A stretch of 64,000 nt of DNA from Catonella massiliensis (GTDB lineage Bacteria > Bacillota > Clostridia > Lachnospirales > Lachnospiraceae). Where the stretch lies: assembly GCF_016651435.1 (NCBI RefSeq), contig NZ_JAEPRJ010000001.1, forward strand, positions 1,488,001-1,552,000, read 5' to 3'. Positions within the stretch are counted from its first letter, which is position 1, and each line of letters begins with the position of its first letter. Shown here in pieces: positions 1 to 64,000 of the stretch. The position numbers and the translations under genes are program-made. The notes beneath the pieces were generated by a model that ran no database searches, had not been told where the DNA came from, and worked only from the letters and a program-made list of their open reading frames with translations.

Positions 1-579
1 TGCAAGCTCATCACCTGCCTCTACACTTGCAATAATATCCAGGTCAAAGAAGTCCACAGAGCCATCCTCTTTTTCCTTAGGCTTTGCCTGTAAGTCGGTA
101 TTGAATTTATAAATAATCTTGGCATCATGCCCGTCTATAGGTGCTTTACCTCTTGCCATAATATAATCTGTACAGTACTGCTTATTGTTCATATAGCTAT
201 CTACCGCAGATTCAATTATGCCATATTTAACTCCATTAAACTCAAGATCCTTTAGCAAATCCTCCTTATGCATAATTCTACCTCCTGTTGAAGGTGGTAT
301 AAACCTGCATACAGCCTGCATTCCATCATCCGAGATAGTAACTATCATTTTCTCGGCCTCAGGATAGGTCTTTTCGGTATTTGTCTTAAATATAAACGGC
401 TCCTTAGCCTCCTGTACCGCCTTTGAAAATTCTTTATAGTCCATCTCAATGCTATGAGAACCAAGATAACTTGACAATTCATCAAGATTTAGCGGTGCTC
501 CACCCTCACGGGGCGGAAAATACTTGATATATACTGCATCCTTAATAAGCATCTGAAAAAAAGCATTCTTATAAACCAT
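1..579 (-). CDS. FapA-like (DUF342) protein, N-terminal part only
   Basis: Partial gene: 193 codons from an ATG at 579 run open to the window edge with no stop. The start is preceded by a GGGAGTGG ribosome site. The translation (MVYKNAFFQMLIKDAVYIKYF..., later FIPPSTGGR) resembles the N-terminal half of DUF342/FapA proteins, which are often encoded near flagellar and chemotaxis genes and in Vibrio FapA influence the polar flagellum regulator. The exact role in Firmicutes is not established. It follows the motility sigma factor with a 98-base gap and is probably the next gene of the same operon. The family call rests on residue pattern and context only; the C-terminal beta-helix part is outside the window. 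Confidence 0.7.
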   Translation of the reverse strand, partial: MVYKNAFFQMLIKDAVYIKYFPPREGGAPLNLDELSSYLGSHSIEMDYKEFSKAVQEAKEPFIFKTNTEKTYPEAEKMIVTISDDGMQAVCRFIPPSTGGRIMHKEDLLKDLEFNGVKYGIIESAVDSYMNNKQYCTDYIMARGKAPIDGHDAKIIYKFNTDLQAKPKEKEDGSVDFFDLDIIASVEAGDELA

Positions 580-677
580 ATACCCACTCCCTGTAATATT
601 CCCCGTGTAATCCATCTATAATCCTAAGTATATGGTTAATCTCTGTATACTAAAGGATATTTTATGAATAACCGTCC

Positions 678-1463
678 TTACATTGCTCTTGTAAAAATAT
701 CCATGTAATCGCCAAGCTTATCCTTAAGCTTAGTAAGTGCCTTAGTATGTAGCTGAGATACTCTTGACTCAGATACGGAAAGCACCTGGCTTATTTCTTT
801 TAGGGTAAGCTCCTCATAGTAATAAAGGGCAATAACCTTTTGTTCTTTCTCAGTTAGCCCTTCTATTGCAGTCGCCAGAGATTCTTTAAGCTCTTCCTTT
901 TCCACAGCCTCCTCAGGCTGTACATAGCTTGATATCCCAAGCTTGCTGCCTGAATTGTCGGCAACCAGATCGCTACCCTGTTCAAGGTAGTCATCAAGTG
1001 ATATAACACCCGACATCCCTACCTGACTCTGCCAATTCATATACTCCTCGACAGATATACCAAGCTCCTCAGCTATCTCCTCATCAGTAGCCATTCTACC
1101 ATATCTCTCTTCGATAGCGCGCTCAGCAGCCTCTAACTTTTTCTGACGCTGACGGGTAGTTCTGGGAATCCAGTCCATCTTCCTAATCTGGTCAAGAATT
1201 GCACCCTTAATTCTCAGGCTGGCATATGTCTCAAATTTGACTCCTTTTACATAGTCAAACTTATCTATTGCATCTATAAGCCCAAAAACGCCATATCCCA
1301 CCAAGTCATCATACTCTACATTGTAGCCGAGATACATAGACATACGTCCTGCTATAATTTTAACTAAGTTTGCATATTCAACAATAAGTTTTTCCCTTAT
1401 TTCCTGAGTCGGTTTTTTGGCATATTGCTCCCATAACTTCATCCCAACTTTTTCCTCTGCCAT
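678..1463 (-). CDS. fliA: RNA polymerase sigma factor for flagellar operon (FliA/WhiG/SigD type)
   Basis: Sigma-28 class factor of 261 residues that directs RNA polymerase to late flagellar, chemotaxis and motility promoters. Region 2 is seen in the first 100 residues (DLVGYGVFGLIDAIDKFD, then KFETYASLRIKGAILDQIR), region 3 around EERYGRMATDEEIAEELG, and the region 4 helix-turn-helix in the last 60 residues (LTEKEQKVIALYYYEELT, then SVSESRVSQLH). Length is normal for SigD. A TTG at 1469 is also in frame, but the GAGGAG site is spaced properly only for the ATG at 1463. It lies near the end of the long motility operon, as sigD does in Bacillus subtilis. No anti-sigma factor FlgM is seen nearby. 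Confidence 0.96.
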   Translation of the reverse strand: MAEEKVGMKLWEQYAKKPTQEIREKLIVEYANLVKIIAGRMSMYLGYNVEYDDLVGYGVFGLIDAIDKFDYVKGVKFETYASLRIKGAILDQIRKMDWIPRTTRQRQKKLEAAERAIEERYGRMATDEEIAEELGISVEEYMNWQSQVGMSGVISLDDYLEQGSDLVADNSGSKLGISSYVQPEEAVEKEELKESLATAIEGLTEKEQKVIALYYYEELTLKEISQVLSVSESRVSQLHTKALTKLKDKLGDYMDIFTRAM

Positions 1464-1491
1464 AAACAACTCTCTCCTCTATATGCTTATT

Positions 1492-1791
1492 TTAGTTCGC
1501 TTGATTACCTTCGTCTTCGTTATCAGCCTTCTCTTCTTCTTTATTTTCTTCCGTCTCAGCCTGCTCTTTGGCATTTGCATTAGCATTAGCATTTGCCGTT
1601 TTGTCATTCTCCATATTAATTATCTTAATAAGAGCCTTCTTTGTAAGACTTCCGATAATCAAAAATATTATGAGTACAGCTAATAATATTTCAAGACTAC
1701 GCAGGGTTTCGTATCTGTTATATATACATATAAATATCGTAATAGCACCTGCTGACAGCATAATTGTAGCAGGTAAATATCTGTATTTCAT
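1492..1791 (-). CDS. Small membrane protein with Asn-Ala and acidic tail
   Basis: Unknown protein of 99 residues. Two hydrophobic segments are visible, about residues 5-24 (LPATIMLSAGAITIFICIY) and 33-48 (LEILLAVLIIFLIIG), followed by a cytosolic-looking tail that is very polar: an (NA)n stretch near residues 67-74 and then a Glu/Lys/Asp-rich end. The ATG overlaps the cheD stop by four bases, so it is translationally coupled to cheD and probably co-expressed with the chemotaxis genes. The Asn-Ala stretch comes from a hexamer tandem repeat in the DNA. I do not recognise a family. A role in the motor or receptor array is only a guess from position. Confidence 0.75.
   Translation of the reverse strand: MKYRYLPATIMLSAGAITIFICIYNRYETLRSLEILLAVLIIFLIIGSLTKKALIKIINMENDKTANANANANAKEQAETEENKEEEKADNEDEGNQAN
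1570..1597 (-). repeat. Hexameric tandem repeat coding for Asn-Ala
   Basis: A run of GCATTT/GCATTA six-base units lies inside the small membrane protein gene and encodes alternating Asn and Ala. Since each unit is two codons, copy-number change would alter length but not reading frame. Confidence 0.6.
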
Positions 1792-2273
1792 ATCTCTTTA
1801 CTTCCCTTACCCACAGCTTTTATCAAAAGTACTCCGGTTGATGAGTAAAATTCAATAGTTCTACCGTAATTCAACCCGGTGTCAGAAGCAACAATAGGTA
1901 TTCCAAGGGCTTTCAGCTTAGTCTTAACTGCCTCAACATTTCTATCTCCTACTCTTAGCATATCGTTAGAGTTCGAAAAAGCAAACATCTGAGCTCCACC
2001 TGCAATTTTTGCAATCATAGAAGATTTCCTTGCACCTAAGGATATCATTTGTTTCAATAGTTCGTCAAGCCCTGTATCTGCAAATTTGGCTATATTACTA
2101 TTATTGGCAATCTTAGTACTGTCAGGAAGCATACAATGCAGCATACCACTGACTTTAGTGGTCTTATCATATACAACAGCCCCAACACAGGAACCCAGTC
2201 CAAGCGTTGTGAGGTTATCCGGAGCCTTACAAACTTTAAGGTCTCCCATTCCGACTTTTATCATTTTTTCCAT
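1788..2273 (-). CDS. cheD: Chemoreceptor glutamine deamidase CheD
   Basis: CheD of 161 residues deamidates glutamines on methyl-accepting chemotaxis proteins and, in B. subtilis, binds CheC and raises its phosphatase activity. The catalytic Cys-His-Thr set is recognisable: GLGSCVGA near the start gives the Cys, GMLHCMLP gives the His, and the Thr lies downstream in the KIAGGAQMF region. The frame stays open further upstream to 2351, but those residues do not look like CheD, and family alignment favours MEKMIKVGMGDLKV with the ATG at 2273. The gene follows cheC after a gap that holds a strong hairpin (2286-2313) and overlaps the next small gene. The neighbouring cheC is its expected partner. 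Confidence 0.95.
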   Translation of the reverse strand: MEKMIKVGMGDLKVCKAPDNLTTLGLGSCVGAVVYDKTTKVSGMLHCMLPDSTKIANNSNIAKFADTGLDELLKQMISLGARKSSMIAKIAGGAQMFAFSNSNDMLRVGDRNVEAVKTKLKALGIPIVASDTGLNYGRTIEFYSSTGVLLIKAVGKGSKEI

Positions 2274-2285
2274 AATAAACCTAAT

Positions 2286-2313
2286 CCACAGGCAGCCTTC
2301 TAACTGCCTGTGG
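2286..2313 (-). other. Perfect 10-bp hairpin between cheC and cheD
   Basis: CCACAGGCAG and CTGCCTGTGG form a perfect 10-bp stem with an 8-base loop in the 67-base gap between cheC and cheD. On the minus strand the 3' side is followed by ATTAGGTTTATT and then the cheD ATG, so there is no clean U-tract and it is not a standard terminator. It may be an mRNA-stability or processing element, or it may limit access to the cheD ribosome site. Confidence 0.7.
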
Positions 2314-2340
2314 CTCTCCCAAACTTTTATTGTATTAGAA

Positions 2341-2967
2341 TCACAAACCAAGAGATGTCAATATCTTATTGTACGAATCCAAGGTAGGTGTAAGGATGAA
2401 ATAACCGGTAACATCGTTATCATCCTCCATAAACTGGGATTCAATCAACAATGCCTTGTCGCCAAGCTTGCCAAATTCAATAGCCGGTACACTTAGTATA
2501 GCACCTGCCATGTCAATGGACAAGTATGGAATTGACTGATTTATTTTTAACTGTGTCATTGAGGACAACGACGATATGTAGGCACCAGAGATAATGTTAC
2601 CAAGCTCCTTGAGGGCAGATAATGACATTTCATCAAGCTCTGCATCCTCAGGTGTGGTACCTACAGGCCTTCCAAAGAGAATGTCCACCAGTCCAAAGGC
2701 TGATTTTGTTTTCATCATAAACATCATCATTCCGTCAATATCCTCGTCAAGTGTGACAAGGATACCAACTACTATTGTCTCAGCCCCGCCCATTATTTCG
2801 TGCAGCTCTTCAAAGCTAAGAAGGTCTACCTTAGGAACATTCATATCTACTTTTGTATTTAGCATGCTTGAAAGGGCTGTAGTAGCGTTACCTGCTCCTA
2901 TATTACCTAACTCTCTAAGGACATCAAACTGCATTCCTTCAACATTATTTAAATCAAAATTTGCCAC
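2341..2967 (-). CDS. cheC: CheY-P phosphatase CheC
   Basis: CheC of 208 residues dephosphorylates CheY-P in the adaptation system of Firmicutes. Both halves of the pseudo-twofold fold carry the active-site pattern ExxN: E19/N22 in VLRELGNIGAGN and E121/N124 in ALKELGNIISG, so both sites look intact, as in B. subtilis CheC. The start is GTG at 2967, since GGAGG sits seven bases before it and no better ATG is present. It is placed between cheW and cheD in the operon. FliY upstream in the same operon carries a second pair of such sites. Confidence 0.96.
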   Translation of the reverse strand: MANFDLNNVEGMQFDVLRELGNIGAGNATTALSSMLNTKVDMNVPKVDLLSFEELHEIMGGAETIVVGILVTLDEDIDGMMMFMMKTKSAFGLVDILFGRPVGTTPEDAELDEMSLSALKELGNIISGAYISSLSSMTQLKINQSIPYLSIDMAGAILSVPAIEFGKLGDKALLIESQFMEDDNDVTGYFILTPTLDSYNKILTSLGL

Positions 2968-2983
2968 CCTGGTACCTCCAAAA

Positions 2984-3475
2984 TTATGCCAATTCCTTAT
3001 CCTTTTCTTTATCCTTTTCCTTATCCTTTTCTATGATGACATTCTGCATGTTAAGTAAAGAAATAAGTGCATCGTGAGCTCTTCCAACGCCTATAAGGTA
3101 CTTGGCTTTCTCGCTGTTATTGCTGTTAGAAGGCTTTTCAATCGAATCATCAGCAATGGTTACTACCTCTTTTACCTCATCAACAAGGATGCCGATTGAG
3201 CCGCCCAGCTCTTCAAGCTTTATTATAATGATTCTTGTAGCATTTGTAAATTCATCATCAGAGAGTCCAAATTTAAGCCTAAGGCTCATAACAGGGATTA
3301 CTTCACCTCTAAGGTTGATGATACCCTTGAAATAAGGCTGTGACTTAGGTACCCTTGTAATCCTGGTCATTCTTACAATGTTATCTACAAAACTAATATC
3401 TATTCCATACTGCTCTGTTCCAAGCTTTGTAACTATATACTGTTTAGCTTCTACCTCTAAACTTCTTTTATCCAT
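2984..3475 (-). CDS. cheW: Chemotaxis adaptor CheW with charged repeat tail
   Basis: CheW of 163 residues couples the histidine kinase CheA to receptors in the membrane-associated array. The fold is clear: YIVTKLGTEQYGIDISFV at the start, then IINLRGEVIPVMSLRLKFG, the hallmark of the second SH3-like subdomain. The body is normal length, but the C-terminus has an added tail of (KDKE)n, coded by 12-base tandem units. The start ATG at 3475 is 24 bases after the cheA stop. It belongs to the cheB-cheA-cheW-cheC-cheD block. Confidence 0.96.
   Translation of the reverse strand: MDKRSLEVEAKQYIVTKLGTEQYGIDISFVDNIVRMTRITRVPKSQPYFKGIINLRGEVIPVMSLRLKFGLSDDEFTNATRIIIIKLEELGGSIGILVDEVKEVVTIADDSIEKPSNSNNSEKAKYLIGVGRAHDALISLLNMQNVIIEKDKEKDKEKDKELA
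2992..3032 (-). repeat. 12-bp tandem repeat at 3' end of cheW
   Basis: About three units of CCTTTTCYTTAT (plus strand) encode a KDKE repeat at the CheW C-terminus. Units are multiples of three, so slippage changes tail length only. Confidence 0.7.
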
Positions 3476-3499
3476 GAGTTTATACCCCTTTCATCCGGA

Positions 3500-5617
3500 C
3501 TAAAGTAATACATTTGCATCCAAGATAAGTGCAACTTCACCATCACCAAGTATGGTAGAGCCACTTATAAGCTTAGGAGTGCTGATGTATTTTCCAATTG
3601 ACTTGATAACGATTTCCTGCTGTCCTATAAGGCCGTCAACTACAAGACCTGCAAGCTTGTCAGCCTTTCTTACAATTACTATCACAATGTTGTCGTTATT
3701 AGCCTCTCTCTCCGGAACATCAAGAAGTGTATCAAGCCTGATAAGAGGGATAACAGTACCACGAAGGCTGATTACCTCTTTAGACTGAACGTACTTTATA
3801 TCGTCCTTTGTAACTTCTTCTATTGTCTGAATACTTCCAAGAGGTATAGCATACTTCTCAGTGCCAAGCTCTACCATAAGTGCCTGAACAATAGCAAGTG
3901 TAAGTGGAAGTCTGATAGTGAAACTGCTTCCTGCTCCACGCTCTGTCTTACACTCAATGGTACCGCCAAGAGATTCAATGTTAGTCTTAACAACATCAAG
4001 ACCAACTCCTCGTCCCGACACATCACTTACCTTATCCGCAGTAGAGAAGCTAGGTGAGAATAATGTAGCTATAGCTTCTTTATCTGTTATTGTATCAATC
4101 TGGTCAGCAGGAACAAGTCCTCTTTCAACCATCTTTTTCTTAACTTTTTCTACATTGATACCTGCACCATCATCACGTACTTCTATAACTACGTTGTTTC
4201 CTTCCTGATAAGCATCGAGGAAGATTGATCCTACCTCAGGCTTACCAAGACGCACTCTCTCCTCATTTGACTCAAGACCATGGTCTGCTGAGTTACGAAG
4301 AAGGTGCATAAGAGGATCACCAATCTCATCTACAACAGTTCTATCAAGCTCAGTATCCTCACCTGTCATGTAGAGTTCCATCTTCTTGTCAAGCTTCTTT
4401 GAAAGGTCTCTGATCATACGTGGGAACTTCTGAACTGTACTTTCAATAGGTACCATCCTCACCTTCATAACAGTCTCATGAAGATTGGTGGTAACAGTTC
4501 CAAGATATTCAATCTGCTCATTAAATGCAGACATATCACCGCTGTCTCTCTTATCAGTTGCGCTCATTGAGACAAGACCGTTCTTAGCTATAATAAGCTC
4601 ACTCACCTGATTCATAAGGCTGTCAAGCTTCTCAATATCCACACGGACTGAACGGCTGACTACAGGCTTTCCTTTTCCCTTAGCCTTGCTTGCATCCTGC
4701 TTTGCAGCAGGTGCTGCGGCTGCGGCTGTGGCAGCAGGAGCGGCAGACTTAGGAGCCTCTTCCTTCTTAGGCTCATCAGCCTTTTTAGGTTCGTCAGCCT
4801 TAGGCTCATCAATAGCCTCAATCACAACATCTTCGATTTCTGAAACGTTCTGTATAGCTGCCCTAACTTCATTCTCAGTCTCCTTTGTTAAGAAGATAAG
4901 ACTGAAGTCAAAATCAAATTTTTCATCTTCAATTTCCTGAACAGCAGGACTAGATATAATAACCTCACCTATTTCTTCAAGAGCCTTAAACACAAGGAAA
5001 GCTCTTGCAGCCTTTAGAAGACAAGACTCCTGAATATACACGGTAGCACCGAACACATTCATATTGTCATCAAATGCTTTCTTTATTGCATGCTCCTCAA
5101 CTTCAGATAATTTGATATCATGAAATTTTGCCTTGGCATTTGTCTCTGCATTCTCTTCAGTAGCTGTGGCAGCTGCTGAGGCCGTTGCAGCAGGTGCAGA
5201 GGTTGCTGCAGGAGCCGCAGGCGCTTCGCCGCCTCCACCATTTAAGAACTGGTTGAGTTCATTTATAATTGCCTCATTGTCATTATCTCCCTCATCAGAA
5301 GTTTCCTGAATCAAATCAAGATATTCCTGAATAGCATCAAGACCTCTAAAAAGAGTATCCACGAGGCTGTCGTTAACCTTCATTTTTCCTTCACGAACTG
5401 CGGAGAACACATTCTCCATATCGTGTGTAAGGCGCTGCATTCTCTTAAATCCCATAGTTCCTGCCATACCCTTTAAGGAATGTGCGGAACGGAATATTTC
5501 TGCAATTGCATCGCTGTTGTCCGGCTCTTTTTCAAGAACCATAATCTGATCGCTTAAAACCTGAATATGTTCCTTAGTTTCGTCTACGAAAATATCCAAA
5601 TATTGACTTGTATCCAT
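3500..5617 (-). CDS. cheA: Chemotaxis histidine kinase CheA
   Basis: CheA of 705 residues phosphorylates CheY and CheB in response to receptor state. Domains in order: P1 HPt with phosphorylated His46 (RSAHSLKGMAGTMGF); an Ala/Pro-rich linker about 130-155; P2 response-regulator binding about 165-270; a second Ala/Pro/Lys linker; P3 dimerisation (SVRVDIEKLDSLMNQVSEL); P4 kinase with N box LLRNSADHGLE, G1 VRDDGAGI and G2 GRGVGLDVV; and P5, a CheW-like domain at the end (VSLRGTVIPLIRL). All key boxes are present. The ATG directly follows the cheB stop (TAAATG), which suggests translational coupling, with GGGGG in the end of cheB as ribosome site. Confidence 0.98.
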   Translation of the reverse strand: MDTSQYLDIFVDETKEHIQVLSDQIMVLEKEPDNSDAIAEIFRSAHSLKGMAGTMGFKRMQRLTHDMENVFSAVREGKMKVNDSLVDTLFRGLDAIQEYLDLIQETSDEGDNDNEAIINELNQFLNGGGGEAPAAPAATSAPAATASAAATATEENAETNAKAKFHDIKLSEVEEHAIKKAFDDNMNVFGATVYIQESCLLKAARAFLVFKALEEIGEVIISSPAVQEIEDEKFDFDFSLIFLTKETENEVRAAIQNVSEIEDVVIEAIDEPKADEPKKADEPKKEEAPKSAAPAATAAAAAPAAKQDASKAKGKGKPVVSRSVRVDIEKLDSLMNQVSELIIAKNGLVSMSATDKRDSGDMSAFNEQIEYLGTVTTNLHETVMKVRMVPIESTVQKFPRMIRDLSKKLDKKMELYMTGEDTELDRTVVDEIGDPLMHLLRNSADHGLESNEERVRLGKPEVGSIFLDAYQEGNNVVIEVRDDGAGINVEKVKKKMVERGLVPADQIDTITDKEAIATLFSPSFSTADKVSDVSGRGVGLDVVKTNIESLGGTIECKTERGAGSSFTIRLPLTLAIVQALMVELGTEKYAIPLGSIQTIEEVTKDDIKYVQSKEVISLRGTVIPLIRLDTLLDVPEREANNDNIVIVIVRKADKLAGLVVDGLIGQQEIVIKSIGKYISTPKLISGSTILGDGEVALILDANVLL

Positions 5618-6697
5618 TTAATGTACCCCCGTCGCTTTTACTATAGCATCGGCAATCTGATCTAATGGCAGAACTTCATCTACAAGTCCCGCTTCAGCTA
5701 CCATCCTTGGCATGCCGTACACTGTACATGTCGGCTCATCCTGGGCTATAACATAAACATTGTTAGTTTGTTTCAATTGTTTGATTCCGGCTGTTCCATC
5801 TGCTCCCATCCCGGTTAGTACCACGCAGACAATCTTGTCATACGCGCTTCCCATAAGGGATTCATACATGATGTCGGCACAAGGTCTTAGGCCTCCTCTT
5901 GGAGGATCTTTTTCAAGAGAAATAAAGCTTTCGCCTGACTGTTCTTTAATTCTAAGCTGATATCCTCCCTTTGCAATGTAGAGCTGATTTTCCATTAGCC
6001 TGTCGCCATCATCAGCTTCTTTTACATTTACCATACTTGATTCCTGAAGTCTGTCCGCCAGAGTTTTTGTAAAGCCTTCCGGCATATGCTGTACTATCAG
6101 CATCGACGCACCTATTTTATGCGGAAGCAAAGGAATCAGAGTCTGAAGTGCTTTGGGACCACCAGTTGAACAGGCAAGAGCAATAAGCGTCTTTCCGTTT
6201 CCTGCACCTAACCTTTTAGGATAGACAAATTCTTTAGCCACTTTAACAGCCTTCATCTTATCAGATGCATTAGCATCCTTGTCTGTGAGAGGTAAAGCCT
6301 TTGTCGCTGCTTCAAGACTATCGATTAGATTGTTCTTAAATACTTCTTCCCTTACCTTAGCATAGCTGTCAGGTTTGAGAACAAAGTCAAACGCACCTAA
6401 TTCCAAAGCCTTGATAGTTTCAGATGCTCCTTCTTTTACAAGAGTACTCACTACAATTACGGGAATTTTATTTTTTACCCTTACCAGCTCCGCCAGTAAC
6501 TCAAGCCCGTTCATCTTAGGCATATTGATATCTAAGATTACCGCATCATAGTTTCCCTTGTTAGTAAGAAGCAGGTTCAATCCTTCCAGGCCATCACGAG
6601 CAATATCTTTAACCTGAAATCTCTTATCGGATTTTATTATATCAGATAGTACCCTTCTTATGAGTGCAGAGTCATCAATTATCAAAATTTTTTTCAT
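5618..6697 (-). CDS. cheB: Protein-glutamate methylesterase CheB
   Basis: CheB of 359 residues removes methyl groups from chemoreceptors when phosphorylated. Receiver domain: ILIIDDSALIRR with Asp56 in AVILDINMPKMNG and the Lys in FVLKPDSY. Catalytic domain: Ser177 in ACSTGGPKAL, His204 in VQHMPEGF and Asp300 in TGMGADGTAG. A TTG two codons earlier is in frame, but GAGGTG is correctly spaced only for the ATG at 6697. It abuts cheA. The partner methyltransferase cheR is not in the window. Confidence 0.97.
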   Translation of the reverse strand: MKKILIIDDSALIRRVLSDIIKSDKRFQVKDIARDGLEGLNLLLTNKGNYDAVILDINMPKMNGLELLAELVRVKNKIPVIVVSTLVKEGASETIKALELGAFDFVLKPDSYAKVREEVFKNNLIDSLEAATKALPLTDKDANASDKMKAVKVAKEFVYPKRLGAGNGKTLIALACSTGGPKALQTLIPLLPHKIGASMLIVQHMPEGFTKTLADRLQESSMVNVKEADDGDRLMENQLYIAKGGYQLRIKEQSGESFISLEKDPPRGGLRPCADIMYESLMGSAYDKIVCVVLTGMGADGTAGIKQLKQTNNVYVIAQDEPTCTVYGMPRMVAEAGLVDEVLPLDQIADAIVKATGVH

Positions 6698-6739
6698 TTT
6701 CAATACACCTCTTAATTACAAACGGGCATCAAAGGCCTT

Positions 6740-7507
6740 TTATAACAGCTCTTTACGCCTGTTTCTACGTTCTTCTTCGAATACAAACCTAACTATTGTA
6801 TCCCTCGATATCTCCCTCATCCCCATAAACTTGGTTCTGATTTCGTATTTAGTAGGCGATGAATCCGACAATTTTCTAAATGAACCAATGACGTTCATAA
6901 GAAAATACTGTTCTTTTGAATCGTCTCCAACGTTAAATTCAATACCAAGAATGACAAGCTCATTTTTAGGTATCTCCTTATCTGACAGAAACTTCACTCC
7001 GCCCCCACTCAGGTCGATTACGATACAATCTTCCCAAAGATAGGTATTACCTGCTACCAAATCTATATATCGGCTTTTATTCTCCTGAATTAACCTACTT
7101 TCGCCAATAAAATCGCTAAGTCCCTGTTTTTCATCTTCAGTAAGTATATGATATCTGGCTCCTATCGAGCACTGAAGCCTGTAAAACTGCCTTCTCTGGC
7201 TCTTTTCAAGCTCTGTCACAAGCTTAATTATCATAACTGCAATACTTCCCTCGAAAAATCTCTCAGTAACCATCGTCCTTGCAGCCAAAATTCCAAAAGC
7301 AGTATAAAAATACATATAACTTTCTTCACCCTCTTCAAGAGGTATGGTTACTGTTTTATTCATAGGCATGGTAAGCTTGAATGTAATTTCATCAATCACA
7401 TCTATTACCTTGCTGCTTAGAGTATCAAATTCATCTGTATCCTTGCTTACATAAGCCTGACGAACTATATCAACTTTATCTCCTATAGAAACAGAATAAG
7501 TTGCCAT
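6740..7507 (-). CDS. PilZ-domain c-di-GMP effector, YcgR-like flagellar brake
   Basis: Protein of 255 residues with the layout of YcgR/YpfA: an N-terminal beta-rich domain (about 1-120) and a C-terminal PilZ domain. The c-di-GMP pattern is visible: RRQFYRLQC gives the RxxxR switch and IDLSGGGVKFLS gives the D/NxSxxG motif. In B. subtilis the homologue binds c-di-GMP and acts on MotA to slow the motor. The position inside the flagellar operon between flhG and cheB supports the same role here. A GGDEF-EAL protein at 37563-39839 could set the ligand level. Confidence 0.88.
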   Translation of the reverse strand: MATYSVSIGDKVDIVRQAYVSKDTDEFDTLSSKVIDVIDEITFKLTMPMNKTVTIPLEEGEESYMYFYTAFGILAARTMVTERFFEGSIAVMIIKLVTELEKSQRRQFYRLQCSIGARYHILTEDEKQGLSDFIGESRLIQENKSRYIDLVAGNTYLWEDCIVIDLSGGGVKFLSDKEIPKNELVILGIEFNVGDDSKEQYFLMNVIGSFRKLSDSSPTKYEIRTKFMGMREISRDTIVRFVFEEERRNRRKELL

Positions 7508-7527
7508 ATATTAACTACGCCCTTTCT

Positions 7528-8415
7528 TTATCTGTTTAATGTTCTTCTCAAAGTCTCCGTAAATATCCCAGCAAGCCCTCTCCTCTTTGACTTATTAACA
7601 GTCTCTCCCTGAGGATCTATTATAAGCTTTGCTATATCATCTATTGCTCTTGAAGCCTGTGATTTAGGAAATGCAATAGACAGAGGCTGTTGCTTCATCA
7701 CAGCCTTATTGATGTTGCTATCCGTTGGTACAGCCCCCATGTACTCTAAGGAAATATTTAGAAACTTGTCCGCCACCACGCTTAGCTTCTCAAATAATTC
7801 CTTACCACTTTGATCATCATTTACCTTGTTGGCAATAAGCTTTATATGACAATGCTCTCTTGTAAACTCAGGCTGACGGTCAAGAGTCTTTAATAATGCA
7901 TAGGCATCAGTTATAGATGTAGGTTCAGGTGTTGCAACCAGAAGAACCTCTGCACTTGACATCACAAATTCCATTACATTTTCTGAAATTCCTGCACCTG
8001 TATCGATTATCACTACATCCGCCTGTCTGTCAAGCTCAGAAAGCCTTGCAGAGAGATTGGCAAGCTGATCTTTGGTCAGATTGGTCATCTCTCTTATGCC
8101 CGAGCCTCCTGATATAAAGCCCACATTTTCCGGCCCCTTCGTTATAATCTCTGAGAGAGACTTTCCTCTGAACATAAGGTCAGAAAGATTGTACTGTGGT
8201 CTTATACCAAGCATTACTTCAATGTTGGCAAGACCAAAATCAGCATCCAACACTACCACCTTCTTACCCAGTCTGCTAAGTGAAATAGCAAGGTTAATTG
8301 CGAGGTTTGACTTACCTACTCCACCTTTACCACTGGTTATGGTTATTACCCTGGATAGCACAGGGACAGCATTTTCAGCTTTAATTATATTTCTAAGATT
8401 TTGTGCCTGATCCAT
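7528..8415 (-). CDS. flhG: MinD-like ATPase FlhG (YlxH)
   Basis: P-loop ATPase of 295 residues that controls flagellar number and position together with FlhF. The deviant Walker A is TSGKGGVGKSNLAINLA near residue 28-44, followed by VVLDADFGLANIEVMLG and VVIIDTGAGISENVMEF, all typical of MinD/ParA proteins. An N-terminal segment (MDQAQNLRNIIKAE) matches the DQAxxLR element through which FlhG stimulates FlhF GTPase. The gene follows flhF by 29 bases, the usual order. Confidence 0.96.
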   Translation of the reverse strand: MDQAQNLRNIIKAENAVPVLSRVITITSGKGGVGKSNLAINLAISLSRLGKKVVVLDADFGLANIEVMLGIRPQYNLSDLMFRGKSLSEIITKGPENVGFISGGSGIREMTNLTKDQLANLSARLSELDRQADVVIIDTGAGISENVMEFVMSSAEVLLVATPEPTSITDAYALLKTLDRQPEFTREHCHIKLIANKVNDDQSGKELFEKLSVVADKFLNISLEYMGAVPTDSNINKAVMKQQPLSIAFPKSQASRAIDDIAKLIIDPQGETVNKSKRRGLAGIFTETLRRTLNR

Positions 8416-8444
8416 ATTTTTCCCATTCTCTTTATAGTTACAAT

Positions 8445-9701
8445 TTATGATAACAATTGTTTTGCAATTGCCTGTGTATCCGCTGCGCTTATGTCATCCG
8501 GAACATTCTGACCAAATGTCACATAAGAAAGGCTCGCACCCGTCTGCATCAAAATGTTGTATATATTTCCTATAGTTCCGGTCTCATCTACCTTTGTAAA
8601 AATGAGCTTATAATCTGCTACCTCCTTATAGGTCTCAGCAATCCGCATCAAGTCTCCGTACTTGGTTGTGGCTGATAGCACCAGATATACTTCCCTGTCT
8701 TCTTCTGGAACAGCACTAATGAGCCTCTTAAGTTCATCAATCTGCTCTATATTTTTATCTGACCTTCCTGCTGTATCCACAAGAACAATCTCGTATCTAT
8801 CAAGGTCTTTCCTTGCTTCTTGTATCTCAGAAGCAGAATATACCACACTTAGCGGTATACCAAGTATATTAGCATAGGTTCTTAGCTGTTCCACTGCAGC
8901 TATCCTGTAGGTATCGGCGGTAAGAAGACCTATATTTCTCTTTTCTTTAATCTTAAAGCTAGAAGCAATCTTAGCTATGGTAGTAGTTTTCCCTACTCCT
9001 GTAGGACCAAGGAAGAATACATACTTAGTCTTACCGGGAGCAGCTTCTATGAGGCTAGGCTGTCCAAGCTTAAGGACAAGCTTCTGATATACAGCACCAA
9101 GAATGCGGTCAAGCTGTGCATCCTTCTTAATTGAATTCTCTATTTCACCTGTTATTTCATTCACATACTTTTCATCTACTTCATTGCTTAAAAGCTGCTT
9201 GTATATGAGCTGCATACAGGCATTAAGCTTGCTTTCCTTCTTATCCTGATTCTTGTCTGCCTGAGTGGCTTCAGCATGAGCGTCTGCCTCAAGGCTGTCC
9301 GAAAAATCACCTATTATTTCAGACGGCTTTACCACAGCTTCTGCCGCCTTTGAACCATCTCTTATTTCTTTGATTTTGGAATCATTTAACTGCTTTTCAA
9401 GAAGCCCCTGAAGGTCGTTTAGCTTCTTCTCTATAGCAGATACCTCATTCGCTACAGGAGGAACAGGCTTTAGAGCAGGCTTAGGAACAGCCCCTTCGGT
9501 AACAGGTTCAGTTTTAGGCTTACTTTCGATGTTCTCATCAATTGCAGCAGTAACCTCCACATATGGTTTACGTAAGAACCTAAAAAATCCCTTTGGTGTT
9601 GTAGTTTTGATATTCATTACGACTGCATCTCCGCCAAGTTCTTCTTTTGCCAAAAGGATAGCATCTTTCTCTGTTTCTGCCTTAAATTTTTTAATTATCA
9701 T
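8445..9701 (-). CDS. flhF: SRP-family GTPase FlhF
   Basis: FlhF of 418 residues is the third SRP-type GTPase and directs flagellar assembly site. The N-terminal basic region starts MIIKKFKAETEKDAI, followed by a variable charged linker (about 80-160), then the NG domain with G1 FLGPTGVGKTTTIAKIA, LLTADTYRIAAVEQLRTYA, VDTAGRS and FTKVDETGTIGNI. The ATG overlaps the flhA stop by ATGA, so the two are coupled. FlhG downstream is its regulator. Confidence 0.97.
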   Translation of the reverse strand: MIIKKFKAETEKDAILLAKEELGGDAVVMNIKTTTPKGFFRFLRKPYVEVTAAIDENIESKPKTEPVTEGAVPKPALKPVPPVANEVSAIEKKLNDLQGLLEKQLNDSKIKEIRDGSKAAEAVVKPSEIIGDFSDSLEADAHAEATQADKNQDKKESKLNACMQLIYKQLLSNEVDEKYVNEITGEIENSIKKDAQLDRILGAVYQKLVLKLGQPSLIEAAPGKTKYVFFLGPTGVGKTTTIAKIASSFKIKEKRNIGLLTADTYRIAAVEQLRTYANILGIPLSVVYSASEIQEARKDLDRYEIVLVDTAGRSDKNIEQIDELKRLISAVPEEDREVYLVLSATTKYGDLMRIAETYKEVADYKLIFTKVDETGTIGNIYNILMQTGASLSYVTFGQNVPDDISAADTQAIAKQLLS

Positions 9702-11734
9702 ATAGTTACCATACCTACCGATTGTAATTCAACGTTAGATTCTACCTCATTGTAAGAAAGCACTATCAGATCAGCAAAATAGTCCATGGTCAGCTTCTTG
9801 AAGTACATCCTTACTATTGGTGAGGTCATTACTATCGGAACCTTTCCTAATTTGTCGAGCTTGTCTATTTCTATCTTAAGTGAATCCATTATATTCTGTG
9901 CAACAGCAGGGTCTATGGTAAGATATGCCCCCTGCTCGGTCTGTTTTACAGAATTCATAATCTCCTGTTCAATCTTTGGATCAAGTGTTACTACACTGGT
10001 AGTCTCATTAGGAGGAAAATACTTATTGGATATGGCCCTCTTAAGCCCCTGCCTTACATACTCCGTAAGCACATCTGTGTCATGGGTAGTTGTTGCATAG
10101 TCTGCAAGAGTTTCGAGTATAGTTACCAAATCTCGTATCGATATACTCTCTCTTAGGAGATTTTGAAGTACCTTCTGAATCTCGCCCACACTAAGGAGTT
10201 TAGGCACAAGTTCTGATATAAGAGCCTGGTCCTTATCCTTTATGTTGTCAATAAGATTCTGTACATCCTGCCTTGTAAGAAGCTCCCAGATATGTCTTCT
10301 TACAATCTCAGTAATGTGAGTAGCTATGATAGACGGTGGGTCAACTACCGTGTATCCAAGGGTTTCTGCCCTTTCACGCTGAGACTCAGTTATCCAGATG
10401 GCAGGAAGGTTAAAGGAAGGCTCAAAGGTAGGAATACCTGTGATTTCCTCTTCTACATATCCCGGGTTCATCGCCATGTAGTGGTCAAAGAGTATCTCTC
10501 CTTCACTTACAGGAACTCCCTTTATCTTAATTACATACTGATTGGGATTTAGCTGAATATTATCTCTAAGCCTTATAATAGGTACTACGCAGCCTAGCTC
10601 TATGGCTATCTGCCTCCTTATCATTACTACTCTGTCAAGAAGGTCTCCACCCTGATTCACATCAGCAAGAGGTATGATACCGTATCCGAACTCTAACTCT
10701 ATAGAGTCTACCTGGAGGAGTGAGTTAACATTTTCAGGTTTTCTGACTTCTTCTGCAGCCTCTTCTTCTGCAATAACCTCAGATTCGATTTCTTCTTCTC
10801 CAAGGTTCTTTGACATCTTCCAGCCTGAAAGCAGGAAGGCAAGTCCCATAGGAACAAATATAACTGTTGAAAGAGGTGTAGCCACACCAAAGAATATCAT
10901 CGCTCCTCCAACCAGGAAAAGCACTCTTGGTATGGAGAACAACTGCTTAACCAGGATATCTCCAAGGTCTGCCTCTTTACTTACCTTCGTTACCAGTACA
11001 CCTGTTGCTAAAGAAATAAGGAGGGAAGGAATCTGAGATACCAGACCATCACCGATTGTAAGTATGGAATAGGTACTAAGGGCTGTATTTACATCCATTC
11101 CTCTCTGCAGCACACCTAGGGCAATACCTCCCGCAAAGTTGATTACAGAGATAATAAGACCCGCAATAGCATCTCCCTTTACATACTTACTCGCACCATC
11201 CATTGAGCCGAAGAAAGAAGCTTCATCCTGAATCTTCTGTCTTTTTTCCTTTGCCTGTTCATCTGTAAGAGCACCTGTATTCAGGTCAGCATCTATAGCC
11301 ATCTGCTTACCGGGCATAGCATCGAGTGTAAATCTCGCTGACACCTCAGCTACTCGTTCAGAACCCTGGTTGATTACAATAAACTGTACCAAAACAAGGA
11401 TGAAGAATACAATGATACCTACTATAAGATCTCCTCCACCTACGAACTGTCCGAAGGTCCTAACTACGTTTCCCGGATCTCCCGTACGGAGAATGAGCCT
11501 TGTAGAAGAAATATTAAGCGATATTCTAAATATTGTAGTAAAAAGCAAAATTGTAGGGAAGCTTGACATGTCCAAAGCTTCTTTTGAAAACATTGCATTG
11601 AAAAGCACTATCATCGCTAACGAAAGGTTGACTGCCAACAAAACATCCAAAAGCACACTTGGAATGGGAATAATAAACATAACAACTGAAAGGAGCACGA
11701 AGCCACCGATACCAAAACCGGCTTTATTTCCCAT
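9698..11734 (-). CDS. flhA: Flagellar type III export gate protein FlhA
   Basis: FlhA of 678 residues is the ion-using core of the flagellar secretion machine. The N-terminal half has about eight membrane segments, with the conserved loop GERVAEVSARFTLDAMPGKQ-type segment and GDAIAGLIISVINFAGG; the cytosolic half binds chaperone-substrate complexes (EFGYGIIPLAD, VGEIQKVLQNLLRE). Length is usual. The start at 11734 has GGAGGGG upstream. It lies between flhB and flhF. Confidence 0.98.
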   Translation of the reverse strand: MGNKAGFGIGGFVLLSVVMFIIPIPSVLLDVLLAVNLSLAMIVLFNAMFSKEALDMSSFPTILLFTTIFRISLNISSTRLILRTGDPGNVVRTFGQFVGGGDLIVGIIVFFILVLVQFIVINQGSERVAEVSARFTLDAMPGKQMAIDADLNTGALTDEQAKEKRQKIQDEASFFGSMDGASKYVKGDAIAGLIISVINFAGGIALGVLQRGMDVNTALSTYSILTIGDGLVSQIPSLLISLATGVLVTKVSKEADLGDILVKQLFSIPRVLFLVGGAMIFFGVATPLSTVIFVPMGLAFLLSGWKMSKNLGEEEIESEVIAEEEAAEEVRKPENVNSLLQVDSIELEFGYGIIPLADVNQGGDLLDRVVMIRRQIAIELGCVVPIIRLRDNIQLNPNQYVIKIKGVPVSEGEILFDHYMAMNPGYVEEEITGIPTFEPSFNLPAIWITESQRERAETLGYTVVDPPSIIATHITEIVRRHIWELLTRQDVQNLIDNIKDKDQALISELVPKLLSVGEIQKVLQNLLRESISIRDLVTILETLADYATTTHDTDVLTEYVRQGLKRAISNKYFPPNETTSVVTLDPKIEQEIMNSVKQTEQGAYLTIDPAVAQNIMDSLKIEIDKLDKLGKVPIVMTSPIVRMYFKKLTMDYFADLIVLSYNEVESNVELQSVGMVTI

Positions 11735-11773
11735 GTAGACACCCCTCCTCTCTTTATAATCAAAGAATAATTA

Positions 11774-12937
11774 TTAACTTATAAGTATTTCTTTATTTTT
11801 AACACTATATACATAAGCCAGTACCTCCGCAACCATCTGATACAGCTCAGGCGGTATCTGGTCACCGATTTCCACGTTATAATAAAGCATACGGGCAAGT
11901 GGCTTATTCTCAACTATTTCTATGTTGTTCTGCTTTGCTATCTCTTTGATATTTGCCGCAACATAGTCAGCACCCTTTGCAAGTACATAAGGGGCCTCTG
12001 CCGTCTCCTTATCGTATTTGACTGCTACAGCAAAATGTGTAGGGTTAGTAATAACCACATCCGCCTTAGGAAGATCCTGCATCATTCTTCTTCTGGCTCC
12101 CTCTCTCATCTTCTGTCTGATTTGGCCTTTGATTTGAGGATCACCTTCGCTCTGCTTCATTTCATCCTTAACTTCCTGCTTACTCATCCTCAAATCGTGT
12201 AAGTGTTTCCACTTCTGATATCCAAAATCCGCAAGTCCTATGACAACAAAGATCAAGCTGATTTTAATACCTACGTCCAAAACAATATCAAAAATATTAA
12301 GTATTGCCTGCATAAATTCGAAGTCATAGAGATTGAGGATGAACTTCCACCTGTCTTTAACTTCATTATATGCAACAAGAGCAATAGCAAGTACCTTAAG
12401 TATGGATTTGATAAGTTCTACAACCTTTTCCTGTGAGAACATTCTCTTAAGCCCACCTATGGGGTTTAACCTGTCAAGCTTGGGCTTTAGGGGCTTGCCC
12501 GTTACCTTCCAGCCAACCTGAACTATGTTGCCCACAAGAGCAACCACAAAGCTTCCTATAAGTACAGGCAGGCTTGCAATAACTATATCTAAAACAATCT
12601 CATTGCTAAGATTCACAGCCTGTCTCACATCAAATACTTCCATCGATATATCAGAGGCCTTGTTATAATACTTGACAAAGCTGTCAAGGAAAAGATTAGC
12701 CATAATGCCTCCAAAGAGCTTTAGCACAAAGAACATAAGTAAAAGCATAAAGCCATTTATCAAATCAGAACTTCTGGCAACACGCCCTTCTTTTCTGGCA
12801 TCATCTAACTTCTTAGGAGTTGCCTTCTCTGTCTTATCTCCTCCCTCGCCAAAAAACTGGAGGTTATATGCAAATCTCCTATCCCTTAATTGTATAGTAT
12901 TTCTATCCTCTTTGCAATCTTTAACCCAAAAAATCAC
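11774..12937 (-). CDS. flhB: Flagellar export switch protein FlhB
   Basis: FlhB of 387 residues sets the substrate switch of the flagellar exporter. The family core begins NLQFFGEGGDKTEKATPKKL, followed by four membrane segments and the cytosolic domain with the self-cleavage motif NPTH (VVITNPTHFAVAVKYD). The frame opens with GTG at 12937, overlapping the fliR TAG by one base; this gives about 26 extra residues before the usual start, and no ATG is available nearer the core. The start is therefore less certain than the rest. Confidence 0.96.
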   Translation of the reverse strand: MIFWVKDCKEDRNTIQLRDRRFAYNLQFFGEGGDKTEKATPKKLDDARKEGRVARSSDLINGFMLLLMFFVLKLFGGIMANLFLDSFVKYYNKASDISMEVFDVRQAVNLSNEIVLDIVIASLPVLIGSFVVALVGNIVQVGWKVTGKPLKPKLDRLNPIGGLKRMFSQEKVVELIKSILKVLAIALVAYNEVKDRWKFILNLYDFEFMQAILNIFDIVLDVGIKISLIFVVIGLADFGYQKWKHLHDLRMSKQEVKDEMKQSEGDPQIKGQIRQKMREGARRRMMQDLPKADVVITNPTHFAVAVKYDKETAEAPYVLAKGADYVAANIKEIAKQNNIEIVENKPLARMLYYNVEIGDQIPPELYQMVAEVLAYVYSVKNKEILIS

Positions 12938-13719
12938 TATGATTTAAGCGCCTCCACCGCCCTTAGGAATACATCCTGCATTTCTTTGGTAATATAATTG
13001 GCCACTCCGGGAAGCATAGACATCATAAGTATCATAACCACAAGGCCTCCAAGAAGTTTAAGCTGAATGCCCACAACGAACATATTCATCTGCGGTGCTA
13101 CCTTAGCCATAACACCAAGCACCACATTTACTAAGAGCATTGTGGCATATATCGGCAGCATCAGTCTCATTGCTATCATAAAATAATTGCCCAGGAAATA
13201 AGTTATTACGTTTACTGTATTGGCACTTATTACAGCCCTTCCGATAGGAACTACCTTAAAGGCATCTACAAAAGCCTTTAAGAAGTAATGATGAAAATCA
13301 TTTACCAGAAGAAGGATAATCACAAAGTAATTGTAGAGATTTCCTGTAACAGATGTATCTACCTTGAATACAGGGTCATACATGGTAACCATGGCAAAGC
13401 CTATTTCCATATCTATGAGCCTGCCTGTAAAGTTAAGTATGGTCATAACTATGTTGGTAAAATACCCAAGCAGCGTCCCTGCCAAGGCCTCAGACATAAC
13501 CATAAGCGAAAACCCTATAACCCCGGGATAGGTGACAGGCACACTGGGAAGAGTAAGGTAGAGCAAGGTAGAGAAAATAAGCGTAAACGCTATCTTAAAC
13601 TGCCTTGGGATACTGCCGAAACTAAAAAATGGAGCTGTAAACACAAATGCAGATACACGAGTAACTATGAATAAAAAATATTCTAAATTCTCAACGGTAA
13701 ACTGCAGTTGCATTTTCAT
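12937..13719 (-). CDS. fliR: Flagellar export gate protein FliR
   Basis: FliR of 260 residues, an integral membrane part of the FliPQR export gate. Several hydrophobic segments are seen (YFLFIVTRVSAFVFTAPF; FKIAFTLIFSTLLYL; VVMILMMSMLPGVANYI). A TTG at 13725 is also open, but the AGAAAG site fits the ATG at 13719. The order fliP-fliQ-fliR-flhB is the standard one. Confidence 0.96.
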   Translation of the reverse strand: MKMQLQFTVENLEYFLFIVTRVSAFVFTAPFFSFGSIPRQFKIAFTLIFSTLLYLTLPSVPVTYPGVIGFSLMVMSEALAGTLLGYFTNIVMTILNFTGRLIDMEIGFAMVTMYDPVFKVDTSVTGNLYNYFVIILLLVNDFHHYFLKAFVDAFKVVPIGRAVISANTVNVITYFLGNYFMIAMRLMLPIYATMLLVNVVLGVMAKVAPQMNMFVVGIQLKLLGGLVVMILMMSMLPGVANYITKEMQDVFLRAVEALKS

Positions 13720-13743
13720 CCCCAAACTTTCTATATGTTATGT

Positions 13744-14052
13744 TTACAGTAATGTTACTATGTACCCTATAAAGCCTGTTGACTCATATATGTAGTCGCC
13801 AAAGCCTGAGAAAAGCTCAGTCGTAAACTCCGACAGACTGGTCATCATCCATCCTCCTGTAAGTACCAGCATAAGCATAGTCACAATAAGCTTTGGTACA
13901 AAGGTAAGCGTCTGCTCCTGTATGGATGTAATCGTCTGAATCAAGCTTATTATAAGACCAACCACAAGTGATGCAAGAAGCATAGGTGCAGATAGCTTAA
14001 GTATGAGCATAACTGTTTCTCTGGAAATATCTATGACCTTATCTGCGCTCAT
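13744..14052 (-). CDS. fliQ: Flagellar export gate protein FliQ
   Basis: FliQ of 102 residues with two long hydrophobic helices (ETVMLILKLSAPMLLASLVV and KLIVTMLMLVLTGGWMM). The family is usually about 89 residues; here the C-terminus is roughly a dozen residues longer. It is part of the FliPQR gate complex in the centre of the basal body. Start ATG at 14052, 14 bases after fliP. Confidence 0.95.
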   Translation of the reverse strand: MSADKVIDISRETVMLILKLSAPMLLASLVVGLIISLIQTITSIQEQTLTFVPKLIVTMLMLVLTGGWMMTSLSEFTTELFSGFGDYIYESTGFIGYIVTLL

Positions 14053-14066
14053 AACTGCCTCCTATT

Positions 14067-14918
14067 CTATTTAACAAATGATTTAACAAGATTGCCTATA
14101 ACCAAATCCCATCCGTCTACCATGATGAAAAGCAGAATCTTAAAAGGCATAGATATGGTAGTAGGCGGGAGCATCATCATACCCATTGACATAAGCGTAG
14201 AGGACACAACCATATCTATGACGAGGAAAGGTATATATATGCAAAAACCAATGATAAATGCTGCTCTAAGCTCACTGATTATAAATGCGGGAATCAGCAC
14301 ATTGGTAGGTATTTCATCCATATCCTTAACTTCTTCTATCCCTGCTATATCAAGAAAGAGCCTTATATCCTTGGTATTGGTCTGCTTGTACATAAAGGTC
14401 CTTAGCGGCTTTATTCCTATCTCATAAGCCTGTTCGAAAGTAATATTGCCGTCTGTAAGCGGTTTAAGTGCCTCTGTATTTATCTGTATAAATATAGGCG
14501 ACATTATAAACCAGGTAAGAAATAACGCGAGTCCTGTAAGCACCTGATTGGGTGGAGTAGTCTGCGTAGTAAGTGCAGACCTCACAAAATGAAGTACTAC
14601 CAGAATTCTCGTAAAAGAGGTAAGCAGAATGAGGATAGAAGGCGCAAGTCCCAGTACGGTTAGAACCAATACTATCCTAAGCGTAGCCGCCAGTCCACTC
14701 TGTTCACCATTGGTTGTGAGATTGATACCTATATTGTATGGAGAAGTTCCTGTGGTAAAACTGTTGTTGTCATTGGAGCTTCTGTCCACTGTATTCCCTG
14801 TTCTGTTGTCTATCGCATAAGCCGGAGTAACAAAAAAAAGGGAGGTACATATAAGCACTAAAACAATCCCAAGATATAGTAAATTAAACTTTTTCGTACA
14901 TAAAGGATGTTCTCTCAT
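14067..14918 (-). CDS. fliP: Flagellar export gate protein FliP
   Basis: FliP of 283 residues, with a cleavable signal peptide (hydrophobic core LLYLGIVLVLICTSLFFV ending in AYA), a periplasm-side Asn/Thr-rich stretch, and the conserved membrane core (LTSFTRILVVLHFVRSAL; PPNQVLTGLALFLTWF; GMMMLPPTTISMPFKILLF). This is the normal arrangement for Gram-positive FliP. It assembles first in the export gate. It follows fliO by 15 bases. Confidence 0.97.
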   Translation of the reverse strand: MREHPLCTKKFNLLYLGIVLVLICTSLFFVTPAYAIDNRTGNTVDRSSNDNNSFTTGTSPYNIGINLTTNGEQSGLAATLRIVLVLTVLGLAPSILILLTSFTRILVVLHFVRSALTTQTTPPNQVLTGLALFLTWFIMSPIFIQINTEALKPLTDGNITFEQAYEIGIKPLRTFMYKQTNTKDIRLFLDIAGIEEVKDMDEIPTNVLIPAFIISELRAAFIIGFCIYIPFLVIDMVVSSTLMSMGMMMLPPTTISMPFKILLFIMVDGWDLVIGNLVKSFVK

Positions 14919-14933
14919 ATTACCAGCCTTTTC

Positions 14934-15293
14934 TTATTTTTCTTTTGATTTAGCTCTGTCCAAAAATTCCTTAAAAGAAAACCTTTCAGTTTCTACAGGT
15001 AAGTTAGCCTTAATCTTATCTCCATCAACTTCTGATATAAGATTAATATTGGTTTTAGTTATTCCTATTAAGAAATATCTTCCGCCTACTTCTACAATCT
15101 GCAAATACTTATCTGCAGTAACCCTGCTTGTTTCAACAACCTTTATATTGCTATTTTCTCTGGTTTTCAGTGCATATTTGCTAAAATACTTAGATACATA
15201 GTAGGCAGCCGCAACTATCACTGCAAATGCGACAAGCATTCCGAATATCTGCGCAATGCTGCCTAATGTACCTGCCGTTCTAGATAGAACCAT
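14934..15293 (-). CDS. fliO: Flagellar biosynthesis protein FliO/FliZ
   Basis: Small FliO of 119 residues, a membrane chaperone for FliP assembly. One transmembrane helix is visible (FGMLVAFAVIVAAAYYVSKY), followed by a soluble domain with the family pattern IKVVETSRVTADKYLQIVEVGGRYFLIG split over two beta strands. The frame is open to 15350, but GGAGG lies six bases before the ATG at 15293, which I take as start. The gene sits between fliY and fliP. In B. subtilis cheY lies in this gap; here it is absent. Confidence 0.9.
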   Translation of the reverse strand: MVLSRTAGTLGSIAQIFGMLVAFAVIVAAAYYVSKYFSKYALKTRENSNIKVVETSRVTADKYLQIVEVGGRYFLIGITKTNINLISEVDGDKIKANLPVETERFSFKEFLDRAKSKEK

Positions 15294-15373
15294 GTTTATC
15301 CTCCATAAAAAGCGTGTGCAAGCGTCATCATAAGGCAAACACCTTACCATAAGCTCTACATCTCTAGAAGATA

Positions 15374-16498
15374 TTATTTGATTATTTCAGTTATTCTTAT
15401 ACCAAAGTTATCCTCGATAACAACAACCTCACCCTTTGCCACGTATTTACCGTTTACAAGGAGGTCAATGGCTTCACCGGCAAGCTTATTTAGCTCAATG
15501 ATTGTACCCGGCGAGAAGTCAAGAATTTCCTTAATGGTCTTATTCGTTCTTCCAAGCTCTACAGTTACCTCAAGAGGTACATCCATAATGAGGCCTATAT
15601 TTTCCTGCTGCATCAGAGGATTGATTGTATTATCAAAGGCCTGGAACTGTGCAGGAGCTACATTTACCGGCTGTGCAGGCTGCATAGGCTGTGCATATCC
15701 CTGAGGAGGTACAGGCATAGCAGGTGCTGGTCCCGGTGTAGGCGCTGCCGGTGCTGGAGCCGGTGCTGGTGCCGGTGCTGCAGGTGCAGGCTGATCTAAT
15801 TCTGAAGATGACATAAATTTGTTATACAACTCCTTTGCAAAATCTATAGGATAAAGCTGCATAAGTTCACTATCAATCAGTGTGCCAATTTCAAGTCTAA
15901 ATGAAACCTTTACAAACTCTCCCTTAAGGAAATCACCAAATCCCTCTTCATCTATAGAGCCGTCCATATCTATGAGGCTCGCTGTTGGAGGGCTGATATC
16001 AACCTTCTTTTCAAGTACTGATGAAATAGAGGTTGCAGCTGAGCCCATCATCTGATTCATGGCCTCACAAATAGCAGAGAGATGAAGTTCAGAAAGCTCA
16101 GTTCCATCTACATCTTCACCGTTACCACCCATCATAAGATCTGTGATTATCTTAACATCCTTTTCTCTAAGAATAAGGATATTATTACCGTCAAGGCCTT
16201 CAATATATGAAATCTGAATAAATACACAAGGCCTGTCATAAGACTGTGATATATCTTCCCAATTTGCAATAGATACATTAGGAGTAGTTATAAGAACCTT
16301 CTGGTTAAGCAGGGTAGAAAGCGTGGTTGCCGCTGTACCCATACTAATATTAGAAATCTCTCCTATGGCATCCTTTTCCTCGCTTGATAAAGGTACACTG
16401 CCTGCGCCTGCCTGGGTATCGGAAGAATCCGAACCACCATCTTCACCCATACCGCCTAGCAACGCGTTTATTTCTTCCTGTGAAAGCATTCCGTCCAT
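15374..16498 (-). CDS. fliY: Flagellar switch phosphatase FliY (CheC-FliN fusion)
   Basis: FliY of 374 residues builds the C-ring and dephosphorylates CheY-P. The first residues, MLSQEEINALLGG, match the CheY-binding peptide also seen in FliM. The CheC-like part (about 35-225) keeps both ExxN sites (AIGEISNISMGTAA and SAICEAMNQMMGSA). A linker of about 55 residues is rich in Pro and Ala. The C-terminal FliN/SpoA domain begins near IGLIMDVPLEVTVELGRT. It follows fliM by three bases. This form replaces the short FliN of enterobacteria. Confidence 0.97.
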   Translation of the reverse strand: MDGMLSQEEINALLGGMGEDGGSDSSDTQAGAGSVPLSSEEKDAIGEISNISMGTAATTLSTLLNQKVLITTPNVSIANWEDISQSYDRPCVFIQISYIEGLDGNNILILREKDVKIITDLMMGGNGEDVDGTELSELHLSAICEAMNQMMGSAATSISSVLEKKVDISPPTASLIDMDGSIDEEGFGDFLKGEFVKVSFRLEIGTLIDSELMQLYPIDFAKELYNKFMSSSELDQPAPAAPAPAPAPAPAAPTPGPAPAMPVPPQGYAQPMQPAQPVNVAPAQFQAFDNTINPLMQQENIGLIMDVPLEVTVELGRTNKTIKEILDFSPGTIIELNKLAGEAIDLLVNGKYVAKGEVVVIEDNFGIRITEIIK

Positions 16499-16501
16499 GG
16501 C

Positions 16502-17482
16502 TTATTCTTCCTCCCTAATAACTTTAGTAATTCTAAGTGCATATACACCTGATGAAGCTCCAGGCAGTGCCTTAAACTTCTTCATATTTCCTACAAACAC
16601 ATCCAATTCATCTTCAACCTTTGAGTTGAGCCTTATCACATCGCCCGGTTGTAGATTAACAAAATCATTGACAGATACAACACTCTTGCCAAGCACCGCT
16701 CTGATAGGTATCTGGGCTCTATCGATAATCTCTCCAATCTGCTCACCATAGTTGGTGTCATCCTTTTCCTGAAGAGCTGAGAACCAGAACTTGGTATTTA
16801 GCTTATCCATTACCTCTTCAAGAGAAGTAAAAGGCAGGCAGAAGGTCATAAAGCCCTCTACAGTACCAATCTTAATACTAAGAGTAATAAGAGCCGTCAT
16901 TTCCTGAGGTGAAATAATCTGTGCGTACTGTGAGTTGGTCTCTATACGCATAAGCCTCGGGTCTATCTCCACAACATTGTGCCAAGGCTCCTGTAAATAC
17001 CCTGTACAAATATTTAAGATTCTCTCAATTACAACTATTTCTATTTCAGAAAAATCTCTTGTCTTTTCAATAGGATTACCTTCTCCGCCCAAAAGTCTGT
17101 CAATAATGGTGTATCCAAGGTTATTAGACATCTCCATTATGCAGCTTCCCTTAAGCGGCGATAGATTCATTATAGCTAAGAGTACAGGATTGGAAAGCGA
17201 GTTCTGAAATTCCTGGTACGTAATGGCCTCAGAACCTCTAACCTCAACCTGAACAGTCTTTCTTAGATAAGCCGGCAGATTGGCAGAGAGAAGTCTGCCA
17301 TAGTGCTCAAATATTGACTCCAAGGTACGTAAATGATCCTTTGAAAACTTAGACGGCCTTGCAAAGTCATAGTCCTTTACCACCTTCTCGTCTGTTTCCT
17401 TGAGGTCATCCGTGTCTACATCTCCGCTCTCAATTCCGCGTAGCAGCTTATCTATCTCTTCCTGCGAGAGTATATCACTCAT
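16502..17482 (-). CDS. fliM: Flagellar motor switch protein FliM
   Basis: FliM of 326 residues, the C-ring protein that binds CheY-P. The N-terminal peptide MSDILSQEEIDKLLRGI is the CheY-P site; the middle domain is CheC-like but lacks catalytic pairs; the C-terminal SpoA domain is marked by VVSVNDFVNLQPGDVIRLN. It starts 38 bases after fliL and is followed at once by fliY. Confidence 0.98.
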   Translation of the reverse strand: MSDILSQEEIDKLLRGIESGDVDTDDLKETDEKVVKDYDFARPSKFSKDHLRTLESIFEHYGRLLSANLPAYLRKTVQVEVRGSEAITYQEFQNSLSNPVLLAIMNLSPLKGSCIMEMSNNLGYTIIDRLLGGEGNPIEKTRDFSEIEIVVIERILNICTGYLQEPWHNVVEIDPRLMRIETNSQYAQIISPQEMTALITLSIKIGTVEGFMTFCLPFTSLEEVMDKLNTKFWFSALQEKDDTNYGEQIGEIIDRAQIPIRAVLGKSVVSVNDFVNLQPGDVIRLNSKVEDELDVFVGNMKKFKALPGASSGVYALRITKVIREEE

Positions 17483-17520
17483 TAAGCCTCACCATCCTAT
17501 AATTATTCATTTACGTTTTA

Positions 17521-18048
17521 TTACTGTAATCTCAGGTTCTTAAAGGCAATTTCAGCCATAGTCTGCGTACCGAACTTCTCCTGAATAGCCTTAAGTACGG
17601 CAGCCTTTATAGCCTCTCTGTTGTTCTGCACTTCTTCTTTAGTATACTGTGAGAACTGGTTACTTACAATCTCATCTATAGTGGACTCATAGCCTGACTT
17701 AGTGTCTGCATTTTTCATGCTCTCTGAGATAGTCTTGTAGTCATCCTCTGTCTTAATCAGGTATAGAGAAATCTGGTCGATAACAGCATAATGGTCTTTA
17801 CCGTCTCCTGAGCCCTTAAGGTTAATCTGTAAGGACTTATCAAAGGTAACTACATCCATATCACTTATAGATACCTTGTTCTTAGAGGTATCATTCTCAA
17901 GCTCCAGGTCAATTATAGAAGCTATGTTTGATACTAATGCGTTGGTAGCCTTAGCCGATGAAACCACCGAAAGCATAATAACCGCAGTTAGTATGAGGTT
18001 CATAAGGCTTAAAGCAATAGCCACTATTGTAAGCATGTTCTTTTTCAT
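17521..18048 (-). CDS. fliL: Flagellar basal body protein FliL
   Basis: FliL of 175 residues, a single-pass membrane protein that surrounds the stator units. The helix is MLTIVAIALSLMNLILTAVI near the N-terminus, and the outer domain ends IAFKNLRLQ. The open frame reaches 18078 inside motB, but GGAG with seven-base spacing marks the ATG at 18048. It lies between motB and fliM as in many Firmicutes. Confidence 0.9.
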   Translation of the reverse strand: MKKNMLTIVAIALSLMNLILTAVIMLSVVSSAKATNALVSNIASIIDLELENDTSKNKVSISDMDVVTFDKSLQINLKGSGDGKDHYAVIDQISLYLIKTEDDYKTISESMKNADTKSGYESTIDEIVSNQFSQYTKEEVQNNREAIKAAVLKAIQEKFGTQTMAEIAFKNLRLQ

Positions 18049-18067
18049 AATAATCTCCTTAGAGTTT

Positions 18068-18961
18068 TTATTCAGCAACTTTAGTAAATATCTTTATTTC
18101 AACTCTTCTGTTCTTCTGTCTTCCCTCAGGTGTCTTATTGGAAGCTATAGGCTCATATTCTCCCTTACCGCTTGCAGAAAGCCTCTTAGGGTCCATATGC
18201 TCCACATTGGTAAGATACTCAAGCACAGTCATCGCTCTGGCACTGGAAAGCCACAGGTTATTCTTGAACTTGACTGTATTGGTCTGAGGAACATTGTCAG
18301 TATGTCCTTCAATTACTATGTCAGTATCCTTAAACTTCTTAAGGATGCCGGCTGCTTTGTCAAGTACCACGTCAGCACCCTTTTTAAGTTCAGCCTGTCC
18401 TGAATCAAAAAGAAAGTATCCATCTATACTAAGTCCTATGTAATTATAAGAAGTATCCATCTTTAGCTGAACTGTATCATTTAGCTTAAACTGGTTGATA
18501 GCCTCAGATGCCTTTTCATAGTTCTTTTCAGCGGCTTCTTTAACTTCCTGCTCGTACTTCTTTAATACCTCATCCTTAGTGATTTCCTTTTTTACATTAT
18601 CTTTTTCCGGTTTATTTTCACTGGTGTTTTCCGAATCCGACTTTCCGCTCCCGCCTTTTGTCCCATCTTCTTCAGCAGTATTTTCCACTGCAAGATTAGA
18701 ATAATACTCAGCAAGTTCATTGAGCTGGCTCACTCCACTTGATACGAGTACACCCTGGTCAAGCGCGGAGCCGCCACCCGAAAATATACTGAAAGAGGAG
18801 GTAATTGCCTCCACAATTTCATTGTACTTGGCTGTATCAGTACTACTCATAGAGAACAAAAGCACGAAGAAACATAAGAGCAGATTCATAAGGTCAGAGA
18901 AGGTTGCCATCCATTCGGGAGCGCCCGCCTTGGCCTCTTCCGGTTTTTTCTTCCTTGCCAT
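18068..18961 (-). CDS. motB: Flagellar stator protein MotB
   Basis: MotB of 297 residues: a short basic N-terminus, one helix with the ion-binding Asp (WMATFSDLMNLLLCFF), a plug and linker rich in charged residues (about 85-130), and an OmpA-like peptidoglycan-binding domain (VIEGHTDNVP, LSSARAMTVLEYL, RRVEIKI). The Asp in the helix is present, so the channel should conduct; the ion (H+ or Na+) cannot be told with certainty. The gene follows motA by three bases. Confidence 0.97.
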   Translation of the reverse strand: MARKKKPEEAKAGAPEWMATFSDLMNLLLCFFVLLFSMSSTDTAKYNEIVEAITSSFSIFSGGGSALDQGVLVSSGVSQLNELAEYYSNLAVENTAEEDGTKGGSGKSDSENTSENKPEKDNVKKEITKDEVLKKYEQEVKEAAEKNYEKASEAINQFKLNDTVQLKMDTSYNYIGLSIDGYFLFDSGQAELKKGADVVLDKAAGILKKFKDTDIVIEGHTDNVPQTNTVKFKNNLWLSSARAMTVLEYLTNVEHMDPKRLSASGKGEYEPIASNKTPEGRQKNRRVEIKIFTKVAE

Positions 18962-18964
18962 ATT

Positions 18965-19753
18965 TTATTCCTCTCCACCACCTTCTGAGAATGCTTCACG
19001 TTCAGCAGGTGTTAAGAATGATTTCAGTTTCTCCTCTATTACTCTAGGGTTCTCACCCGCCTGAATGGATAATATACCCTCAACCATGATTCCCTTTAGC
19101 ATAATCTCCTCTGCACTGTTTGATTTAAGCTTGTTGGTAACAGGAGCGCAGAGCCAGTTTGCAAGGAAAGAACCATAGAAGGTAGTAATCAGCGCTATCG
19201 CCATGGAAGGACCGATTGAGCTTGGATCTGAAAGGTTAGCAAGCATGTTTACAAGACCGATAAGAGTACCAATCATACCCCAGGCAGGTCCCATACTTGC
19301 AAGAGTCTCCCAAAAACCGAACTTGCTTTTATGCCTCTCTTCGATACAGGAAATCTCAGTCTCAAGAATTCCTCTAACAAGCTCAGGGTCTGTACCATCT
19401 ACTATAAGAAGTATGCCCTTCTTAAGAAATGGATCTTCTATATTCTGAGAAGCTTCCTCAAGGGCAAGCAAACCATCTTTTCTTGCAATATTAGACAGAT
19501 TGATAATTCCCTTAATTACCTCAGACTGATTGAAGCTTACAGGCTTAAGAACCAAAGTAAAGCTCTTAAGTCCGGATACAAATTCACCTATGTTCTTGTT
19601 TGAAGCAAGAACTATCATGAAAGCACCACCAAAGGTAATGAGTGCCGATGGTAAATCGATGAATCCCATAATCGCCGCAGGATTGTCCATCATAATTGAG
19701 AAAAGCACAAGTCCAAGCGAAATTACAAGTCCAAGTAAAGTAGCTATATCCAA
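18965..19753 (-). CDS. motA: Flagellar stator protein MotA
   Basis: MotA of 262 residues, four membrane helices with a large cytosolic loop (EERHKSKFGFWETLASMGPA is within the conserved part) and the C-terminal helices GMIGTLIGLVNML and IALITTFYGSFLANWL. The frame opens with GTG at 19762, but GGAAGG directly abuts that codon; the TTG at 19753 has proper spacing and gives the family-like start MDIATLLGLVISL. It is the second gene of the visible operon after flbD. Confidence 0.95.
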   Translation of the reverse strand: MDIATLLGLVISLGLVLFSIMMDNPAAIMGFIDLPSALITFGGAFMIVLASNKNIGEFVSGLKSFTLVLKPVSFNQSEVIKGIINLSNIARKDGLLALEEASQNIEDPFLKKGILLIVDGTDPELVRGILETEISCIEERHKSKFGFWETLASMGPAWGMIGTLIGLVNMLANLSDPSSIGPSMAIALITTFYGSFLANWLCAPVTNKLKSNSAEEIMLKGIMVEGILSIQAGENPRVIEEKLKSFLTPAEREAFSEGGGEE

Positions 19754-19802
19754 GCCAGTCACCTTCCGTTCTCGTTTATTCCCTACATATAGGGTGGTTA
19801 TA

Positions 19803-19824
19803 ATACAAGTATGTTAACTTGTAT
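19803..19824. other. Short perfect hairpin between flbD and motA
   Basis: ATACAAGT and ACTTGTAT form a perfect 8-bp stem around a 6-base loop in the 108-base gap between flbD and motA. No long U-run follows on the minus strand (TATAACC), so it is more likely a processing or protein-binding site than a terminator. Confidence 0.5.
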
Positions 19825-19861
19825 ATTGGTTATATCGCAGCTTTCACACAAAATTACAGGG

Positions 19862-20068
19862 TTACTGATCCTTATCCAAAATCGCCCCTGTAAAAATCTC
19901 ACGTTTATAGTTCTTGACGAGGCTTTTAATCTGAAGCCTGCTCTCCTTTACCATGATTTTTTTCCCTGTTGTGAGGGTAATAACAGTATCAGGAACCTCC
20001 TCAATCACCTCTATGAGGTCAGCATTGATAGTAAACTCCAAACCGTTCATTTTTGTAACGTCTATCAC
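19862..20068 (-). CDS. flbD: Flagellar protein FlbD
   Basis: FlbD family protein of 68 residues (VIDVTKMNGLEFTINADLIEV in two strands, then ITLTTGKKIMVKES). Its biochemical role is unknown, but the gene is commonly found ahead of motA in Firmicutes and spirochaetes. GGAGG six bases before GTG at 20068 fixes the start. It is the first gene of the operon in this window. Confidence 0.9.
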   Translation of the reverse strand: MIDVTKMNGLEFTINADLIEVIEEVPDTVITLTTGKKIMVKESRLQIKSLVKNYKREIFTGAILDKDQ

Positions 20069-20159
20069 GTTTGACCTCCTATACACATACTATTAAAATT
20101 GTTAATAAATCTTAAGTTTTTCTTACAGATTTTAAAAAGCAAAAAAACCAGTTACTTCT

Positions 20160-20188
20160 ATTATAATGACTTTTAGTGCAAAAATCAA
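20160..20188 (-). promoter_or_regulatory. Sigma-A type promoter for the flbD-motA-...-fliA operon
   Basis: TTGATT (20183-20188) and TATAAT (20160-20165) are separated by exactly 17 bases on the minus strand, about 90 bases before the flbD GTG. This fits a vegetative promoter and not a sigma-28 site. The space 20069-20424 holds only this promoter, the divergent ldt promoter and AT-rich sequence. Confidence 0.75.
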
Positions 20189-20305
20189 TATAAAGTAACA
20201 ATTAAATATTAACAGAAATTTAGAATTACAGGGTTTTATTTTGTAATTATCTGATATCTTTGTAATATTCTTATGGAAATATTACACTTAGAGAATCAAA
20301 TGGGG

Positions 20306-20334
20306 TTTACTTTTATGTCCCTATACTTTATACT
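20306..20334 (+). promoter_or_regulatory. Sigma-A type promoter for the L,D-transpeptidase gene
   Basis: TTTACT (20306-20311) and TATACT (20329-20334), 17 bases apart, lie about 90 bases before the ATG at 20425. A leader of roughly 84 bases would result. Confidence 0.65.
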
Positions 20335-20424
20335 AACAACGAATATTTTTATCGCTATGACTATATCGGCAGGTTTTGACCTAAAATTTATACCATTTAG
20401 GCAAAAAGTTACAGAAAGGACATT

Positions 20425-21237
20425 ATGAAAACAAAGAAACTAATAAATTATTTGCTTATTTTTGCAATTCTAATCAGCTCTCTTATGTTCACCTTACCTG
20501 CTAGCGCAGCTACAGGAGAATATCATATCAAGGTAAACAGACTTACTAACACCGTAACTGTATATAAAAGGCAGGCGGATGGCTCATTTAAGCCGGTTAA
20601 AGCCATGCTGTGCTCATCAGGAGGCAACCTCACTCCTCTAGGTACTTACAGAACCACTGTGAAATACCGCTGGAGGCAGCTCCTATACAATGTGTGGGGG
20701 CAGTACTCCACAAGGATAGTAGGTCAGATACTCTTTCATTCCATTCCCTACTATAGGTTAAACGCAGGCACTTTGATGAAGGGACAATTTGAGAAGCTGG
20801 GTTCAACAGCTTCACATGGCTGTGTAAGACTCTCTGCTGCAGACACAAAGTGGATATATGATAACTGTTCACTAGGTACGAAAGTAACCATATATGAATC
20901 AAAGAATCCGGGACCTTTAGGAAAGCCGGAGCCTACACCTTATCCTACATACACAGGATTTGACCCTACAGACACCTGGAGCCCGGGACGCCCTATCATA
21001 AAGACGGACCCTGTTATAACTCTTCCAAAGAAAATAACTCTTTCAGCAAAAGATACAAGCTATGACCTCTTAAAAGGTGTGAAGGCTGTCTCTTACGACG
21101 GAAAGGACATCACAGACGATATAGAGATTGAAGATGATATTGATATTGAAACACCTGGTAATTATACCGTAACATACAGTGTTACCGACAAATATGGTCA
21201 TACCGCTGCAAAAAGCACTACAGCAGTAATAGAATAA
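20425..21237 (+). CDS. Secreted L,D-transpeptidase (YkuD domain)
   Basis: Protein of 270 residues with a signal peptide (LLIFAILISSLMFTLPASA), a YkuD catalytic domain and a C-terminal Ig/DUF5011-like domain (about 190-270). The active-site pattern is complete: the His in FHSIPYY and, about 24 residues on, the Cys in STASHGCVRLS. Such enzymes form 3-3 cross-links in peptidoglycan or attach ligands; the direct acceptor is usually meso-diaminopimelate. A Pro-rich linker (PEPTPYPTY) separates the domains. AAAGG lies before the ATG. It is one of only two plus-strand genes and is a single-gene unit between its own promoter and the terminator at 21295. Confidence 0.93.
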   Translation: MKTKKLINYLLIFAILISSLMFTLPASAATGEYHIKVNRLTNTVTVYKRQADGSFKPVKAMLCSSGGNLTPLGTYRTTVKYRWRQLLYNVWGQYSTRIVGQILFHSIPYYRLNAGTLMKGQFEKLGSTASHGCVRLSAADTKWIYDNCSLGTKVTIYESKNPGPLGKPEPTPYPTYTGFDPTDTWSPGRPIIKTDPVITLPKKITLSAKDTSYDLLKGVKAVSYDGKDITDDIEIEDDIDIETPGNYTVTYSVTDKYGHTAAKSTTAVIE

Positions 21238-21294
21238 CCTGTGAAAACGCATATACATTCCAGTTCATAGCATTACTAAAAACGAACCATTTAA

Positions 21295-21331
21295 GAGCCA
21301 TACAGTCAAACCCTTCTTGTCTGTATGGCTC
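21295..21331. terminator. Bidirectional terminator between ldt and recJ
   Basis: GAGCCATACAG and CTGTATGGCTC make a perfect 11-bp stem with a 15-base loop. The plus side is followed by a pyrimidine-rich TATTTACACCTATCTTTATT and the minus side by TTAAATGGTTCGTTTTT, so it can end both convergent transcripts. Confidence 0.75.
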
Positions 21332-21361
21332 TATTTACACCTATCTTTATTCTTCTTATAT

Positions 21362-23113
21362 TTATCTGTATTCTTCTATCTTAAACTGTATATTCCTAAA
21401 TCCCTTATACTCATTTATCTGTGGATAATATATTATATCAAGCTTCCTATCGCCTTTGCTTAAAAAATAACTTTCAAATCCTTTCGCATCTCCAAACCAA
21501 ATACCTTTATACACTCTTCCGTCTGTACCGTCTGTAAATTCAAGCCTTACTGCATTTTCATTCTTCCCTATTATGCTAAAGGACTGCACTAGGATGTCTC
21601 TTTTAGCAAAGGTTGGTGGTCTATTGCCTGTACCAAAGGGCTCAAATGAAGAGAGCTCTTCTATCAGCTTTTCAGACACATAATACGGAGGCAGTTCCAT
21701 ATCAAAGAACACCTTAGGTTTAAGTTCCTCCTCAGTTAAGCTGGTATTTTCATTTAGTTGCTTCCTCAATTTAAAAAGGTATTCCATCTGTTCCTCATTA
21801 GACTCTCCCTTCAATGAAAACCCTGCCGCCATAGGATGTCCGCCAAATTTTACAAAGTAGTCAGAGCATTTTGATATTTCTTCAAACATATTATAATCTT
21901 CTATAGAGCGGCCAGAGCCCTTTATGCCTCTCTCTGCATAGGTAAAAATAAGTGTAGGCTTATAAAACTTTTCTTTAATTCTACCTGCAACTATACCCGC
22001 TATACTCTCGTGACAGTCAGGAACTAAGATAACCAAAACCTTGTCTTTCAAGTATTCAGGGCTTTCAGCTATCTCGACAGCCCTTAAAAGGGCCTCCTCA
22101 GTTATCTCCTTTCTCTCGTTATTTAACTGTTGAAGCTCTTTAGCCGCAGCCACAGCCCTGTCCCTGTCACTTTCAAGAAACAGCTTAATCGCCTTAACTG
22201 CGGACTCAAGCCTGCCTGACGCATTTATCATAGGTCCTAATATAAAACCACAATGATAAACTGTAATGCTCTCCTTATTAACAAGCTCTGAAACCTCTAA
22301 CAAGGCTCTAAGACCAATATTTTCAGTATTATATATTGCCTTTAAGCCCTTTTTAACTATTGTCCTGTTTTCGCCTATCAGCTCCATCACATCACAGACA
22401 GTGGCAAGGGCTGCAAAGGCAAGATACTTACTTTCCACCACTTTTTTGCTCTGATTAAATGTCTCTCCATATCTATCGGCATAATAATTAATGAGCTGAT
22501 AAGCTACTCCTGCACCACAAAGTCCCTTAAAAGGATAGTAACAATCCTCCCTTTTAGGGTTGGTAACAGTGTCAGCAGGCGGAAGTTCGTTATTAAGCGG
22601 AATATCGTGGTGGTCAGTGATGAGAACCGTAAGCCCTATATCCTTAGCATGGCTTACCTGAGTAAAGGCTGCGATACCATTATCACAGGTAATAATAGTA
22701 TCAATACCATCACTCTTGGCCTTGTCAACAATGTCTATATTTATCCCATAGCCGTCCTGCACCCTGTTAGGGATAACATAGCTGATATCTGCCCCCATAC
22801 TCCTAAAAAAATCATAGAGTATGAAAGTAGAGCAAACTCCATCCACATCATAATCTCCAATTACCCTAATCTTCTTTCCTGTACTTATCTTTTCATTAAG
22901 AATCTCACAAGCCCTCACTAAGTCACGCATCAGCGATGGGTCTGAAAGCTTAGCCTCCTCAGCCCTTATGTACTCCTCTATCTCCCGGTCTGTATTCCTA
23001 CCCCTATTTACAAGGACTCTTGCAGCTATCTTGCTTATCCCAAACCTTTCAGATATCCCGTTAAAATCTCCCCTAAAAGTCCTCATGTACCACCGACTAA
23101 CCATACCCACCAT
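21362..23113 (-). CDS. recJ: Single-stranded-DNA exonuclease RecJ
   Basis: RecJ of 583 residues, a 5'-3' exonuclease for recombination and base-excision repair. DHH motifs: IGDYDVDGVCSTFIL, TCDNGIAA, TDHHDIP; the DHHA1 part carries SGRSIEDYNMF and KFGGHPMAAGFSL, and an OB-like domain lies at the end. Length is typical of the shorter Firmicute form. The ATG at 23113 follows AAGGATAGG; another ATG at 23104 is possible. It stands between the terminators of ldt and ilvC, so it is probably its own unit. Confidence 0.96.
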   Translation of the reverse strand: MVGMVSRWYMRTFRGDFNGISERFGISKIAARVLVNRGRNTDREIEEYIRAEEAKLSDPSLMRDLVRACEILNEKISTGKKIRVIGDYDVDGVCSTFILYDFFRSMGADISYVIPNRVQDGYGINIDIVDKAKSDGIDTIITCDNGIAAFTQVSHAKDIGLTVLITDHHDIPLNNELPPADTVTNPKREDCYYPFKGLCGAGVAYQLINYYADRYGETFNQSKKVVESKYLAFAALATVCDVMELIGENRTIVKKGLKAIYNTENIGLRALLEVSELVNKESITVYHCGFILGPMINASGRLESAVKAIKLFLESDRDRAVAAAKELQQLNNERKEITEEALLRAVEIAESPEYLKDKVLVILVPDCHESIAGIVAGRIKEKFYKPTLIFTYAERGIKGSGRSIEDYNMFEEISKCSDYFVKFGGHPMAAGFSLKGESNEEQMEYLFKLRKQLNENTSLTEEELKPKVFFDMELPPYYVSEKLIEELSSFEPFGTGNRPPTFAKRDILVQSFSIIGKNENAVRLEFTDGTDGRVYKGIWFGDAKGFESYFLSKGDRKLDIIYYPQINEYKGFRNIQFKIEEYR

Positions 23114-23168
23114 CCTATCCTTAACTATTTAATTTCTTTTTCAAGATGCTTTTAAATTTTGCCACACA

Positions 23169-23253
23169 GGTCTGCCCTGACATAGCCTAAGCGAGCGCAT
23201 CAGGCGTAGCGAAGCGGAGCCGTAGCGAGTCTGGACTATGTACAGGACAGACC
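23169..23253. repeat. GC-rich palindromic element (REP/MITE-like) upstream of recJ
   Basis: An 85-bp unit bounded by GGTCTGCCCTG and CAGGACAGACC, with further pairing of CATAG/CTATG inside and a GC-rich core containing two copies of CGTAGCGA. It is far richer in G and C than its surroundings and does not encode a protein. It lies between the ilvC terminator and recJ. It could be a palindromic intergenic repeat or a small non-autonomous element; copies elsewhere in the genome cannot be checked here. Confidence 0.6.
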
Positions 23254-23280
23254 GTCTCATCCAATTTATATATAACAAAA

Positions 23281-23308
23281 GAGCATGAACCATCATAAGC
23301 CCATGCCC
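23281..23308 (-). terminator. Terminator downstream of ilvC
   Basis: On the minus strand GGGCATG pairs with CATGCTC (one G-U pair) and is followed by TTTTGTTATA, 20 bases after the ilvC stop. Confidence 0.65.
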
Positions 23309-23327
23309 TTATCGACAAAACCTAATA

Positions 23328-24374
<1,047 letters not shown>

Positions 24375-24397
24375 TTAAGTTTATTTTGACTACAAAA

Positions 24398-24904
24398 CTA
24401 ATCGTCCCACATTTCGCCGCGGGCTTTAGAGCCTCTTTCAAGACCGGTAACACCTGTACGTACCATCTCTAATATTTTCTCTTTACCAAGAAGATTTAAA
24501 AATGCCTCTATCTTGGTCTGATTACCGGTAAGCTCAACAGTGAGGGATTCACTTGAGACATCTACTATCTTGGCTCTGAAGATGTCAGATGTGGCAATTA
24601 TTCCCTGTCTTTCTGCTTGTGAAGCCTTAAGCTTAACTAAGATAAGCTCTCTGGTTACTGAGCTGTCCGGATGAAGTACCTTTACTTCCTTAACGTCCTC
24701 AAGCTTTGCAAGCTGCTTTACAATCTGGTCAAATACCTGATCATCACCGTGAGAAACTATTGTCATTCTTGAATATACAGGACGCTCAGTTTCACTAACG
24801 GTAAGACTGTCAATATTAAAGCCTCTTCTACTAAAAAGTCCTGCCACCCTGCTGAGTACACCGGATGTGTTATCTACAAATACCGAAAATACAATTTTAT
24901 TCAT
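24398..24904 (-). CDS. ilvN: Acetolactate synthase regulatory subunit
   Basis: Small subunit of 168 residues that confers valine feedback on acetolactate synthase. The ACT domain is at the start (FSVFVDNTSGVLSRVAGLF, then RGFNIDSLTV), with a C-terminal domain (ELTGNQTKIEAFLNLL). The large subunit ilvB is not adjacent in this window; here ilvN is the first gene of an ilvN-ilvC unit, which is a known arrangement but leaves ilvB to be found elsewhere. Confidence 0.96.
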   Translation of the reverse strand: MNKIVFSVFVDNTSGVLSRVAGLFSRRGFNIDSLTVSETERPVYSRMTIVSHGDDQVFDQIVKQLAKLEDVKEVKVLHPDSSVTRELILVKLKASQAERQGIIATSDIFRAKIVDVSSESLTVELTGNQTKIEAFLNLLGKEKILEMVRTGVTGLERGSKARGEMWDD

Positions 24905-24946
24905 ATATCTCCTTAGCTATGCATGTTTTGTTAAAACTTGTTTTCA

Positions 24947-24975
24947 ATAATATCAATCGGTATCCACAATGTCAA
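24947..24975 (-). promoter_or_regulatory. Strong sigma-A promoter for ilvN-ilvC
   Basis: TTGACA (24970-24975) and TATTAT (24947-24952) with 17-base spacing, minus strand. The leader would be only about 36 bases, so a T-box or peptide attenuator is not possible after this start. Confidence 0.8.
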
Positions 24976-25018
24976 GTAATGATAGTAATGTAAGCTATGC
25001 CATATAGTTATATCAGAC

Positions 25019-25357
25019 TTATACCTTTTCGAATCTCTCCACATCTATCACAAATATTGTAGCACCACCCACGTCTACTGTGGTTGGCACTGCATTGTAG
25101 CCGGTTACAGGTACACCGCTTGTCTGAGAATAAGGAAGGTTGTACACTATCTGTTCCCTCTTGCCTGACTCTTTTATGATGATGTCAATTACCTTCTGCA
25201 CCTCTTCTGCTTCAACACCAATTAACAGAGTAGTATTGCCTCTCCTAAGGAAGCCTCCTGTAGTAGCAAGCTTAGTAACTATATAGCCACTAGCCATCAA
25301 AGCCTCAGCTACTGAATCTCCATCCTCGCTGTGAACTATCGCATTAATCATTTTCAT
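25019..25357 (-). CDS. darA: Cyclic-di-AMP receptor, PII-like (DarA/PstA family)
   Basis: Protein of 112 residues that matches the DarA/PstA family: start MKMINAIVHSEDGDSVAEAL, the highly conserved TKLATTGGFLRRGNTTLLIG, and the C-terminal VGGATIFVIDVERFE. These proteins are trimers of PII fold that bind c-di-AMP; their downstream target is not settled. GGAGG precedes the ATG. It follows a 358-residue unknown gene by 24 bases and may be co-transcribed with it, which differs from the usual tmk-darA-holB neighbourhood. Confidence 0.93.
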   Translation of the reverse strand: MKMINAIVHSEDGDSVAEALMASGYIVTKLATTGGFLRRGNTTLLIGVEAEEVQKVIDIIIKESGKREQIVYNLPYSQTSGVPVTGYNAVPTTVDVGGATIFVIDVERFEKV

Positions 25358-25381
25358 GAAACATTCCTCCTTATCTTACAT

Positions 25382-26458
25382 CTAGCACAGTTCATCAATT
25401 TTCCCTGTGTCATTTTTAAAAATGACAATGTTATCCTCTTTTATCATTTCTCCGTCTAAGAAAGCTCTCACTGTCCAGTTCCCAAAGTCTGCCTCATCTA
25501 TTTCAGCCAAATTCAGCCAAAATCTGACCATAACTTTGTCATCATCAGCTTCCTCATAGCTTCCAAAGTCATTTTCCGCAAACTTGTAAAGCTCTCCACT
25601 GGGATTATACCATGCTACAGTCACAACATGAAGACCTTTTATTTCATTAAAACTAAGCAGGCAAACTGCTTCCTTGTCTTTACTTACATCAAATACCTTT
25701 GATTCAGCCTTATCCGGCACCACTTCCATCTTCTTATGGGAAATCCCGTATTCTGTAAGCGTAGCAGAGCTTTCTATCTCTTTCTCTACTACTCCGTCTT
25801 CATCTATGGTAAGTACAGACCAGCAACCGCTTTCATCTATGAAGATATCTTTGTTTTTCTTATCTATAAGCTCCAGACCATCCTCACCTAAGTACTTATA
25901 ATAGTACACTCCATCTGTTAGTTCTACATCTGCCTCATAAAAAGAGCCACTTTTTGACATATAAACCGGCTCTTCAAGGTGTTTGAATATTACATCAACT
26001 TCCCCCTGCCTATAATCATCTTGATATTTAATCCTAATCTCCTTCTCAGCTTTCTCTTCAATCAGAGTAATCATAGGTTCTGAATCAGATACAACTTCAA
26101 AAAAATAGTTTTCTGTCAATATGACATACTGATAAATCCTTGCTCCTGTTAGCTTCTTCCCAACTATTTTCCTTACTTCTTTCGCATAATCACCATCTTC
26201 TACTTCATATATTACATTTATACGGCGGTCAGGCGGAAACTTCACTATATCTTCAAATATTTCATTTAATGCAGCTCCCTCTTCAAATACCCTAACAGAA
26301 TAAACCTGATTAAATTCAAATTTAACATAAAACATGATTTTGCCAGTATTCCAAGATTTTAACTCTATTATAGGCTTTACTCCTTCTTTATAAAAAAGAT
26401 TTCCCGAATATATGCCTTTGGGTACTATTCCTTCACCATATATCTTCCAGTTTTCCAT
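25382..26458 (-). CDS. Unknown protein, long member of a tandem paralog pair
   Basis: Protein of 358 residues, no signal peptide or membrane helix seen, acidic and beta-rich in character. Its first 130 residues resemble the whole of the next gene upstream: both begin MExWKxYxxGxxPxGxY, and both contain NVIYEVEDGxYxKE and a segment YxxxTxNxxxxxxxxxEP. The rest (about 135-358) has short repeated beta-like stretches (SGSFYEADVELTDGVYYYKY; SGCWSVLTIDEDG). I do not recognise a family and propose no function. It sits in a minus-strand row from glgX to darA. Confidence 0.75.
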   Translation of the reverse strand: MENWKIYGEGIVPKGIYSGNLFYKEGVKPIIELKSWNTGKIMFYVKFEFNQVYSVRVFEEGAALNEIFEDIVKFPPDRRINVIYEVEDGDYAKEVRKIVGKKLTGARIYQYVILTENYFFEVVSDSEPMITLIEEKAEKEIRIKYQDDYRQGEVDVIFKHLEEPVYMSKSGSFYEADVELTDGVYYYKYLGEDGLELIDKKNKDIFIDESGCWSVLTIDEDGVVEKEIESSATLTEYGISHKKMEVVPDKAESKVFDVSKDKEAVCLLSFNEIKGLHVVTVAWYNPSGELYKFAENDFGSYEEADDDKVMVRFWLNLAEIDEADFGNWTVRAFLDGEMIKEDNIVIFKNDTGKIDELC

Positions 26459-26484
26459 AATTTAGCCAACCTTTCTAAATATCG

Positions 26485-26889
26485 TTAATCAAGTTTATAG
26501 ATTCTCTTTATGAGTGAAGACGGCTCCCCTAAATAAACTGCATCAATCAATAAGTTATCTGTAATGATGGTATATTGTTTTGTGCCTGTACTGTCTAAAA
26601 CTCCTGCAGAATATAATTCGATTTCTTTTAAGTAGTTACCATCTTCAACTTCATATATGACATTAGAAAAGTTATCCTTTTTCAAATCTTCGATATTCTC
26701 ATACAAGTCTAAATCGACAAACTTTCTTTCGGATATTCTGATAGCCTCACCAATTCCAAATTCAAGTATTATCCTAGCTTTATCACTTTTTAGTTCTACA
26801 GTCAGTAAATGTGAATCACCACATATAATCTTTGCTGTATACTTCCCTCTTGGAATCTCTCCCTTTCGATATTCTTTCCAAACTTCCAT
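26485..26889 (-). CDS. Unknown protein, short member of a tandem paralog pair
   Basis: Protein of 134 residues, related over its full length to the N-terminal part of the following gene (shared MEVWKEYRKGEIPRGKY-like opening and FSNVIYEVEDGNYLKEI). It is soluble-looking, with no signal peptide. AGGATAT lies before the ATG. The pair probably arose by tandem duplication with loss or gain of the C-terminal part. Function unknown. Confidence 0.7.
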   Translation of the reverse strand: MEVWKEYRKGEIPRGKYTAKIICGDSHLLTVELKSDKARIILEFGIGEAIRISERKFVDLDLYENIEDLKKDNFSNVIYEVEDGNYLKEIELYSAGVLDSTGTKQYTIITDNLLIDAVYLGEPSSLIKRIYKLD

Positions 26890-26912
26890 TATATCCTCAC
26901 TTTCCCTATTAT

Positions 26913-27050
26913 TTATTTTTCCATAGAAAAATCTTCTTTATGTCTTATTTTAAATGTCCGCCCATTATCTATTTTTATCTCTTCTGTTGTATCCCAGTAG
27001 TTTTCTAACTTTTCAAATATGCGGTTTTTAATTTCACTCCTCAAATTCAA
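26913..27050 (-). CDS. Possible small ORF or gene remnant
   Basis: A 45-codon frame could start at TTG 27050 (overlapping the end of the upstream small gene) and stops at 26913-26915. Its composition looks protein-like (RIFEKLENYWDTTEE, IDNGRTFKIRHKEDF), but there is no good start signal in isolation. It may be a small coupled gene or the tail of a broken one. Confidence 0.3.
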   Translation of the reverse strand: MNLRSEIKNRIFEKLENYWDTTEEIKIDNGRTFKIRHKEDFSMEK

Positions 27051-27264
27051 GCACAGCGTAGAATCCTCTTGGTTTTTCTTCCATTTTAATTACTTTTCCG
27101 GTTAAGTTTTTAAGTGGTTCAGTAAGGGGTATGTTCCCACTCATACCATAAGCATGCTCTATAGTATAATAGCGGAAGCTCTCTAGCTCTGTTTCAATCA
27201 CGTTTACGATATCCCCTTCTTTTAAGAGTCCATTTCTCTCAACCTTAAATTCCATTTCCCTCAT
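27034..27264 (-). CDS. Small unknown protein, 76 residues
   Basis: Short soluble protein (MREMEFKVERNGLLKEGDIV, then TGKVIKMEEKPRGFYAVLEF). The layout hints at a small beta-barrel, but no family is recognised. The frame is open to 27381, yet GAGGTG five bases before the ATG at 27264 supports the shorter form. It follows the debranching enzyme gene and precedes the paralog pair, all on the minus strand. Confidence 0.6.
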   Translation of the reverse strand: MREMEFKVERNGLLKEGDIVNVIETELESFRYYTIEHAYGMSGNIPLTEPLKNLTGKVIKMEEKPRGFYAVLEFEE

Positions 27265-27398
27265 ATTGGCACCTCTACAATAGTAATTAATAACATATAC
27301 ATTCTTTATATAGCTCCTTAACTGCAAAAAACTTTCTGCAGTCCTGATAATTATATCATCATTTCTACAGAAAGTCCTCAAGTTTCATAAATTTGGTT

Positions 27399-29495
27399 TT
27401 ATATCCTAACAACAGTGAAAACCATAGTACTTCTAGCTTCCATATTTATCATGTTGCCATTGGTTCTTACCTTTTTATCCCTGGTATCAGGGAAGCCTGC
27501 TTTATATATTTCAAGCGAAGAATCAGTTTCAATCTGCCAACATAGATAATGTGGCAGCTCAGGAAGATAGCAGTCCTGTCTCTCCCAGTGTACATTTATT
27601 GCAACGCAAACTATGTCATCAGCCGTATTATCAGCATTTCTTCCTGCAAATATTACCCTAAGCACATTGGTATGATCAGGTCCTAGTGCCCAAGAGTCAG
27701 GAAAGCCAAGTGAACAGCCACCCATGTGTTTTCTGATTACAGGATGCTCATTTCTAAACTTAATCAAATATCTTGTGAACCTAAAATGCTCCCTGTTTTT
27801 TTCTAACTGATCCCACTCAAGCCAAGATATAGGGCTATCCTGACAGTACGTGTTATTGTTGCCAAACTGTGTATTGAGGAATTCATCACCGGCAAGGAAC
27901 ATAGGAGCACCTCTGCTTAAAAGCAAGGTTGTCATGGCGTTCTTACAGAGCCTTAGACGGAGCTTATTGATATTCTCGTTATCAGTCTCACCTTCCCAGC
28001 CACAATTCCAGCTTCTGTTATCATCAGTTCCATCGGTATTGTTCCAACCATTTGCTTCATTGTGCTTATGGCTGTAGCAATACATATCCCAGAGTGTAAA
28101 TCCATCGTGACAATTAAGGAAGTTTACAGATGCATTATCCCCCCTGTGTTCCGGATTGTATATGTCCTTTGAACCGAATATTCTTCTGGCAGCAACGGAC
28201 ATAAGCCCTATGTCTCCCTTAAGAAAATCCCTCATGTCGTCACGGTACTTTCCATTCCACTCTGCCCAGCGGTTCCACGACGGAAAGGTTCCTACCTGAT
28301 ATAGTCCGCCTGCATCCCAGGCTTCTGCAATGAGCTTCACATCGGCCAGTATCTGATCGTAGGCAAGGTTTTGTAAGAGCGGAGCATTGGACATAGGTGA
28401 TCCGTCTTCATTTCTACCTAGTATACTTGCAAGGTCAAATCTGAATCCGTCTACATGGTAATCAGTCACCCAGTATCTTAAGCATTCAAGTATCATATAC
28501 CTTACCACAGGATGGTTGCAGTTGAGGGTGTTTCCACAGCCACTGAAGTTATAATATTCACCTCTTGGAGTCAGCATATAATAAATGTTATTGTCAAAGC
28601 CCTTAAAGGAGATACTAGGTCCCATCTCGTTTCCTTCAGCTGTATGGTTAAATACCACATCCAGAAAACACTCGATACCATTGTCATGAAGCCTCTTGAT
28701 TAGCTTTTTAAGCTCCATACCTGAGCTGTTATCCTCGACCCTTGCAGCATAACTGGTATTAGGCGCAAAGAAGCTAATCGGATTATAGCCCCAATAGTCA
28801 ACCAGAACCTCTCCGTTATATATTCTGTTATCCTTAATTTCATCAAATTCAAATACCGGCATCAGTTCAACCGCATTGATGCCAAGGTCCTTAAGGTATG
28901 GAATCTTCTCCATCACGCCTGCAAAGGTACCCGGGTATTTTACACCTGAGGACGCGTCCTTTGTAAAGCCTCTGACATGCATTTCATAGATGACCAGGTC
29001 TTCAAGAGCCATATTGGGATTAGGTTCACTCCCCCAGTCAAAGTCATTACGCACAACTCTTGCCTTGTAAAAAGACTTGCTACTGCGCTTTTTTCCCCAT
29101 TCACTCTGTCCTGTAACTGATTTGGCATACATATCCAAAAGAATATTATTCTTATCAAAGATAAGTCCTTTTTCTTTGTCATAAGGACCATCAACTCTAT
29201 AAGCATATTCAAAATCTTCAATATTCAAATCAAATACTATCATAGAATAAACGTTGCCTATTCTATAGGTTTCCGGAAAAGGTATAACCGCATAAGGTTC
29301 GTCTTCCCTGCTCTTAAAAAGAAGTAGTTCTACGCTTGTCCCTCCATTGGTTGGAACAGTGAAGTTAACACCACTGGGAATGGCTGTCGCTCCATTTTGT
29401 TCGTAGAGACCCGGCCTTACCTTGAAGCCATTAATTTCATCTATTGGTCGAATATGGAATCTTTCAAATGAGAGATTGTTATTCGCTTCTGCCAT
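27399..29495 (-). CDS. glgX: Glycogen debranching enzyme, isoamylase type (GH13)
   Basis: Enzyme of 698 residues that hydrolyses alpha-1,6 branches of glycogen or limit dextrins. An N-terminal CBM48-like domain (PGLYEQNGATAIPSGVNFTV) is followed by the GH13 barrel with the conserved regions LDVVFNHTAEG, VDGFRFDLASILGR (nucleophile Asp), LIAEAWDAGG (acid/base Glu) and NFLNCHDGFTLWD. Length fits GlgX/TreX. The ATG at 29495 has GGAGG five bases upstream; an ATG at 29513 is less likely. No other glycogen gene is next to it here. It follows dtd in the same direction after 80 bases. Confidence 0.94.
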   Translation of the reverse strand: MAEANNNLSFERFHIRPIDEINGFKVRPGLYEQNGATAIPSGVNFTVPTNGGTSVELLLFKSREDEPYAVIPFPETYRIGNVYSMIVFDLNIEDFEYAYRVDGPYDKEKGLIFDKNNILLDMYAKSVTGQSEWGKKRSSKSFYKARVVRNDFDWGSEPNPNMALEDLVIYEMHVRGFTKDASSGVKYPGTFAGVMEKIPYLKDLGINAVELMPVFEFDEIKDNRIYNGEVLVDYWGYNPISFFAPNTSYAARVEDNSSGMELKKLIKRLHDNGIECFLDVVFNHTAEGNEMGPSISFKGFDNNIYYMLTPRGEYYNFSGCGNTLNCNHPVVRYMILECLRYWVTDYHVDGFRFDLASILGRNEDGSPMSNAPLLQNLAYDQILADVKLIAEAWDAGGLYQVGTFPSWNRWAEWNGKYRDDMRDFLKGDIGLMSVAARRIFGSKDIYNPEHRGDNASVNFLNCHDGFTLWDMYCYSHKHNEANGWNNTDGTDDNRSWNCGWEGETDNENINKLRLRLCKNAMTTLLLSRGAPMFLAGDEFLNTQFGNNNTYCQDSPISWLEWDQLEKNREHFRFTRYLIKFRNEHPVIRKHMGGCSLGFPDSWALGPDHTNVLRVIFAGRNADNTADDIVCVAINVHWERQDCYLPELPHYLCWQIETDSSLEIYKAGFPDTRDKKVRTNGNMINMEARSTMVFTVVRI

Positions 29496-29575
29496 ATAAT
29501 CCTCCGATTGCACACATATACCATCTTATGCTGTAATCATCTTACAATCATTAAGATAATCTGTAAAAAACAGCT

Positions 29576-30025
29576 TTATTTGAGTTCTGCACTGTCTAAA
29601 ATTATGGTAAATGGTCCATCGTTAGTTAAACTAACCTTCATATCTGCACCAAATTCACCCTGTTCAACCTTAGGTACCTGTTTTTTACATTCATCTATTA
29701 TATAATGATACAGCTCTTTTGCCATATCCGGAGATCCGCAAGTAGTGAATCCCGGTCTGTTGCCGCGGCTTAAATCAGCATATAAGGTAAACTGAGATAT
29801 AAGTAAGAGCTCACCGTTTACATCCTTTAAGCTAAGATTGGTCTTGCCATTCTCATCAGCCATTATTCTAAGGCCCAGCATCTTCTTAATCATCTTGTCA
29901 GCTATTTCTTTTGTATCATCCTTACCTACGCCTATAAGCACCATGTAGCCCCTGTCAATAGCCCCTCTGACCTCTCCGTCAATCTTTACATCAGAATTTG
30001 TTACAACCTGAATTATAAAACGCAT
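29576..30025 (-). CDS. dtd: D-aminoacyl-tRNA deacylase
   Basis: Dtd of 149 residues clears D-amino acids from tRNA. Active-site motifs [17 protein letters not shown] and [12 protein letters not shown] are both intact. Of note, the same window holds an aspartate racemase, whose D-Asp product is one of the compounds such an enzyme guards against, though the two genes are 29 kb apart. AAGGGGGA lies before the ATG. Confidence 0.97.
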
Positions 30026-30073
30026 AAAAGCATCCCCCTTTAATTAAAATTCATTAGACAGAACACAAAACCA

Positions 30074-30096
30074 CCGTACCGAATATACCGGTACGG
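30074..30096 (-). terminator. Probable terminator downstream of enolase
   Basis: CCGTACCG and CGGTACGG form a perfect 8-bp stem with a 7-base loop. On the minus strand it is followed by TGGTTTTGTG, a weak U-tract, 114 bases after the eno stop and before dtd. Confidence 0.5.
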
Positions 30097-30209
30097 CAGT
30101 CTTATACAGTAATGTATAATTAATTACTCAGGCCTCCGTACGGTAAACACTAATAAAGCTACCCCGGAAAAGCCCCCATTATATAATTATATCCCCTGTT
30201 TTATAATAA

Positions 30210-31517
30210 TTATTTACGATTAAATGCATTAAAACCTGGCCAGTAAGCTGCTGCACCAAGCTCCTCTTCGATTCTAAGAAGCTGATTATACTTAGCTACA
30301 CGCTCACTTCTTGAAGGAGCACCTGTCTTAATCTGGCAGGTATTAAGAGCTACTGCAAGGTCAGCAATTGTTGTATCCTCTGTCTCACCTGAACGGTGTG
30401 AAGAAATTGCTGTGTATCCTGCCTTGTGAGCCATCTTAATAGCCTCAAGAGTCTCAGATACAGAACCAATCTGGTTAAGCTTGATAAGGATAGAGTTAGC
30501 TGCACCGAGCTTAATACCCTTCTCAAGACGCTCTGTATTGGTAACGAAAAGATCATCACCAACAAGCTGAACCTTGTGTCCAAGCTTCTCAGTCATCTTC
30601 TTCCAGCCTTCCCAATCTTCTTCATCAAGACCATCCTCGATTGAGTAGATAGGATATTTATCGATAAGGCTCTCCCAGTGAGCAATAAGCTCATCAGAAG
30701 TAAACTTCTTGCCTGACTTTGGCTGTAAGTAGTGTCCGATTCCCTTCTCCTTGTCTTTCCACTCAGAAGAAGCTGCATCCATAGCTATAACGAAGTCTGT
30801 ACCTGCCTTGTAGCCTGCATTCTCTATAGCCTTGATGATATGCTCGATAACATCCTCATCATCCTTAAGGTTAGGAGCGAAACCACCCTCATCACCTACT
30901 GCTGTAGTGTGGCCTTCCTTCTTAAGAAGTGCCTGAAGTGCGTGGAATACCTCTGCACACATTCTAAGACCTTCTCTAAAGCTAGCAGCACCTGCAGGCA
31001 TAATCATGAATTCCTGTGTATCTACAGAGTTTGTAGCGTGTGCACCACCATTTAATATGTTCATCATAGGAAGTGGAAGCCTGTTGCCGTTAGCACCGCC
31101 TAAGAATCTGTAAAGAGGGATGTCAAGAGCATTAGCTGCTGCTCTTGCTGCTGCAATAGATACAGCAAGTATAGCATTGGCACCAAGCTTTGACTTATCC
31201 TTTGTTCCATCAGCCTTAATCATAGCTGCGTCAACTGCATAGATATCAAATGCGCTAACACCCTGAAGTACATCATTTATAACTGTATTAATGTTCTCAA
31301 CTGCCTTAAGAACACCCTTACCACCATAACGAGACTTGTCACCGTCACGAAGCTCAAGAGCCTCAAATTCACCTGTAGAAGCACCACTTGGAGCAGTTCC
31401 TCTACCTGCAATTCCGCAAGCTAAAATAACTTCAGCCTCAACAGTTGGATTACCTCTAGAGTCAATAATCTCTCTACCGATAACCTTCTCGATTTTTAAT
31501 TTTCCTAAATAATCCAT
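30210..31517 (-). CDS. eno: Enolase
   Basis: Enolase of 435 residues interconverts 2-phosphoglycerate and phosphoenolpyruvate. Motifs: [11 protein letters not shown] and [18 protein letters not shown] near the start (with APSGASTG), [47 protein letters not shown] and the signature [10 protein letters not shown]. An in-frame ATG at 31535 exists, but AAGGA spacing favours 31517 and gives the normal length. Single-gene unit. Confidence 0.98.
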
Positions 31518-31640
31518 TTTCTTCTTCCTTTCCATGCTTTCCGCATTGTAAAGTATTATTAAACACTAAGATGATAACATAATTAGCATAAAAAAACTAG
31601 ATAGATAATGTAAAAAATGTGGTAAATTTTTGGGAATAAA

Positions 31641-31662
31641 ACTCACTTTTTAACAAATGAGT
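31641..31662 (-). terminator. Terminator downstream of mscL
   Basis: On the minus strand ACTCATTT pairs with AAAGTGAGT (one G-U pair) around a short loop and is followed by TTTATTCCC, 25 bases after the mscL stop. Confidence 0.55.
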
Positions 31663-31687
31663 CCCATTCAAATACTAAGCAGCAAAA

Positions 31688-32107
31688 TTACATATCCATA
31701 TCCACTTCAAGCGCAGAAGTACAGTGTGGACAGCGTGTAGCCTTGATGCTGATAGTACTCTGGCAGAATGGACAGGTCTTTTCTGTAGGCTCATTTGCCT
31801 CTTCCTTCTTTTTACGCTCAGCAAGCTTATTAAGCCCCTTAACGATACAGAAGATGATAAATGCCATTATAATAAAGTTGATTATAGCTGTAATAAATGC
31901 TCCGTACTTTACTTCAGAACCATTTATGGTAGCTATAAGATTAGAAAAATCAGTACTTGCAAATATACCGATAATTGGTGTAATAATATCACCAACCAAA
32001 GAGGTAACTATAGCCTGAAAAGCTCCACCTATAATTACACCTACTGCAAGGTCCATCACATTGCCTTTAAGCGCAAATGCCTTAAATTCTTCAAGAAATT
32101 TCTTCAT
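31688..32107 (-). CDS. mscL: Large-conductance mechanosensitive channel with zinc-ribbon tail
   Basis: MscL of 139 residues opens under membrane tension to release solutes on osmotic down-shock. Standard start [29 protein letters not shown], first helix, then the second helix [18 protein letters not shown] and a charged stretch RKKKEE. Unlike classic MscL it ends in [19 protein letters not shown], two CxxC pairs that form a zinc ribbon. This extension is cytosolic in topology. GGAGGAG precedes the ATG. It has its own promoter and terminator. Confidence 0.96.
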
Positions 32108-32163
32108 TTGGAATTTCTCCTCCTTAAAATGTTTTATTTTAAAACCATTATGATGTCGGTCTT

Positions 32164-32192
32164 AATATAACATATAAGTAATGATTTAACAA
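32164..32192 (-). promoter_or_regulatory. Promoter for mscL
   Basis: TTGTTA (32187-32192) and TATATT (32164-32169) at 17-base spacing, with a TG one base before the -10 (extended -10), minus strand. It lies in the short gap after rlmH. Confidence 0.65.
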
Positions 32193-32202
32193 CATTAATT
32201 TC

Positions 32203-32694
32203 TCATTTATGATAAGGTTCACCCATTTTTATCCTAAATGCCCTATATATCTGTTCGAGGAGAATCAGCCTCATAAGCTGGTGTGGAAAGGTAAGCTTTG
32301 AAAAGCTAAGCTTATAATCGGATTCCGCAATCACTTCATCTGAAAGCCCTAAAGACCCACCTATGATAAATACAAGATGGCTCTTTCCTGATACGGTAAG
32401 CTCCGATATCTTCTCTGAGAGTTCTACAGAGTCTATCTCCTTCCCTTTAATCACAAGAGCAAACACATAGCAGTCACTTCCCTTTGCCTTCTTAAGAAAG
32501 TCGAGCATTCTCGCACCTTCAGCCTGTTTTATCTTCTCTTCTTCAGCCTCTGATGCGTTGTCAGGAGTTTTTTCATCCTGCACCTGTTTTATTTCAATGG
32601 CCGTATATCTTGACAACCTCTTGGTATACTCTGCAATGCCCGCTTCAAAGTACTTTTCCTTTATCTTACCTGCGCAAAGTATAGTTATTTTCAC
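32203..32694 (-). CDS. rlmH: 23S rRNA pseudouridine-1915 N3-methyltransferase
   Basis: RlmH of 163 residues, a SPOUT methyltransferase acting on the 70S ribosome. Motifs: ITILCAGKIKEKYF at the start, LVFIIGGSLGLSDEV (SAM knot) and LTFPHQLMRLILLEQIYRAF at the end. The start is GTG at 32694, overlapping the stop of the preceding gene in GTGA, so translation is coupled. Confidence 0.96.
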   Translation of the reverse strand: MKITILCAGKIKEKYFEAGIAEYTKRLSRYTAIEIKQVQDEKTPDNASEAEEEKIKQAEGARMLDFLKKAKGSDCYVFALVIKGKEIDSVELSEKISELTVSGKSHLVFIIGGSLGLSDEVIAESDYKLSFSKLTFPHQLMRLILLEQIYRAFRIKMGEPYHK

Positions 32695-34262
32695 TCTGTG
32701 TACCTCTTCATCACTTCAGCCACCTCATCAGCCAGTTCTCTAGCTATAATTCCGTATTTCCCCTTTTTCTCCTTAAGCATATCTCCTGCGAGCCCATGGA
32801 TATAAACACCAAGAGGTGTAACCATAAAAGGCCTTTGTTTTTCAGTCGCAATAAGAGCTGCGAGTATTCCCGTAAGCACATCGCCTGAACCCGCCTTTGC
32901 CAAGCCAGAGTTGCCGCTGTTGTTTATGTAGCATTTTCCACCGCCTGCAACAAGCGTTCTAGCCTCCTTTATAACAATCTCACCGCTGCAGGATTTTAAT
33001 TCCTTTGCAATTTGAACTACATTTTCTTTCACTTCTTCTTTAGGCATATACAGTAAATCAGCAAGTTCTTTGATATGAGGTGTCAGGATGAAATTCTTCT
33101 TCAAGTCTTTAACTAAATCAAGTCTTCTGTCTTCACTCTCCTCGACAATTTCTCTAAAAAGAGTTAATCCATCTGCATCTATAACAGTTCTGACTTCTGA
33201 TAAATCCACGACTTTCTTAACTAAAGACTTACTCCTCTTACTTAATCCAAGACCGGGGCCTATTACTATTGCAGCTGCCCATTCCTTCACAGCCTTCTCT
33301 AATTTATCTGCAGTTACCTTACTTATTACCTTATCAGTACTATCTTCATATGTGGTAAGTATAGCTTCAGGAAGTAGGTTCTGCAAAGACTGTCTGTTTG
33401 CTTCAGGCACAAAGAGTCTAACAAGTCCTCCACCTGTTCTATATGCCGCAAGAGCTGAAAGGAAAGATGCTCCGCACATTTCCTCTGAACCCGCTATTAT
33501 CAGTATCTTACCGAAGTCTCCCTTATTGCTGTACTCTCTTCTTTCAGGCATATAGTAGCTTATTTGAGACTCATCAAAGGTAAATGTATCGGGAGATACC
33601 ATATCAAGGGCTTTTTTTGGAAAGCCTATGTCAGCCACAATAATCTCACCTGCATAGTCTTTACCGGGATATACGGCTATTCCAAGCTTATTTACGCCAA
33701 ATGTTATTGTATAGTCGCATTTAACAGCTACTCCTTCAACTCTTCCATTGCTGCCATTCACCCCCGAAGGGATGTCCACCGCTACCTTTACTGAATCAAA
33801 CATATTGAGATACTCGGTAAACTTAGCCAAGTCTCCTTCAAGCTTACCCTTGAATCCCACTCCAAATACCGCATCTATAACTATAGCCTGGTTAAATTCA
33901 CTTTTTTCTGTAATTAGCTTGACTGGATTAGATATTTTAAGTGCTACTCCACAGTTTTTGGCAAGCCTTATCTGCAGCTTTGTCTGATTGGTAAACTTTT
34001 CTTTTTTCCCAACTATTATTACCTCTGAATTATACCCCCATTCATGGAGTATTCTTGCACAGGCAATGCCATCTCCGCCATTGTTGCCGGAGCCGCAAAC
34101 TGCTATAATCTTTTTATCAACGTCATCTCTTAGAAGCTTATCCCTTATAAACTCCGCCACGGATAGAGCCGCTCTTTCCATAAGCACCATCCCGGGCATG
34201 CCAAGTTTCCTTGCATCTTCATCTAGTTTTTTTGCTCCCTCGCTGTCTACAAGTCTTATCAT
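32691..34262 (-). CDS. nnr: Bifunctional NAD(P)HX epimerase / dehydratase
   Basis: Fused repair enzyme of 523 residues. The N-terminal YjeF_N domain (about 1-215) epimerises damaged hydrated NAD(P)H (VCGSGNNGGDGIACARIL; VDIPSGVNGSNG); the C-terminal domain (about 225-520) is an ADP/ATP-dependent dehydratase of ribokinase-like fold (IIAGSEEMCGASFLSALA; VIGPGLGL; NSGLAKAGSGDVLTGILAA). It follows acpS by two bases; acpS-nnr is a common pair in Firmicutes. Confidence 0.96.
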   Translation of the reverse strand: MIRLVDSEGAKKLDEDARKLGMPGMVLMERAALSVAEFIRDKLLRDDVDKKIIAVCGSGNNGGDGIACARILHEWGYNSEVIIVGKKEKFTNQTKLQIRLAKNCGVALKISNPVKLITEKSEFNQAIVIDAVFGVGFKGKLEGDLAKFTEYLNMFDSVKVAVDIPSGVNGSNGRVEGVAVKCDYTITFGVNKLGIAVYPGKDYAGEIIVADIGFPKKALDMVSPDTFTFDESQISYYMPERREYSNKGDFGKILIIAGSEEMCGASFLSALAAYRTGGGLVRLFVPEANRQSLQNLLPEAILTTYEDSTDKVISKVTADKLEKAVKEWAAAIVIGPGLGLSKRSKSLVKKVVDLSEVRTVIDADGLTLFREIVEESEDRRLDLVKDLKKNFILTPHIKELADLLYMPKEEVKENVVQIAKELKSCSGEIVIKEARTLVAGGGKCYINNSGNSGLAKAGSGDVLTGILAALIATEKQRPFMVTPLGVYIHGLAGDMLKEKKGKYGIIARELADEVAEVMKRYTE

Positions 34263-34264
34263 AA

Positions 34265-34624
34265 TCAGCCCTCCGCCACTGCTACAGCACTCACATATTC
34301 CTTGGTATCCGAAATCGATACAAAGAATACCTTAATCCCCAGTTCCTCTTGCTTTAATTTTGCATTACCATATAAGTTCACATAGGGTTTCCCAAGCTCA
34401 TCCCTTAGGACTTCTATCTCTCTTATCTTAAATCCCAAAAAGCCTGTTCCCATAGCCTTAGCGACAGCTTCTTTCACAGCCCAGTTTCCTGCTGCCCTGT
34501 CTGGCTTATTTACAATCAGTTCCCTTTCTTTCTCTGTAAAAACATACGACAAAAAAGCATCCTTTTCGCATGCTTTTTTGACTCTTGATTTTTCGATTAA
34601 ATCATTACCAATTCCTATAATCAA
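34265..34624 (-). CDS. acpS: Holo-[acyl-carrier-protein] synthase
   Basis: AcpS of 119 residues adds 4'-phosphopantetheine to ACP. The motifs are GIGNDLIEKSRVKKA, FTEKERELI and NWAVKEAVAKAMGTGFLG (WxxKEAxxKAxGTG). The start is TTG at 34624 with GGAAG six bases before it. It follows rex by 12 bases and precedes nnr. Confidence 0.96.
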   Translation of the reverse strand: MIIGIGNDLIEKSRVKKACEKDAFLSYVFTEKERELIVNKPDRAAGNWAVKEAVAKAMGTGFLGFKIREIEVLRDELGKPYVNLYGNAKLKQEELGIKVFFVSISDTKEYVSAVAVAEG

Positions 34625-34636
34625 GCTAATCTTCCT

Positions 34637-35272
34637 TTACTTAGACCCCTTATTTTTAAGTGAATAAGAAAGCCTCATCAAAGTGTCCGAAAGGTGAATT
34701 GTTTCAACTATAACATCCTTCGGTAATCTAAGATCCACAGGAGCAAAGTTCCATATAGCCTTGATACCACACTTTACAAGTTTTGCTGCGGTTTCAGTTG
34801 CCATTTCCTTTGGAACTGTAATCGCAGCTATGTCTACCTGATTATTTTTGATATAATCAGGCAGGCTGTCCATTCCAAGTATTTCTATGTCTCCGATTTT
34901 CTTTCCGATTAATTCGGGCTTAATATCAAAGACCTGCTTTACATAAAATCCTCTTTTTGCAAAATCAGTATAATTCGTGATTGCGGTTCCCAGATTACCT
35001 GCTCCTACTATAATAAGGTTGTAGTCCTTATCAAGCCCCAAGATTTTGGCAATCTCATTGTATAGATACTCTACATTGTAACCATAACCCTGCTGACCGA
35101 AGCCCCCAAAATTATTCAAGTCCTGTCTGATCTGGGATGCTGTAACCTGCATTCTCTCGCTCAACTCTTTAGAAGAAATCCTGTCTATCCCTGATTTCAG
35201 TAAATCCCCCAGATATCTGTAATATCTAGGCAGTCTCTTTATGACCGCAGGAGATATATTCTTTGACTCCAT
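34637..35272 (-). CDS. rex: Redox-sensing transcriptional repressor Rex
   Basis: Rex of 211 residues senses the NADH/NAD+ ratio and represses fermentation genes in anaerobes. N-terminal winged helix (VIKRLPRYYRYLGDLL, then SQIRQDLNNFGGFGQQGYGY), Rossmann domain with IIVGAGNLGTAITNY, and C-terminal swap helix. It heads the rex-acpS-nnr-rlmH row. No clear Rex operator was searched for beyond inspection. Confidence 0.97.
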   Translation of the reverse strand: MESKNISPAVIKRLPRYYRYLGDLLKSGIDRISSKELSERMQVTASQIRQDLNNFGGFGQQGYGYNVEYLYNEIAKILGLDKDYNLIIVGAGNLGTAITNYTDFAKRGFYVKQVFDIKPELIGKKIGDIEILGMDSLPDYIKNNQVDIAAITVPKEMATETAAKLVKCGIKAIWNFAPVDLRLPKDVIVETIHLSDTLMRLSYSLKNKGSK

Positions 35273-35305
35273 ATTTTTTCCTCCAACCCCATTCAGTGTT
35301 ATGAT

Positions 35306-37399
35306 TTACACTCCTGCAGGTACATCCTTAATACTAAATGATATTCTTCCCATCTTATCTTTTCCAAGACAGATAGTCTTTACTATGTCTCCAAGTGTAA
35401 GTACATCTTCAACGTTGTTTATTCTCTCTTTTGAAACCTTAGATATGTGTACCATTCCCTCCTTGCCAGGGGCAAATTCAACAAAGGCACCGAACTCTTT
35501 GATAGAAACAACCTTACCGGTATAAACCTTACCTTCTTCAAACTCAGTAACTATCATTCTAATGATTTCTTTAGCTTCATTTATCTTATCAATGTCCGTA
35601 CCGCAAATGCTTACATTTCCTTCATCGGTTATGTCTATCTTAACTCCTGTCTTGTCTATGATGGCATTGATGGTCTTCCCCTTCTGTCCAACCACCTCAC
35701 CAATCTTCTCAGGATCGATCTTAATCTGCTCAATCTTAGGTGCATATTCATTCACACTTGGTCTAGGCTCTGCAATAGCAGGTCTCATACAAGTATCCAT
35801 AATGAACATTCTTGCTTCTCTTGTTCTTGCAATCGCACCCTCTACAATCTCCCTTGTAAGACCGTGAATCTTGATATCCATCTGAATAGCTGTGATACCC
35901 TCTGTAGTACCTGTTACCTTAAAGTCCATGTCTCCAAAGAAGTCTTCAAGTCCCTGAATGTCTGTAAGGAGTACATAGTCCCCATCTGTCTCACCGGTAA
36001 CCAAACCACAGGAAATACCTGCTACCATCCTCTTAATAGGCACACCCGCAGCCATAAGCGACATACAGGATGCGCAGGTGGAAGCCATAGATGTTGATCC
36101 GTTTGACTCGAAGGTCTCAGATACAGTACGGATAGCGTATGGGAATTCCTCCTCGCTAGGAAGTACCGGTATAAGGGCTCTCTCAGCCAAAGCACCATGT
36201 CCTATTTCTCTTCTTCCCGGTCCTCTTGATGGCTTGGTCTCTCCTACTGAATATGAAGGGAAGTTATAGTGATGAATATATCTCTTATAGGTCTCTTCTG
36301 CATTAAGTCCGTCCACCTTCTGAACTTCTGAAAGAGGTGCAAGAGTGGTAATATTACAAATCTGAGTCTGGCCTCTTGTGAACATAGCTGAGCCATGAAC
36401 ACGTGGTATAAGGTCAACTTCAGCTGCAAGCTTTCTTATCTGAGACATCTCACGGCCATCAGGACGCTTATGGTCTTTTAATATCATCTTTCTAACAGTC
36501 TTCTTCTGATACTGATATACGGCGTCAGAAAGGAAAGGAAGCCATTCTTCATTTTCAGCAAAATGCTCGCTAAGCTTATCCATGATAGCAGATATGTTCT
36601 CTTCCCTCACCTGCTTTTCGTCAGTAAATACAGCCTTTTCCATCTCCTCTGGAGTAACCACTTCCTTGATTGCAGCAAAGAACTCCTCAGGAACTGCATA
36701 TCTCTCATACTCTGACTTAGGCTTTCCGCACTCAGCAGCTATCTTCTCGATAAATGCGATGATTTCCTGATTGATTTCGTGAGCCTTATAAATAGCCTCA
36801 ATCATCTTTGCCTCAGGTAACTCATCAGCACCTGCCTCTATCATAATAACCTTCTCTTTGGTAGATGCAACGGTGAGCTTAAGGGCTGAGACTGCCATCT
36901 CGGCATTACTTGGATTGATTACAAATTCTCCGTCAATAAGACCTACCTGTGTAGTTGCACAAGGTCCGTCAAAAGGCACATCAGATATGGCTGTTGCTAT
37001 AGCTGAACCAAGCATAGCAGTAAGTTCAGGAGAACAGGTCGGATCTACACTAAGAACCAGGTTATTGAGTGTAACATCATTTCTGTAATCCTTTGGGAAA
37101 AGAGGACGCATAGGACGGTCAATTACTCTTGATGTAAGTACCGCATTCTCAGAAGCCTTACCCTCTCTCTTATTGAAGCCTCCCGGTATCTTACCTACAG
37201 CATACTGTTTCTCTTCATATTCCACTGAAAGCGGGAAGAAATCAATACCTTCTCTTGGCTTCTCTGAAGCTGTACAGGTAGAAAGAACAACTGTATCGCC
37301 ATAGTGCATAAGCGCTGCACCATTAGCCTGCTTGGCAACCCTGTCTATATCTACTGTAAGGGTACGTCCTGCAAGTTCCATACTAAAACTCTTAAACAT
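35306..37399 (-). CDS. pnp: Polyribonucleotide nucleotidyltransferase (PNPase)
   Basis: PNPase of 697 residues degrades RNA 3'-5' by phosphorolysis. Two RNase PH domains (first about 1-220; second with RPDGREMSQIRKL and ICNITTLAPLSE), then a KH domain (PEKIGEVVGQKGKTINAII) and an S1 domain (GKVYTGKVVSIKEFGAFV). The order and length are normal. An AAGGAG site precedes the ATG, and a long hairpin stands 39 bases upstream. Confidence 0.98.
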   Translation of the reverse strand: MFKSFSMELAGRTLTVDIDRVAKQANGAALMHYGDTVVLSTCTASEKPREGIDFFPLSVEYEEKQYAVGKIPGGFNKREGKASENAVLTSRVIDRPMRPLFPKDYRNDVTLNNLVLSVDPTCSPELTAMLGSAIATAISDVPFDGPCATTQVGLIDGEFVINPSNAEMAVSALKLTVASTKEKVIMIEAGADELPEAKMIEAIYKAHEINQEIIAFIEKIAAECGKPKSEYERYAVPEEFFAAIKEVVTPEEMEKAVFTDEKQVREENISAIMDKLSEHFAENEEWLPFLSDAVYQYQKKTVRKMILKDHKRPDGREMSQIRKLAAEVDLIPRVHGSAMFTRGQTQICNITTLAPLSEVQKVDGLNAEETYKRYIHHYNFPSYSVGETKPSRGPGRREIGHGALAERALIPVLPSEEEFPYAIRTVSETFESNGSTSMASTCASCMSLMAAGVPIKRMVAGISCGLVTGETDGDYVLLTDIQGLEDFFGDMDFKVTGTTEGITAIQMDIKIHGLTREIVEGAIARTREARMFIMDTCMRPAIAEPRPSVNEYAPKIEQIKIDPEKIGEVVGQKGKTINAIIDKTGVKIDITDEGNVSICGTDIDKINEAKEIIRMIVTEFEEGKVYTGKVVSIKEFGAFVEFAPGKEGMVHISKVSKERINNVEDVLTLGDIVKTICLGKDKMGRISFSIKDVPAGV

Positions 37400-37437
37400 A
37401 ATTTTACTATCTCCTTTTTATACTGGCTTTGTAAATC

Positions 37438-37490
37438 CCGAAACTACTGAAAAAATGACTCCCTTTGAATCAGCTTTTCAGAAGTCTCGG
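37438..37490 (-). promoter_or_regulatory. Leader hairpin upstream of pnp
   Basis: On the minus strand CCGAGACTTCTGAAAA pairs with TTTTCAGTAGTTTCGG with 15 of 16 pairs (one G-U) around a loop of about 21 bases. No U-run follows, so it is not a terminator. In E. coli pnp mRNA a long leader hairpin is the target of RNase III and PNPase autoregulation; the same could hold here, which is inference. Confidence 0.55.
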
Positions 37491-37514
37491 CAAAAAGTTA
37501 ACAAAGCTAAAAAC

Positions 37515-37559
37515 AGTATATCACACCCGCATTCCGTTAGCAACAGAGTGTGATATACT
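37515..37559 (-). terminator. Terminator downstream of the GGDEF-EAL gene
   Basis: Perfect 12-bp stem AGTATATCACAC / GTGTGATATACT with a 21-base loop, followed on the minus strand by GTTTTTAG, directly after the stop at 37563. Confidence 0.8.
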
Positions 37560-37562
37560 TAT

Positions 37563-39839
37563 TTACAGATTTTTATTCTCAAAATCTTCAATCGATACAG
37601 GCTTTGCAAACAGATATCCCTGAAAATAATCACATTTGATATTTTTTAAGAATTCAAACTGTGATTTTGTTTCCACACCTTCGCAGATTACAGGCATATC
37701 CAGAGCCTTCGAGAGCTGAACTATCATTCCTATAATCTTTCTGCTCTTTTCTTCATCCTTTGTTTTATACAGGAATCCCATATCAAGCTTAAGTACATCT
37801 ACAGATATATCCTTTAGCATATTAAGCGAAGAATATCCACTTCCAAAGTCATCCATCTCCACTGTAAATCCAAAGTCCCTAAGCTTTTCTACTATCATAA
37901 GCCTGCTCTCAACATCCTTCATAATCAGGGTTTCTGTGATTTCAAGCTTTAGCTTTGCAGGGTTAATCTCATATTTTTCAACAATCCTTACAAGCTCTTT
38001 GTAAATATCTAAGAAATAGAAGTCTGCAGGAGAAATATTCACTGAAATATAATATTCATCGTTTCCTTCATTCTGCCATTTCTTTAATAGTTTTGCGGCT
38101 TCTTTCCATACAAACAAATCCACCTTGCTTATAAGACCGTTTTTCTCAAACATAGGTATGAATCTATATGGCGGCATCAGGCCTTCAGTAGGGTGAATCC
38201 ACCTGATAAGAGCCTCAGCTCCTATAACCTTGCCATCGCCATCACACTGCTCCTGCAGATATACCTTTAGCTGATTGTCGTTTATGGCATTGTCAAGTTC
38301 ACCTGAGAGCCTCTGTTCCCAGTATTTTAATTCTCTTATCTTATCATCATAGTAGAATATCTTATTCTGATAATCTTCCTTATTCTTGGATATAGCCATT
38401 CCCGCTCTGTCGATCATCATAGATGGCGATAGTTTTCTATCCTCAATGTAGTACACACCTATCTGCATATTGATAGGATAGTGTATACCATCAGTCATCG
38501 ATACTTCTTTTGCTATACTTTTGTATAGTTTTTCATCAAACTTATCTTTCTCTGTAAGAATACAGAACTTATCTCCTGAAAGCCTGCAATACAAAGTATT
38601 CTTAGTTATTTTTTCTCTTAGCTTCCACGCTATTGAGTTAAGCACCTTGTCGCCGACAACTTTTCCAAAAGAATCATTAATAAGTTTAAAATCCTGAACA
38701 TCGGAGCATAAAATATAGTAATCCTTATCAGGATTCTCCTTTAATATTTCTTCGACCTTGTCGCAAAAATAATCACTATTGTAAAGTCCCGTTAACTTGT
38801 CATGCGTAGCCTTGTATTTGTCCTTGTTGAATATATCAACATCTATGGTTCTATCCTTTATTTTGTAATAGCTGCCTTCCGGTTTTCCATTCCTATACAG
38901 CTTCTTATATACAATGTCATAATGCTTCTGCTCGCCTTTGTCACTCATTGTACATAGGGTAGAATACTCAAGTCTTTCACTGTCAAAATTCTCTAGCTTA
39001 AACATCTTACTAATTTGTTTAATGACCAATGAATAATCATCCTTAACCCCAAAAAAGCTCTTTGCTACGTCATTTACAAACACGCATTCACCTTCAATAT
39101 CAAGAAACACGATAATATCATCTGTTTTTAAAACAATGCGTGAGAGCATTTTATCTATTAACGTTTTCTGTTTGTTCTCCAGCAAAACCAGATAAACCAT
39201 CACTACACTGACTGTGTAACCGAGCACTGATATATCCACTGCATAATTAAGAAACTTATATAACAAGTTGACCACTACTGCAATAGTGAAGGATGCAAGA
39301 AGAATAATGTATTTTCCATAATAAGCAGGACTAAGCCCCACCAATTTATAAATTATTATAAATGCAATGAGCATCAAAACGCCACAAGATACTATATTGT
39401 GTAATGTTACAAGAGGCTGTGCAACTGTAGTAAAGTAGTACCAATTTCCAATCATTACCTTCTGAGTTGTAAAAAGTGATTGTGTGAATATATTACTTAA
39501 AACAAGTAACACATCCAAAGCAATAATTGCGTCTACAAAATAGAATATTTTAATATTTGTAATCTCATATTTTGTGACTTCAACTGCTATCTTAAGTGCT
39601 ACATACCTGATTCCACATATGCAGACCAGATAAAAAGTATGAAGCATCAAAGCAGTTTGTACATCTTCAGCAAACAAAAGTGCAGCCTGAATAACTACAG
39701 AGACTATGTTTACAATAATCAACAGTCTGACTTTAGGAGCTACAGCCTGTTTTTTCTTTATCGTTCTAATAAGACATACAGCAAGTACAACGAAAGCACA
39801 AGCAAACATACTTATAAACGATACAACAACTGAATCCAT
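37563..39839 (-). CDS. Membrane GGDEF-EAL c-di-GMP phosphodiesterase
   Basis: Protein of 758 residues. About seven hydrophobic segments fill the first 225 residues; a PAS-like domain follows (VFLDIEGECVFVNDVAKSFF); then a GGDEF domain whose signature is SGDKF, so cyclase activity is unlikely; then an EAL domain that looks active: GAEALIRWIHP, ITETLIMKD-type metal site, MDDFGSGYSSLNML, KLDMGFL, CEGVET and QGYLFAKP. It likely lowers c-di-GMP in response to a membrane or redox signal. A PilZ receptor for this nucleotide is in the flagellar operon. It follows the S41 protease gene by 63 bases and ends at a strong terminator. Confidence 0.93.
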   Translation of the reverse strand: MDSVVVSFISMFACAFVVLAVCLIRTIKKKQAVAPKVRLLIIVNIVSVVIQAALLFAEDVQTALMLHTFYLVCICGIRYVALKIAVEVTKYEITNIKIFYFVDAIIALDVLLVLSNIFTQSLFTTQKVMIGNWYYFTTVAQPLVTLHNIVSCGVLMLIAFIIIYKLVGLSPAYYGKYIILLASFTIAVVVNLLYKFLNYAVDISVLGYTVSVVMVYLVLLENKQKTLIDKMLSRIVLKTDDIIVFLDIEGECVFVNDVAKSFFGVKDDYSLVIKQISKMFKLENFDSERLEYSTLCTMSDKGEQKHYDIVYKKLYRNGKPEGSYYKIKDRTIDVDIFNKDKYKATHDKLTGLYNSDYFCDKVEEILKENPDKDYYILCSDVQDFKLINDSFGKVVGDKVLNSIAWKLREKITKNTLYCRLSGDKFCILTEKDKFDEKLYKSIAKEVSMTDGIHYPINMQIGVYYIEDRKLSPSMMIDRAGMAISKNKEDYQNKIFYYDDKIRELKYWEQRLSGELDNAINDNQLKVYLQEQCDGDGKVIGAEALIRWIHPTEGLMPPYRFIPMFEKNGLISKVDLFVWKEAAKLLKKWQNEGNDEYYISVNISPADFYFLDIYKELVRIVEKYEINPAKLKLEITETLIMKDVESRLMIVEKLRDFGFTVEMDDFGSGYSSLNMLKDISVDVLKLDMGFLYKTKDEEKSRKIIGMIVQLSKALDMPVICEGVETKSQFEFLKNIKCDYFQGYLFAKPVSIEDFENKNL

Positions 39840-39902
39840 TCATTTACCTCAATAGCTTATTTTTAATGCTTGCAAGTAATATTTCCCTATATCAGCATAT
39901 TG

Positions 39903-41153
39903 TTAATCTATCATTTTCTTAATCTTTTTTACAGCATAATCAAGCTGCTCATCCTTAGCAGTCTTCTTATCATCCTTTATCTTGTAGTCAGGAGTTATAC
40001 CTACTTTATTGATACTTTCACCATTTGGGAGGTAGTACTTTATTGTTGTCAGCTTAAGTCCTCCTATTACAGTGCTGCCGTCCTTTCCAAGTACTTCAAG
40101 TATACTCTGAGCCACTCCTTTACCGTAGCTTGTCTCTCCTACGGTTTCTGCATAACCATTATCCTTTAGGGCTCCGGTAAAAAGCTCTGAAGCACTGGCA
40201 GACTCATTATTCATAAGGATAACAATAGGAAGGTTAAATACTTTATCATCACCGGTTGAAAGTTCACCCGTCTTTGCTATCTCCTTCTTACCGCTCTTGT
40301 ATACAAAAGAAAAAATATCAGTATTATCAGGAAGTATACGATCAAGCATATCATAGGCTGTGCCTACATATCCGCCTCCATTGTTCCTAAGATCAATCAC
40401 AAGCCCTTCAATATCCTTTTTTACCAGCTTGTTTAACGCACCGACAAATTCTTTACCTGTATTGTCAAGAAAAGCGTTTACTTTAATATACCCTACCCTT
40501 CCGTTAGTATAGGTCTTAGAAGAAACAGTAGGTATAATTACTTCATTTCTTTCTACAACCATCTTTTTTGTAGACTTTCCCCTAAGTACAGTAAGGGTAA
40601 CCTTACTTCCCTTTTTACCCTTAAAATAAGAGGTGGCCTTCAGAATCTCAAGCCTGGTCAGGTCTTTTTTGCCGGCCTTAAGTATAATATCGCCCTTTTT
40701 AAGCTTGGCTTTCTTTGCAGGACTTCCTTCAAATACATTGGTTATCTTAATCCCGCCGGTCTTCACATCTTTAGCTACCTCGATACCAATTCCGTAGTAT
40801 TCACCCTTCATTGCACTGTTAAAGCTCTCAAGCTCCTTGACCGTATAATATACAGAATAAGGATCATTTAACTTGCTTACAAAAAGCTTGGATATGGTAT
40901 CAAGGCCCGTCTTGTCATCCGCCTCTTCAAAAACCTCATCTAAGATCTTATTAGTATCCACATCTTCGTAATAATTCTGATTTACTTTGTCAATCAGATC
41001 CTTTAATTCAGTCCTAATCTCCTGAGCCCTTGACTCAGAAACTGCAGCCTCTGCTCTTAATGTATTAAAGTAAAAAGGCATACCAAGCACAAGTGTTGAT
41101 GCAAGCATAAAGCTTCCCGCTTTTTTTACTAATCTATTCAACTTTTCCTCCAT
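39903..41153 (-). CDS. C-terminal processing peptidase, S41 family
   Basis: Protease of 416 residues anchored by an N-terminal hydrophobic segment (FMLASTLVLGMPFYF) with the catalytic part outside the cell. A PDZ domain (about 115-195: YGIGIEVAKD, GSPAKKAKLKKGDIILKA) precedes the S41 domain; the Ser/Lys dyad is Ser320 (MNNESASASELF) and Lys345 (TSYGKGVAQ). Similar to CtpA/CtpB. Its gene overlaps the end of psd by 20 bases, an unusual pairing. Confidence 0.95.
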   Translation of the reverse strand: MEEKLNRLVKKAGSFMLASTLVLGMPFYFNTLRAEAAVSESRAQEIRTELKDLIDKVNQNYYEDVDTNKILDEVFEEADDKTGLDTISKLFVSKLNDPYSVYYTVKELESFNSAMKGEYYGIGIEVAKDVKTGGIKITNVFEGSPAKKAKLKKGDIILKAGKKDLTRLEILKATSYFKGKKGSKVTLTVLRGKSTKKMVVERNEVIIPTVSSKTYTNGRVGYIKVNAFLDNTGKEFVGALNKLVKKDIEGLVIDLRNNGGGYVGTAYDMLDRILPDNTDIFSFVYKSGKKEIAKTGELSTGDDKVFNLPIVILMNNESASASELFTGALKDNGYAETVGETSYGKGVAQSILEVLGKDGSTVIGGLKLTTIKYYLPNGESINKVGITPDYKIKDDKKTAKDEQLDYAVKKIKKMID

Positions 41154-41973
41154 TCTTCTTCACCGCAACGACTTCTCCAAGAGTCACTGATATCTCAGCG
41201 TACTTCCTTAACTTTTTTAAAATATAAGGGTTAAATTCTATCTCATCTTTCTTAACAAATACCACAATAGTGGATCCTCCAAATTCAAAGCAGCCCTTTT
41301 CAAGACCTTTAGCAATTCTACCCTTTAACTTATGATTTGATATCTTTCCAACCATAAGTGCTCCTATTTCCATCTGAATAATCTTGCCAAAATTATCAGT
41401 ATTAACCACAGCATATTCTCTTGTATTTTCAGAAAATACAGGGTATACGGACAAAGCAACGGGTCTTACGCAGTGGAGTATTCCCTCTATTCGTTTCGTT
41501 CTTACAACTACACCGTCATCTGAAAATATATATCTGTGATAATGCTTAGGCGTAAGCCTGTAAATAAGGGCATAACCGCCTGCAAATTCCTTTGCAAGCA
41601 CATTGTCTTTTAGTAAGCTCACCAAATTATATCTTGAGTTTTTAATTTTAAACGAAGAATCTTCTCTTAATTCTACCACAGAAAGATATCCATCACAAGG
41701 GTTAATAAAATGATTCTGGTTTTTATCAAATTTAACCGCTTTTTTTCTTCTCTTAAAAAACTCATTAAAGGAATAGAAGCCCCGCGCAGGCACTTCTATT
41801 CCCTCAAGTGAAATATTATTCTTCTTTATAAACCCCGGTATCAACAGCCTTGAAGGAGGTGAGTCTAAGAACTTACCTCCTATATCAGAAACCACAGGCC
41901 TTGTAAGCAGCTTAAGCAGCGCTCTCCCTGCTGCCGTACCATATAAAAATCTTACTGAATAATCTTCTCTCAT
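41134..41973 (-). CDS. psd: Phosphatidylserine decarboxylase proenzyme
   Basis: Psd of 279 residues makes phosphatidylethanolamine from phosphatidylserine. The self-cleavage site is FGGSTIVVF, with GGST in place of the more usual LGST; the catalytic His region is KHYHRYIFSDDG and the substrate region HCVRPVALSVYPV. Size matches type II enzymes. The ATG at 41973 overlaps the pssA stop (ATGA); an upstream ATG at 41985 lacks a ribosome site. Confidence 0.95.
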   Translation of the reverse strand: MREDYSVRFLYGTAAGRALLKLLTRPVVSDIGGKFLDSPPSRLLIPGFIKKNNISLEGIEVPARGFYSFNEFFKRRKKAVKFDKNQNHFINPCDGYLSVVELREDSSFKIKNSRYNLVSLLKDNVLAKEFAGGYALIYRLTPKHYHRYIFSDDGVVVRTKRIEGILHCVRPVALSVYPVFSENTREYAVVNTDNFGKIIQMEIGALMVGKISNHKLKGRIAKGLEKGCFEFGGSTIVVFVKKDEIEFNPYILKKLRKYAEISVTLGEVVAVKKNGGKVE

Positions 41974-42611
41974 ACCGCATCCCATCCCATCAAAAATAAA
42001 ACACCGATTACTTCTAAAACGCCTAGTATTATCATACCCACTTTGCCAAGTGCATTAGGCTTCTTTATTTCAAAAGGCGAAACAAATCCAACCATCACAA
42101 AGATTAACATAACAAGGTAAGCAAGTTTATTCTTAAATATTCCTCTTTCATACGCAATATGAACTGCAGGAAGAAGAAGGGCAATTGTCGTTACAGGAAG
42201 CCCTAAATACACAGTTCTAAGCCCGGTACTCTGCCTCTGTCTCTCTTCTTCAAGAACGTTAAAGTATGCAAGACGGATAAGGGCTGCAAGAACGTAAAAA
42301 GAAGCTATAAAGCCCGCCGCGATCTCATTATCTAAGAACACATATACAAATAAAGCCGGGAATATTCCAAAGCTTACTAAGTCACTTAGGGAATCAATCT
42401 GGATACCAAAGCACTTTTCGTTGTGGTCCCTAACCTTTGTAGCAGCAACCTTTCCGTCAAACATATCGCAGACACCCGACACAAGCAGGCAGACCACTGC
42501 CGTAGAAAAATTTTTGTTTAATACCAGTAGGATTCCCATAAAAGCAGTCAACATGCCCACATAGGTAAGCACAACTGTGTAATTATAATATCCTAACAAT
42601 CCCTTTTTCAT
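41970..42611 (-). CDS. pssA: CDP-diacylglycerol-serine O-phosphatidyltransferase
   Basis: PssA of 213 residues, an integral membrane CDP-alcohol phosphatidyltransferase making phosphatidylserine. The signature reads DMFDGKVAATKV then FGIQIDSLSDLVSFG, so all metal-binding Asp residues are present, but the usual AR pair after DGxx is AA. Several membrane helices follow. GGGGG lies five bases before the ATG at 42611. Coupled to psd downstream, giving a phosphatidylethanolamine pathway in two steps. Confidence 0.93.
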   Translation of the reverse strand: MKKGLLGYYNYTVVLTYVGMLTAFMGILLVLNKNFSTAVVCLLVSGVCDMFDGKVAATKVRDHNEKCFGIQIDSLSDLVSFGIFPALFVYVFLDNEIAAGFIASFYVLAALIRLAYFNVLEEERQRQSTGLRTVYLGLPVTTIALLLPAVHIAYERGIFKNKLAYLVMLIFVMVGFVSPFEIKKPNALGKVGMIILGVLEVIGVLFLMGWDAV

Positions 42612-42743
42612 AGTATCCCCCTTAAATAAGACCGGCTGCATAGCTGTAAGCTAAGATGCACCAAGGTTTTCCTAATAATATAATCCAAATAAATTTCTTT
42701 TTATCCATCTTTACAAGCCCTGAGAAGTAGCAAAGGAAACGGC

Positions 42744-43421
42744 CTACTCCAACTTAAGTTTTCGATTGATTTTGGTAATGAGTCTCGTATAAAGTCCGGT
42801 AAAACCATATTTTACTACAAAATAGCTGCCTTCTGCAATACCTACTCCTCCAATCACATCAACTATAACGTGCTGCTTGGTTGTAAGAGTAGAAATACAT
42901 ATACATATCGCAAAAAACAGTGAAAACATCACATAAGGCTTAGGTATCCTCTTGTTCTCTCTTACCGCAATATAGCAAAACCAGCTTGTGAGGCAGTGAA
43001 TGGAAGGAAAAAGATTGTCAGCCGCATCTGTATTATACAGCCAAATCATAATCTTATTCCAGAACCCTTCACTCCCTAACTGCGGTCTTATATTGGTAGT
43101 CGGTATGATGAGGAAGCAAAGAAGGCAAATCGTTTTTGCAAAAAAATCTGCACTAATAAACCTGAAAGCTTCTTCCCTACTTTGTCTTACACCCAAGATA
43201 TAATTAGCCAGCCAATATATATAGCAGCTTAAATATATAGAAACCGTCCAAGGTACAAGAGGTATAATAGAATCAAGGGAAATCTCAGCATTTATATGAT
43301 GCCAGTTCGTAGTAAGTAATCTTGAACCAAAATATGTTATTGAATTCCAAGTAATAGATATGAAAAGCGGAATCAACATAAACTTTGGTATAAATAAAAC
43401 TTCAGCGGACTTCTCTCTCAT
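42744..43421 (-). CDS. PAP2-superfamily membrane phosphatase
   Basis: Membrane protein of 225 residues with about six helices. The PAP2 active-site pieces are NLFPSIHCLTSWF (PSxH) and STLTTKQHVIVDVIGG (T-K-x-H-xxx-D), where the last His and Asp are the catalytic pair. Substrates in the family include phosphatidate, phosphatidylglycerophosphate and undecaprenyl pyrophosphate; lying before pssA suggests lipid work but does not settle the substrate. Confidence 0.88.
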   Translation of the reverse strand: MREKSAEVLFIPKFMLIPLFISITWNSITYFGSRLLTTNWHHINAEISLDSIIPLVPWTVSIYLSCYIYWLANYILGVRQSREEAFRFISADFFAKTICLLCFLIIPTTNIRPQLGSEGFWNKIMIWLYNTDAADNLFPSIHCLTSWFCYIAVRENKRIPKPYVMFSLFFAICICISTLTTKQHVIVDVIGGVGIAEGSYFVVKYGFTGLYTRLITKINRKLKLE

Positions 43422-43553
43422 TAAAAAACCTTTCTAATCATTAACAAGTATTAGAGTATCAAAACTATGACACCTTGGCTCTATTTTACCCAAGAGTTCT
43501 TAAGGAATTATAATCTTTTTCTTACAACTATCTATATTTTTTAAAAAAGATGC

Positions 43554-43575
43554 GGGTGCAAAGCTATTGGCACCC
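43554..43575 (-). terminator. Terminator downstream of aldose epimerase
   Basis: On the minus strand GGGTGC pairs with GCACCC around a 10-base loop, then GCATCTTTTTT. It lies 22 bases after the stop at 43597. Confidence 0.7.
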
Positions 43576-43596
43576 CGTACACAAGAATTCCGTAAT

Positions 43597-44472
43597 TTAT
43601 CCTAACTCAATACTATATACATTGTTAAACTTCTTACCTGCCTCAAGTACAATGTTACACTCTCTGTCGGCTAGGTCTCCTTCAAATTCCATCCTGTCAC
43701 AGCGGCCATACCATGGCTCAAGGCATACAAAAGGAGCATCCGCTCTCTCCTTTGACCAGATTGCAAGTATAGGCATGTCAAACTTAACAGTTACAATCTT
43801 TTTACCATTTGGTTTAACTAACGAAACCTCAGATATCTGGTTATCCTCGAAAATGTAAGTAGTAGTGTCAAAATACTCCTTAGTAATTATACTTCTTCCA
43901 TTTTCAAGCTTAAGCTCATGAAGTTCAGACAGTCTAAGTCCTGTATCATAATCTGCACCAAAATACTTAGGATTCCCCTTAGAATTGTATTCTAAAGAAT
44001 ATCCCACCTTATCGGCTTCACCATCAATAGGACAGTTAAAGCCCGGATGTGCACCTATGTTAAAATACATAGTTTTATCACCTGTATTCTCTACCTCCCA
44101 AAGCACCTCTATCTTGTTGCCACTCAGGCGGTAGCCTATTCTGAGTGCGAAATGAAAAGGATACATCTTAAGTGTTTCCTCATTATCCCTTATCTCAAAC
44201 CAGATTTCATTTTCTTTCTCTTCTATAACCACAAACTCCATATCTCTGGCAAAGCCATGCTGCATGATATGATATTTTTTGCCCTCATAGGTAAATTCCT
44301 GATTCTTAAGCCTTCCTACGAAAGGAAAAAGTATAGGCGACTGCCTGCCCCAGTACTTTTCATCTCCCTGCCAAAGGTATTCTTTACCTGAACTATCCTT
44401 TATAGAGGTTAACTCTGCTCCTTTTGCTGCAATGCTTATTTCAAGAATCTCATTTTTTAATCTATAACTCAT
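43597..44472 (-). CDS. Aldose 1-epimerase family protein
   Basis: Protein of 291 residues with the galactose mutarotase fold. Features: LTSIKDSSGKEYLWQGD, GRQSPILFPFVGRL (the FPxxGR motif), MQHGFARDMEF (His), and YFNIGAHPGFNCP (second His), closing with CLEPWYG near the end (Glu). It matches the LacX-like branch, which acts on phosphorylated or free hexoses. It is flanked by terminators on both sides and stands alone. Confidence 0.92.
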   Translation of the reverse strand: MSYRLKNEILEISIAAKGAELTSIKDSSGKEYLWQGDEKYWGRQSPILFPFVGRLKNQEFTYEGKKYHIMQHGFARDMEFVVIEEKENEIWFEIRDNEETLKMYPFHFALRIGYRLSGNKIEVLWEVENTGDKTMYFNIGAHPGFNCPIDGEADKVGYSLEYNSKGNPKYFGADYDTGLRLSELHELKLENGRSIITKEYFDTTTYIFEDNQISEVSLVKPNGKKIVTVKFDMPILAIWSKERADAPFVCLEPWYGRCDRMEFEGDLADRECNIVLEAGKKFNNVYSIELG

Positions 44473-44585
44473 AACCAGTCTCCTTTAGTATTAAATCAAT
44501 GAGTATAGTTTAACCTCTGATTACATTTTAATCAAGTCTTGACTATGAGTTTTTGCATATTATCAATATTATTTAAATAAAAAGC

Positions 44586-44610
44586 CACGAGGACTTTATT
44601 CGTCCCCGTG
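44586..44610 (-). terminator. Terminator downstream of the Ig-like surface protein
   Basis: CACGGGGAC and GTCCTCGTG (one G-U pair) form a 9-bp stem with a 7-base loop on the minus strand, followed by GGCTTTTTATTT. A strong intrinsic terminator. Confidence 0.85.
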
Positions 44611-44649
44611 ACCTTATAGCAGTTATTACAAATTATATCTAAGCGTGAA

Positions 44650-47610
44650 TTACTTTAACTTGAAGCTAAAGGTACCGTTTACTCCACCTGCGAAGGTAAC
44701 CTGAACAGTAACCATATCACCTGCTGCCGCACCGTTGAAGGTTACTCTGGTTGTATTGTTCCAATCAGCTGTCACCTTGCCTGATGCAGAAGATACAAGT
44801 CTGATTCCCTGAAGTGTGTTCTTAGCAAGTGCGCTTGAAGCAGCAACACCATTTTCGGCTGCAGTATATCTATCAGTTATAACAAGTGCATCTCTTATTC
44901 CGTTAACTGTAAGACTGCCAGCTGGAAGCTCTGAAGTTGCAGCCTCAACCTTAGTAACTAAAGGAGCCTTTGCAGAAACTACTACGTCCTTAGATGCTGT
45001 TGATCCCTTACCATCATTGACAACGGCTGTAACTGTATCGGTAAAATCTCCTCTTTTAGCCTCTTCTTTACCACGGCTAGGAACTACTTTGTCACCAGCT
45101 ACTAAGTTCTTGGTATCTCTTAACTCAAAGTTATTATCTCCAATCTGTACAGTTGTACCATCAGAGGTCTTACCTGTAACTACAGCGCTAACTGAGTCAT
45201 AGCCTGTATTACCATCTGCACTGTATACAGCAGAAGGTAAGCTTAAGCTAAAGCTTGAGAGGCTCTTTATGTCAGCTGCTGTAACCTTAACATTTATCTC
45301 AGATCCTGCAACAGGGTTGTTTCCTGTAGCATCCTTGTAGATGGCAAATGTGAAGTCCTCTGACTCATTACCGTTAAGTACAGCATTGGAATCTGTAAAT
45401 TTAAGTGACTTAGAGTTTAACTCGCTTAACTTAACAAGAGTAACGTTGTTCGCCACAGCTGCGCCAGGAGCTGTAACTGTAAATCTTCCGTTTCCGCTCT
45501 TCTTTACTCCAAGGTAGTAGTTAGAATAAGCTGAAAGGCTTGAAAGCTCGCGGCCCTTGTTGTCAACTATCTTAACCTTAGGAAGTACATTCTCTGTAGT
45601 ACCACCCTTAAGAACACCATCAACTGAAATGCTTCTGATGTTTGAAGGAACTGCAGGTGCATATACTGTAAAGGTTGTGATTGCAGGCTGCATATTGGAC
45701 TGTACTGTAAATACAGCATTTGTTGTAATCTGTGTAAGTCCCTGGCTCCATGTTACGTTTTTAACTGAATTATCCTTGGTTGCGTCATACTTAAGTTTAG
45801 CTGTTCCATTAGCTGTATTCTCCCAGGAGAAGGCCTCAGGAAGCTTAACGCCATACTTGTCACTGCTAAGTGTAGCATAGTCTGTTACAGCCTGACCAGC
45901 AGGGTTAGTAGCATTAAAATTAAAGTATGTTGACTCTCCTGCATATACTTCTGAAGGAGCAGTTACACTAAACTTAGATACCTGCTTTGTGCCTGCTATC
46001 TTAATTGTTGTAGAAGTAGTATTGTTTCCGCTTGTTCCATAAAGTGCAACAAAGTTCACAGTTACATCACCAGACTTAACATCATTTATGCCTGTGAAAG
46101 GAATTGCAATGTAGTCAACTCCGTCCACCTCGAGTGTATCGTGGTAAACAGTAGAACTATTGATACCAAGACCTGTAAGACCACCGTTTGCATAGATGCT
46201 TACACCGTCCGTAGACTTCATACTTCTACCATACTGGTCTTTAACTTCTACAAGAAGCCTTGCGTTGTTATTGTCTGAGCTGTTTACCGTAAGCTCATAA
46301 GGCTTCTTTGTTACTGTGCTATATACACCCTTTACAGACACTGAGCTTGCCTTTGCCTTTGCTGCAAGTGTAAGCTGGAATGTATTAGTAATGGTGTTCA
46401 TTCCATCAACCTTTACAAGAGTAAGGGTTACAGGTGTGTTAAGTGGAAGATTGGCTGCAATGTTAGTTACGTCAATAACGCCCTTAGCAGGATTAGCAGT
46501 ACCTGTACCTGCTGAAACATTTACATTAAGTCCTCCAACACTCTTTGTTACATCCTCACCAAACTGGTTTGTAATCTTATACTCGATTGTACCACCTGCT
46601 GCATTGGTATCTCCGTTTAATACAAGGTACTTGTTAGGAACATCAATCTTAGAAAGCTTAGCTGTCTCTCCCTTGAAAGAAGATGTCTTGCCACCAAATT
46701 CAACTGTATAGTCACCATCAGTTATGTTAGCTGTCATCTCAAGCACAGCCTCTGTTCCTGCGGCATTTACGCTAACGCTTGTTATATCTCTTATACCGCC
46801 TGCAAGCTTTACTGAATAGTCACTCTTGTTTGCTGTAAGATTATTGCCTGTAACTGTAATCTTTCTTGCTCCTGTCTGCTTGCCGCCGAACTTAGCAGCA
46901 ACTACAACCTTGATTCTTGCAGTTACCTTAAACTTGTCTGAGTTAGCCTTAGCTGCACTGCTCTGGCTTCCTACAACATCTACGTAGCTCTCACCAGCCT
47001 TAACACCGGTAACGGTGAAGGTCTTAGCGCTTGCCTTAGCCTTTGTTACTGAAGCAGCTCCTGAGTTGTCAACTAATACATAGCTGTTGTAAGTAGAAGA
47101 CTTTCCGCCTGCCTTAGCAATCTTATCAGATATCTTGTAGCTTACATTAAGTGTCTTGCTCTCGCCCTCTGTTAATCTGATTTCAGATACATCCACACCA
47201 TTGTCATTAACAGCTACACTTTCAGCTCTGGTATATACCTTAACAAGTGCTTTATATTTCTTGTTCTTATATACTGCTGTGATAATTGCCTTACCATTTT
47301 TCTTTGCGGTAAGCTTTCCGTTTTTCTTATTTACACTAAGAACGCTTCCCTTTGAGCTGGTCCACTTAACCTTCTTAGAAATGTTCTTTCCCTTAACAAT
47401 AAGGTCAAGATCTAACTTCTTACCACCGATAAATACTGAAGTACCCTTCTTAGAAGAATATACTGTCTTCTTGCCGTGTGATACTATACCATTCTTTGTG
47501 GCTGCCTTAGCTTCCTCTGCACTAAATCCAGGTACAAAGCTAAGTCCCATTGAAAGTGCAAGTGCTAATGAAAGACCCTTAACTGCCTTGTTCATACTCT
47601 TTTTTCTCAT
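44650..47610 (-). CDS. Large secreted Ig-like (Big_2) surface protein
   Basis: Protein of 986 residues with a signal peptide (KGLSLALALSMGLSFVPG, ending near EEAKAA). A bacterial Ig-like domain of the Big_2 kind follows (VKWTSSKGSVLSVNKKNGKL, AIITAVYKNKKYKALVKVY), and the rest is a chain of beta-rich Ig-like repeats with high Ser, Thr, Val, Ala and Asn. No LPxTG sorting motif or S-layer homology domain is seen at the ends, so attachment is unclear. GAGGAAAG lies before the ATG. Upstream (47648-47794) I see a TTGACA near 47755 and a TATACT near 47670 but no well-spaced pair. It could be an S-layer or adhesin-type protein and is expected to be abundant, given its strong terminator. Confidence 0.85.
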   Translation of the reverse strand: MRKKSMNKAVKGLSLALALSMGLSFVPGFSAEEAKAATKNGIVSHGKKTVYSSKKGTSVFIGGKKLDLDLIVKGKNISKKVKWTSSKGSVLSVNKKNGKLTAKKNGKAIITAVYKNKKYKALVKVYTRAESVAVNDNGVDVSEIRLTEGESKTLNVSYKISDKIAKAGGKSSTYNSYVLVDNSGAASVTKAKASAKTFTVTGVKAGESYVDVVGSQSSAAKANSDKFKVTARIKVVVAAKFGGKQTGARKITVTGNNLTANKSDYSVKLAGGIRDITSVSVNAAGTEAVLEMTANITDGDYTVEFGGKTSSFKGETAKLSKIDVPNKYLVLNGDTNAAGGTIEYKITNQFGEDVTKSVGGLNVNVSAGTGTANPAKGVIDVTNIAANLPLNTPVTLTLVKVDGMNTITNTFQLTLAAKAKASSVSVKGVYSTVTKKPYELTVNSSDNNNARLLVEVKDQYGRSMKSTDGVSIYANGGLTGLGINSSTVYHDTLEVDGVDYIAIPFTGINDVKSGDVTVNFVALYGTSGNNTTSTTIKIAGTKQVSKFSVTAPSEVYAGESTYFNFNATNPAGQAVTDYATLSSDKYGVKLPEAFSWENTANGTAKLKYDATKDNSVKNVTWSQGLTQITTNAVFTVQSNMQPAITTFTVYAPAVPSNIRSISVDGVLKGGTTENVLPKVKIVDNKGRELSSLSAYSNYYLGVKKSGNGRFTVTAPGAAVANNVTLVKLSELNSKSLKFTDSNAVLNGNESEDFTFAIYKDATGNNPVAGSEINVKVTAADIKSLSSFSLSLPSAVYSADGNTGYDSVSAVVTGKTSDGTTVQIGDNNFELRDTKNLVAGDKVVPSRGKEEAKRGDFTDTVTAVVNDGKGSTASKDVVVSAKAPLVTKVEAATSELPAGSLTVNGIRDALVITDRYTAAENGVAASSALAKNTLQGIRLVSSASGKVTADWNNTTRVTFNGAAAGDMVTVQVTFAGGVNGTFSFKLK

Positions 47611-47794
47611 TGTTCTTTCCTCACATTCGTGTATTGTAGTTTGTTAAAGCTTTTACTTAAGTTCTGAGCAAAGTATAAAATTCTTCTGTGTCAGATTTAT
47701 GAGTTAATTCTTAAGTTTTCCTTTCTAATTGCCTACATCATGTACAATTCTATGTCAATTCTTTGACATTTAGCCTAAGTCTGCAAATAACTTA

Positions 47795-48703
47795 CTACTC
47801 TACACAGCCAATAAGCTCGTTAATATCACTAATTCCATATTTTGACATATATTCTTCAATTCCCTTTACCACATGAACACTTGCTGCAGGGTTGTTAAAA
47901 TTCGCAGTCCCTACGCTTACCGCAGTAGCTCCTGCCATAAGAAACTCTACTGCATCCTCTCCTGTCATTATTCCACCCATACCTATGATAGGTAAGTTTA
48001 CAGCCTTCCTTACCTGGTATACCATTCTGATTGCAACAGGTTTGACTGCAGGTCCCGAAAGACCTCCTGTTTTGTTGGCAAGAGCGAACTTTCTCTTATG
48101 AATATCTATCTTCATCCCTGTAAGGGTATTGATTAGAGACAAGCCATCAGCCCCTCCGGCCTCGCAGGCCTTGGCAAGCTCTGTTATATCAGTTACATTA
48201 GGTGTAAGCTTCATAATTACAGGCTGCTTGGCATACTTTTTAATAGCCTTTGTTACTTCAAAAGCCGCATCAGGGTTGGTGCCAAAGGTAATTCCACCCG
48301 CTTTCACATTAGGACAGGAAATATTGATTTCAAGGAGTTTTACCACATCATTGTCTGCAAGTCTTTTGACCACTTCTACATATTCCTCAGTAGTGTGACC
48401 GCAGACATTTGCCATCACTACAGTATCTATCCCTCTTAGCTTTTCTAAGTCCCTCTTAATAAATACATCTATTCCCGGGTTTTGAAGTCCTATGGCATTT
48501 AGCATGCCTGAAGCTGTCTCTGCCACCCTGGGAGTAGGATTACCCTTCCAAGGCACATCAGAAACGCCCTTTGTGGTAAGTCCACCCAGGAGAGAAAGGT
48601 CTATATAATCCATAAATTCAGCACCTGAGCCAAAGGTTCCTGAAGCTGTCATTACCGGATTCTTAAGCTTTACTCCGGCTATTTCCACACTCATATTTCC
48701 CAT
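47795..48703 (-). CDS. pyrD: Dihydroorotate dehydrogenase B, catalytic subunit
   Basis: PyrD of 302 residues, the FMN subunit of the NAD-linked class 1B enzyme for pyrimidine synthesis. Motifs: PVMTASGTFGSGAEF, NISCPNVKAGGITFG with the catalytic Cys, VMKLTPNVTD, and GMGGIMTGEDAVEFLMAGA. The start overlaps the pyrK stop by one base. Last gene of the pyrC-F-K-D row. Confidence 0.97.
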   Translation of the reverse strand: MGNMSVEIAGVKLKNPVMTASGTFGSGAEFMDYIDLSLLGGLTTKGVSDVPWKGNPTPRVAETASGMLNAIGLQNPGIDVFIKRDLEKLRGIDTVVMANVCGHTTEEYVEVVKRLADNDVVKLLEINISCPNVKAGGITFGTNPDAAFEVTKAIKKYAKQPVIMKLTPNVTDITELAKACEAGGADGLSLINTLTGMKIDIHKRKFALANKTGGLSGPAVKPVAIRMVYQVRKAVNLPIIGMGGIMTGEDAVEFLMAGATAVSVGTANFNNPAASVHVVKGIEEYMSKYGISDINELIGCVE

Positions 48704-49503
48704 TAGATAACCACCTCCGTAGATAAGAATACCGGTCCGTCCTTACAGACTCTAGTGTTATTTACATTGCTGTGATGGTCAACTTCCTTAGTCTCACAGA
48801 CGCAGCCAAGGCAGACACCTATACCACAGGCCATTCTCTCTTCAAGAGAAATATAGGTTGGAAGTCCTCTGCTCTCTCCGTATTCCTTTACCCCTCTAAG
48901 CATAGGCATAGGTCCACAGGAGAAGATGTCGGTAATGCCGTATTTTTCAGCAGCCTTAATCTCGTTTGCGGCATCAATTACAGTACCCCTGCATCCAAGG
49001 CTTCCGTCATCTGTCGCGATGATAACTTCTGCGTATTTACGAAAATCCTCTACAAGGAAGGTATCTTTATTTCTAAATCCAAGTACTACTACAGCCTTCT
49101 TTCCATTCTTCTTAAGCTCCTTTACAGCCTCAAGAAGAGGAGGAATGCCTATCCCACCCCCAAAAAGAAGAACAGAATCACCTGTTTTATCCACTGGGAA
49201 TCCCTTTCCAAGGCTTCCCACAGCTTCTATGCTGTCTACATTAGGCAAAAGCTTAGAAAAAGCCTTTGTACCTTCACCAACCACCCTGTATACTAACCTA
49301 AGCCTCCCGTTTTCTCTGTCTATCTCACAGATGCTTATTGGGCGAGGTAAAAGCTTAGAGCCATCATTTACATAGAGGGACACAAACTGCCCTGTACGAG
49401 CCTCTCCTGCCATACTTCCTGCTTCTATCCACATCGAAAATACATCTTCAGAAAGCTTAGTATTTTCAAGTATTTTAGCCTTAATCTTAGACTTTAATTC
49501 CAT
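48703..49503 (-). CDS. pyrK: Dihydroorotate dehydrogenase B, electron transfer subunit
   Basis: PyrK of 266 residues carries FAD and a [2Fe-2S] cluster and passes electrons from PyrD to NAD+. FAD site: LLPRPISICEI; NAD site: LLFGGGIGIPPLLEAV; cluster Cys ligands: ERMACGIGVCLGCVC and the later RVCKDGPVF. It forms a complex with PyrD, whose gene it overlaps. Confidence 0.96.
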   Translation of the reverse strand: MELKSKIKAKILENTKLSEDVFSMWIEAGSMAGEARTGQFVSLYVNDGSKLLPRPISICEIDRENGRLRLVYRVVGEGTKAFSKLLPNVDSIEAVGSLGKGFPVDKTGDSVLLFGGGIGIPPLLEAVKELKKNGKKAVVVLGFRNKDTFLVEDFRKYAEVIIATDDGSLGCRGTVIDAANEIKAAEKYGITDIFSCGPMPMLRGVKEYGESRGLPTYISLEERMACGIGVCLGCVCETKEVDHHSNVNNTRVCKDGPVFLSTEVVI

Positions 49504-49514
49504 TAAATTTCTCC

Positions 49515-50432
49515 TTAGAATATAGATGCAATGTCATTCTTCATATCAATCACAGCCGCCCTGGCAGCCTCAGCAAAGCCTTCAGCACCGTACTCAGCAT
49601 ACTTTTCCTGCTTGTAAGCCGCTATAATTCCTCTTGAAGAATTGACTATAGCACCGAGGCCGTCTTTATTAAAGAATGGCTTAAGCTCAGCCGCTGTACC
49701 ACCCTGAGCACCATACCCCGGTACGAGTATATAGGCCTTTGGCATTATCTCCCTAAGCACCTCTCCCATCTCAGGATAGGTGGCTCCAACTACCGCACCT
49801 ACATCACTGTATCCGTTCTTAATTAGCTCTGCTCCCCACTCGTCTACCTTCTTTCCTACAAGCTCATATACAGCCTTCTTTCCTACCTTTTGATCCTGAA
49901 ACTCACCGCTTGAAGGGTTGGAGGTCTTAACCAGGATGAAGAGACCTTTATCGTATTTCTTACACTCTTCAACAAAAGGAACTACACTGTCGGAGCCCAA
50001 GTAAGGATTTATAGTAAGGAAGTCTTCATCAAAAGGAGCAATCTCAGTACTTCCTACCTTCACCTTGCCAATATGGCCTATAGCATAGGCTGTAGAAGTA
50101 GAGCCTATATCTCCGCGCTTGGCATCTCCTATTACCAAAAGCCCTTTTTCGTGGCAATAATCGAGAGTCTTCTTAAATGCCATAAGCCCCGGTATACCAA
50201 ACTGCTCATACATTGCTATCTGAGGCTTAACCGCAGGAATCAAGTCATAGACAGCATCTACTATCTTCTTGTTAAATTCAAATATCGCATCAGCTGCAGC
50301 TTCAAGAGTTTCGCCTTTTTCGTTTATCGCCTTATCAAGAAGAAACCCCGGCACAAAATTAAGTGTAGGATCAAGTCCCACAACTATAGGTGCTTCAAGC
50401 TTTTTAATGCGTTCAACTAATTTCTCTATCAT
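49515..50432 (-). CDS. pyrF: Orotidine 5'-phosphate decarboxylase, type 2
   Basis: PyrF of 305 residues makes UMP. Motifs: IVVGLDPTLNFVP at the start, LLVIGDAKRGDIGSTSTAY with the catalytic Asp-Lys set, and LVPGYGAQGGTAAELKPFF. The long form of type 2 enzymes. The ATG directly follows the pyrC stop. Confidence 0.97.
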   Translation of the reverse strand: MIEKLVERIKKLEAPIVVGLDPTLNFVPGFLLDKAINEKGETLEAAADAIFEFNKKIVDAVYDLIPAVKPQIAMYEQFGIPGLMAFKKTLDYCHEKGLLVIGDAKRGDIGSTSTAYAIGHIGKVKVGSTEIAPFDEDFLTINPYLGSDSVVPFVEECKKYDKGLFILVKTSNPSSGEFQDQKVGKKAVYELVGKKVDEWGAELIKNGYSDVGAVVGATYPEMGEVLREIMPKAYILVPGYGAQGGTAAELKPFFNKDGLGAIVNSSRGIIAAYKQEKYAEYGAEGFAEAARAAVIDMKNDIASIF

Positions 50433-51728
50433 TTATTTTTCCTCCTTGTATACAACTTTTCCGTTACACAGTGTATAAAGAACCTTTCCTCTTACCTTTT
50501 TACCGTTAAAAGGAGTGTTCTTGCCTTTTGATAAAAATTTATCAGAGTCTATAACATACTCCTGGTCTATATCTGCTATTACAAGGTCAGCTACAGAGCC
50601 CTCCTTAAGAGTTCCTCTGCCGTTTTTTAAGAGCTTAGCAGGGGTAAGGCTCATTCTTTCCACAAGAGCCTTCATATCAAGGTATTTACCCAAAAGCTCA
50701 GTTACTGCGAGTGCAAATGAGGTTTCCAGACCAACTATGCCAAACGGTGCATCCTTTATGCTTTTTTCCTTCTCTTCCTTAGAATGTGGAGCGTGGTCGG
50801 TAGATATCATTCCCATAACACCGCTCTTAAGCCCTTCTCGTAGAGCTTCTACATCAGCCCTGCTTCTAAGAGGAGGATTCATCTTGTAGTTTGCATCATC
50901 CTCTACTATATCCTCATCAGCCAGCGTAAAGTGATGAGGGCATACTTCCGCACTTACAGAATACCCCTTTTCCTTCGCTTCTTTGACATACTTTACAGTC
51001 TCCCTTGTGGAGCAATGGCAAAGATGGATGGTTGCCCCTACTTTAGCCGCGATATCTATATCTCTTCTGGCGATGCTGTCTTCGACCTCATTGGTTATGC
51101 CGGGCATCCCAAGTTCTTTTGACTTGACACCTGCATTCATAACTCCACCGTTTACAAGGTTTGCATCCTCACAGTGGTCAAAGAAAGGAAGGCCAAGCCT
51201 TGCAGCCTCTACAAGTCCGGCTCTTAGTATCTCCGGATCCATCACAGACCTTCCATCCTCACTTATGGCAACAATCCCTGCCTTTTTCATTCCTTCCATA
51301 TCCGAGAGAACTTTCCCTTCCTCACCCATGGTAACCGTTCCGCTTGGAAGTACATTTATGACTGCATCCTTCTTTATTGCGTCAAGCTGAAGCTTTAGGT
51401 GCTCTACTGTATCCATAACAGGCTTGGTGTTTGGCATGGTTACAACAGTTGTATAGCCTCCTCTTGCAGCAGCCCTGCTTCCCGTTTTTATTGTCTCTTT
51501 ATATTCACCGCCAGGCTCTCTAAAATGAACATGAAGATCTATAAATCCCGGCAGTACATATTTCCCAGCGGCATCAATTACCTCAGTGCCTTCTTTTACC
51601 AGGCAGTCAAGCTCTCCTCTAGCGCCTACCTTTTCCACCTTGCCATCATCATTTACATAAATGTCAAAAAGCCCATCTCTGTCTGCTTCTACATCTACCA
51701 AATGACCGTTTTTAATTATTATACCCAT
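50433..51728 (-). CDS. pyrC: Dihydroorotase
   Basis: Class I dihydroorotase of 431 residues. Zinc ligands in FIDLHVHFREPGGEYKET; other motifs are GGYTTVVTMPNTKPV, EVCPHHFTL and MISTDHAPHSKEEK. It is the first gene of the pyrimidine row; pyrB, carAB and pyrR are not nearby, and no PyrR-type attenuator is seen in the 130 bases upstream. Confidence 0.97.
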   Translation of the reverse strand: MGIIIKNGHLVDVEADRDGLFDIYVNDDGKVEKVGARGELDCLVKEGTEVIDAAGKYVLPGFIDLHVHFREPGGEYKETIKTGSRAAARGGYTTVVTMPNTKPVMDTVEHLKLQLDAIKKDAVINVLPSGTVTMGEEGKVLSDMEGMKKAGIVAISEDGRSVMDPEILRAGLVEAARLGLPFFDHCEDANLVNGGVMNAGVKSKELGMPGITNEVEDSIARRDIDIAAKVGATIHLCHCSTRETVKYVKEAKEKGYSVSAEVCPHHFTLADEDIVEDDANYKMNPPLRSRADVEALREGLKSGVMGMISTDHAPHSKEEKEKSIKDAPFGIVGLETSFALAVTELLGKYLDMKALVERMSLTPAKLLKNGRGTLKEGSVADLVIADIDQEYVIDSDKFLSKGKNTPFNGKKVRGKVLYTLCNGKVVYKEEK

Positions 51729-51828
51729 CTTGCCTCCTAACTTTAAGTAACCATATGATTAAGTTGTTAAAACTATAATACACTATACTATATATGATTG
51801 CTATAGCTTTACTTAATTTCATAAAGAA

Positions 51829-51846
51829 AGCACCCAAGAGGATGCT
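51829..51846 (-). terminator. Terminator downstream of the DHH phosphoesterase
   Basis: On the minus strand AGCATCC pairs with GGGTGCT (one G-U pair) around TCTT, then TTCTTTATG. It lies 14 bases after the stop at 51860. Confidence 0.65.
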
Positions 51847-51859
51847 TATCTTTAAAATA

Positions 51860-52786
51860 TTATCTATTTAATTTTTCTATAATCTTTGGAAGCACTGCAT
51901 CAACCTTATCATTATCAAGCTGGCAGGTTCCTGCATTTGCGTGGCCTCCCCCCCCATATTCAAGACAGATATCTCCGATATTTACGTTAGATTCCTTGTT
52001 TATAATAGACTTACCAATCATAACCGCAGTATTTTGTTTCTGGAAACCCCATGCAACATGAACAGAAATCTCAACATCAGGATACATGGCATAAACCATA
52101 AATCTGTTTCCAGCATAGATAACCTCTTCGTTTCTAAGGTCAATAACTGCTACCTTGCCTTCTACCTTCACAAGGCTCTTAAGCTGCTTCTTGAACAAAT
52201 CCTGCTGCTCAAAGTAAAGGTCCACTCTTTCCTTTACATCGGGAAGGGCAAGTATCTCATCTATAGAATGATTGAGGCAGTAGTCAATAAGCTTCATCAT
52301 CAAATCATAGTTTGATATCGTGAAGTTGTGGAATCTTCCAAGTCCTGTCCTTGCATCCATGACATAGTTAAGTAAGGTCCATCCCTCCGGCTCAAGAATA
52401 TCATCAACCGTAAAGTCTGCACTGTCTCCCTTGTCAACCGCTGCCAATATCTCAGAAGAAACTTTCTTTATTCTCTCAGCTCCTCCATAATAGTTGTAAA
52501 CCACCCTTGCTGCTGACTTCGCATAGCCGTCAATAATGAATTTTTCGCTTGCCTCTACTGCATTTACACGGCTAAGCTCACTCTCATGGTGGTCAAAAGC
52601 AAGTCCTACCCTTCCATCGTAAGGAAGGTTGGTAGTTATATCGTTTTCAGTAAGCTCAATCTTTCCGTCCTGAACATCCTTAGGATGTACGAATTTAATT
52701 TCATCAATTATATCGAGCTCTTTAAGAATCATTGCACATACAAGCCCGTCAAAATCACTTCTTGTAACTAATCTCATTTTCCCCAT
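51860..52786 (-). CDS. DHH-family phosphoesterase
   Basis: Protein of 308 residues with the DHH/DHHA1 layout: LVTRSDFDGLVCAMIL, LAFDHHESELSRV and the DHHA1 glycine motif LEYGGGGHANAGTC. Related proteins hydrolyse short oligonucleotides, linear dinucleotides or polyphosphate; no membrane or sensor domain is present, so it is not GdpP. GGAGG lies before the ATG at 52786. Substrate not assignable from sequence. Confidence 0.85.
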   Translation of the reverse strand: MGKMRLVTRSDFDGLVCAMILKELDIIDEIKFVHPKDVQDGKIELTENDITTNLPYDGRVGLAFDHHESELSRVNAVEASEKFIIDGYAKSAARVVYNYYGGAERIKKVSSEILAAVDKGDSADFTVDDILEPEGWTLLNYVMDARTGLGRFHNFTISNYDLMMKLIDYCLNHSIDEILALPDVKERVDLYFEQQDLFKKQLKSLVKVEGKVAVIDLRNEEVIYAGNRFMVYAMYPDVEISVHVAWGFQKQNTAVMIGKSIINKESNVNIGDICLEYGGGGHANAGTCQLDNDKVDAVLPKIIEKLNR

Positions 52787-52911
52787 AATATCCTCCGGAT
52801 AGTAATTCAAAAAATCTCTACCAAATCAGTATAGCATGATTTAGACTTTTGTTCAATCACTATGCTTTACCTTTCAAACTAAAATCCACTGCAAAATCCC
52901 TATAAATCCTC

Positions 52912-53868
52912 TTAAACAATATCCCTGTAAATAAGGATATCATCAGCCTTAGCCCTTACTTTATCCTCTGCCATAACCATGACTCCATTCCTTAAGATGA
53001 CAACTATATCCACTCCATATTTTTTCTCAAGTTCATTAATGAGCTTGCCTACATCTTCACTCTTTTTCTCTATGGTAATGCTTCCCGTTGTCTTATTTTT
53101 TGCCTCACTTAGGCGGTTTCTCTGCATTTCCGTATAGTTTTCCACAAAGCCTGCTGAGATTATACCTGTAGGTATGGCTACTGAGCCTACACCTAAAAAG
53201 GTGATGATACCCCCCATAATCTTGCCCACAGCAGTTATAGGATAAATGTCTCCGTAGCCCACCGTAAATATGGTTGAGAGGCTCCACCATATCCCTGAAA
53301 ACGCATTCTTAAAGGCAAGAGGCTGGGCATCGTGCTCAGCTCCATATATAAACAAAGATGAAGCAAGCATAAGTACTACTATGATAAATACAGAAGATAA
53401 AATCTGGTTTTTCTTTTCGAGTAAAACTGAGGTAATTACATTAAAAGAATCATAGTTTACATTCAGCCTGAAAAGATGAAATATCCTAACTACCCTAAGT
53501 ATTCTAAAGGCTGCAAAGCCGTAAAGAAAGAAAAACGGCAGGATAGTTAGTAAATCTATTATGCCCTCAGGAGAAACCAGAAACTTAAACCTCGCCCTCA
53601 TTTTCCCCACATCTGTATATATGTATTCAGCAGTCCAGATTCTAAGCACATATTCAACGCTGAATAAAATGATGGTAGTTGTTTCTACAACCTTAAAAAG
53701 CCCAAAATACCGCTTTAACTCTTCGAAGGTACCAAGAAACAATACTAAAATATTTAGCAAGATAGTAGCTACTATGATGAAATCTCCAATTCTGCTTGGC
53801 ACATCCTCTCTGCTTCCTATCTGAATTATTTCAAATACTCTTTGTTTGATTGACTTGGATTTAATCAT
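52912..53868 (-). CDS. Voltage-sensor type potassium channel
   Basis: Channel of 318 residues with six membrane segments. The S4 helix has Arg at spaced positions (FRILRVVRIFHLFRLN, residues 121-136), and the pore carries TVGYGD (202-207), the K+ selectivity filter. The C-terminal 45 residues (YGVDIVVILRNGVMVMAED, then KADDILIY) resemble the core of an RCK_C/TrkA-C ligand domain. GGAG lies before the ATG at 53868. It is followed by the DHH gene after 125 bases. Confidence 0.92.
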   Translation of the reverse strand: MIKSKSIKQRVFEIIQIGSREDVPSRIGDFIIVATILLNILVLFLGTFEELKRYFGLFKVVETTTIILFSVEYVLRIWTAEYIYTDVGKMRARFKFLVSPEGIIDLLTILPFFFLYGFAAFRILRVVRIFHLFRLNVNYDSFNVITSVLLEKKNQILSSVFIIVVLMLASSLFIYGAEHDAQPLAFKNAFSGIWWSLSTIFTVGYGDIYPITAVGKIMGGIITFLGVGSVAIPTGIISAGFVENYTEMQRNRLSEAKNKTTGSITIEKKSEDVGKLINELEKKYGVDIVVILRNGVMVMAEDKVRAKADDILIYRDIV

Positions 53869-53935
53869 ATTATTCTCCGTATCTTTGATTGTTAGAAGGC
53901 TTGTGGCAGGTAAGAGCACCACAGACCTATGTATG

Positions 53936-53944
53936 AGTATATCA
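53936..53944 (-). promoter_or_regulatory. Extended -10 promoter candidate for the K+ channel gene
   Basis: TGATATACT on the minus strand is an extended -10; the matching -35 (TTTCAC) is weak. It lies about 70 bases before the ATG at 53868. Confidence 0.4.
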
Positions 53945-53977
53945 CATAAAATAGAGGAGTGAAAAGGGGGAAAAAAG

Positions 53978-54015
53978 AAGCCTTACTCCGGTAATTTTCT
54001 ACCAAAATAAGACTT
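53978..54015 (-). terminator. Terminator of the tRNA-Gly unit
   Basis: On the minus strand AAGTCTTA pairs with TAAGGCTT (one mismatch), enclosing an inner GGTA/TACC stem, and is followed by CTTTTTTCCCC. It begins 22 bases after the tRNA. Confidence 0.7.
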
Positions 54016-54036
54016 TTAATCTTTAAAATAATAAAG

Positions 54037-54109
54037 AGCGCGAGACGGGACTCGAACCCGCGACCCCAACCTTGGCAAGGTTGTACTCCACCAACTGAGC
54101 CACTCGCGC
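54037..54109 (-). tRNA. tRNA-Gly (anticodon GCC)
   Basis: A full cloverleaf of 73 bases: acceptor GCGCGAG/CTCGCGC with discriminator U; D arm GCTC...GAGT; anticodon stem CAACC/GGTTG with loop TTGCCAA, anticodon GCC; five-base variable loop; T arm GCGGG TTCGAGT CCCGT. The CCA end is not encoded. It has its own promoter and terminator. Confidence 0.97.
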
Positions 54110-54150
54110 TTATTACAAGGATTGTGTTTGGCACCTCACTTGCAGAAAGA

Positions 54151-54179
54151 AGTATAACACAGTTCTTCACTATAGTCAA
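54151..54179 (-). promoter_or_regulatory. Strong promoter for tRNA-Gly
   Basis: TTGACT (54174-54179) and TATACT (54151-54156), spaced by 17 bases on the minus strand, put the start about 36 bases before the tRNA. Confidence 0.85.
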
Positions 54180-54252
54180 CAATTTTTTGCAGTTTTTTAT
54201 AAGTTCAACAATTTATCTTATTTGTAGAAATTGCATACACATTTTAGTCAAG

Positions 54253-54356
54253 TCACATAATAAAGAATCTACCTTGCTTGATTCACCGCCTACAGCATCG
54301 ATAGTGGCATCTATATATCCGCCACAGTGAGAACCCTCGGAGAGATTTTTATGTGA
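54253..54356. other. Palindrome-bounded structured element of unknown kind
   Basis: A 104-bp unit between the htrA terminator and the tRNA-Gly promoter. The ends TCACATAA and TTATGTGA pair perfectly; inside, AATCT/AGATT, TCAC/GTGA and GTGGC/GCCAC can add three nested stems on either strand, with conserved-looking GC-rich single-stranded parts. The minus strand also keeps an open frame without a start codon from about 54410 to a stop at 54213-54215. The whole 54181-54494 space holds nothing else but this unit, one short hairpin and the htrA terminator. It could be a small RNA, a mobile palindromic element or a gene remnant. Confidence 0.45.
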
Positions 54357-54359
54357 TGG

Positions 54360-54379
54360 GGAATTTTGGTGAAAATTCC
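54360..54379. other. Perfect 8-bp hairpin next to the palindromic element
   Basis: GGAATTTT and AAAATTCC with a 4-base loop, immediately beside the 104-bp palindromic unit. No U-tract on either strand. Confidence 0.6.
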
Positions 54380-54395
54380 TATCATATAAAAAACC

Positions 54396-54426
54396 GCCAC
54401 ATACACAGATTATCTGTATATGTGGC
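54396..54426 (-). terminator. Terminator downstream of htrA
   Basis: GCCACATATACAG pairs with CTGTGTATGTGGC over 13 pairs (one G-U) with a 5-base loop, followed on the minus strand by GGTTTTTTATATG. Strong. Confidence 0.88.
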
Positions 54427-54494
54427 AGTTATCAAAGGAGAATGTCCATTAAACACATGGTTTTCAGTAAGTTCTGCAGTCTATCAATTAATAT

Positions 54495-56018
54495 TTAGTG
54501 GTTAAAGAAGAAGTTAAAAGGATTCTCCTCAGAACCGCCGTCTGAGCCGCCAAATGGTGATTCAAAATAGTTGTTTCCACCTTCGTTACTTCCATCATTT
54601 CCGTTATTTCCATTGCTGTTGTTGTTATTGTCGTTGTTGTTACGATACTCTGAAGAGTCCTCGGACTTAGAATTAGAATTCTTAAGTTCAGACCTGTTAC
54701 CTAAGGTTACCTGAACCTCTTTTTCCACATACTGTCCGTTTACATACTGCATTATGGTAAGCTTAACTACTGTTCCAGCCTTAACAGATAAGAGCTTTGA
54801 CTGAAGCTCAGCCATGGTCTTAACCTCTACTCCGTTAAAGCCTGTAATTATATTACCCATCTTAAGTCCTGCTTTTTCAGCAGGGCTGCCCTTTGTAGCA
54901 TTGGTAATATATACACCTATAGGCATACCGTAAATCTGGTTGTAGTTCTTTGTTATATCCCTGCCCATGATTCCAAGATAAGACTGCTCATTCTCAGGAA
55001 TTACTTCTCTGTTCATAAGGTCATTGATTATAGGGAGAGCTGTTGAGATAGGGATGGAGAAGCCCATTCCTTCTACCTTTTCATCAGCATACTTTACAGA
55101 GTTGATACCGATAACCTCACCTTTAGCATTAAGTAAAGCACCGCCTGAGTTACCAGGGTTGATAGCTGCATCTGTCTGGATGAGCTTCATAGTATAGTCC
55201 TCATCAGCTATTTCTCTGTTAAGAGCACTTACATAACCAACTGTAGTTGACTGACCATAACCTAGTGCATTACCAATGGCTATAACCATCTGTCCAACCT
55301 TAAGCTTTGATGAATCACCTATGGTAGCAACCTTTATCTTTGAGAGGGTGTCTTTCTTTATATCAGACATCTTTACTGAAAGTACTGAAAGGTCTGCACC
55401 TGCGTCTGCACCTTTAACCGTTGCTTCAGCAGTAGTCTCATCATTAAATGTAACTGTTATCTTCTGATTTTTAGCACCTGTCTCTGCTTTAGTTACGTGA
55501 TTGTTACTTACTATAAGCACTTCATTATTATTCTGTCCAATAATGATACCTGAGCCGCTTCCACCGCTCTGACCCTTGTATGTCTGACCAAATACGTTGG
55601 TTGCAACAGTGTCATACACGTTACTTATAGAGACTATAGATGGCATTACATTCTCAACTACTCCCGAAACATCTGAAGCAGTTGCAACCTCATTTCCGCT
55701 ATCCTTTGTAGTAGCAAGAGTCACTGTATTCTTAGTTTCAGCTTCTTTTGCAGTTTCAGTAGGTGCTATAGCCTGATTGGATACAGCCTGTTTTGCCGAG
55801 AGCATATTGCCAAGGTAAACTCCACCTCCTGCTGAACCACCGATAAGAAGTGCAGCTACCAGCACAAATGCCATCGGATGAGATTTCTTTTTCTTCTTGC
55901 CGTTGTTACCCTGTCCGCCGCCATTTGGGTTTCCATCGTTTACAGGGTAGTTTCCGTAATAACCGGTACTTGTCTGGCTACCCTTTTCGTTTTCATTTAA
56001 TCCGTTATAATTGTCCAT
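54495..56018 (-). CDS. htrA: Membrane-anchored HtrA/DegP-like serine protease
   Basis: Protease of 507 residues for extracytoplasmic protein quality control. An N-terminal cytosolic Gly/Asn-rich part (1-45) precedes one helix (FVLVAALLIGGSAGGGVYLG). Catalytic triad: His174 (SNNHVTKAE), Asp209 (GADLSVLSV) and Ser291 (NPGNSGGALLN). One PDZ domain follows (about 375-460: GSPAEKAGLKMGNIITGF). The last 55 residues are rich in Asn, Gly, Ser and Glu. Similar in plan to B. subtilis HtrA/HtrB. GGAGG precedes the ATG; a strong terminator ends it. Confidence 0.97.
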   Translation of the reverse strand: MDNYNGLNENEKGSQTSTGYYGNYPVNDGNPNGGGQGNNGKKKKKSHPMAFVLVAALLIGGSAGGGVYLGNMLSAKQAVSNQAIAPTETAKEAETKNTVTLATTKDSGNEVATASDVSGVVENVMPSIVSISNVYDTVATNVFGQTYKGQSGGSGSGIIIGQNNNEVLIVSNNHVTKAETGAKNQKITVTFNDETTAEATVKGADAGADLSVLSVKMSDIKKDTLSKIKVATIGDSSKLKVGQMVIAIGNALGYGQSTTVGYVSALNREIADEDYTMKLIQTDAAINPGNSGGALLNAKGEVIGINSVKYADEKVEGMGFSIPISTALPIINDLMNREVIPENEQSYLGIMGRDITKNYNQIYGMPIGVYITNATKGSPAEKAGLKMGNIITGFNGVEVKTMAELQSKLLSVKAGTVVKLTIMQYVNGQYVEKEVQVTLGNRSELKNSNSKSEDSSEYRNNNDNNNNSNGNNGNDGSNEGGNNYFESPFGGSDGGSEENPFNFFFNH

Positions 56019-56056
56019 GATTTACCTCCTTAAATTAAACAATATCAATTATTAAA

Positions 56057-56100
56057 AATGACATAACCTAAAAAGCACTCGCTTCATTTGTTATGTCATT
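56057..56100 (-). terminator. Probable terminator between the GH114-like gene and htrA
   Basis: AATGACATAAC and GTTATGTCATT form an 11-bp perfect stem with a 22-base loop; the minus strand continues TTTAATAATT. It lies 57 bases after the stop at 56157 and just before htrA, so an operator role for htrA is an alternative. Confidence 0.55.
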
Positions 56101-56156
56101 ATAATAAAATCAATTTGTGTTGACTTTGTGAAGGACTTTTGAACTAAATGTGATTT

Positions 56157-57044
56157 CTAGTCAAGTTTTAAGTCATCGGAAATATAATAATCCCAGCCTC
56201 GTTTTTCGCAGTATTTAGCTATCTTCTCCTCTAGCTCATCATCATCTTCCACGTATTCAGTAAGATAAATATGAACTCCTTTTTTGGAAAGCTTCGTAAG
56301 ATAATCCGTATAATACTTTGTCACATCCTCTTTCTGAGTACCCGTATTTTCTCCATCCCAAAGTGAGAATACATCCTCCTGGTTTACTCCATCAGCTATC
56401 TTTTTAAGACTTTTATTCTCTTTAAGATATTTTGTTACGAATTCATCCCCGCCATTTATTATAAGAGCGGTATTCATCTTCTTTATACTTGTTAGTATCT
56501 TAACAAGCCCCTTATATATACTGTTCTTCTTATGCTGATAGTAGACATCTGTATTGTCTATAAAGAAGCCGTCAACTCCCTTTTTCTTATATGCCTTAGC
56601 AAGCCTTAGCATTTCTTTCTGCCAGCCCTTATCAGCTACATTTACCCAGTACTCACTCTTCCAGCCCTCGTATTCAGAAAGAGCCAAGTTCTTGAATTTC
56701 TTATAGTAAGGCCTATAGTCCTCAAGTGAGCCTATGCTTAGATAGGTATATACCTTCTTACCCGCTTTTTTTAGCTTTTTAATGTCAGCCTTAGTAAAAA
56801 GCTCTGCATCTATAATCACTGTCTGATAGTCATTAAGCTTGTCTATGTCTTTTCTACCAATTCCTATAAATACCCCAAAGCGCTTATCATAGTCATAATC
56901 AGCAGCCTTGGCCTTTATTAAAAATGCAAAGATGATAACAAAGATAATCATAGGCACAATAAAGATGGCTAAGGCTATGCGCCTGAGGCTCCTTATCTGC
57001 TTCTTTACTTCCTCTTCTCTTTCCTTATCATTCATCACTTCCAT
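56157..57044 (-). CDS. GH114-like (endo-alpha-1,4-polygalactosaminidase family) membrane-anchored protein
   Basis: Protein of 295 residues: cytosolic charged N-terminus, one helix (IALAIFIVPMIIFVIIFAFL), and an outside TIM-barrel domain of the GH114/TM1410 family (FGVFIGIGRKDIDKL, VYTYLSIGSLEDYRPYY, YWVNVADKGWQKEM, GVDGFFIDNTDVYYQ, ALIINGGDEF, VHIYLTEYV). The Asp in FFIDN is the likely catalytic or substrate-binding acid. Relatives cut galactosamine-rich exopolysaccharides. It follows a DUF5050-like gene by 12 bases, so the two probably act at the same place. Confidence 0.82.
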   Translation of the reverse strand: MEVMNDKEREEEVKKQIRSLRRIALAIFIVPMIIFVIIFAFLIKAKAADYDYDKRFGVFIGIGRKDIDKLNDYQTVIIDAELFTKADIKKLKKAGKKVYTYLSIGSLEDYRPYYKKFKNLALSEYEGWKSEYWVNVADKGWQKEMLRLAKAYKKKGVDGFFIDNTDVYYQHKKNSIYKGLVKILTSIKKMNTALIINGGDEFVTKYLKENKSLKKIADGVNQEDVFSLWDGENTGTQKEDVTKYYTDYLTKLSKKGVHIYLTEYVEDDDELEEKIAKYCEKRGWDYYISDDLKLD

Positions 57045-57056
57045 TGTATTTCCTCC

Positions 57057-58112
57057 TTATTTCTTCTTGTCTTCAGTAAGGTCAGGCGGATTGAAACTCT
57101 CCACCACATCCGGTGCATTTAACGAAAAATAGTATTCGTCATCAGTTCCAAACTCCCTAAAGAACACCCTGTCTCCGATTATACTTATACCGTTGTAGTC
57201 TCCCTCCTTAACAACTGTCTTTTTACGCGTAGAAAGATCCATAACCTCAAGCCTGTTCTTCTTCCCGTCATCTACCTGATAAACTATATACTGTTCATCA
57301 GGAGTTACATTGTAATATGAACATTTCTCCTCTACAAGTATGGTAGGATTCTGTCCAAGCTCATCTATTTTAGCTATGTTATAGTTCTGAGACAGTGATA
57401 TGAAGTAGATATTGCCGCCTATTAGTACAGGCTGATAGCAGTTTCCCTTATATATAACCACTTTCTGCTTTGAATCAGGATCAAAAGAATATATATAATG
57501 GTCTCCCTCTGCTCCAGCATAGTATATCTTGGTACTTGTAAGGGTTCCAGGTACAACCTTTTCTTCAAGCAAGAGTTCATCCTTCTTACCATCAAGGCTT
57601 GCACGGTAAAGATTCATATTGCCATCCTTTTCGTGCTTCTGGTAGTATACCTCATTGCCTATCAGGCTTACGGCACCCACATCATAGGCATATATGCCTC
57701 CTATTGAGTGGCTTCCTTTTTTATTCACCCTGTATATACCTGAATAGGAAAACTGCAGTACATGCTTCACGCTGTCATTTCTGGTATAGTTAAGCCTCGA
57801 ATATACCACATAATTTGAAGTATTATTGATGTAACCGACTGTGTCTTCCTGCATATACTGAAAATCATCCAGATTCTTTGACATCGAATAAAGTGCCCCG
57901 CCATCGTTTAGGTTACTAAAATAAATCCTGTCATCATCAGCACAGAAAAGTCCTCCATTGTATAGGTTGCAGGCTGTGTTGCCAACTGCTCCCTCGACAT
58001 TTGGTATAACTCTGCCCGAATACTTTGCTACCACAAATATAGTAGCTATTGTCACCAAAACTAAAAGCAGCAGTATATTGGACTTTATGCTTCCCAGTTT
58101 TCTCTTTTGCAT
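57057..58112 (-). CDS. Membrane-anchored beta-propeller protein (DUF5050-like)
   Basis: Protein of 351 residues with a short basic N-terminus, one helix (ILLLLVLVTIATIFVVA) and an outer domain of repeated beta units (DDRIYFSNLNDGGALYSM; GNEVYYQKHEKDGNMNLY; TSTKIYYAGAEGDHYIYSF; IGDRVFFREFGTDDEYYF), the pattern of DUF5050/TolB-like propellers. Enzymatic function unknown. GGGAGG precedes the ATG. The promoter at 58165-58193 drives it with the GH114-like gene. Confidence 0.78.
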   Translation of the reverse strand: MQKRKLGSIKSNILLLLVLVTIATIFVVAKYSGRVIPNVEGAVGNTACNLYNGGLFCADDDRIYFSNLNDGGALYSMSKNLDDFQYMQEDTVGYINNTSNYVVYSRLNYTRNDSVKHVLQFSYSGIYRVNKKGSHSIGGIYAYDVGAVSLIGNEVYYQKHEKDGNMNLYRASLDGKKDELLLEEKVVPGTLTSTKIYYAGAEGDHYIYSFDPDSKQKVVIYKGNCYQPVLIGGNIYFISLSQNYNIAKIDELGQNPTILVEEKCSYYNVTPDEQYIVYQVDDGKKNRLEVMDLSTRKKTVVKEGDYNGISIIGDRVFFREFGTDDEYYFSLNAPDVVESFNPPDLTEDKKK

Positions 58113-58164
58113 CTATTGCCTCCCTGTCATATGAGTACGTGGTGTACACTTCCTTATCATTACA

Positions 58165-58193
58165 ATTATACTTGCCTTTTGAATCTATTTCAA
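58165..58193 (-). promoter_or_regulatory. Promoter for the DUF5050-like / GH114-like pair
   Basis: TTGAAA (58188-58193) and TATAAT (58165-58170) with 17-base spacing, minus strand. It overlaps the pheA promoter on the other strand. Confidence 0.75.
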
Positions 58194-58199
58194 TATAAT
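58172..58199 (+). promoter_or_regulatory. Promoter for pheA
   Basis: TTGCCT (58172-58177) and TATAAT (58194-58199) with 16-base spacing, plus strand. The leader would be about 27 bases, too short for a T-box. Confidence 0.7.
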
Positions 58200-58232
58200 T
58201 AAAGGTGATTATTAATATTGAAAGGATGACCA

Positions 58233-59363
58233 ATGATAGATTTAAGCGAAACAAGGGTAAAAATAGATGAAATAGACAGTAAGATAATCTCCTTATTTAA
58301 CGAGAGAATGAAGCTTGCAGATGATGTTGCTAACTATAAAATAGCCACAGGAAAGCCTGTATATGATGCTGTCCGTGAAAAAGAAAAGCTTCTGGTTATA
58401 GAGGGCTTTGGTGAGGATGATTTTGGCAAAACAGCACTAAGAGAGTTATTTACACAGATTATGTCAATCAGCCGCAAGTATCAGTACAGGAAGATTGCAG
58501 ACGTATCCAAAACTTCTTCATCCGTTACTTCTTATTCAGCAGATAACATAGGCTTCTTTGGTGGCAGCGGTACCTATACTGAAAGGGCTATGAAGGACTT
58601 CTTTGGAAATGATACCAAGGCTAAATCCTTTGATAGCTTTAAGAAGGTCTGTGAGGCTGTAGGTAATGGAAGTATAGAGTATGGTGTGCTTCCTATTGAG
58701 AACTCCACCACAGGGAGCATATCAGATATCTACGACTTACTTATGGAGTATGAGATTCATATAATAGGAGAGGCAATTGAGCCTATCGATCATGCTCTCT
58801 TAGGACTGCCTTCGGCAAACCTCGTTGACATAACAGAGGTATATTCACACCCTCAGCCACTGCTGCAGTGTTCGAATTTCCTCACAAAATACCCTGATTG
58901 GAATACCTTTGCCTATGGAAGCACATCAAAAAGCGCACTAAAGGTAAAAAATGACGGCAAGATAAACCAAGCCGCCATTGCAAGTAAGGCAAATGCAGAG
59001 TTCTACGGGCTTAAGGTGCTTGCAGAAAATATTGCCAATGACACCCTTAACGCTACCCGCTTCATAGTAATAGGAAAAGGCGGTAACTACCTTGAAAATG
59101 CTGATAAAATTAGCATCAGCTTTGAGATCCCTCATAAAACCGGCTCACTTTACAGCATACTTTCAAACTTCATATACAACAATATCAATATGACAAATAT
59201 AGAATCGAGGCCTATACCTAAGAGACGCTGGCAATACCGTTTCTTCGTTGACTTTGACGGCAACTTAAATGATGCAGGGGTAATAAACGCCATCACAGGT
59301 CTTAAGGCTGAAGCTGATAGCTTTACTCTGCTTGGAAACTATGTGGGGGCTGATAAAAAGTAA
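58233..59363 (+). CDS. pheA: Bifunctional chorismate mutase / prephenate dehydratase
   Basis: PheA of 376 residues makes phenylpyruvate for phenylalanine synthesis. Domains in order: AroQ chorismate mutase (about 1-90: DEIDSKIISLFNERMKLADD), prephenate dehydratase (about 105-285: FFGGSGTYTERAMKDFF, YGVLPIENSTTGSISDIYD, NDTLNATRFIVIG), and ACT regulatory domain (SISFEIPHKTGSLYSIL, IESRPIPKRRWQYRFFVDF) for feedback by phenylalanine. AAAGG lies seven bases before ATG 58233. It runs opposite to all neighbours and ends three bases from the racemase stop. Confidence 0.97.
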   Translation: MIDLSETRVKIDEIDSKIISLFNERMKLADDVANYKIATGKPVYDAVREKEKLLVIEGFGEDDFGKTALRELFTQIMSISRKYQYRKIADVSKTSSSVTSYSADNIGFFGGSGTYTERAMKDFFGNDTKAKSFDSFKKVCEAVGNGSIEYGVLPIENSTTGSISDIYDLLMEYEIHIIGEAIEPIDHALLGLPSANLVDITEVYSHPQPLLQCSNFLTKYPDWNTFAYGSTSKSALKVKNDGKINQAAIASKANAEFYGLKVLAENIANDTLNATRFIVIGKGGNYLENADKISISFEIPHKTGSLYSILSNFIYNNINMTNIESRPIPKRRWQYRFFVDFDGNLNDAGVINAITGLKAEADSFTLLGNYVGADKK

Positions 59364-59366
59364 GGC

Positions 59367-60047
59367 TTACTTTACCTTCGCTCCGCTTAGTTCAATGCTT
59401 CTTTTAACCAGCACATTTAGAGCATCAATAGTATTTATATCCTCAGGAATATCAAGGAGACTAAGCTCCGTACAGGCTATTATTCCAATTGTCTGTGGGT
59501 TGCAGTATCTCTTAAGCATGTCCACAAACCTGCTGCCATCTAAGTTATTGGTTTCCTTGATATTATATATTATATCCATTACAACCTGTTTGTCCTTAGC
59601 AGATACTTCCTTAACAAGAATACCATTCTCTCCGGCATATTTTTCATATACTCCTGAATTCAGAGTCCCCAGAGTTCCAAAGACTGCTATCTCTTTAATC
59701 CCTCTTTTTTTAACCTCAAGAATAGTCTCAGAAATCATGTTGATTATCCTAAGGTTTGTAAACTTCTTAAACTCGTCAAAGAAATAGTGGCTTGTGTTGC
59801 AGGGAATTGCAACCGCCTCTACACCTATATCCTCAAGTATTTTAAAATCTTTCTTTATAACCTCTAAAAACTCTCCGCCTTTATTTTCAATAATGCATTT
59901 CGTTCTGTCAGGCATGGATGCATGGCTTAAAACCACCATGTCTATGTGCTCATTGTCACATTTAGCTGCTGTATTAAGCACAACTCTCTCATAAAAGCTG
60001 ACTGTAGCCAAAGGCCCCATGCCTCCGATAACTCCTAATTTATACAC
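59367..60047 (-). CDS. Aspartate/glutamate racemase family protein
   Basis: Racemase of 226 residues with the two catalytic cysteines of the cofactor-free family: AVAIPCNTSHYFFDE and IGIIACTELSLLD. The opening KLGVIGGMGPLATVSFY and the PCNTSH motif are typical of aspartate racemase more than of MurI glutamate racemase. The start is GTG at 60047 with GGAGG five bases before it, overlapping the stop of the ATP-grasp ligase by one base, so the two are made together. In Enterococcus faecium an aspartate racemase and D-aspartate ligase form such a pair. Product would be D-aspartate. Confidence 0.9.
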   Translation of the reverse strand: MYKLGVIGGMGPLATVSFYERVVLNTAAKCDNEHIDMVVLSHASMPDRTKCIIENKGGEFLEVIKKDFKILEDIGVEAVAIPCNTSHYFFDEFKKFTNLRIINMISETILEVKKRGIKEIAVFGTLGTLNSGVYEKYAGENGILVKEVSAKDKQVVMDIIYNIKETNNLDGSRFVDMLKRYCNPQTIGIIACTELSLLDIPEDINTIDALNVLVKRSIELSGAKVK

Positions 60048-61237
60048 TATTTCCTCCTAAATATCTTCTTAAAGGCTTTGCCAAGCAGTCGTTTGTTAAA
60101 GAAGAACCAAGGTGCCATATCATCTGCGGCAAAGATGGCAGGAGCCCATTTTCTTGAAAAGGATATCCTTAAGGACTTTAAGATGCCTACCTGTCCTGTC
60201 TTCTTATATCTGAGGATGGCAACTATATCCTCAAAACCATATATAAACGCATATCTTGTATTATAATTTATGAACTTGGTGTCACTCTCCTTTAGGCCGC
60301 CTGTAAGGTCAAGATAAGCAATGTAAGGCATATTGATACCACATTTATATATCATGTTGTTAAAGTTGGTTGTTCTTGCATTTATCTCAATGAGGTAAAT
60401 CTCTCCTGTCTTTTCGTGCTTCTTAAACTCTATCTCTCCAAAGCCCCTATAGCCTATATTCTCAAGGAAAGGCTTTGATATCTCAACAAGCTTTGGATTG
60501 TATTTTTGAATGGTAAATACTGAAGCACCAAAGTTAATAGGCCACTGGCGCTGCTTTTGTGCAGTTAAATAATGGGTGGTCTTTCCACTCCTTGCAATAT
60601 AAAAATCGTAGGTCAGCATACAGTCATCAAAGCCCGGCACTATCTCCTGTACAAAGATTTCAATGTCATTATCCTTTGCCTTCTTTATACCTACTTCCAT
60701 CTCTTCAAGGTTCTTGCAGATGAAGACCTTGTTTCTAAATACCTTGGTGAACTTAACTGTATCAAAAGGCTTGATTATACAAGGAAATCCTACTTCATTC
60801 TTAACTCTCTCCACCAGATTCTCATCGTTTACGCTAATGGTTGCAGGGATTTTCACGCCATTTTCAAGAGCTATATCGTGTAAGGTCCACTTGTCAAGAA
60901 GCTTGGAATTAAGTCCCTTTGCCTGGCTGATTAAGTAGTACTTTGAAAGCTCATCATAGTATTTGTCTATGAATTCCACGTACTTATCGTGTGTCGGCAA
61001 AAGAACAGGCTTTTCTGACTGCTTTTTTCCATACTCAACTAGACCGGTAAAGGCTTCTTCTCCGAACTTGTTCAGATTGTCAATCTTTAAGAATTCAGAT
61101 ACGAACTTGGACTTTGCTCCATAAGCATTCTTTAAGTCGTAGTCACAAGCTACAACGTGAACGCCCTCCCTGCCCAAGCACCTGATTACACTAAGTCCGA
61201 TATAATAATTGCATCCTAATACTACTGCCTTATTCAT
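60047..61237 (-). CDS. ATP-grasp ligase, D-aspartate ligase-like
   Basis: Protein of 396 residues with a preATP-grasp domain (KAVVLGCNYYIGLSVIRCLG), the ATP-grasp lid and core (FPCIIKPFDTVKF, IFVQEIVPGFDD) and the metal site near GEIEFKKHEKTGEIYLIEINART. The general plan and size match Aslfm of E. faecium, which links D-aspartate to the peptidoglycan stem peptide. The overlap with an aspartate racemase gene and the adjacent amidotransferase support this. Carboxylate-amine ligases of other pathways share the fold, so substrate is inferred. GAGG precedes the ATG. Confidence 0.8.
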   Translation of the reverse strand: MNKAVVLGCNYYIGLSVIRCLGREGVHVVACDYDLKNAYGAKSKFVSEFLKIDNLNKFGEEAFTGLVEYGKKQSEKPVLLPTHDKYVEFIDKYYDELSKYYLISQAKGLNSKLLDKWTLHDIALENGVKIPATISVNDENLVERVKNEVGFPCIIKPFDTVKFTKVFRNKVFICKNLEEMEVGIKKAKDNDIEIFVQEIVPGFDDCMLTYDFYIARSGKTTHYLTAQKQRQWPINFGASVFTIQKYNPKLVEISKPFLENIGYRGFGEIEFKKHEKTGEIYLIEINARTTNFNNMIYKCGINMPYIAYLDLTGGLKESDTKFINYNTRYAFIYGFEDIVAILRYKKTGQVGILKSLRISFSRKWAPAIFAADDMAPWFFFNKRLLGKAFKKIFRRK

Positions 61238-61324
61238 TGCTTCTACCTCGTATATATTGATGTTAATGCCAAAAGTATAGCTCCTTACAGTGCAGCATTG
61301 CTGCTATTTGCCTTCTTACAAATC

Positions 61325-63160
61325 TTATGCTGCCGCTCCTTTAAAGTAGATTTCATACCATTTTAAGAAGGTATAGATAGTATATACCTTACGTCCGTTA
61401 TTGGTTATGCCGTTAAAATGGTCATCTAAGAGCTTGTTTATCTTATCTTTATCAAAGAACTCACTTACAAAGTCTTTGTTAAAGACTTCCTTAACTATTT
61501 TATAATACTTCTCTTCCTTAATCCATAACACAAAAGGCACAACAAAGCCTAGCTTCCTACGCTTTGCCCAGTCTTCAGGAAGTTTGTTCTTGGCAGCCCT
61601 TCTAAAGGCATACTTGGTTATCTCGTTATGTACCTTATGTCTGACAGGGATAGTTCTTGCAAGCTCCCACATCTTTTTGTCAAGAAGAGGCACTCTAAGC
61701 TCTATGGAATTTGCCATAGTCATCTTGTCAGCTTTAAGAAGGATGTCCTCTACTATCCACATCTTCATATCCAGATAAAGCCTTTTTGAGACATCATCCA
61801 TATTTTTAACTTCGTCATAGTATTTCTTAGTCAAATCCCTTGAGGTCTCAGCATTCTTATACTTAGAGGTGACAAGGGAATTCGCAAGCTCATCCGTCAT
61901 GATCTCTGCAGGCCCTATGTATCTATCCTCTACCTTCTGACCGTATTTCAATATAATGGTCTGCCCCCTAAAATGCTTCCTATCCTTGTACTTCAAGTAG
62001 AGCTTATGTCTAAGGCTAAAAGGAAGCTTCCTATACATCCTCTGAGGTAGTGCATCTGCGTACTCATTGTAGCCTGCAAAAAGCTCGTCAGCACCTTCTC
62101 CTGAGAGCACCACCTTGACCTGCTCAGATGCAAGTTTTGAGAGGAAGTATAGAGGCACTGAGGAAAGGTTTGCGTGTGGCTCATCAGAATAATACTGCAC
62201 CTTATTGATGCCTTCGAAGAATTCATCAGGAGTAATCAGCTTTGCAAAGTTTTTAATGCCAAGGCTGTCCGAAAGCTCCTTTGCGTACATAGTTTCATTA
62301 AAGCCCTTGTTGTCAAAGCCCACTGAAAATGTCTTATCAGGCAGAGCTGTTGCCACCACATAGCTAGAGTCAACTCCACCTGAGAGGAAGGAGCCTACCT
62401 CTACATCGCTGATTTTATGGTATTTAACTGACTCTTCTACCTCTTTTTCTATCTTGCCCACAGCCTCATCAAAGGTCATGTCCTTATAATCAAGAGTAAG
62501 ATTATAGTAGGTCTTTATCTCCATTTTCCCATTTTCGTATATGTAATAATGCCCCGGTCTTAACTTCTTAACCCCCTTAAAGAAAGTCTCCTCTAGAGGA
62601 TTGTACTGAAAAACCAAATAATGCTTTAGTGCCTTTTCATTTACTGCCTTCTTAAACTTTGGGTACTTAAGGAAGGACTTAACCTCTGAGCCAAAGAGTA
62701 AGTCTCCATCAAGTAAAGCATAATAATAAGGCTTGATACCAAAGTGGTCTCTTGCACCAAAGAGCTTCTCCTTCTTGCTATCCCAGATAGTAAAAGCAAA
62801 CATCCCTCGAAGCTTAGCTAAAATTCCTTCTTCGCCGTATTCTTCATAGCCATGTAAGATAACTTCCGTATCTGTATGTGTCTTAAACTTGTAGCCCTTA
62901 GCCACAAGGTCCTCCCTAAGCTCCTGATAGTTATAGATTTCTCCGTTAAATATGATGGCTGTATCGCCGCTTTCATTTAATATAGGCTGAGAGCCCTCGT
63001 GCAAGTCAATGATACTAAGTCTTCTAAAGCCAAAGTTAACATCTTTGTCAAAATAATAACCATCACTGTCAGGACCACGGTGAATAATCTGGTTATTCAT
63101 CTCTTTTATTACATTTTTATCTTTTACATTTTTACTGCAAAATCCTACAAATCCACACAT
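61325..63160 (-). CDS. asnB: Glutamine-dependent asparagine synthetase-like amidotransferase (AsnB/AsnH)
   Basis: Enzyme of 611 residues. The class II glutaminase domain starts with catalytic Cys2 (MCGFVGFCS) and has IIHRGPDSDGYY, FGFRRLSIIDL and FNGEIYNYQELR; the synthetase domain has the PP-loop SGGVDSS at residues 260-266 and VLSGEGADELFAGYNEY. It is intact. Free asparagine synthesis is the default call, but the close row with a MurE-like ligase, D-Asp ligase and racemase recalls AsnH of Lactococcus lactis, which amidates D-Asp in the cell-wall bridge. GGAG precedes the ATG. Confidence 0.9.
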   Translation of the reverse strand: MCGFVGFCSKNVKDKNVIKEMNNQIIHRGPDSDGYYFDKDVNFGFRRLSIIDLHEGSQPILNESGDTAIIFNGEIYNYQELREDLVAKGYKFKTHTDTEVILHGYEEYGEEGILAKLRGMFAFTIWDSKKEKLFGARDHFGIKPYYYALLDGDLLFGSEVKSFLKYPKFKKAVNEKALKHYLVFQYNPLEETFFKGVKKLRPGHYYIYENGKMEIKTYYNLTLDYKDMTFDEAVGKIEKEVEESVKYHKISDVEVGSFLSGGVDSSYVVATALPDKTFSVGFDNKGFNETMYAKELSDSLGIKNFAKLITPDEFFEGINKVQYYSDEPHANLSSVPLYFLSKLASEQVKVVLSGEGADELFAGYNEYADALPQRMYRKLPFSLRHKLYLKYKDRKHFRGQTIILKYGQKVEDRYIGPAEIMTDELANSLVTSKYKNAETSRDLTKKYYDEVKNMDDVSKRLYLDMKMWIVEDILLKADKMTMANSIELRVPLLDKKMWELARTIPVRHKVHNEITKYAFRRAAKNKLPEDWAKRRKLGFVVPFVLWIKEEKYYKIVKEVFNKDFVSEFFDKDKINKLLDDHFNGITNNGRKVYTIYTFLKWYEIYFKGAAA

Positions 63161-63169
63161 ATTCTCTCC

Positions 63170-64000
63170 TTACATCCTGCCAAGAATCTCTCTTACCGTG
63201 TCTATCTCGCTGTATGGCAGATATTCGTTTCCTATTACCTGATAAGGCTCTACACCCTTTCCTGCAAGCAGTACTATATCTTCCTCACCTGCCATCTTTA
63301 AGGCGTGTTCAATGGCTTCTTTTCTATCTTCTATTACAGTGTAATTTGTTTTATCACAATCTGAAATGAGTCCCTCTACAATGTGGGCTATGCTCTCATT
63401 TCTAGGGTTATCAGCTGTAAATACAACCTCGTCCGAATTCTCAAGGGCAATCCTTCCCAAATCAGGCCTCATACTGGAGTCTCTGTTACCACCGCTATGC
63501 CCTATGAGGGTAATTATCCTCTTGTGCGGCACCTTGATTAAAGTTTTAAGCACATTTAAGAGTCCATCCGGAGTATGTGCAAAGTCTATAATTATCTTAT
63601 AGCCCTTATCCGTATGAAGAACTTCCATCCTTCCGCCCACTCCGGTAAAGCTCTTTAGGGCTTTAGCACTTTCTTCAATCCCGATTCCTTTAGCATAGGC
63701 AGCAGATATAGCCGCAAGCACATTGTATACATTAAATACACCCACCAGGTGGGTCTCTATCTTATATACATCGCCTAAAAAATGCAAATCAAACTTCATC
63801 TTCCAGTCATCAAAGCTTATATTGTCCGCATAAAAATCTGCACTTTTATCATTTATTCCGTATGTAATCACCTCTGCAGGAGTATGGAGTCTGTATTCCC
63901 TTGAGTGCTCATCATCTATGTTTAGCACAGCAGTCTTTAATTTCCCGTTTTTAACAGTATGCCCAAGCTGGGTAAATAAGAGCTCCTTGGTGCGGGCATA
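63170..64000 (-). CDS. MurE-like UDP-MurNAc-tripeptide ligase, C-terminal part
   Basis: Partial: the frame is open at the window edge (YARTKELLFTQLG is the first visible part) and ends at 63170, giving 276 residues. Mur ligase middle and C-terminal domains are clear: GVFNVYNVLAAISAAYA, GVGGRMEVL, IIIDFAHTPDGLLNVLK, and the amino-acid-recognition motif DNPR in FTADNPRNES, which in known MurE enzymes marks meso-diaminopimelate use. The usual AGKGHE motif reads LAGKGVEPYQ here. It precedes asnB by nine bases. It may be the main murE or a second copy tied to this cluster. Confidence 0.88.
   Translation of the reverse strand, partial: YARTKELLFTQLGHTVKNGKLKTAVLNIDDEHSREYRLHTPAEVITYGINDKSADFYADNISFDDWKMKFDLHFLGDVYKIETHLVGVFNVYNVLAAISAAYAKGIGIEESAKALKSFTGVGGRMEVLHTDKGYKIIIDFAHTPDGLLNVLKTLIKVPHKRIITLIGHSGGNRDSSMRPDLGRIALENSDEVVFTADNPRNESIAHIVEGLISDCDKTNYTVIEDRKEAIEHALKMAGEEDIVLLAGKGVEPYQVIGNEYLPYSEIDTVREILGRM

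Follow-up and report, generated by a model that had tools for sequence, protein, structure and literature searches.

Four adjoining genes at the end of a 64,000-nucleotide stretch of the Catonella massiliensis genome (the whole stretch analysed here, referred to as the window) raise the question of whether this bacterium builds D-aspartate or D-asparagine into its peptidoglycan and from where it obtained the means to do so. The first-pass annotation had proposed a candidate D-Asp/D-Asn wall cluster, and this is supported by comparative evidence, namely the recurrence of the genes, their phylogenetic trees and the presence of AsnA as another source of asparagine. Whole or partial versions of the gene set are also found in distant Bacillota, in combination with either of two ATP-grasp subfamilies. 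We consider it probable that a horizontally acquired wall-peptide operon took over an essential step in Catonella, with a Lys-D-Asp/D-Asn wall as the predicted outcome.

The four genes form a tight row on the minus strand, with gaps of 9 and 87 bases and a 1-base overlap (Table 1), and these coordinates match the initial description. The murE gene runs past the window edge and encodes 492 amino acids when completed outside the window (L002 4171-5649, minus). The upstream neighbour is divergent (L002 5860-7167, plus) and the downstream neighbour pheA is convergent (58233-59363, plus), and the four genes are thus a closed unit in this genome of 3.12 Mb. A promoter scan was uninformative (14 promoter-like sites versus 16.8 expected). 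An IS1380-family transposase lies about 12 kb upstream of the operon (L002 17887-18999). Elsewhere in the window, a 986-residue frame (44650-47610) has no match in NCBIfam (E up to 1e-15) or Pfam (E up to 1e-5), and positions 56157-57044 give a weak match, under its cut-off, to the MJ1477/TM1410 putative glycoside hydrolase family.

Table 1. Genes of the operon, in window coordinates.
Feature	Position	Strand	Basis and remarks
Racemase, Asp/Glu-type, 226 aa	59367-60047	minus	open reading frame; TIGR00035
ATP-grasp ligase, 396 aa	60047-61237	minus	open reading frame; predicted D-aspartate ligase, subfamily distinct from AslA type
AsnB/AsnH-type glutamine-dependent amidotransferase, 611 aa	61325-63160	minus	TIGR01536; Cys2, SGGVDSS
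murE, 3' part	63170-64000 (window edge)	minus	whole gene continues to G000:C1:1552648

A scan of the genome with TIGR01085 gives one full-length match, the operon MurE (485.9 bits; cut-off 257.3), followed by a runner-up of 60.1 bits; the operon MurE is the genome's only MurE. An accessory paralogue is ruled out, as no other MurE in the genome exceeds the cut-off. The MurE named in the first-pass annotation is confirmed, with the correction that it is the sole MurE of the genome and is foreign. It is 77% identical to the MurE of Parvimonas micra, an oral bacterium unrelated to Catonella, and 44-47% identical to the five nearest Bacillaceae MurEs. Its identity is 32-38% to the main Lachnospiraceae MurE clade (26 of 26 rows), 34-37% to the MurEs of three genomes of its own GTDB genus (G001, G002 and G004) and 30-33% to a separate Lachnospiraceae clade mostly found beside AslA-type ligases. 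Yardstick identities between the Catonella genome and P. micra are 37% for MurC, 31% for MurF, 28% for MurD, 64% for AsnS and 59% for AsnA, where the Catonella MurF was named by profile scan and the other Mur proteins by reading their sequences. In a tree of 73 MurE sequences, from which L163 (P. sp. oral taxon 393; frame from an internal start) and L174 (a second row from the L165 genome) were left out, the window, C. morbi and P. micra sequences form one clade (support 100/100). This clade joins Bacillaceae and Paenibacillaceae MurEs (99/98), apart from the Lachnospiraceae rows; its stem is long (1.0 changes per column), which makes the exact sister less sure. GC and GC3 values give no sign of foreign origin, and composition looks native.

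The place where a native murE would be expected is empty. In all three genomes of the same GTDB genus that were examined (G004, G001 and G002), dapF, murE and murF follow each other on one strand. In both Catonella genomes dapF and murF are present without murE, spaced by 13 bases in the window's genome and by 100 bases in C. morbi. At 49-63% identity to their counterparts in the three genus members, dapF and murF of Catonella are ordinary in this respect. Of two further relatives, G013 has murE-murF without an adjacent dapF and G007 has murE without either neighbour. Since murE is absent from the dapF-murF site of Catonella while the genus members keep it, the foreign murE appears to have displaced the native one; loss of the native gene, with the operon MurE doing its work, is the simplest explanation.

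Clues to the third residue added by this enzyme come from its motifs and from the genomes that share it. The DNPR motif in MurE is usually read as mDAP-type. The Catonella MurE keeps DNPR, while GKGVE is found where other DNPR MurEs have GKGHE. The histidine of GKGHE is kept in all 41 other DNPR MurEs and is V or A in the Catonella/Parvimonas type, in which the GC-GG loop near this site is also altered by an insertion. Among 31 genomes examined, dapF is missing from ten and dapB from five; both are absent from all three Parvimonas genomes, an Erysipelotrichaceae MAG and Soehngenia, and both are present in Catonella. The Parvimonas-type MurE is the only MurE above cut-off in P. micra, which without dapB and dapF should not make mDAP, and this MurE thus probably adds L-Lys. 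DNPR alone was dropped as proof of mDAP on account of the missing dapB and dapF. We take L-Lys to be most likely in Catonella, where dapB and dapF may be needed for lysine anyway. A separate, divergent MurE clade (L079, L102, L113 and others) lacks a DNPx motif and has CQGMD where others have GKGHE. The top-scoring MurE of P. parva (just under the cut-off), Soehngenia and Acidaminobacter comes from this clade, which suggests a different third residue, for example Orn or Lys.

The ATP-grasp protein had been described as D-aspartate-ligase-like. A distant relationship to the AslA type is found, while membership of that subfamily is not. The protein passes no NCBIfam cut-off; in Pfam, CPSase_L_D2 and Dala_Dala_lig_C are passed narrowly or in part and ATPgrasp_Ter is missed by 0.1 bit. 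Its identity is 18-23% to single AslA-type members and 18-19% to two lactobacillar proteins (L062 and L063), the AslA-type label being given by gene order (the lactobacillar genes adjoin one for a racemase or for AsnB, an arrangement published for L. lactis in PMC4155827). A profile of the protein aligns to an AslA-type profile over 281 columns with 25% identity and a probability of 99.9. Placement in the AslA/Aslfm subfamily was rejected on the two lactobacillar identities and on this profile alignment, and judging from these comparisons the protein is related to the AslA type as a distinct subfamily. The structure is predicted with confidence (pLDDT 90.3, pTM 0.89) and has an ATP-grasp fold. 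In a fold search (best 50) biotin carboxylases lead the matches, which also include BacD and PylC, both amino acid ligases. PylC forms a bond between a D-amino acid and the amino group in the side chain of lysine, which is the type of linkage proposed here. Residues Lys116, Lys156, Glu270, Glu284, Asn286 and Arg288, which we take to be ATP/Mg-type residues, are invariant in an alignment of 37 rows.

C. morbi ATCC 51271 has an ATP-grasp protein that shares 95% identity with the one in the window. A search of 145 genomes of relatives gives any match in 35 and an identity of at least 47% in four only: the window's genome, C. morbi (G003), G122 (50%) and G094 (48%), the last two from other families of the order. 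The gene neighbourhoods were surveyed for the best 80 of 193 confirmed relatives, which had been found by the ATP-grasp profile alone. The association with the partner genes goes beyond chance: within 5.5 kb and on the same strand, a MurE-family gene is present in 69 of these 80 loci, a racemase in 54 and an AsnB-like gene in 33; the MurE-family gene is directly beside the ATP-grasp gene (within 250 bases) in 63. MurE and racemase are both nearby in 50 and all four genes in 23, while seven loci have none of the three partners. In nine of the 23 four-gene loci (L072, L074-L077, L082, L095, L113 and L118) the AsnB is only 33-39% identical. More distant ATP-grasp relatives (about 29%) adjoin glycosyltransferases in Priestia and Cytobacillus.

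The racemase scores 150.7 bits with the amino acid racemase model TIGR00035 (cut-off 93.1), a model that cannot tell racemases of Asp, Glu and cysteate apart, and 165.9 bits with the CuyB model, where 190 are needed. It has two candidate catalytic cysteines, in PCNT and ACTE, which are presumably the catalytic pair, and it is predicted to supply D-Asp. AsnB scores 532.8 bits with the asparagine synthase model TIGR01536 (cut-off 267.1). In a genome scan it is the sole strong asparagine-synthase match (285.2 bits), the second one (21.3) being barely over the cut-off of 21, and a protein search of the genome also gives one AsnB match. It combines asparagine-synthase architecture and Cys2 with linkage to a D-Asp-ligase-like gene and another Asn source in the genome, as looked for in an AsnH. 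AsnS is present in all eight genomes examined, so free Asn is used. AsnA is found in 11 of 14 genomes examined, including both Catonella genomes, P. micra, P. parva and both S. cuniculi genomes, and was not found in G004, G122 and P. sp. oral taxon 393. As AsnA is another source of free asparagine, AsnB is left free for wall amidation. A role of AsnB in making free asparagine is thereby weakened, and the predicted target of amidation by the enzyme is D-Asp after its ligation or some other carboxyl group of the wall.

In the AsnB trees the clade of the window joins the AsnB of a Lachnospiraceae four-gene cluster (L055; 100/100). The AsnBs of G001, G002 and G004 are in another clade (99/97) that also holds L054 (beside an AslA-type gene) and L056 and L058 (near one), and a third group is made up of AsnBs from the Bacillaceae clusters. 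The AsnB of L. crispatus that is encoded next to an AslA-type gene sits on a long branch and is not firmly placed. Rows L072, L078, L113 and L118 were included in the first tree and left out of the second; three of the nine distant cluster AsnBs were placed in the first tree, where they form a clade of their own. A phylogeny putting the ATP-grasp enzyme and AsnB in unrelated pathways, which the first-pass annotation had set as its refuting result, was not found in the trees examined.

The four-gene order is not unique to Catonella. P. micra and P. sp. oral taxon 393 share the full set of four in an unchanged order, with identities to Catonella of 76-77% for MurE, 86-88% for AsnB, 87% for the ATP-grasp protein and 71% for the racemase. 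In P. parva, AsnB (85%), ATP-grasp (81%) and racemase (74%) genes lie behind a different MurE. Two strains of Streptococcus cuniculi carry AsnB (82%), ATP-grasp (76-77%) and racemase (63-65%) genes without a linked MurE; both lack dapF and have elsewhere in the genome a DDPN-type MurE, which we assume to be Lys-type. An Erysipelotrichaceae MAG has the ATP-grasp and racemase genes together and an AsnB of 72% identity elsewhere. AsnB trees nest Catonella inside Parvimonas (100/97), while ATP-grasp and racemase trees keep the two apart with weaker support (82/79 and 87/55). Transfer of the operon is well supported; we infer its direction, which is less so.

The MurE slot of the Parvimonas operon (L070 3550-5085 compared with L067 3604-5079) holds two very different MurE types, a DNPR type in P. 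micra and a non-DNPR type in P. parva, and murE seems to have been swapped in place within this genus, beside conserved downstream genes. Convergent to the Parvimonas operon is an acyltransferase-3 protein (PF01757; L067 8888-10813), which possibly acts on the envelope. The S. cuniculi trio (L068 3986-7920) belongs to the same clade and predicts a D-Asp/D-Asn bridge, which to our knowledge is not expected in Streptococcus.

For some carriers the wall type is known. The wall of Halobacillus contains L-Orn-D-Asp and that of P. micra L-Lys-D-Asp. An excerpt of PMC4062624 gives the carrier Ornithinibacillus as type A4beta and Oceanobacillus as A1gamma. O. profundus carries the cluster and O. piezotolerans part of it, and ten of ten Bacillaceae genomes examined, including Ornithinibacillus, also keep a canonical DNPR MurE. 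Taken together, the A1gamma wall of Oceanobacillus and this second MurE indicate that the cluster need not shape the main wall everywhere; it may be an extra in Bacillaceae, while in Catonella it holds the only MurE. Among the matches listed, no literature was found on the operon or on Catonella wall chemistry, and none on Catonella together with diaminopimelic acid.

In the model that we prefer, MurE would add the third stem residue, most likely L-Lys, and the racemase would make D-Asp. The ATP-grasp ligase would activate D-Asp and couple it to the amino group in the side chain of this third residue, after which AsnB would convert it by amidation into D-Asn or D-isoAsn. An A4-type wall (third residue-D-Asp/D-Asn) would result, replacing the mDAP wall expected from the native MurE of relatives. 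We infer each substrate and product of this scheme.

Other readings of the operon have to be weighed against this one, chiefly mDAP in place of Lys and D-Glu in place of D-Asp. The acquired MurE could still add mDAP, with the ligase placing D-Asp on it to give an A4gamma wall; DNPR, the presence of dapB and dapF in Catonella and the kinship with canonical Bacillaceae and Paenibacillaceae MurEs all fit. Yet P. micra, which lacks dapB and dapF, shares this MurE, the otherwise constant His of GKGHE is replaced and the GC-GG loop is altered, and A4gamma with mDpm is given in the excerpt of PMC4062624 as reported only from Dermabacteraceae, so that we regard this as unlikely. D-Glu rather than D-Asp might instead be made and attached (A4 with D-Glu), AsnB amidating either the added D-Glu or that of the stem. 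The racemase model does not distinguish these substrates, but P. micra has L-Lys-D-Asp. ATP-grasp ligases are also credited with D-Glu cross-links in part of PMC2922099, and an excerpt of PMC3035230 lists L-Lys-D-Glu for Anaerococcus prevotii, another anaerobic coccus; AsnB is, however, of the asparagine-synthase type, and the known AsnH amidates D-Asp according to a passage in PMC4155827. This reading strikes us as quite improbable.

The same low weight is given to AsnB being a mere neighbour of the D-Asp genes that amidates mDAP or makes free asparagine. It directly follows murE, AsnS shows that free Asn is used, and L. plantarum asnB1 goes with mDAP amidation in the passage of PMC4155827 concerned; against this, AsnA is present, and AsnB, ATP-grasp and racemase genes move together even where no MurE is linked to them (S. 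cuniculi) or a different one is (P. parva). That the operon serves a peptide metabolite or an envelope polymer other than peptidoglycan would accord with the glycosyltransferases beside the more distant ATP-grasp relatives and with the seven of the best 80 of 193 loci that have none of the partners. A MurE-family gene is nevertheless the commonest of the three partners in that survey, and the MurE of Catonella must serve the wall because it is the only one in the genome; we hold this possibility to be very remote.

In its widest form, our proposal is that one operon transfer followed by clean loss of native murE switched Catonella (two genomes) from the mDAP wall of its relatives to a Lys-D-Asp/D-Asn wall. 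Peptidoglycan type, which has long been used as a stable taxonomic marker, would then behave as a portable cassette that brings along a D-Asp ligase subfamily not described before. We put this forward tentatively, at slightly less than even confidence. If true, the chemistry of the cell wall can travel as one unit between unrelated bacteria, an essential native gene being lost later. A second subfamily of D-Asp ligases, distributed across Bacillota, would also be indicated. NOD1 is said in an excerpt of PMC11555704 to recognise specifically structures with mDAP, and the wall type thus bears on host sensing of oral Catonella. The prediction is directly testable in the culturable type strain C. 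morbi ATCC 51271.

The closest functional parallels are aslA-racD with asnH in L. lactis and lactobacilli and Aslfm in E. faecium, which, like the scheme predicted for the Catonella operon, combine a racemase, an ATP-grasp D-Asp ligase and D-Asp amidation of the asparagine-synthase type (excerpt of PMC4155827; lactobacillar gene neighbourhoods). In L. lactis, racD shares an operon with aslA and D-Asp is amidated by AsnH after ligation (same excerpt), and part of PMC3885529 has L. casei AsnH acting in peptidoglycan synthesis. In contrast to these systems, MurE and AsnB share the operon in Catonella, and its ATP-grasp protein belongs to another subfamily than the lactobacillar AslA type (18-19%, AslA-type being named by gene order). 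A Lachnospiraceae four-gene cluster (G081, L055) likewise has ATP-grasp, racemase, MurE and AsnB in one row, but with an AslA-type ATP-grasp protein, a MurE of another clade and a different gene order; dapF is absent in G081, and the best model for the MurE of this cluster is the L-lysine ligase PRK14022, below its cut-off. The operon of P. micra and P. sp. oral taxon 393 differs in that its host lineage lacks dapB and dapF and that P. parva has another MurE in the slot, and it matches Catonella in genes and order, with 71-88% identity.
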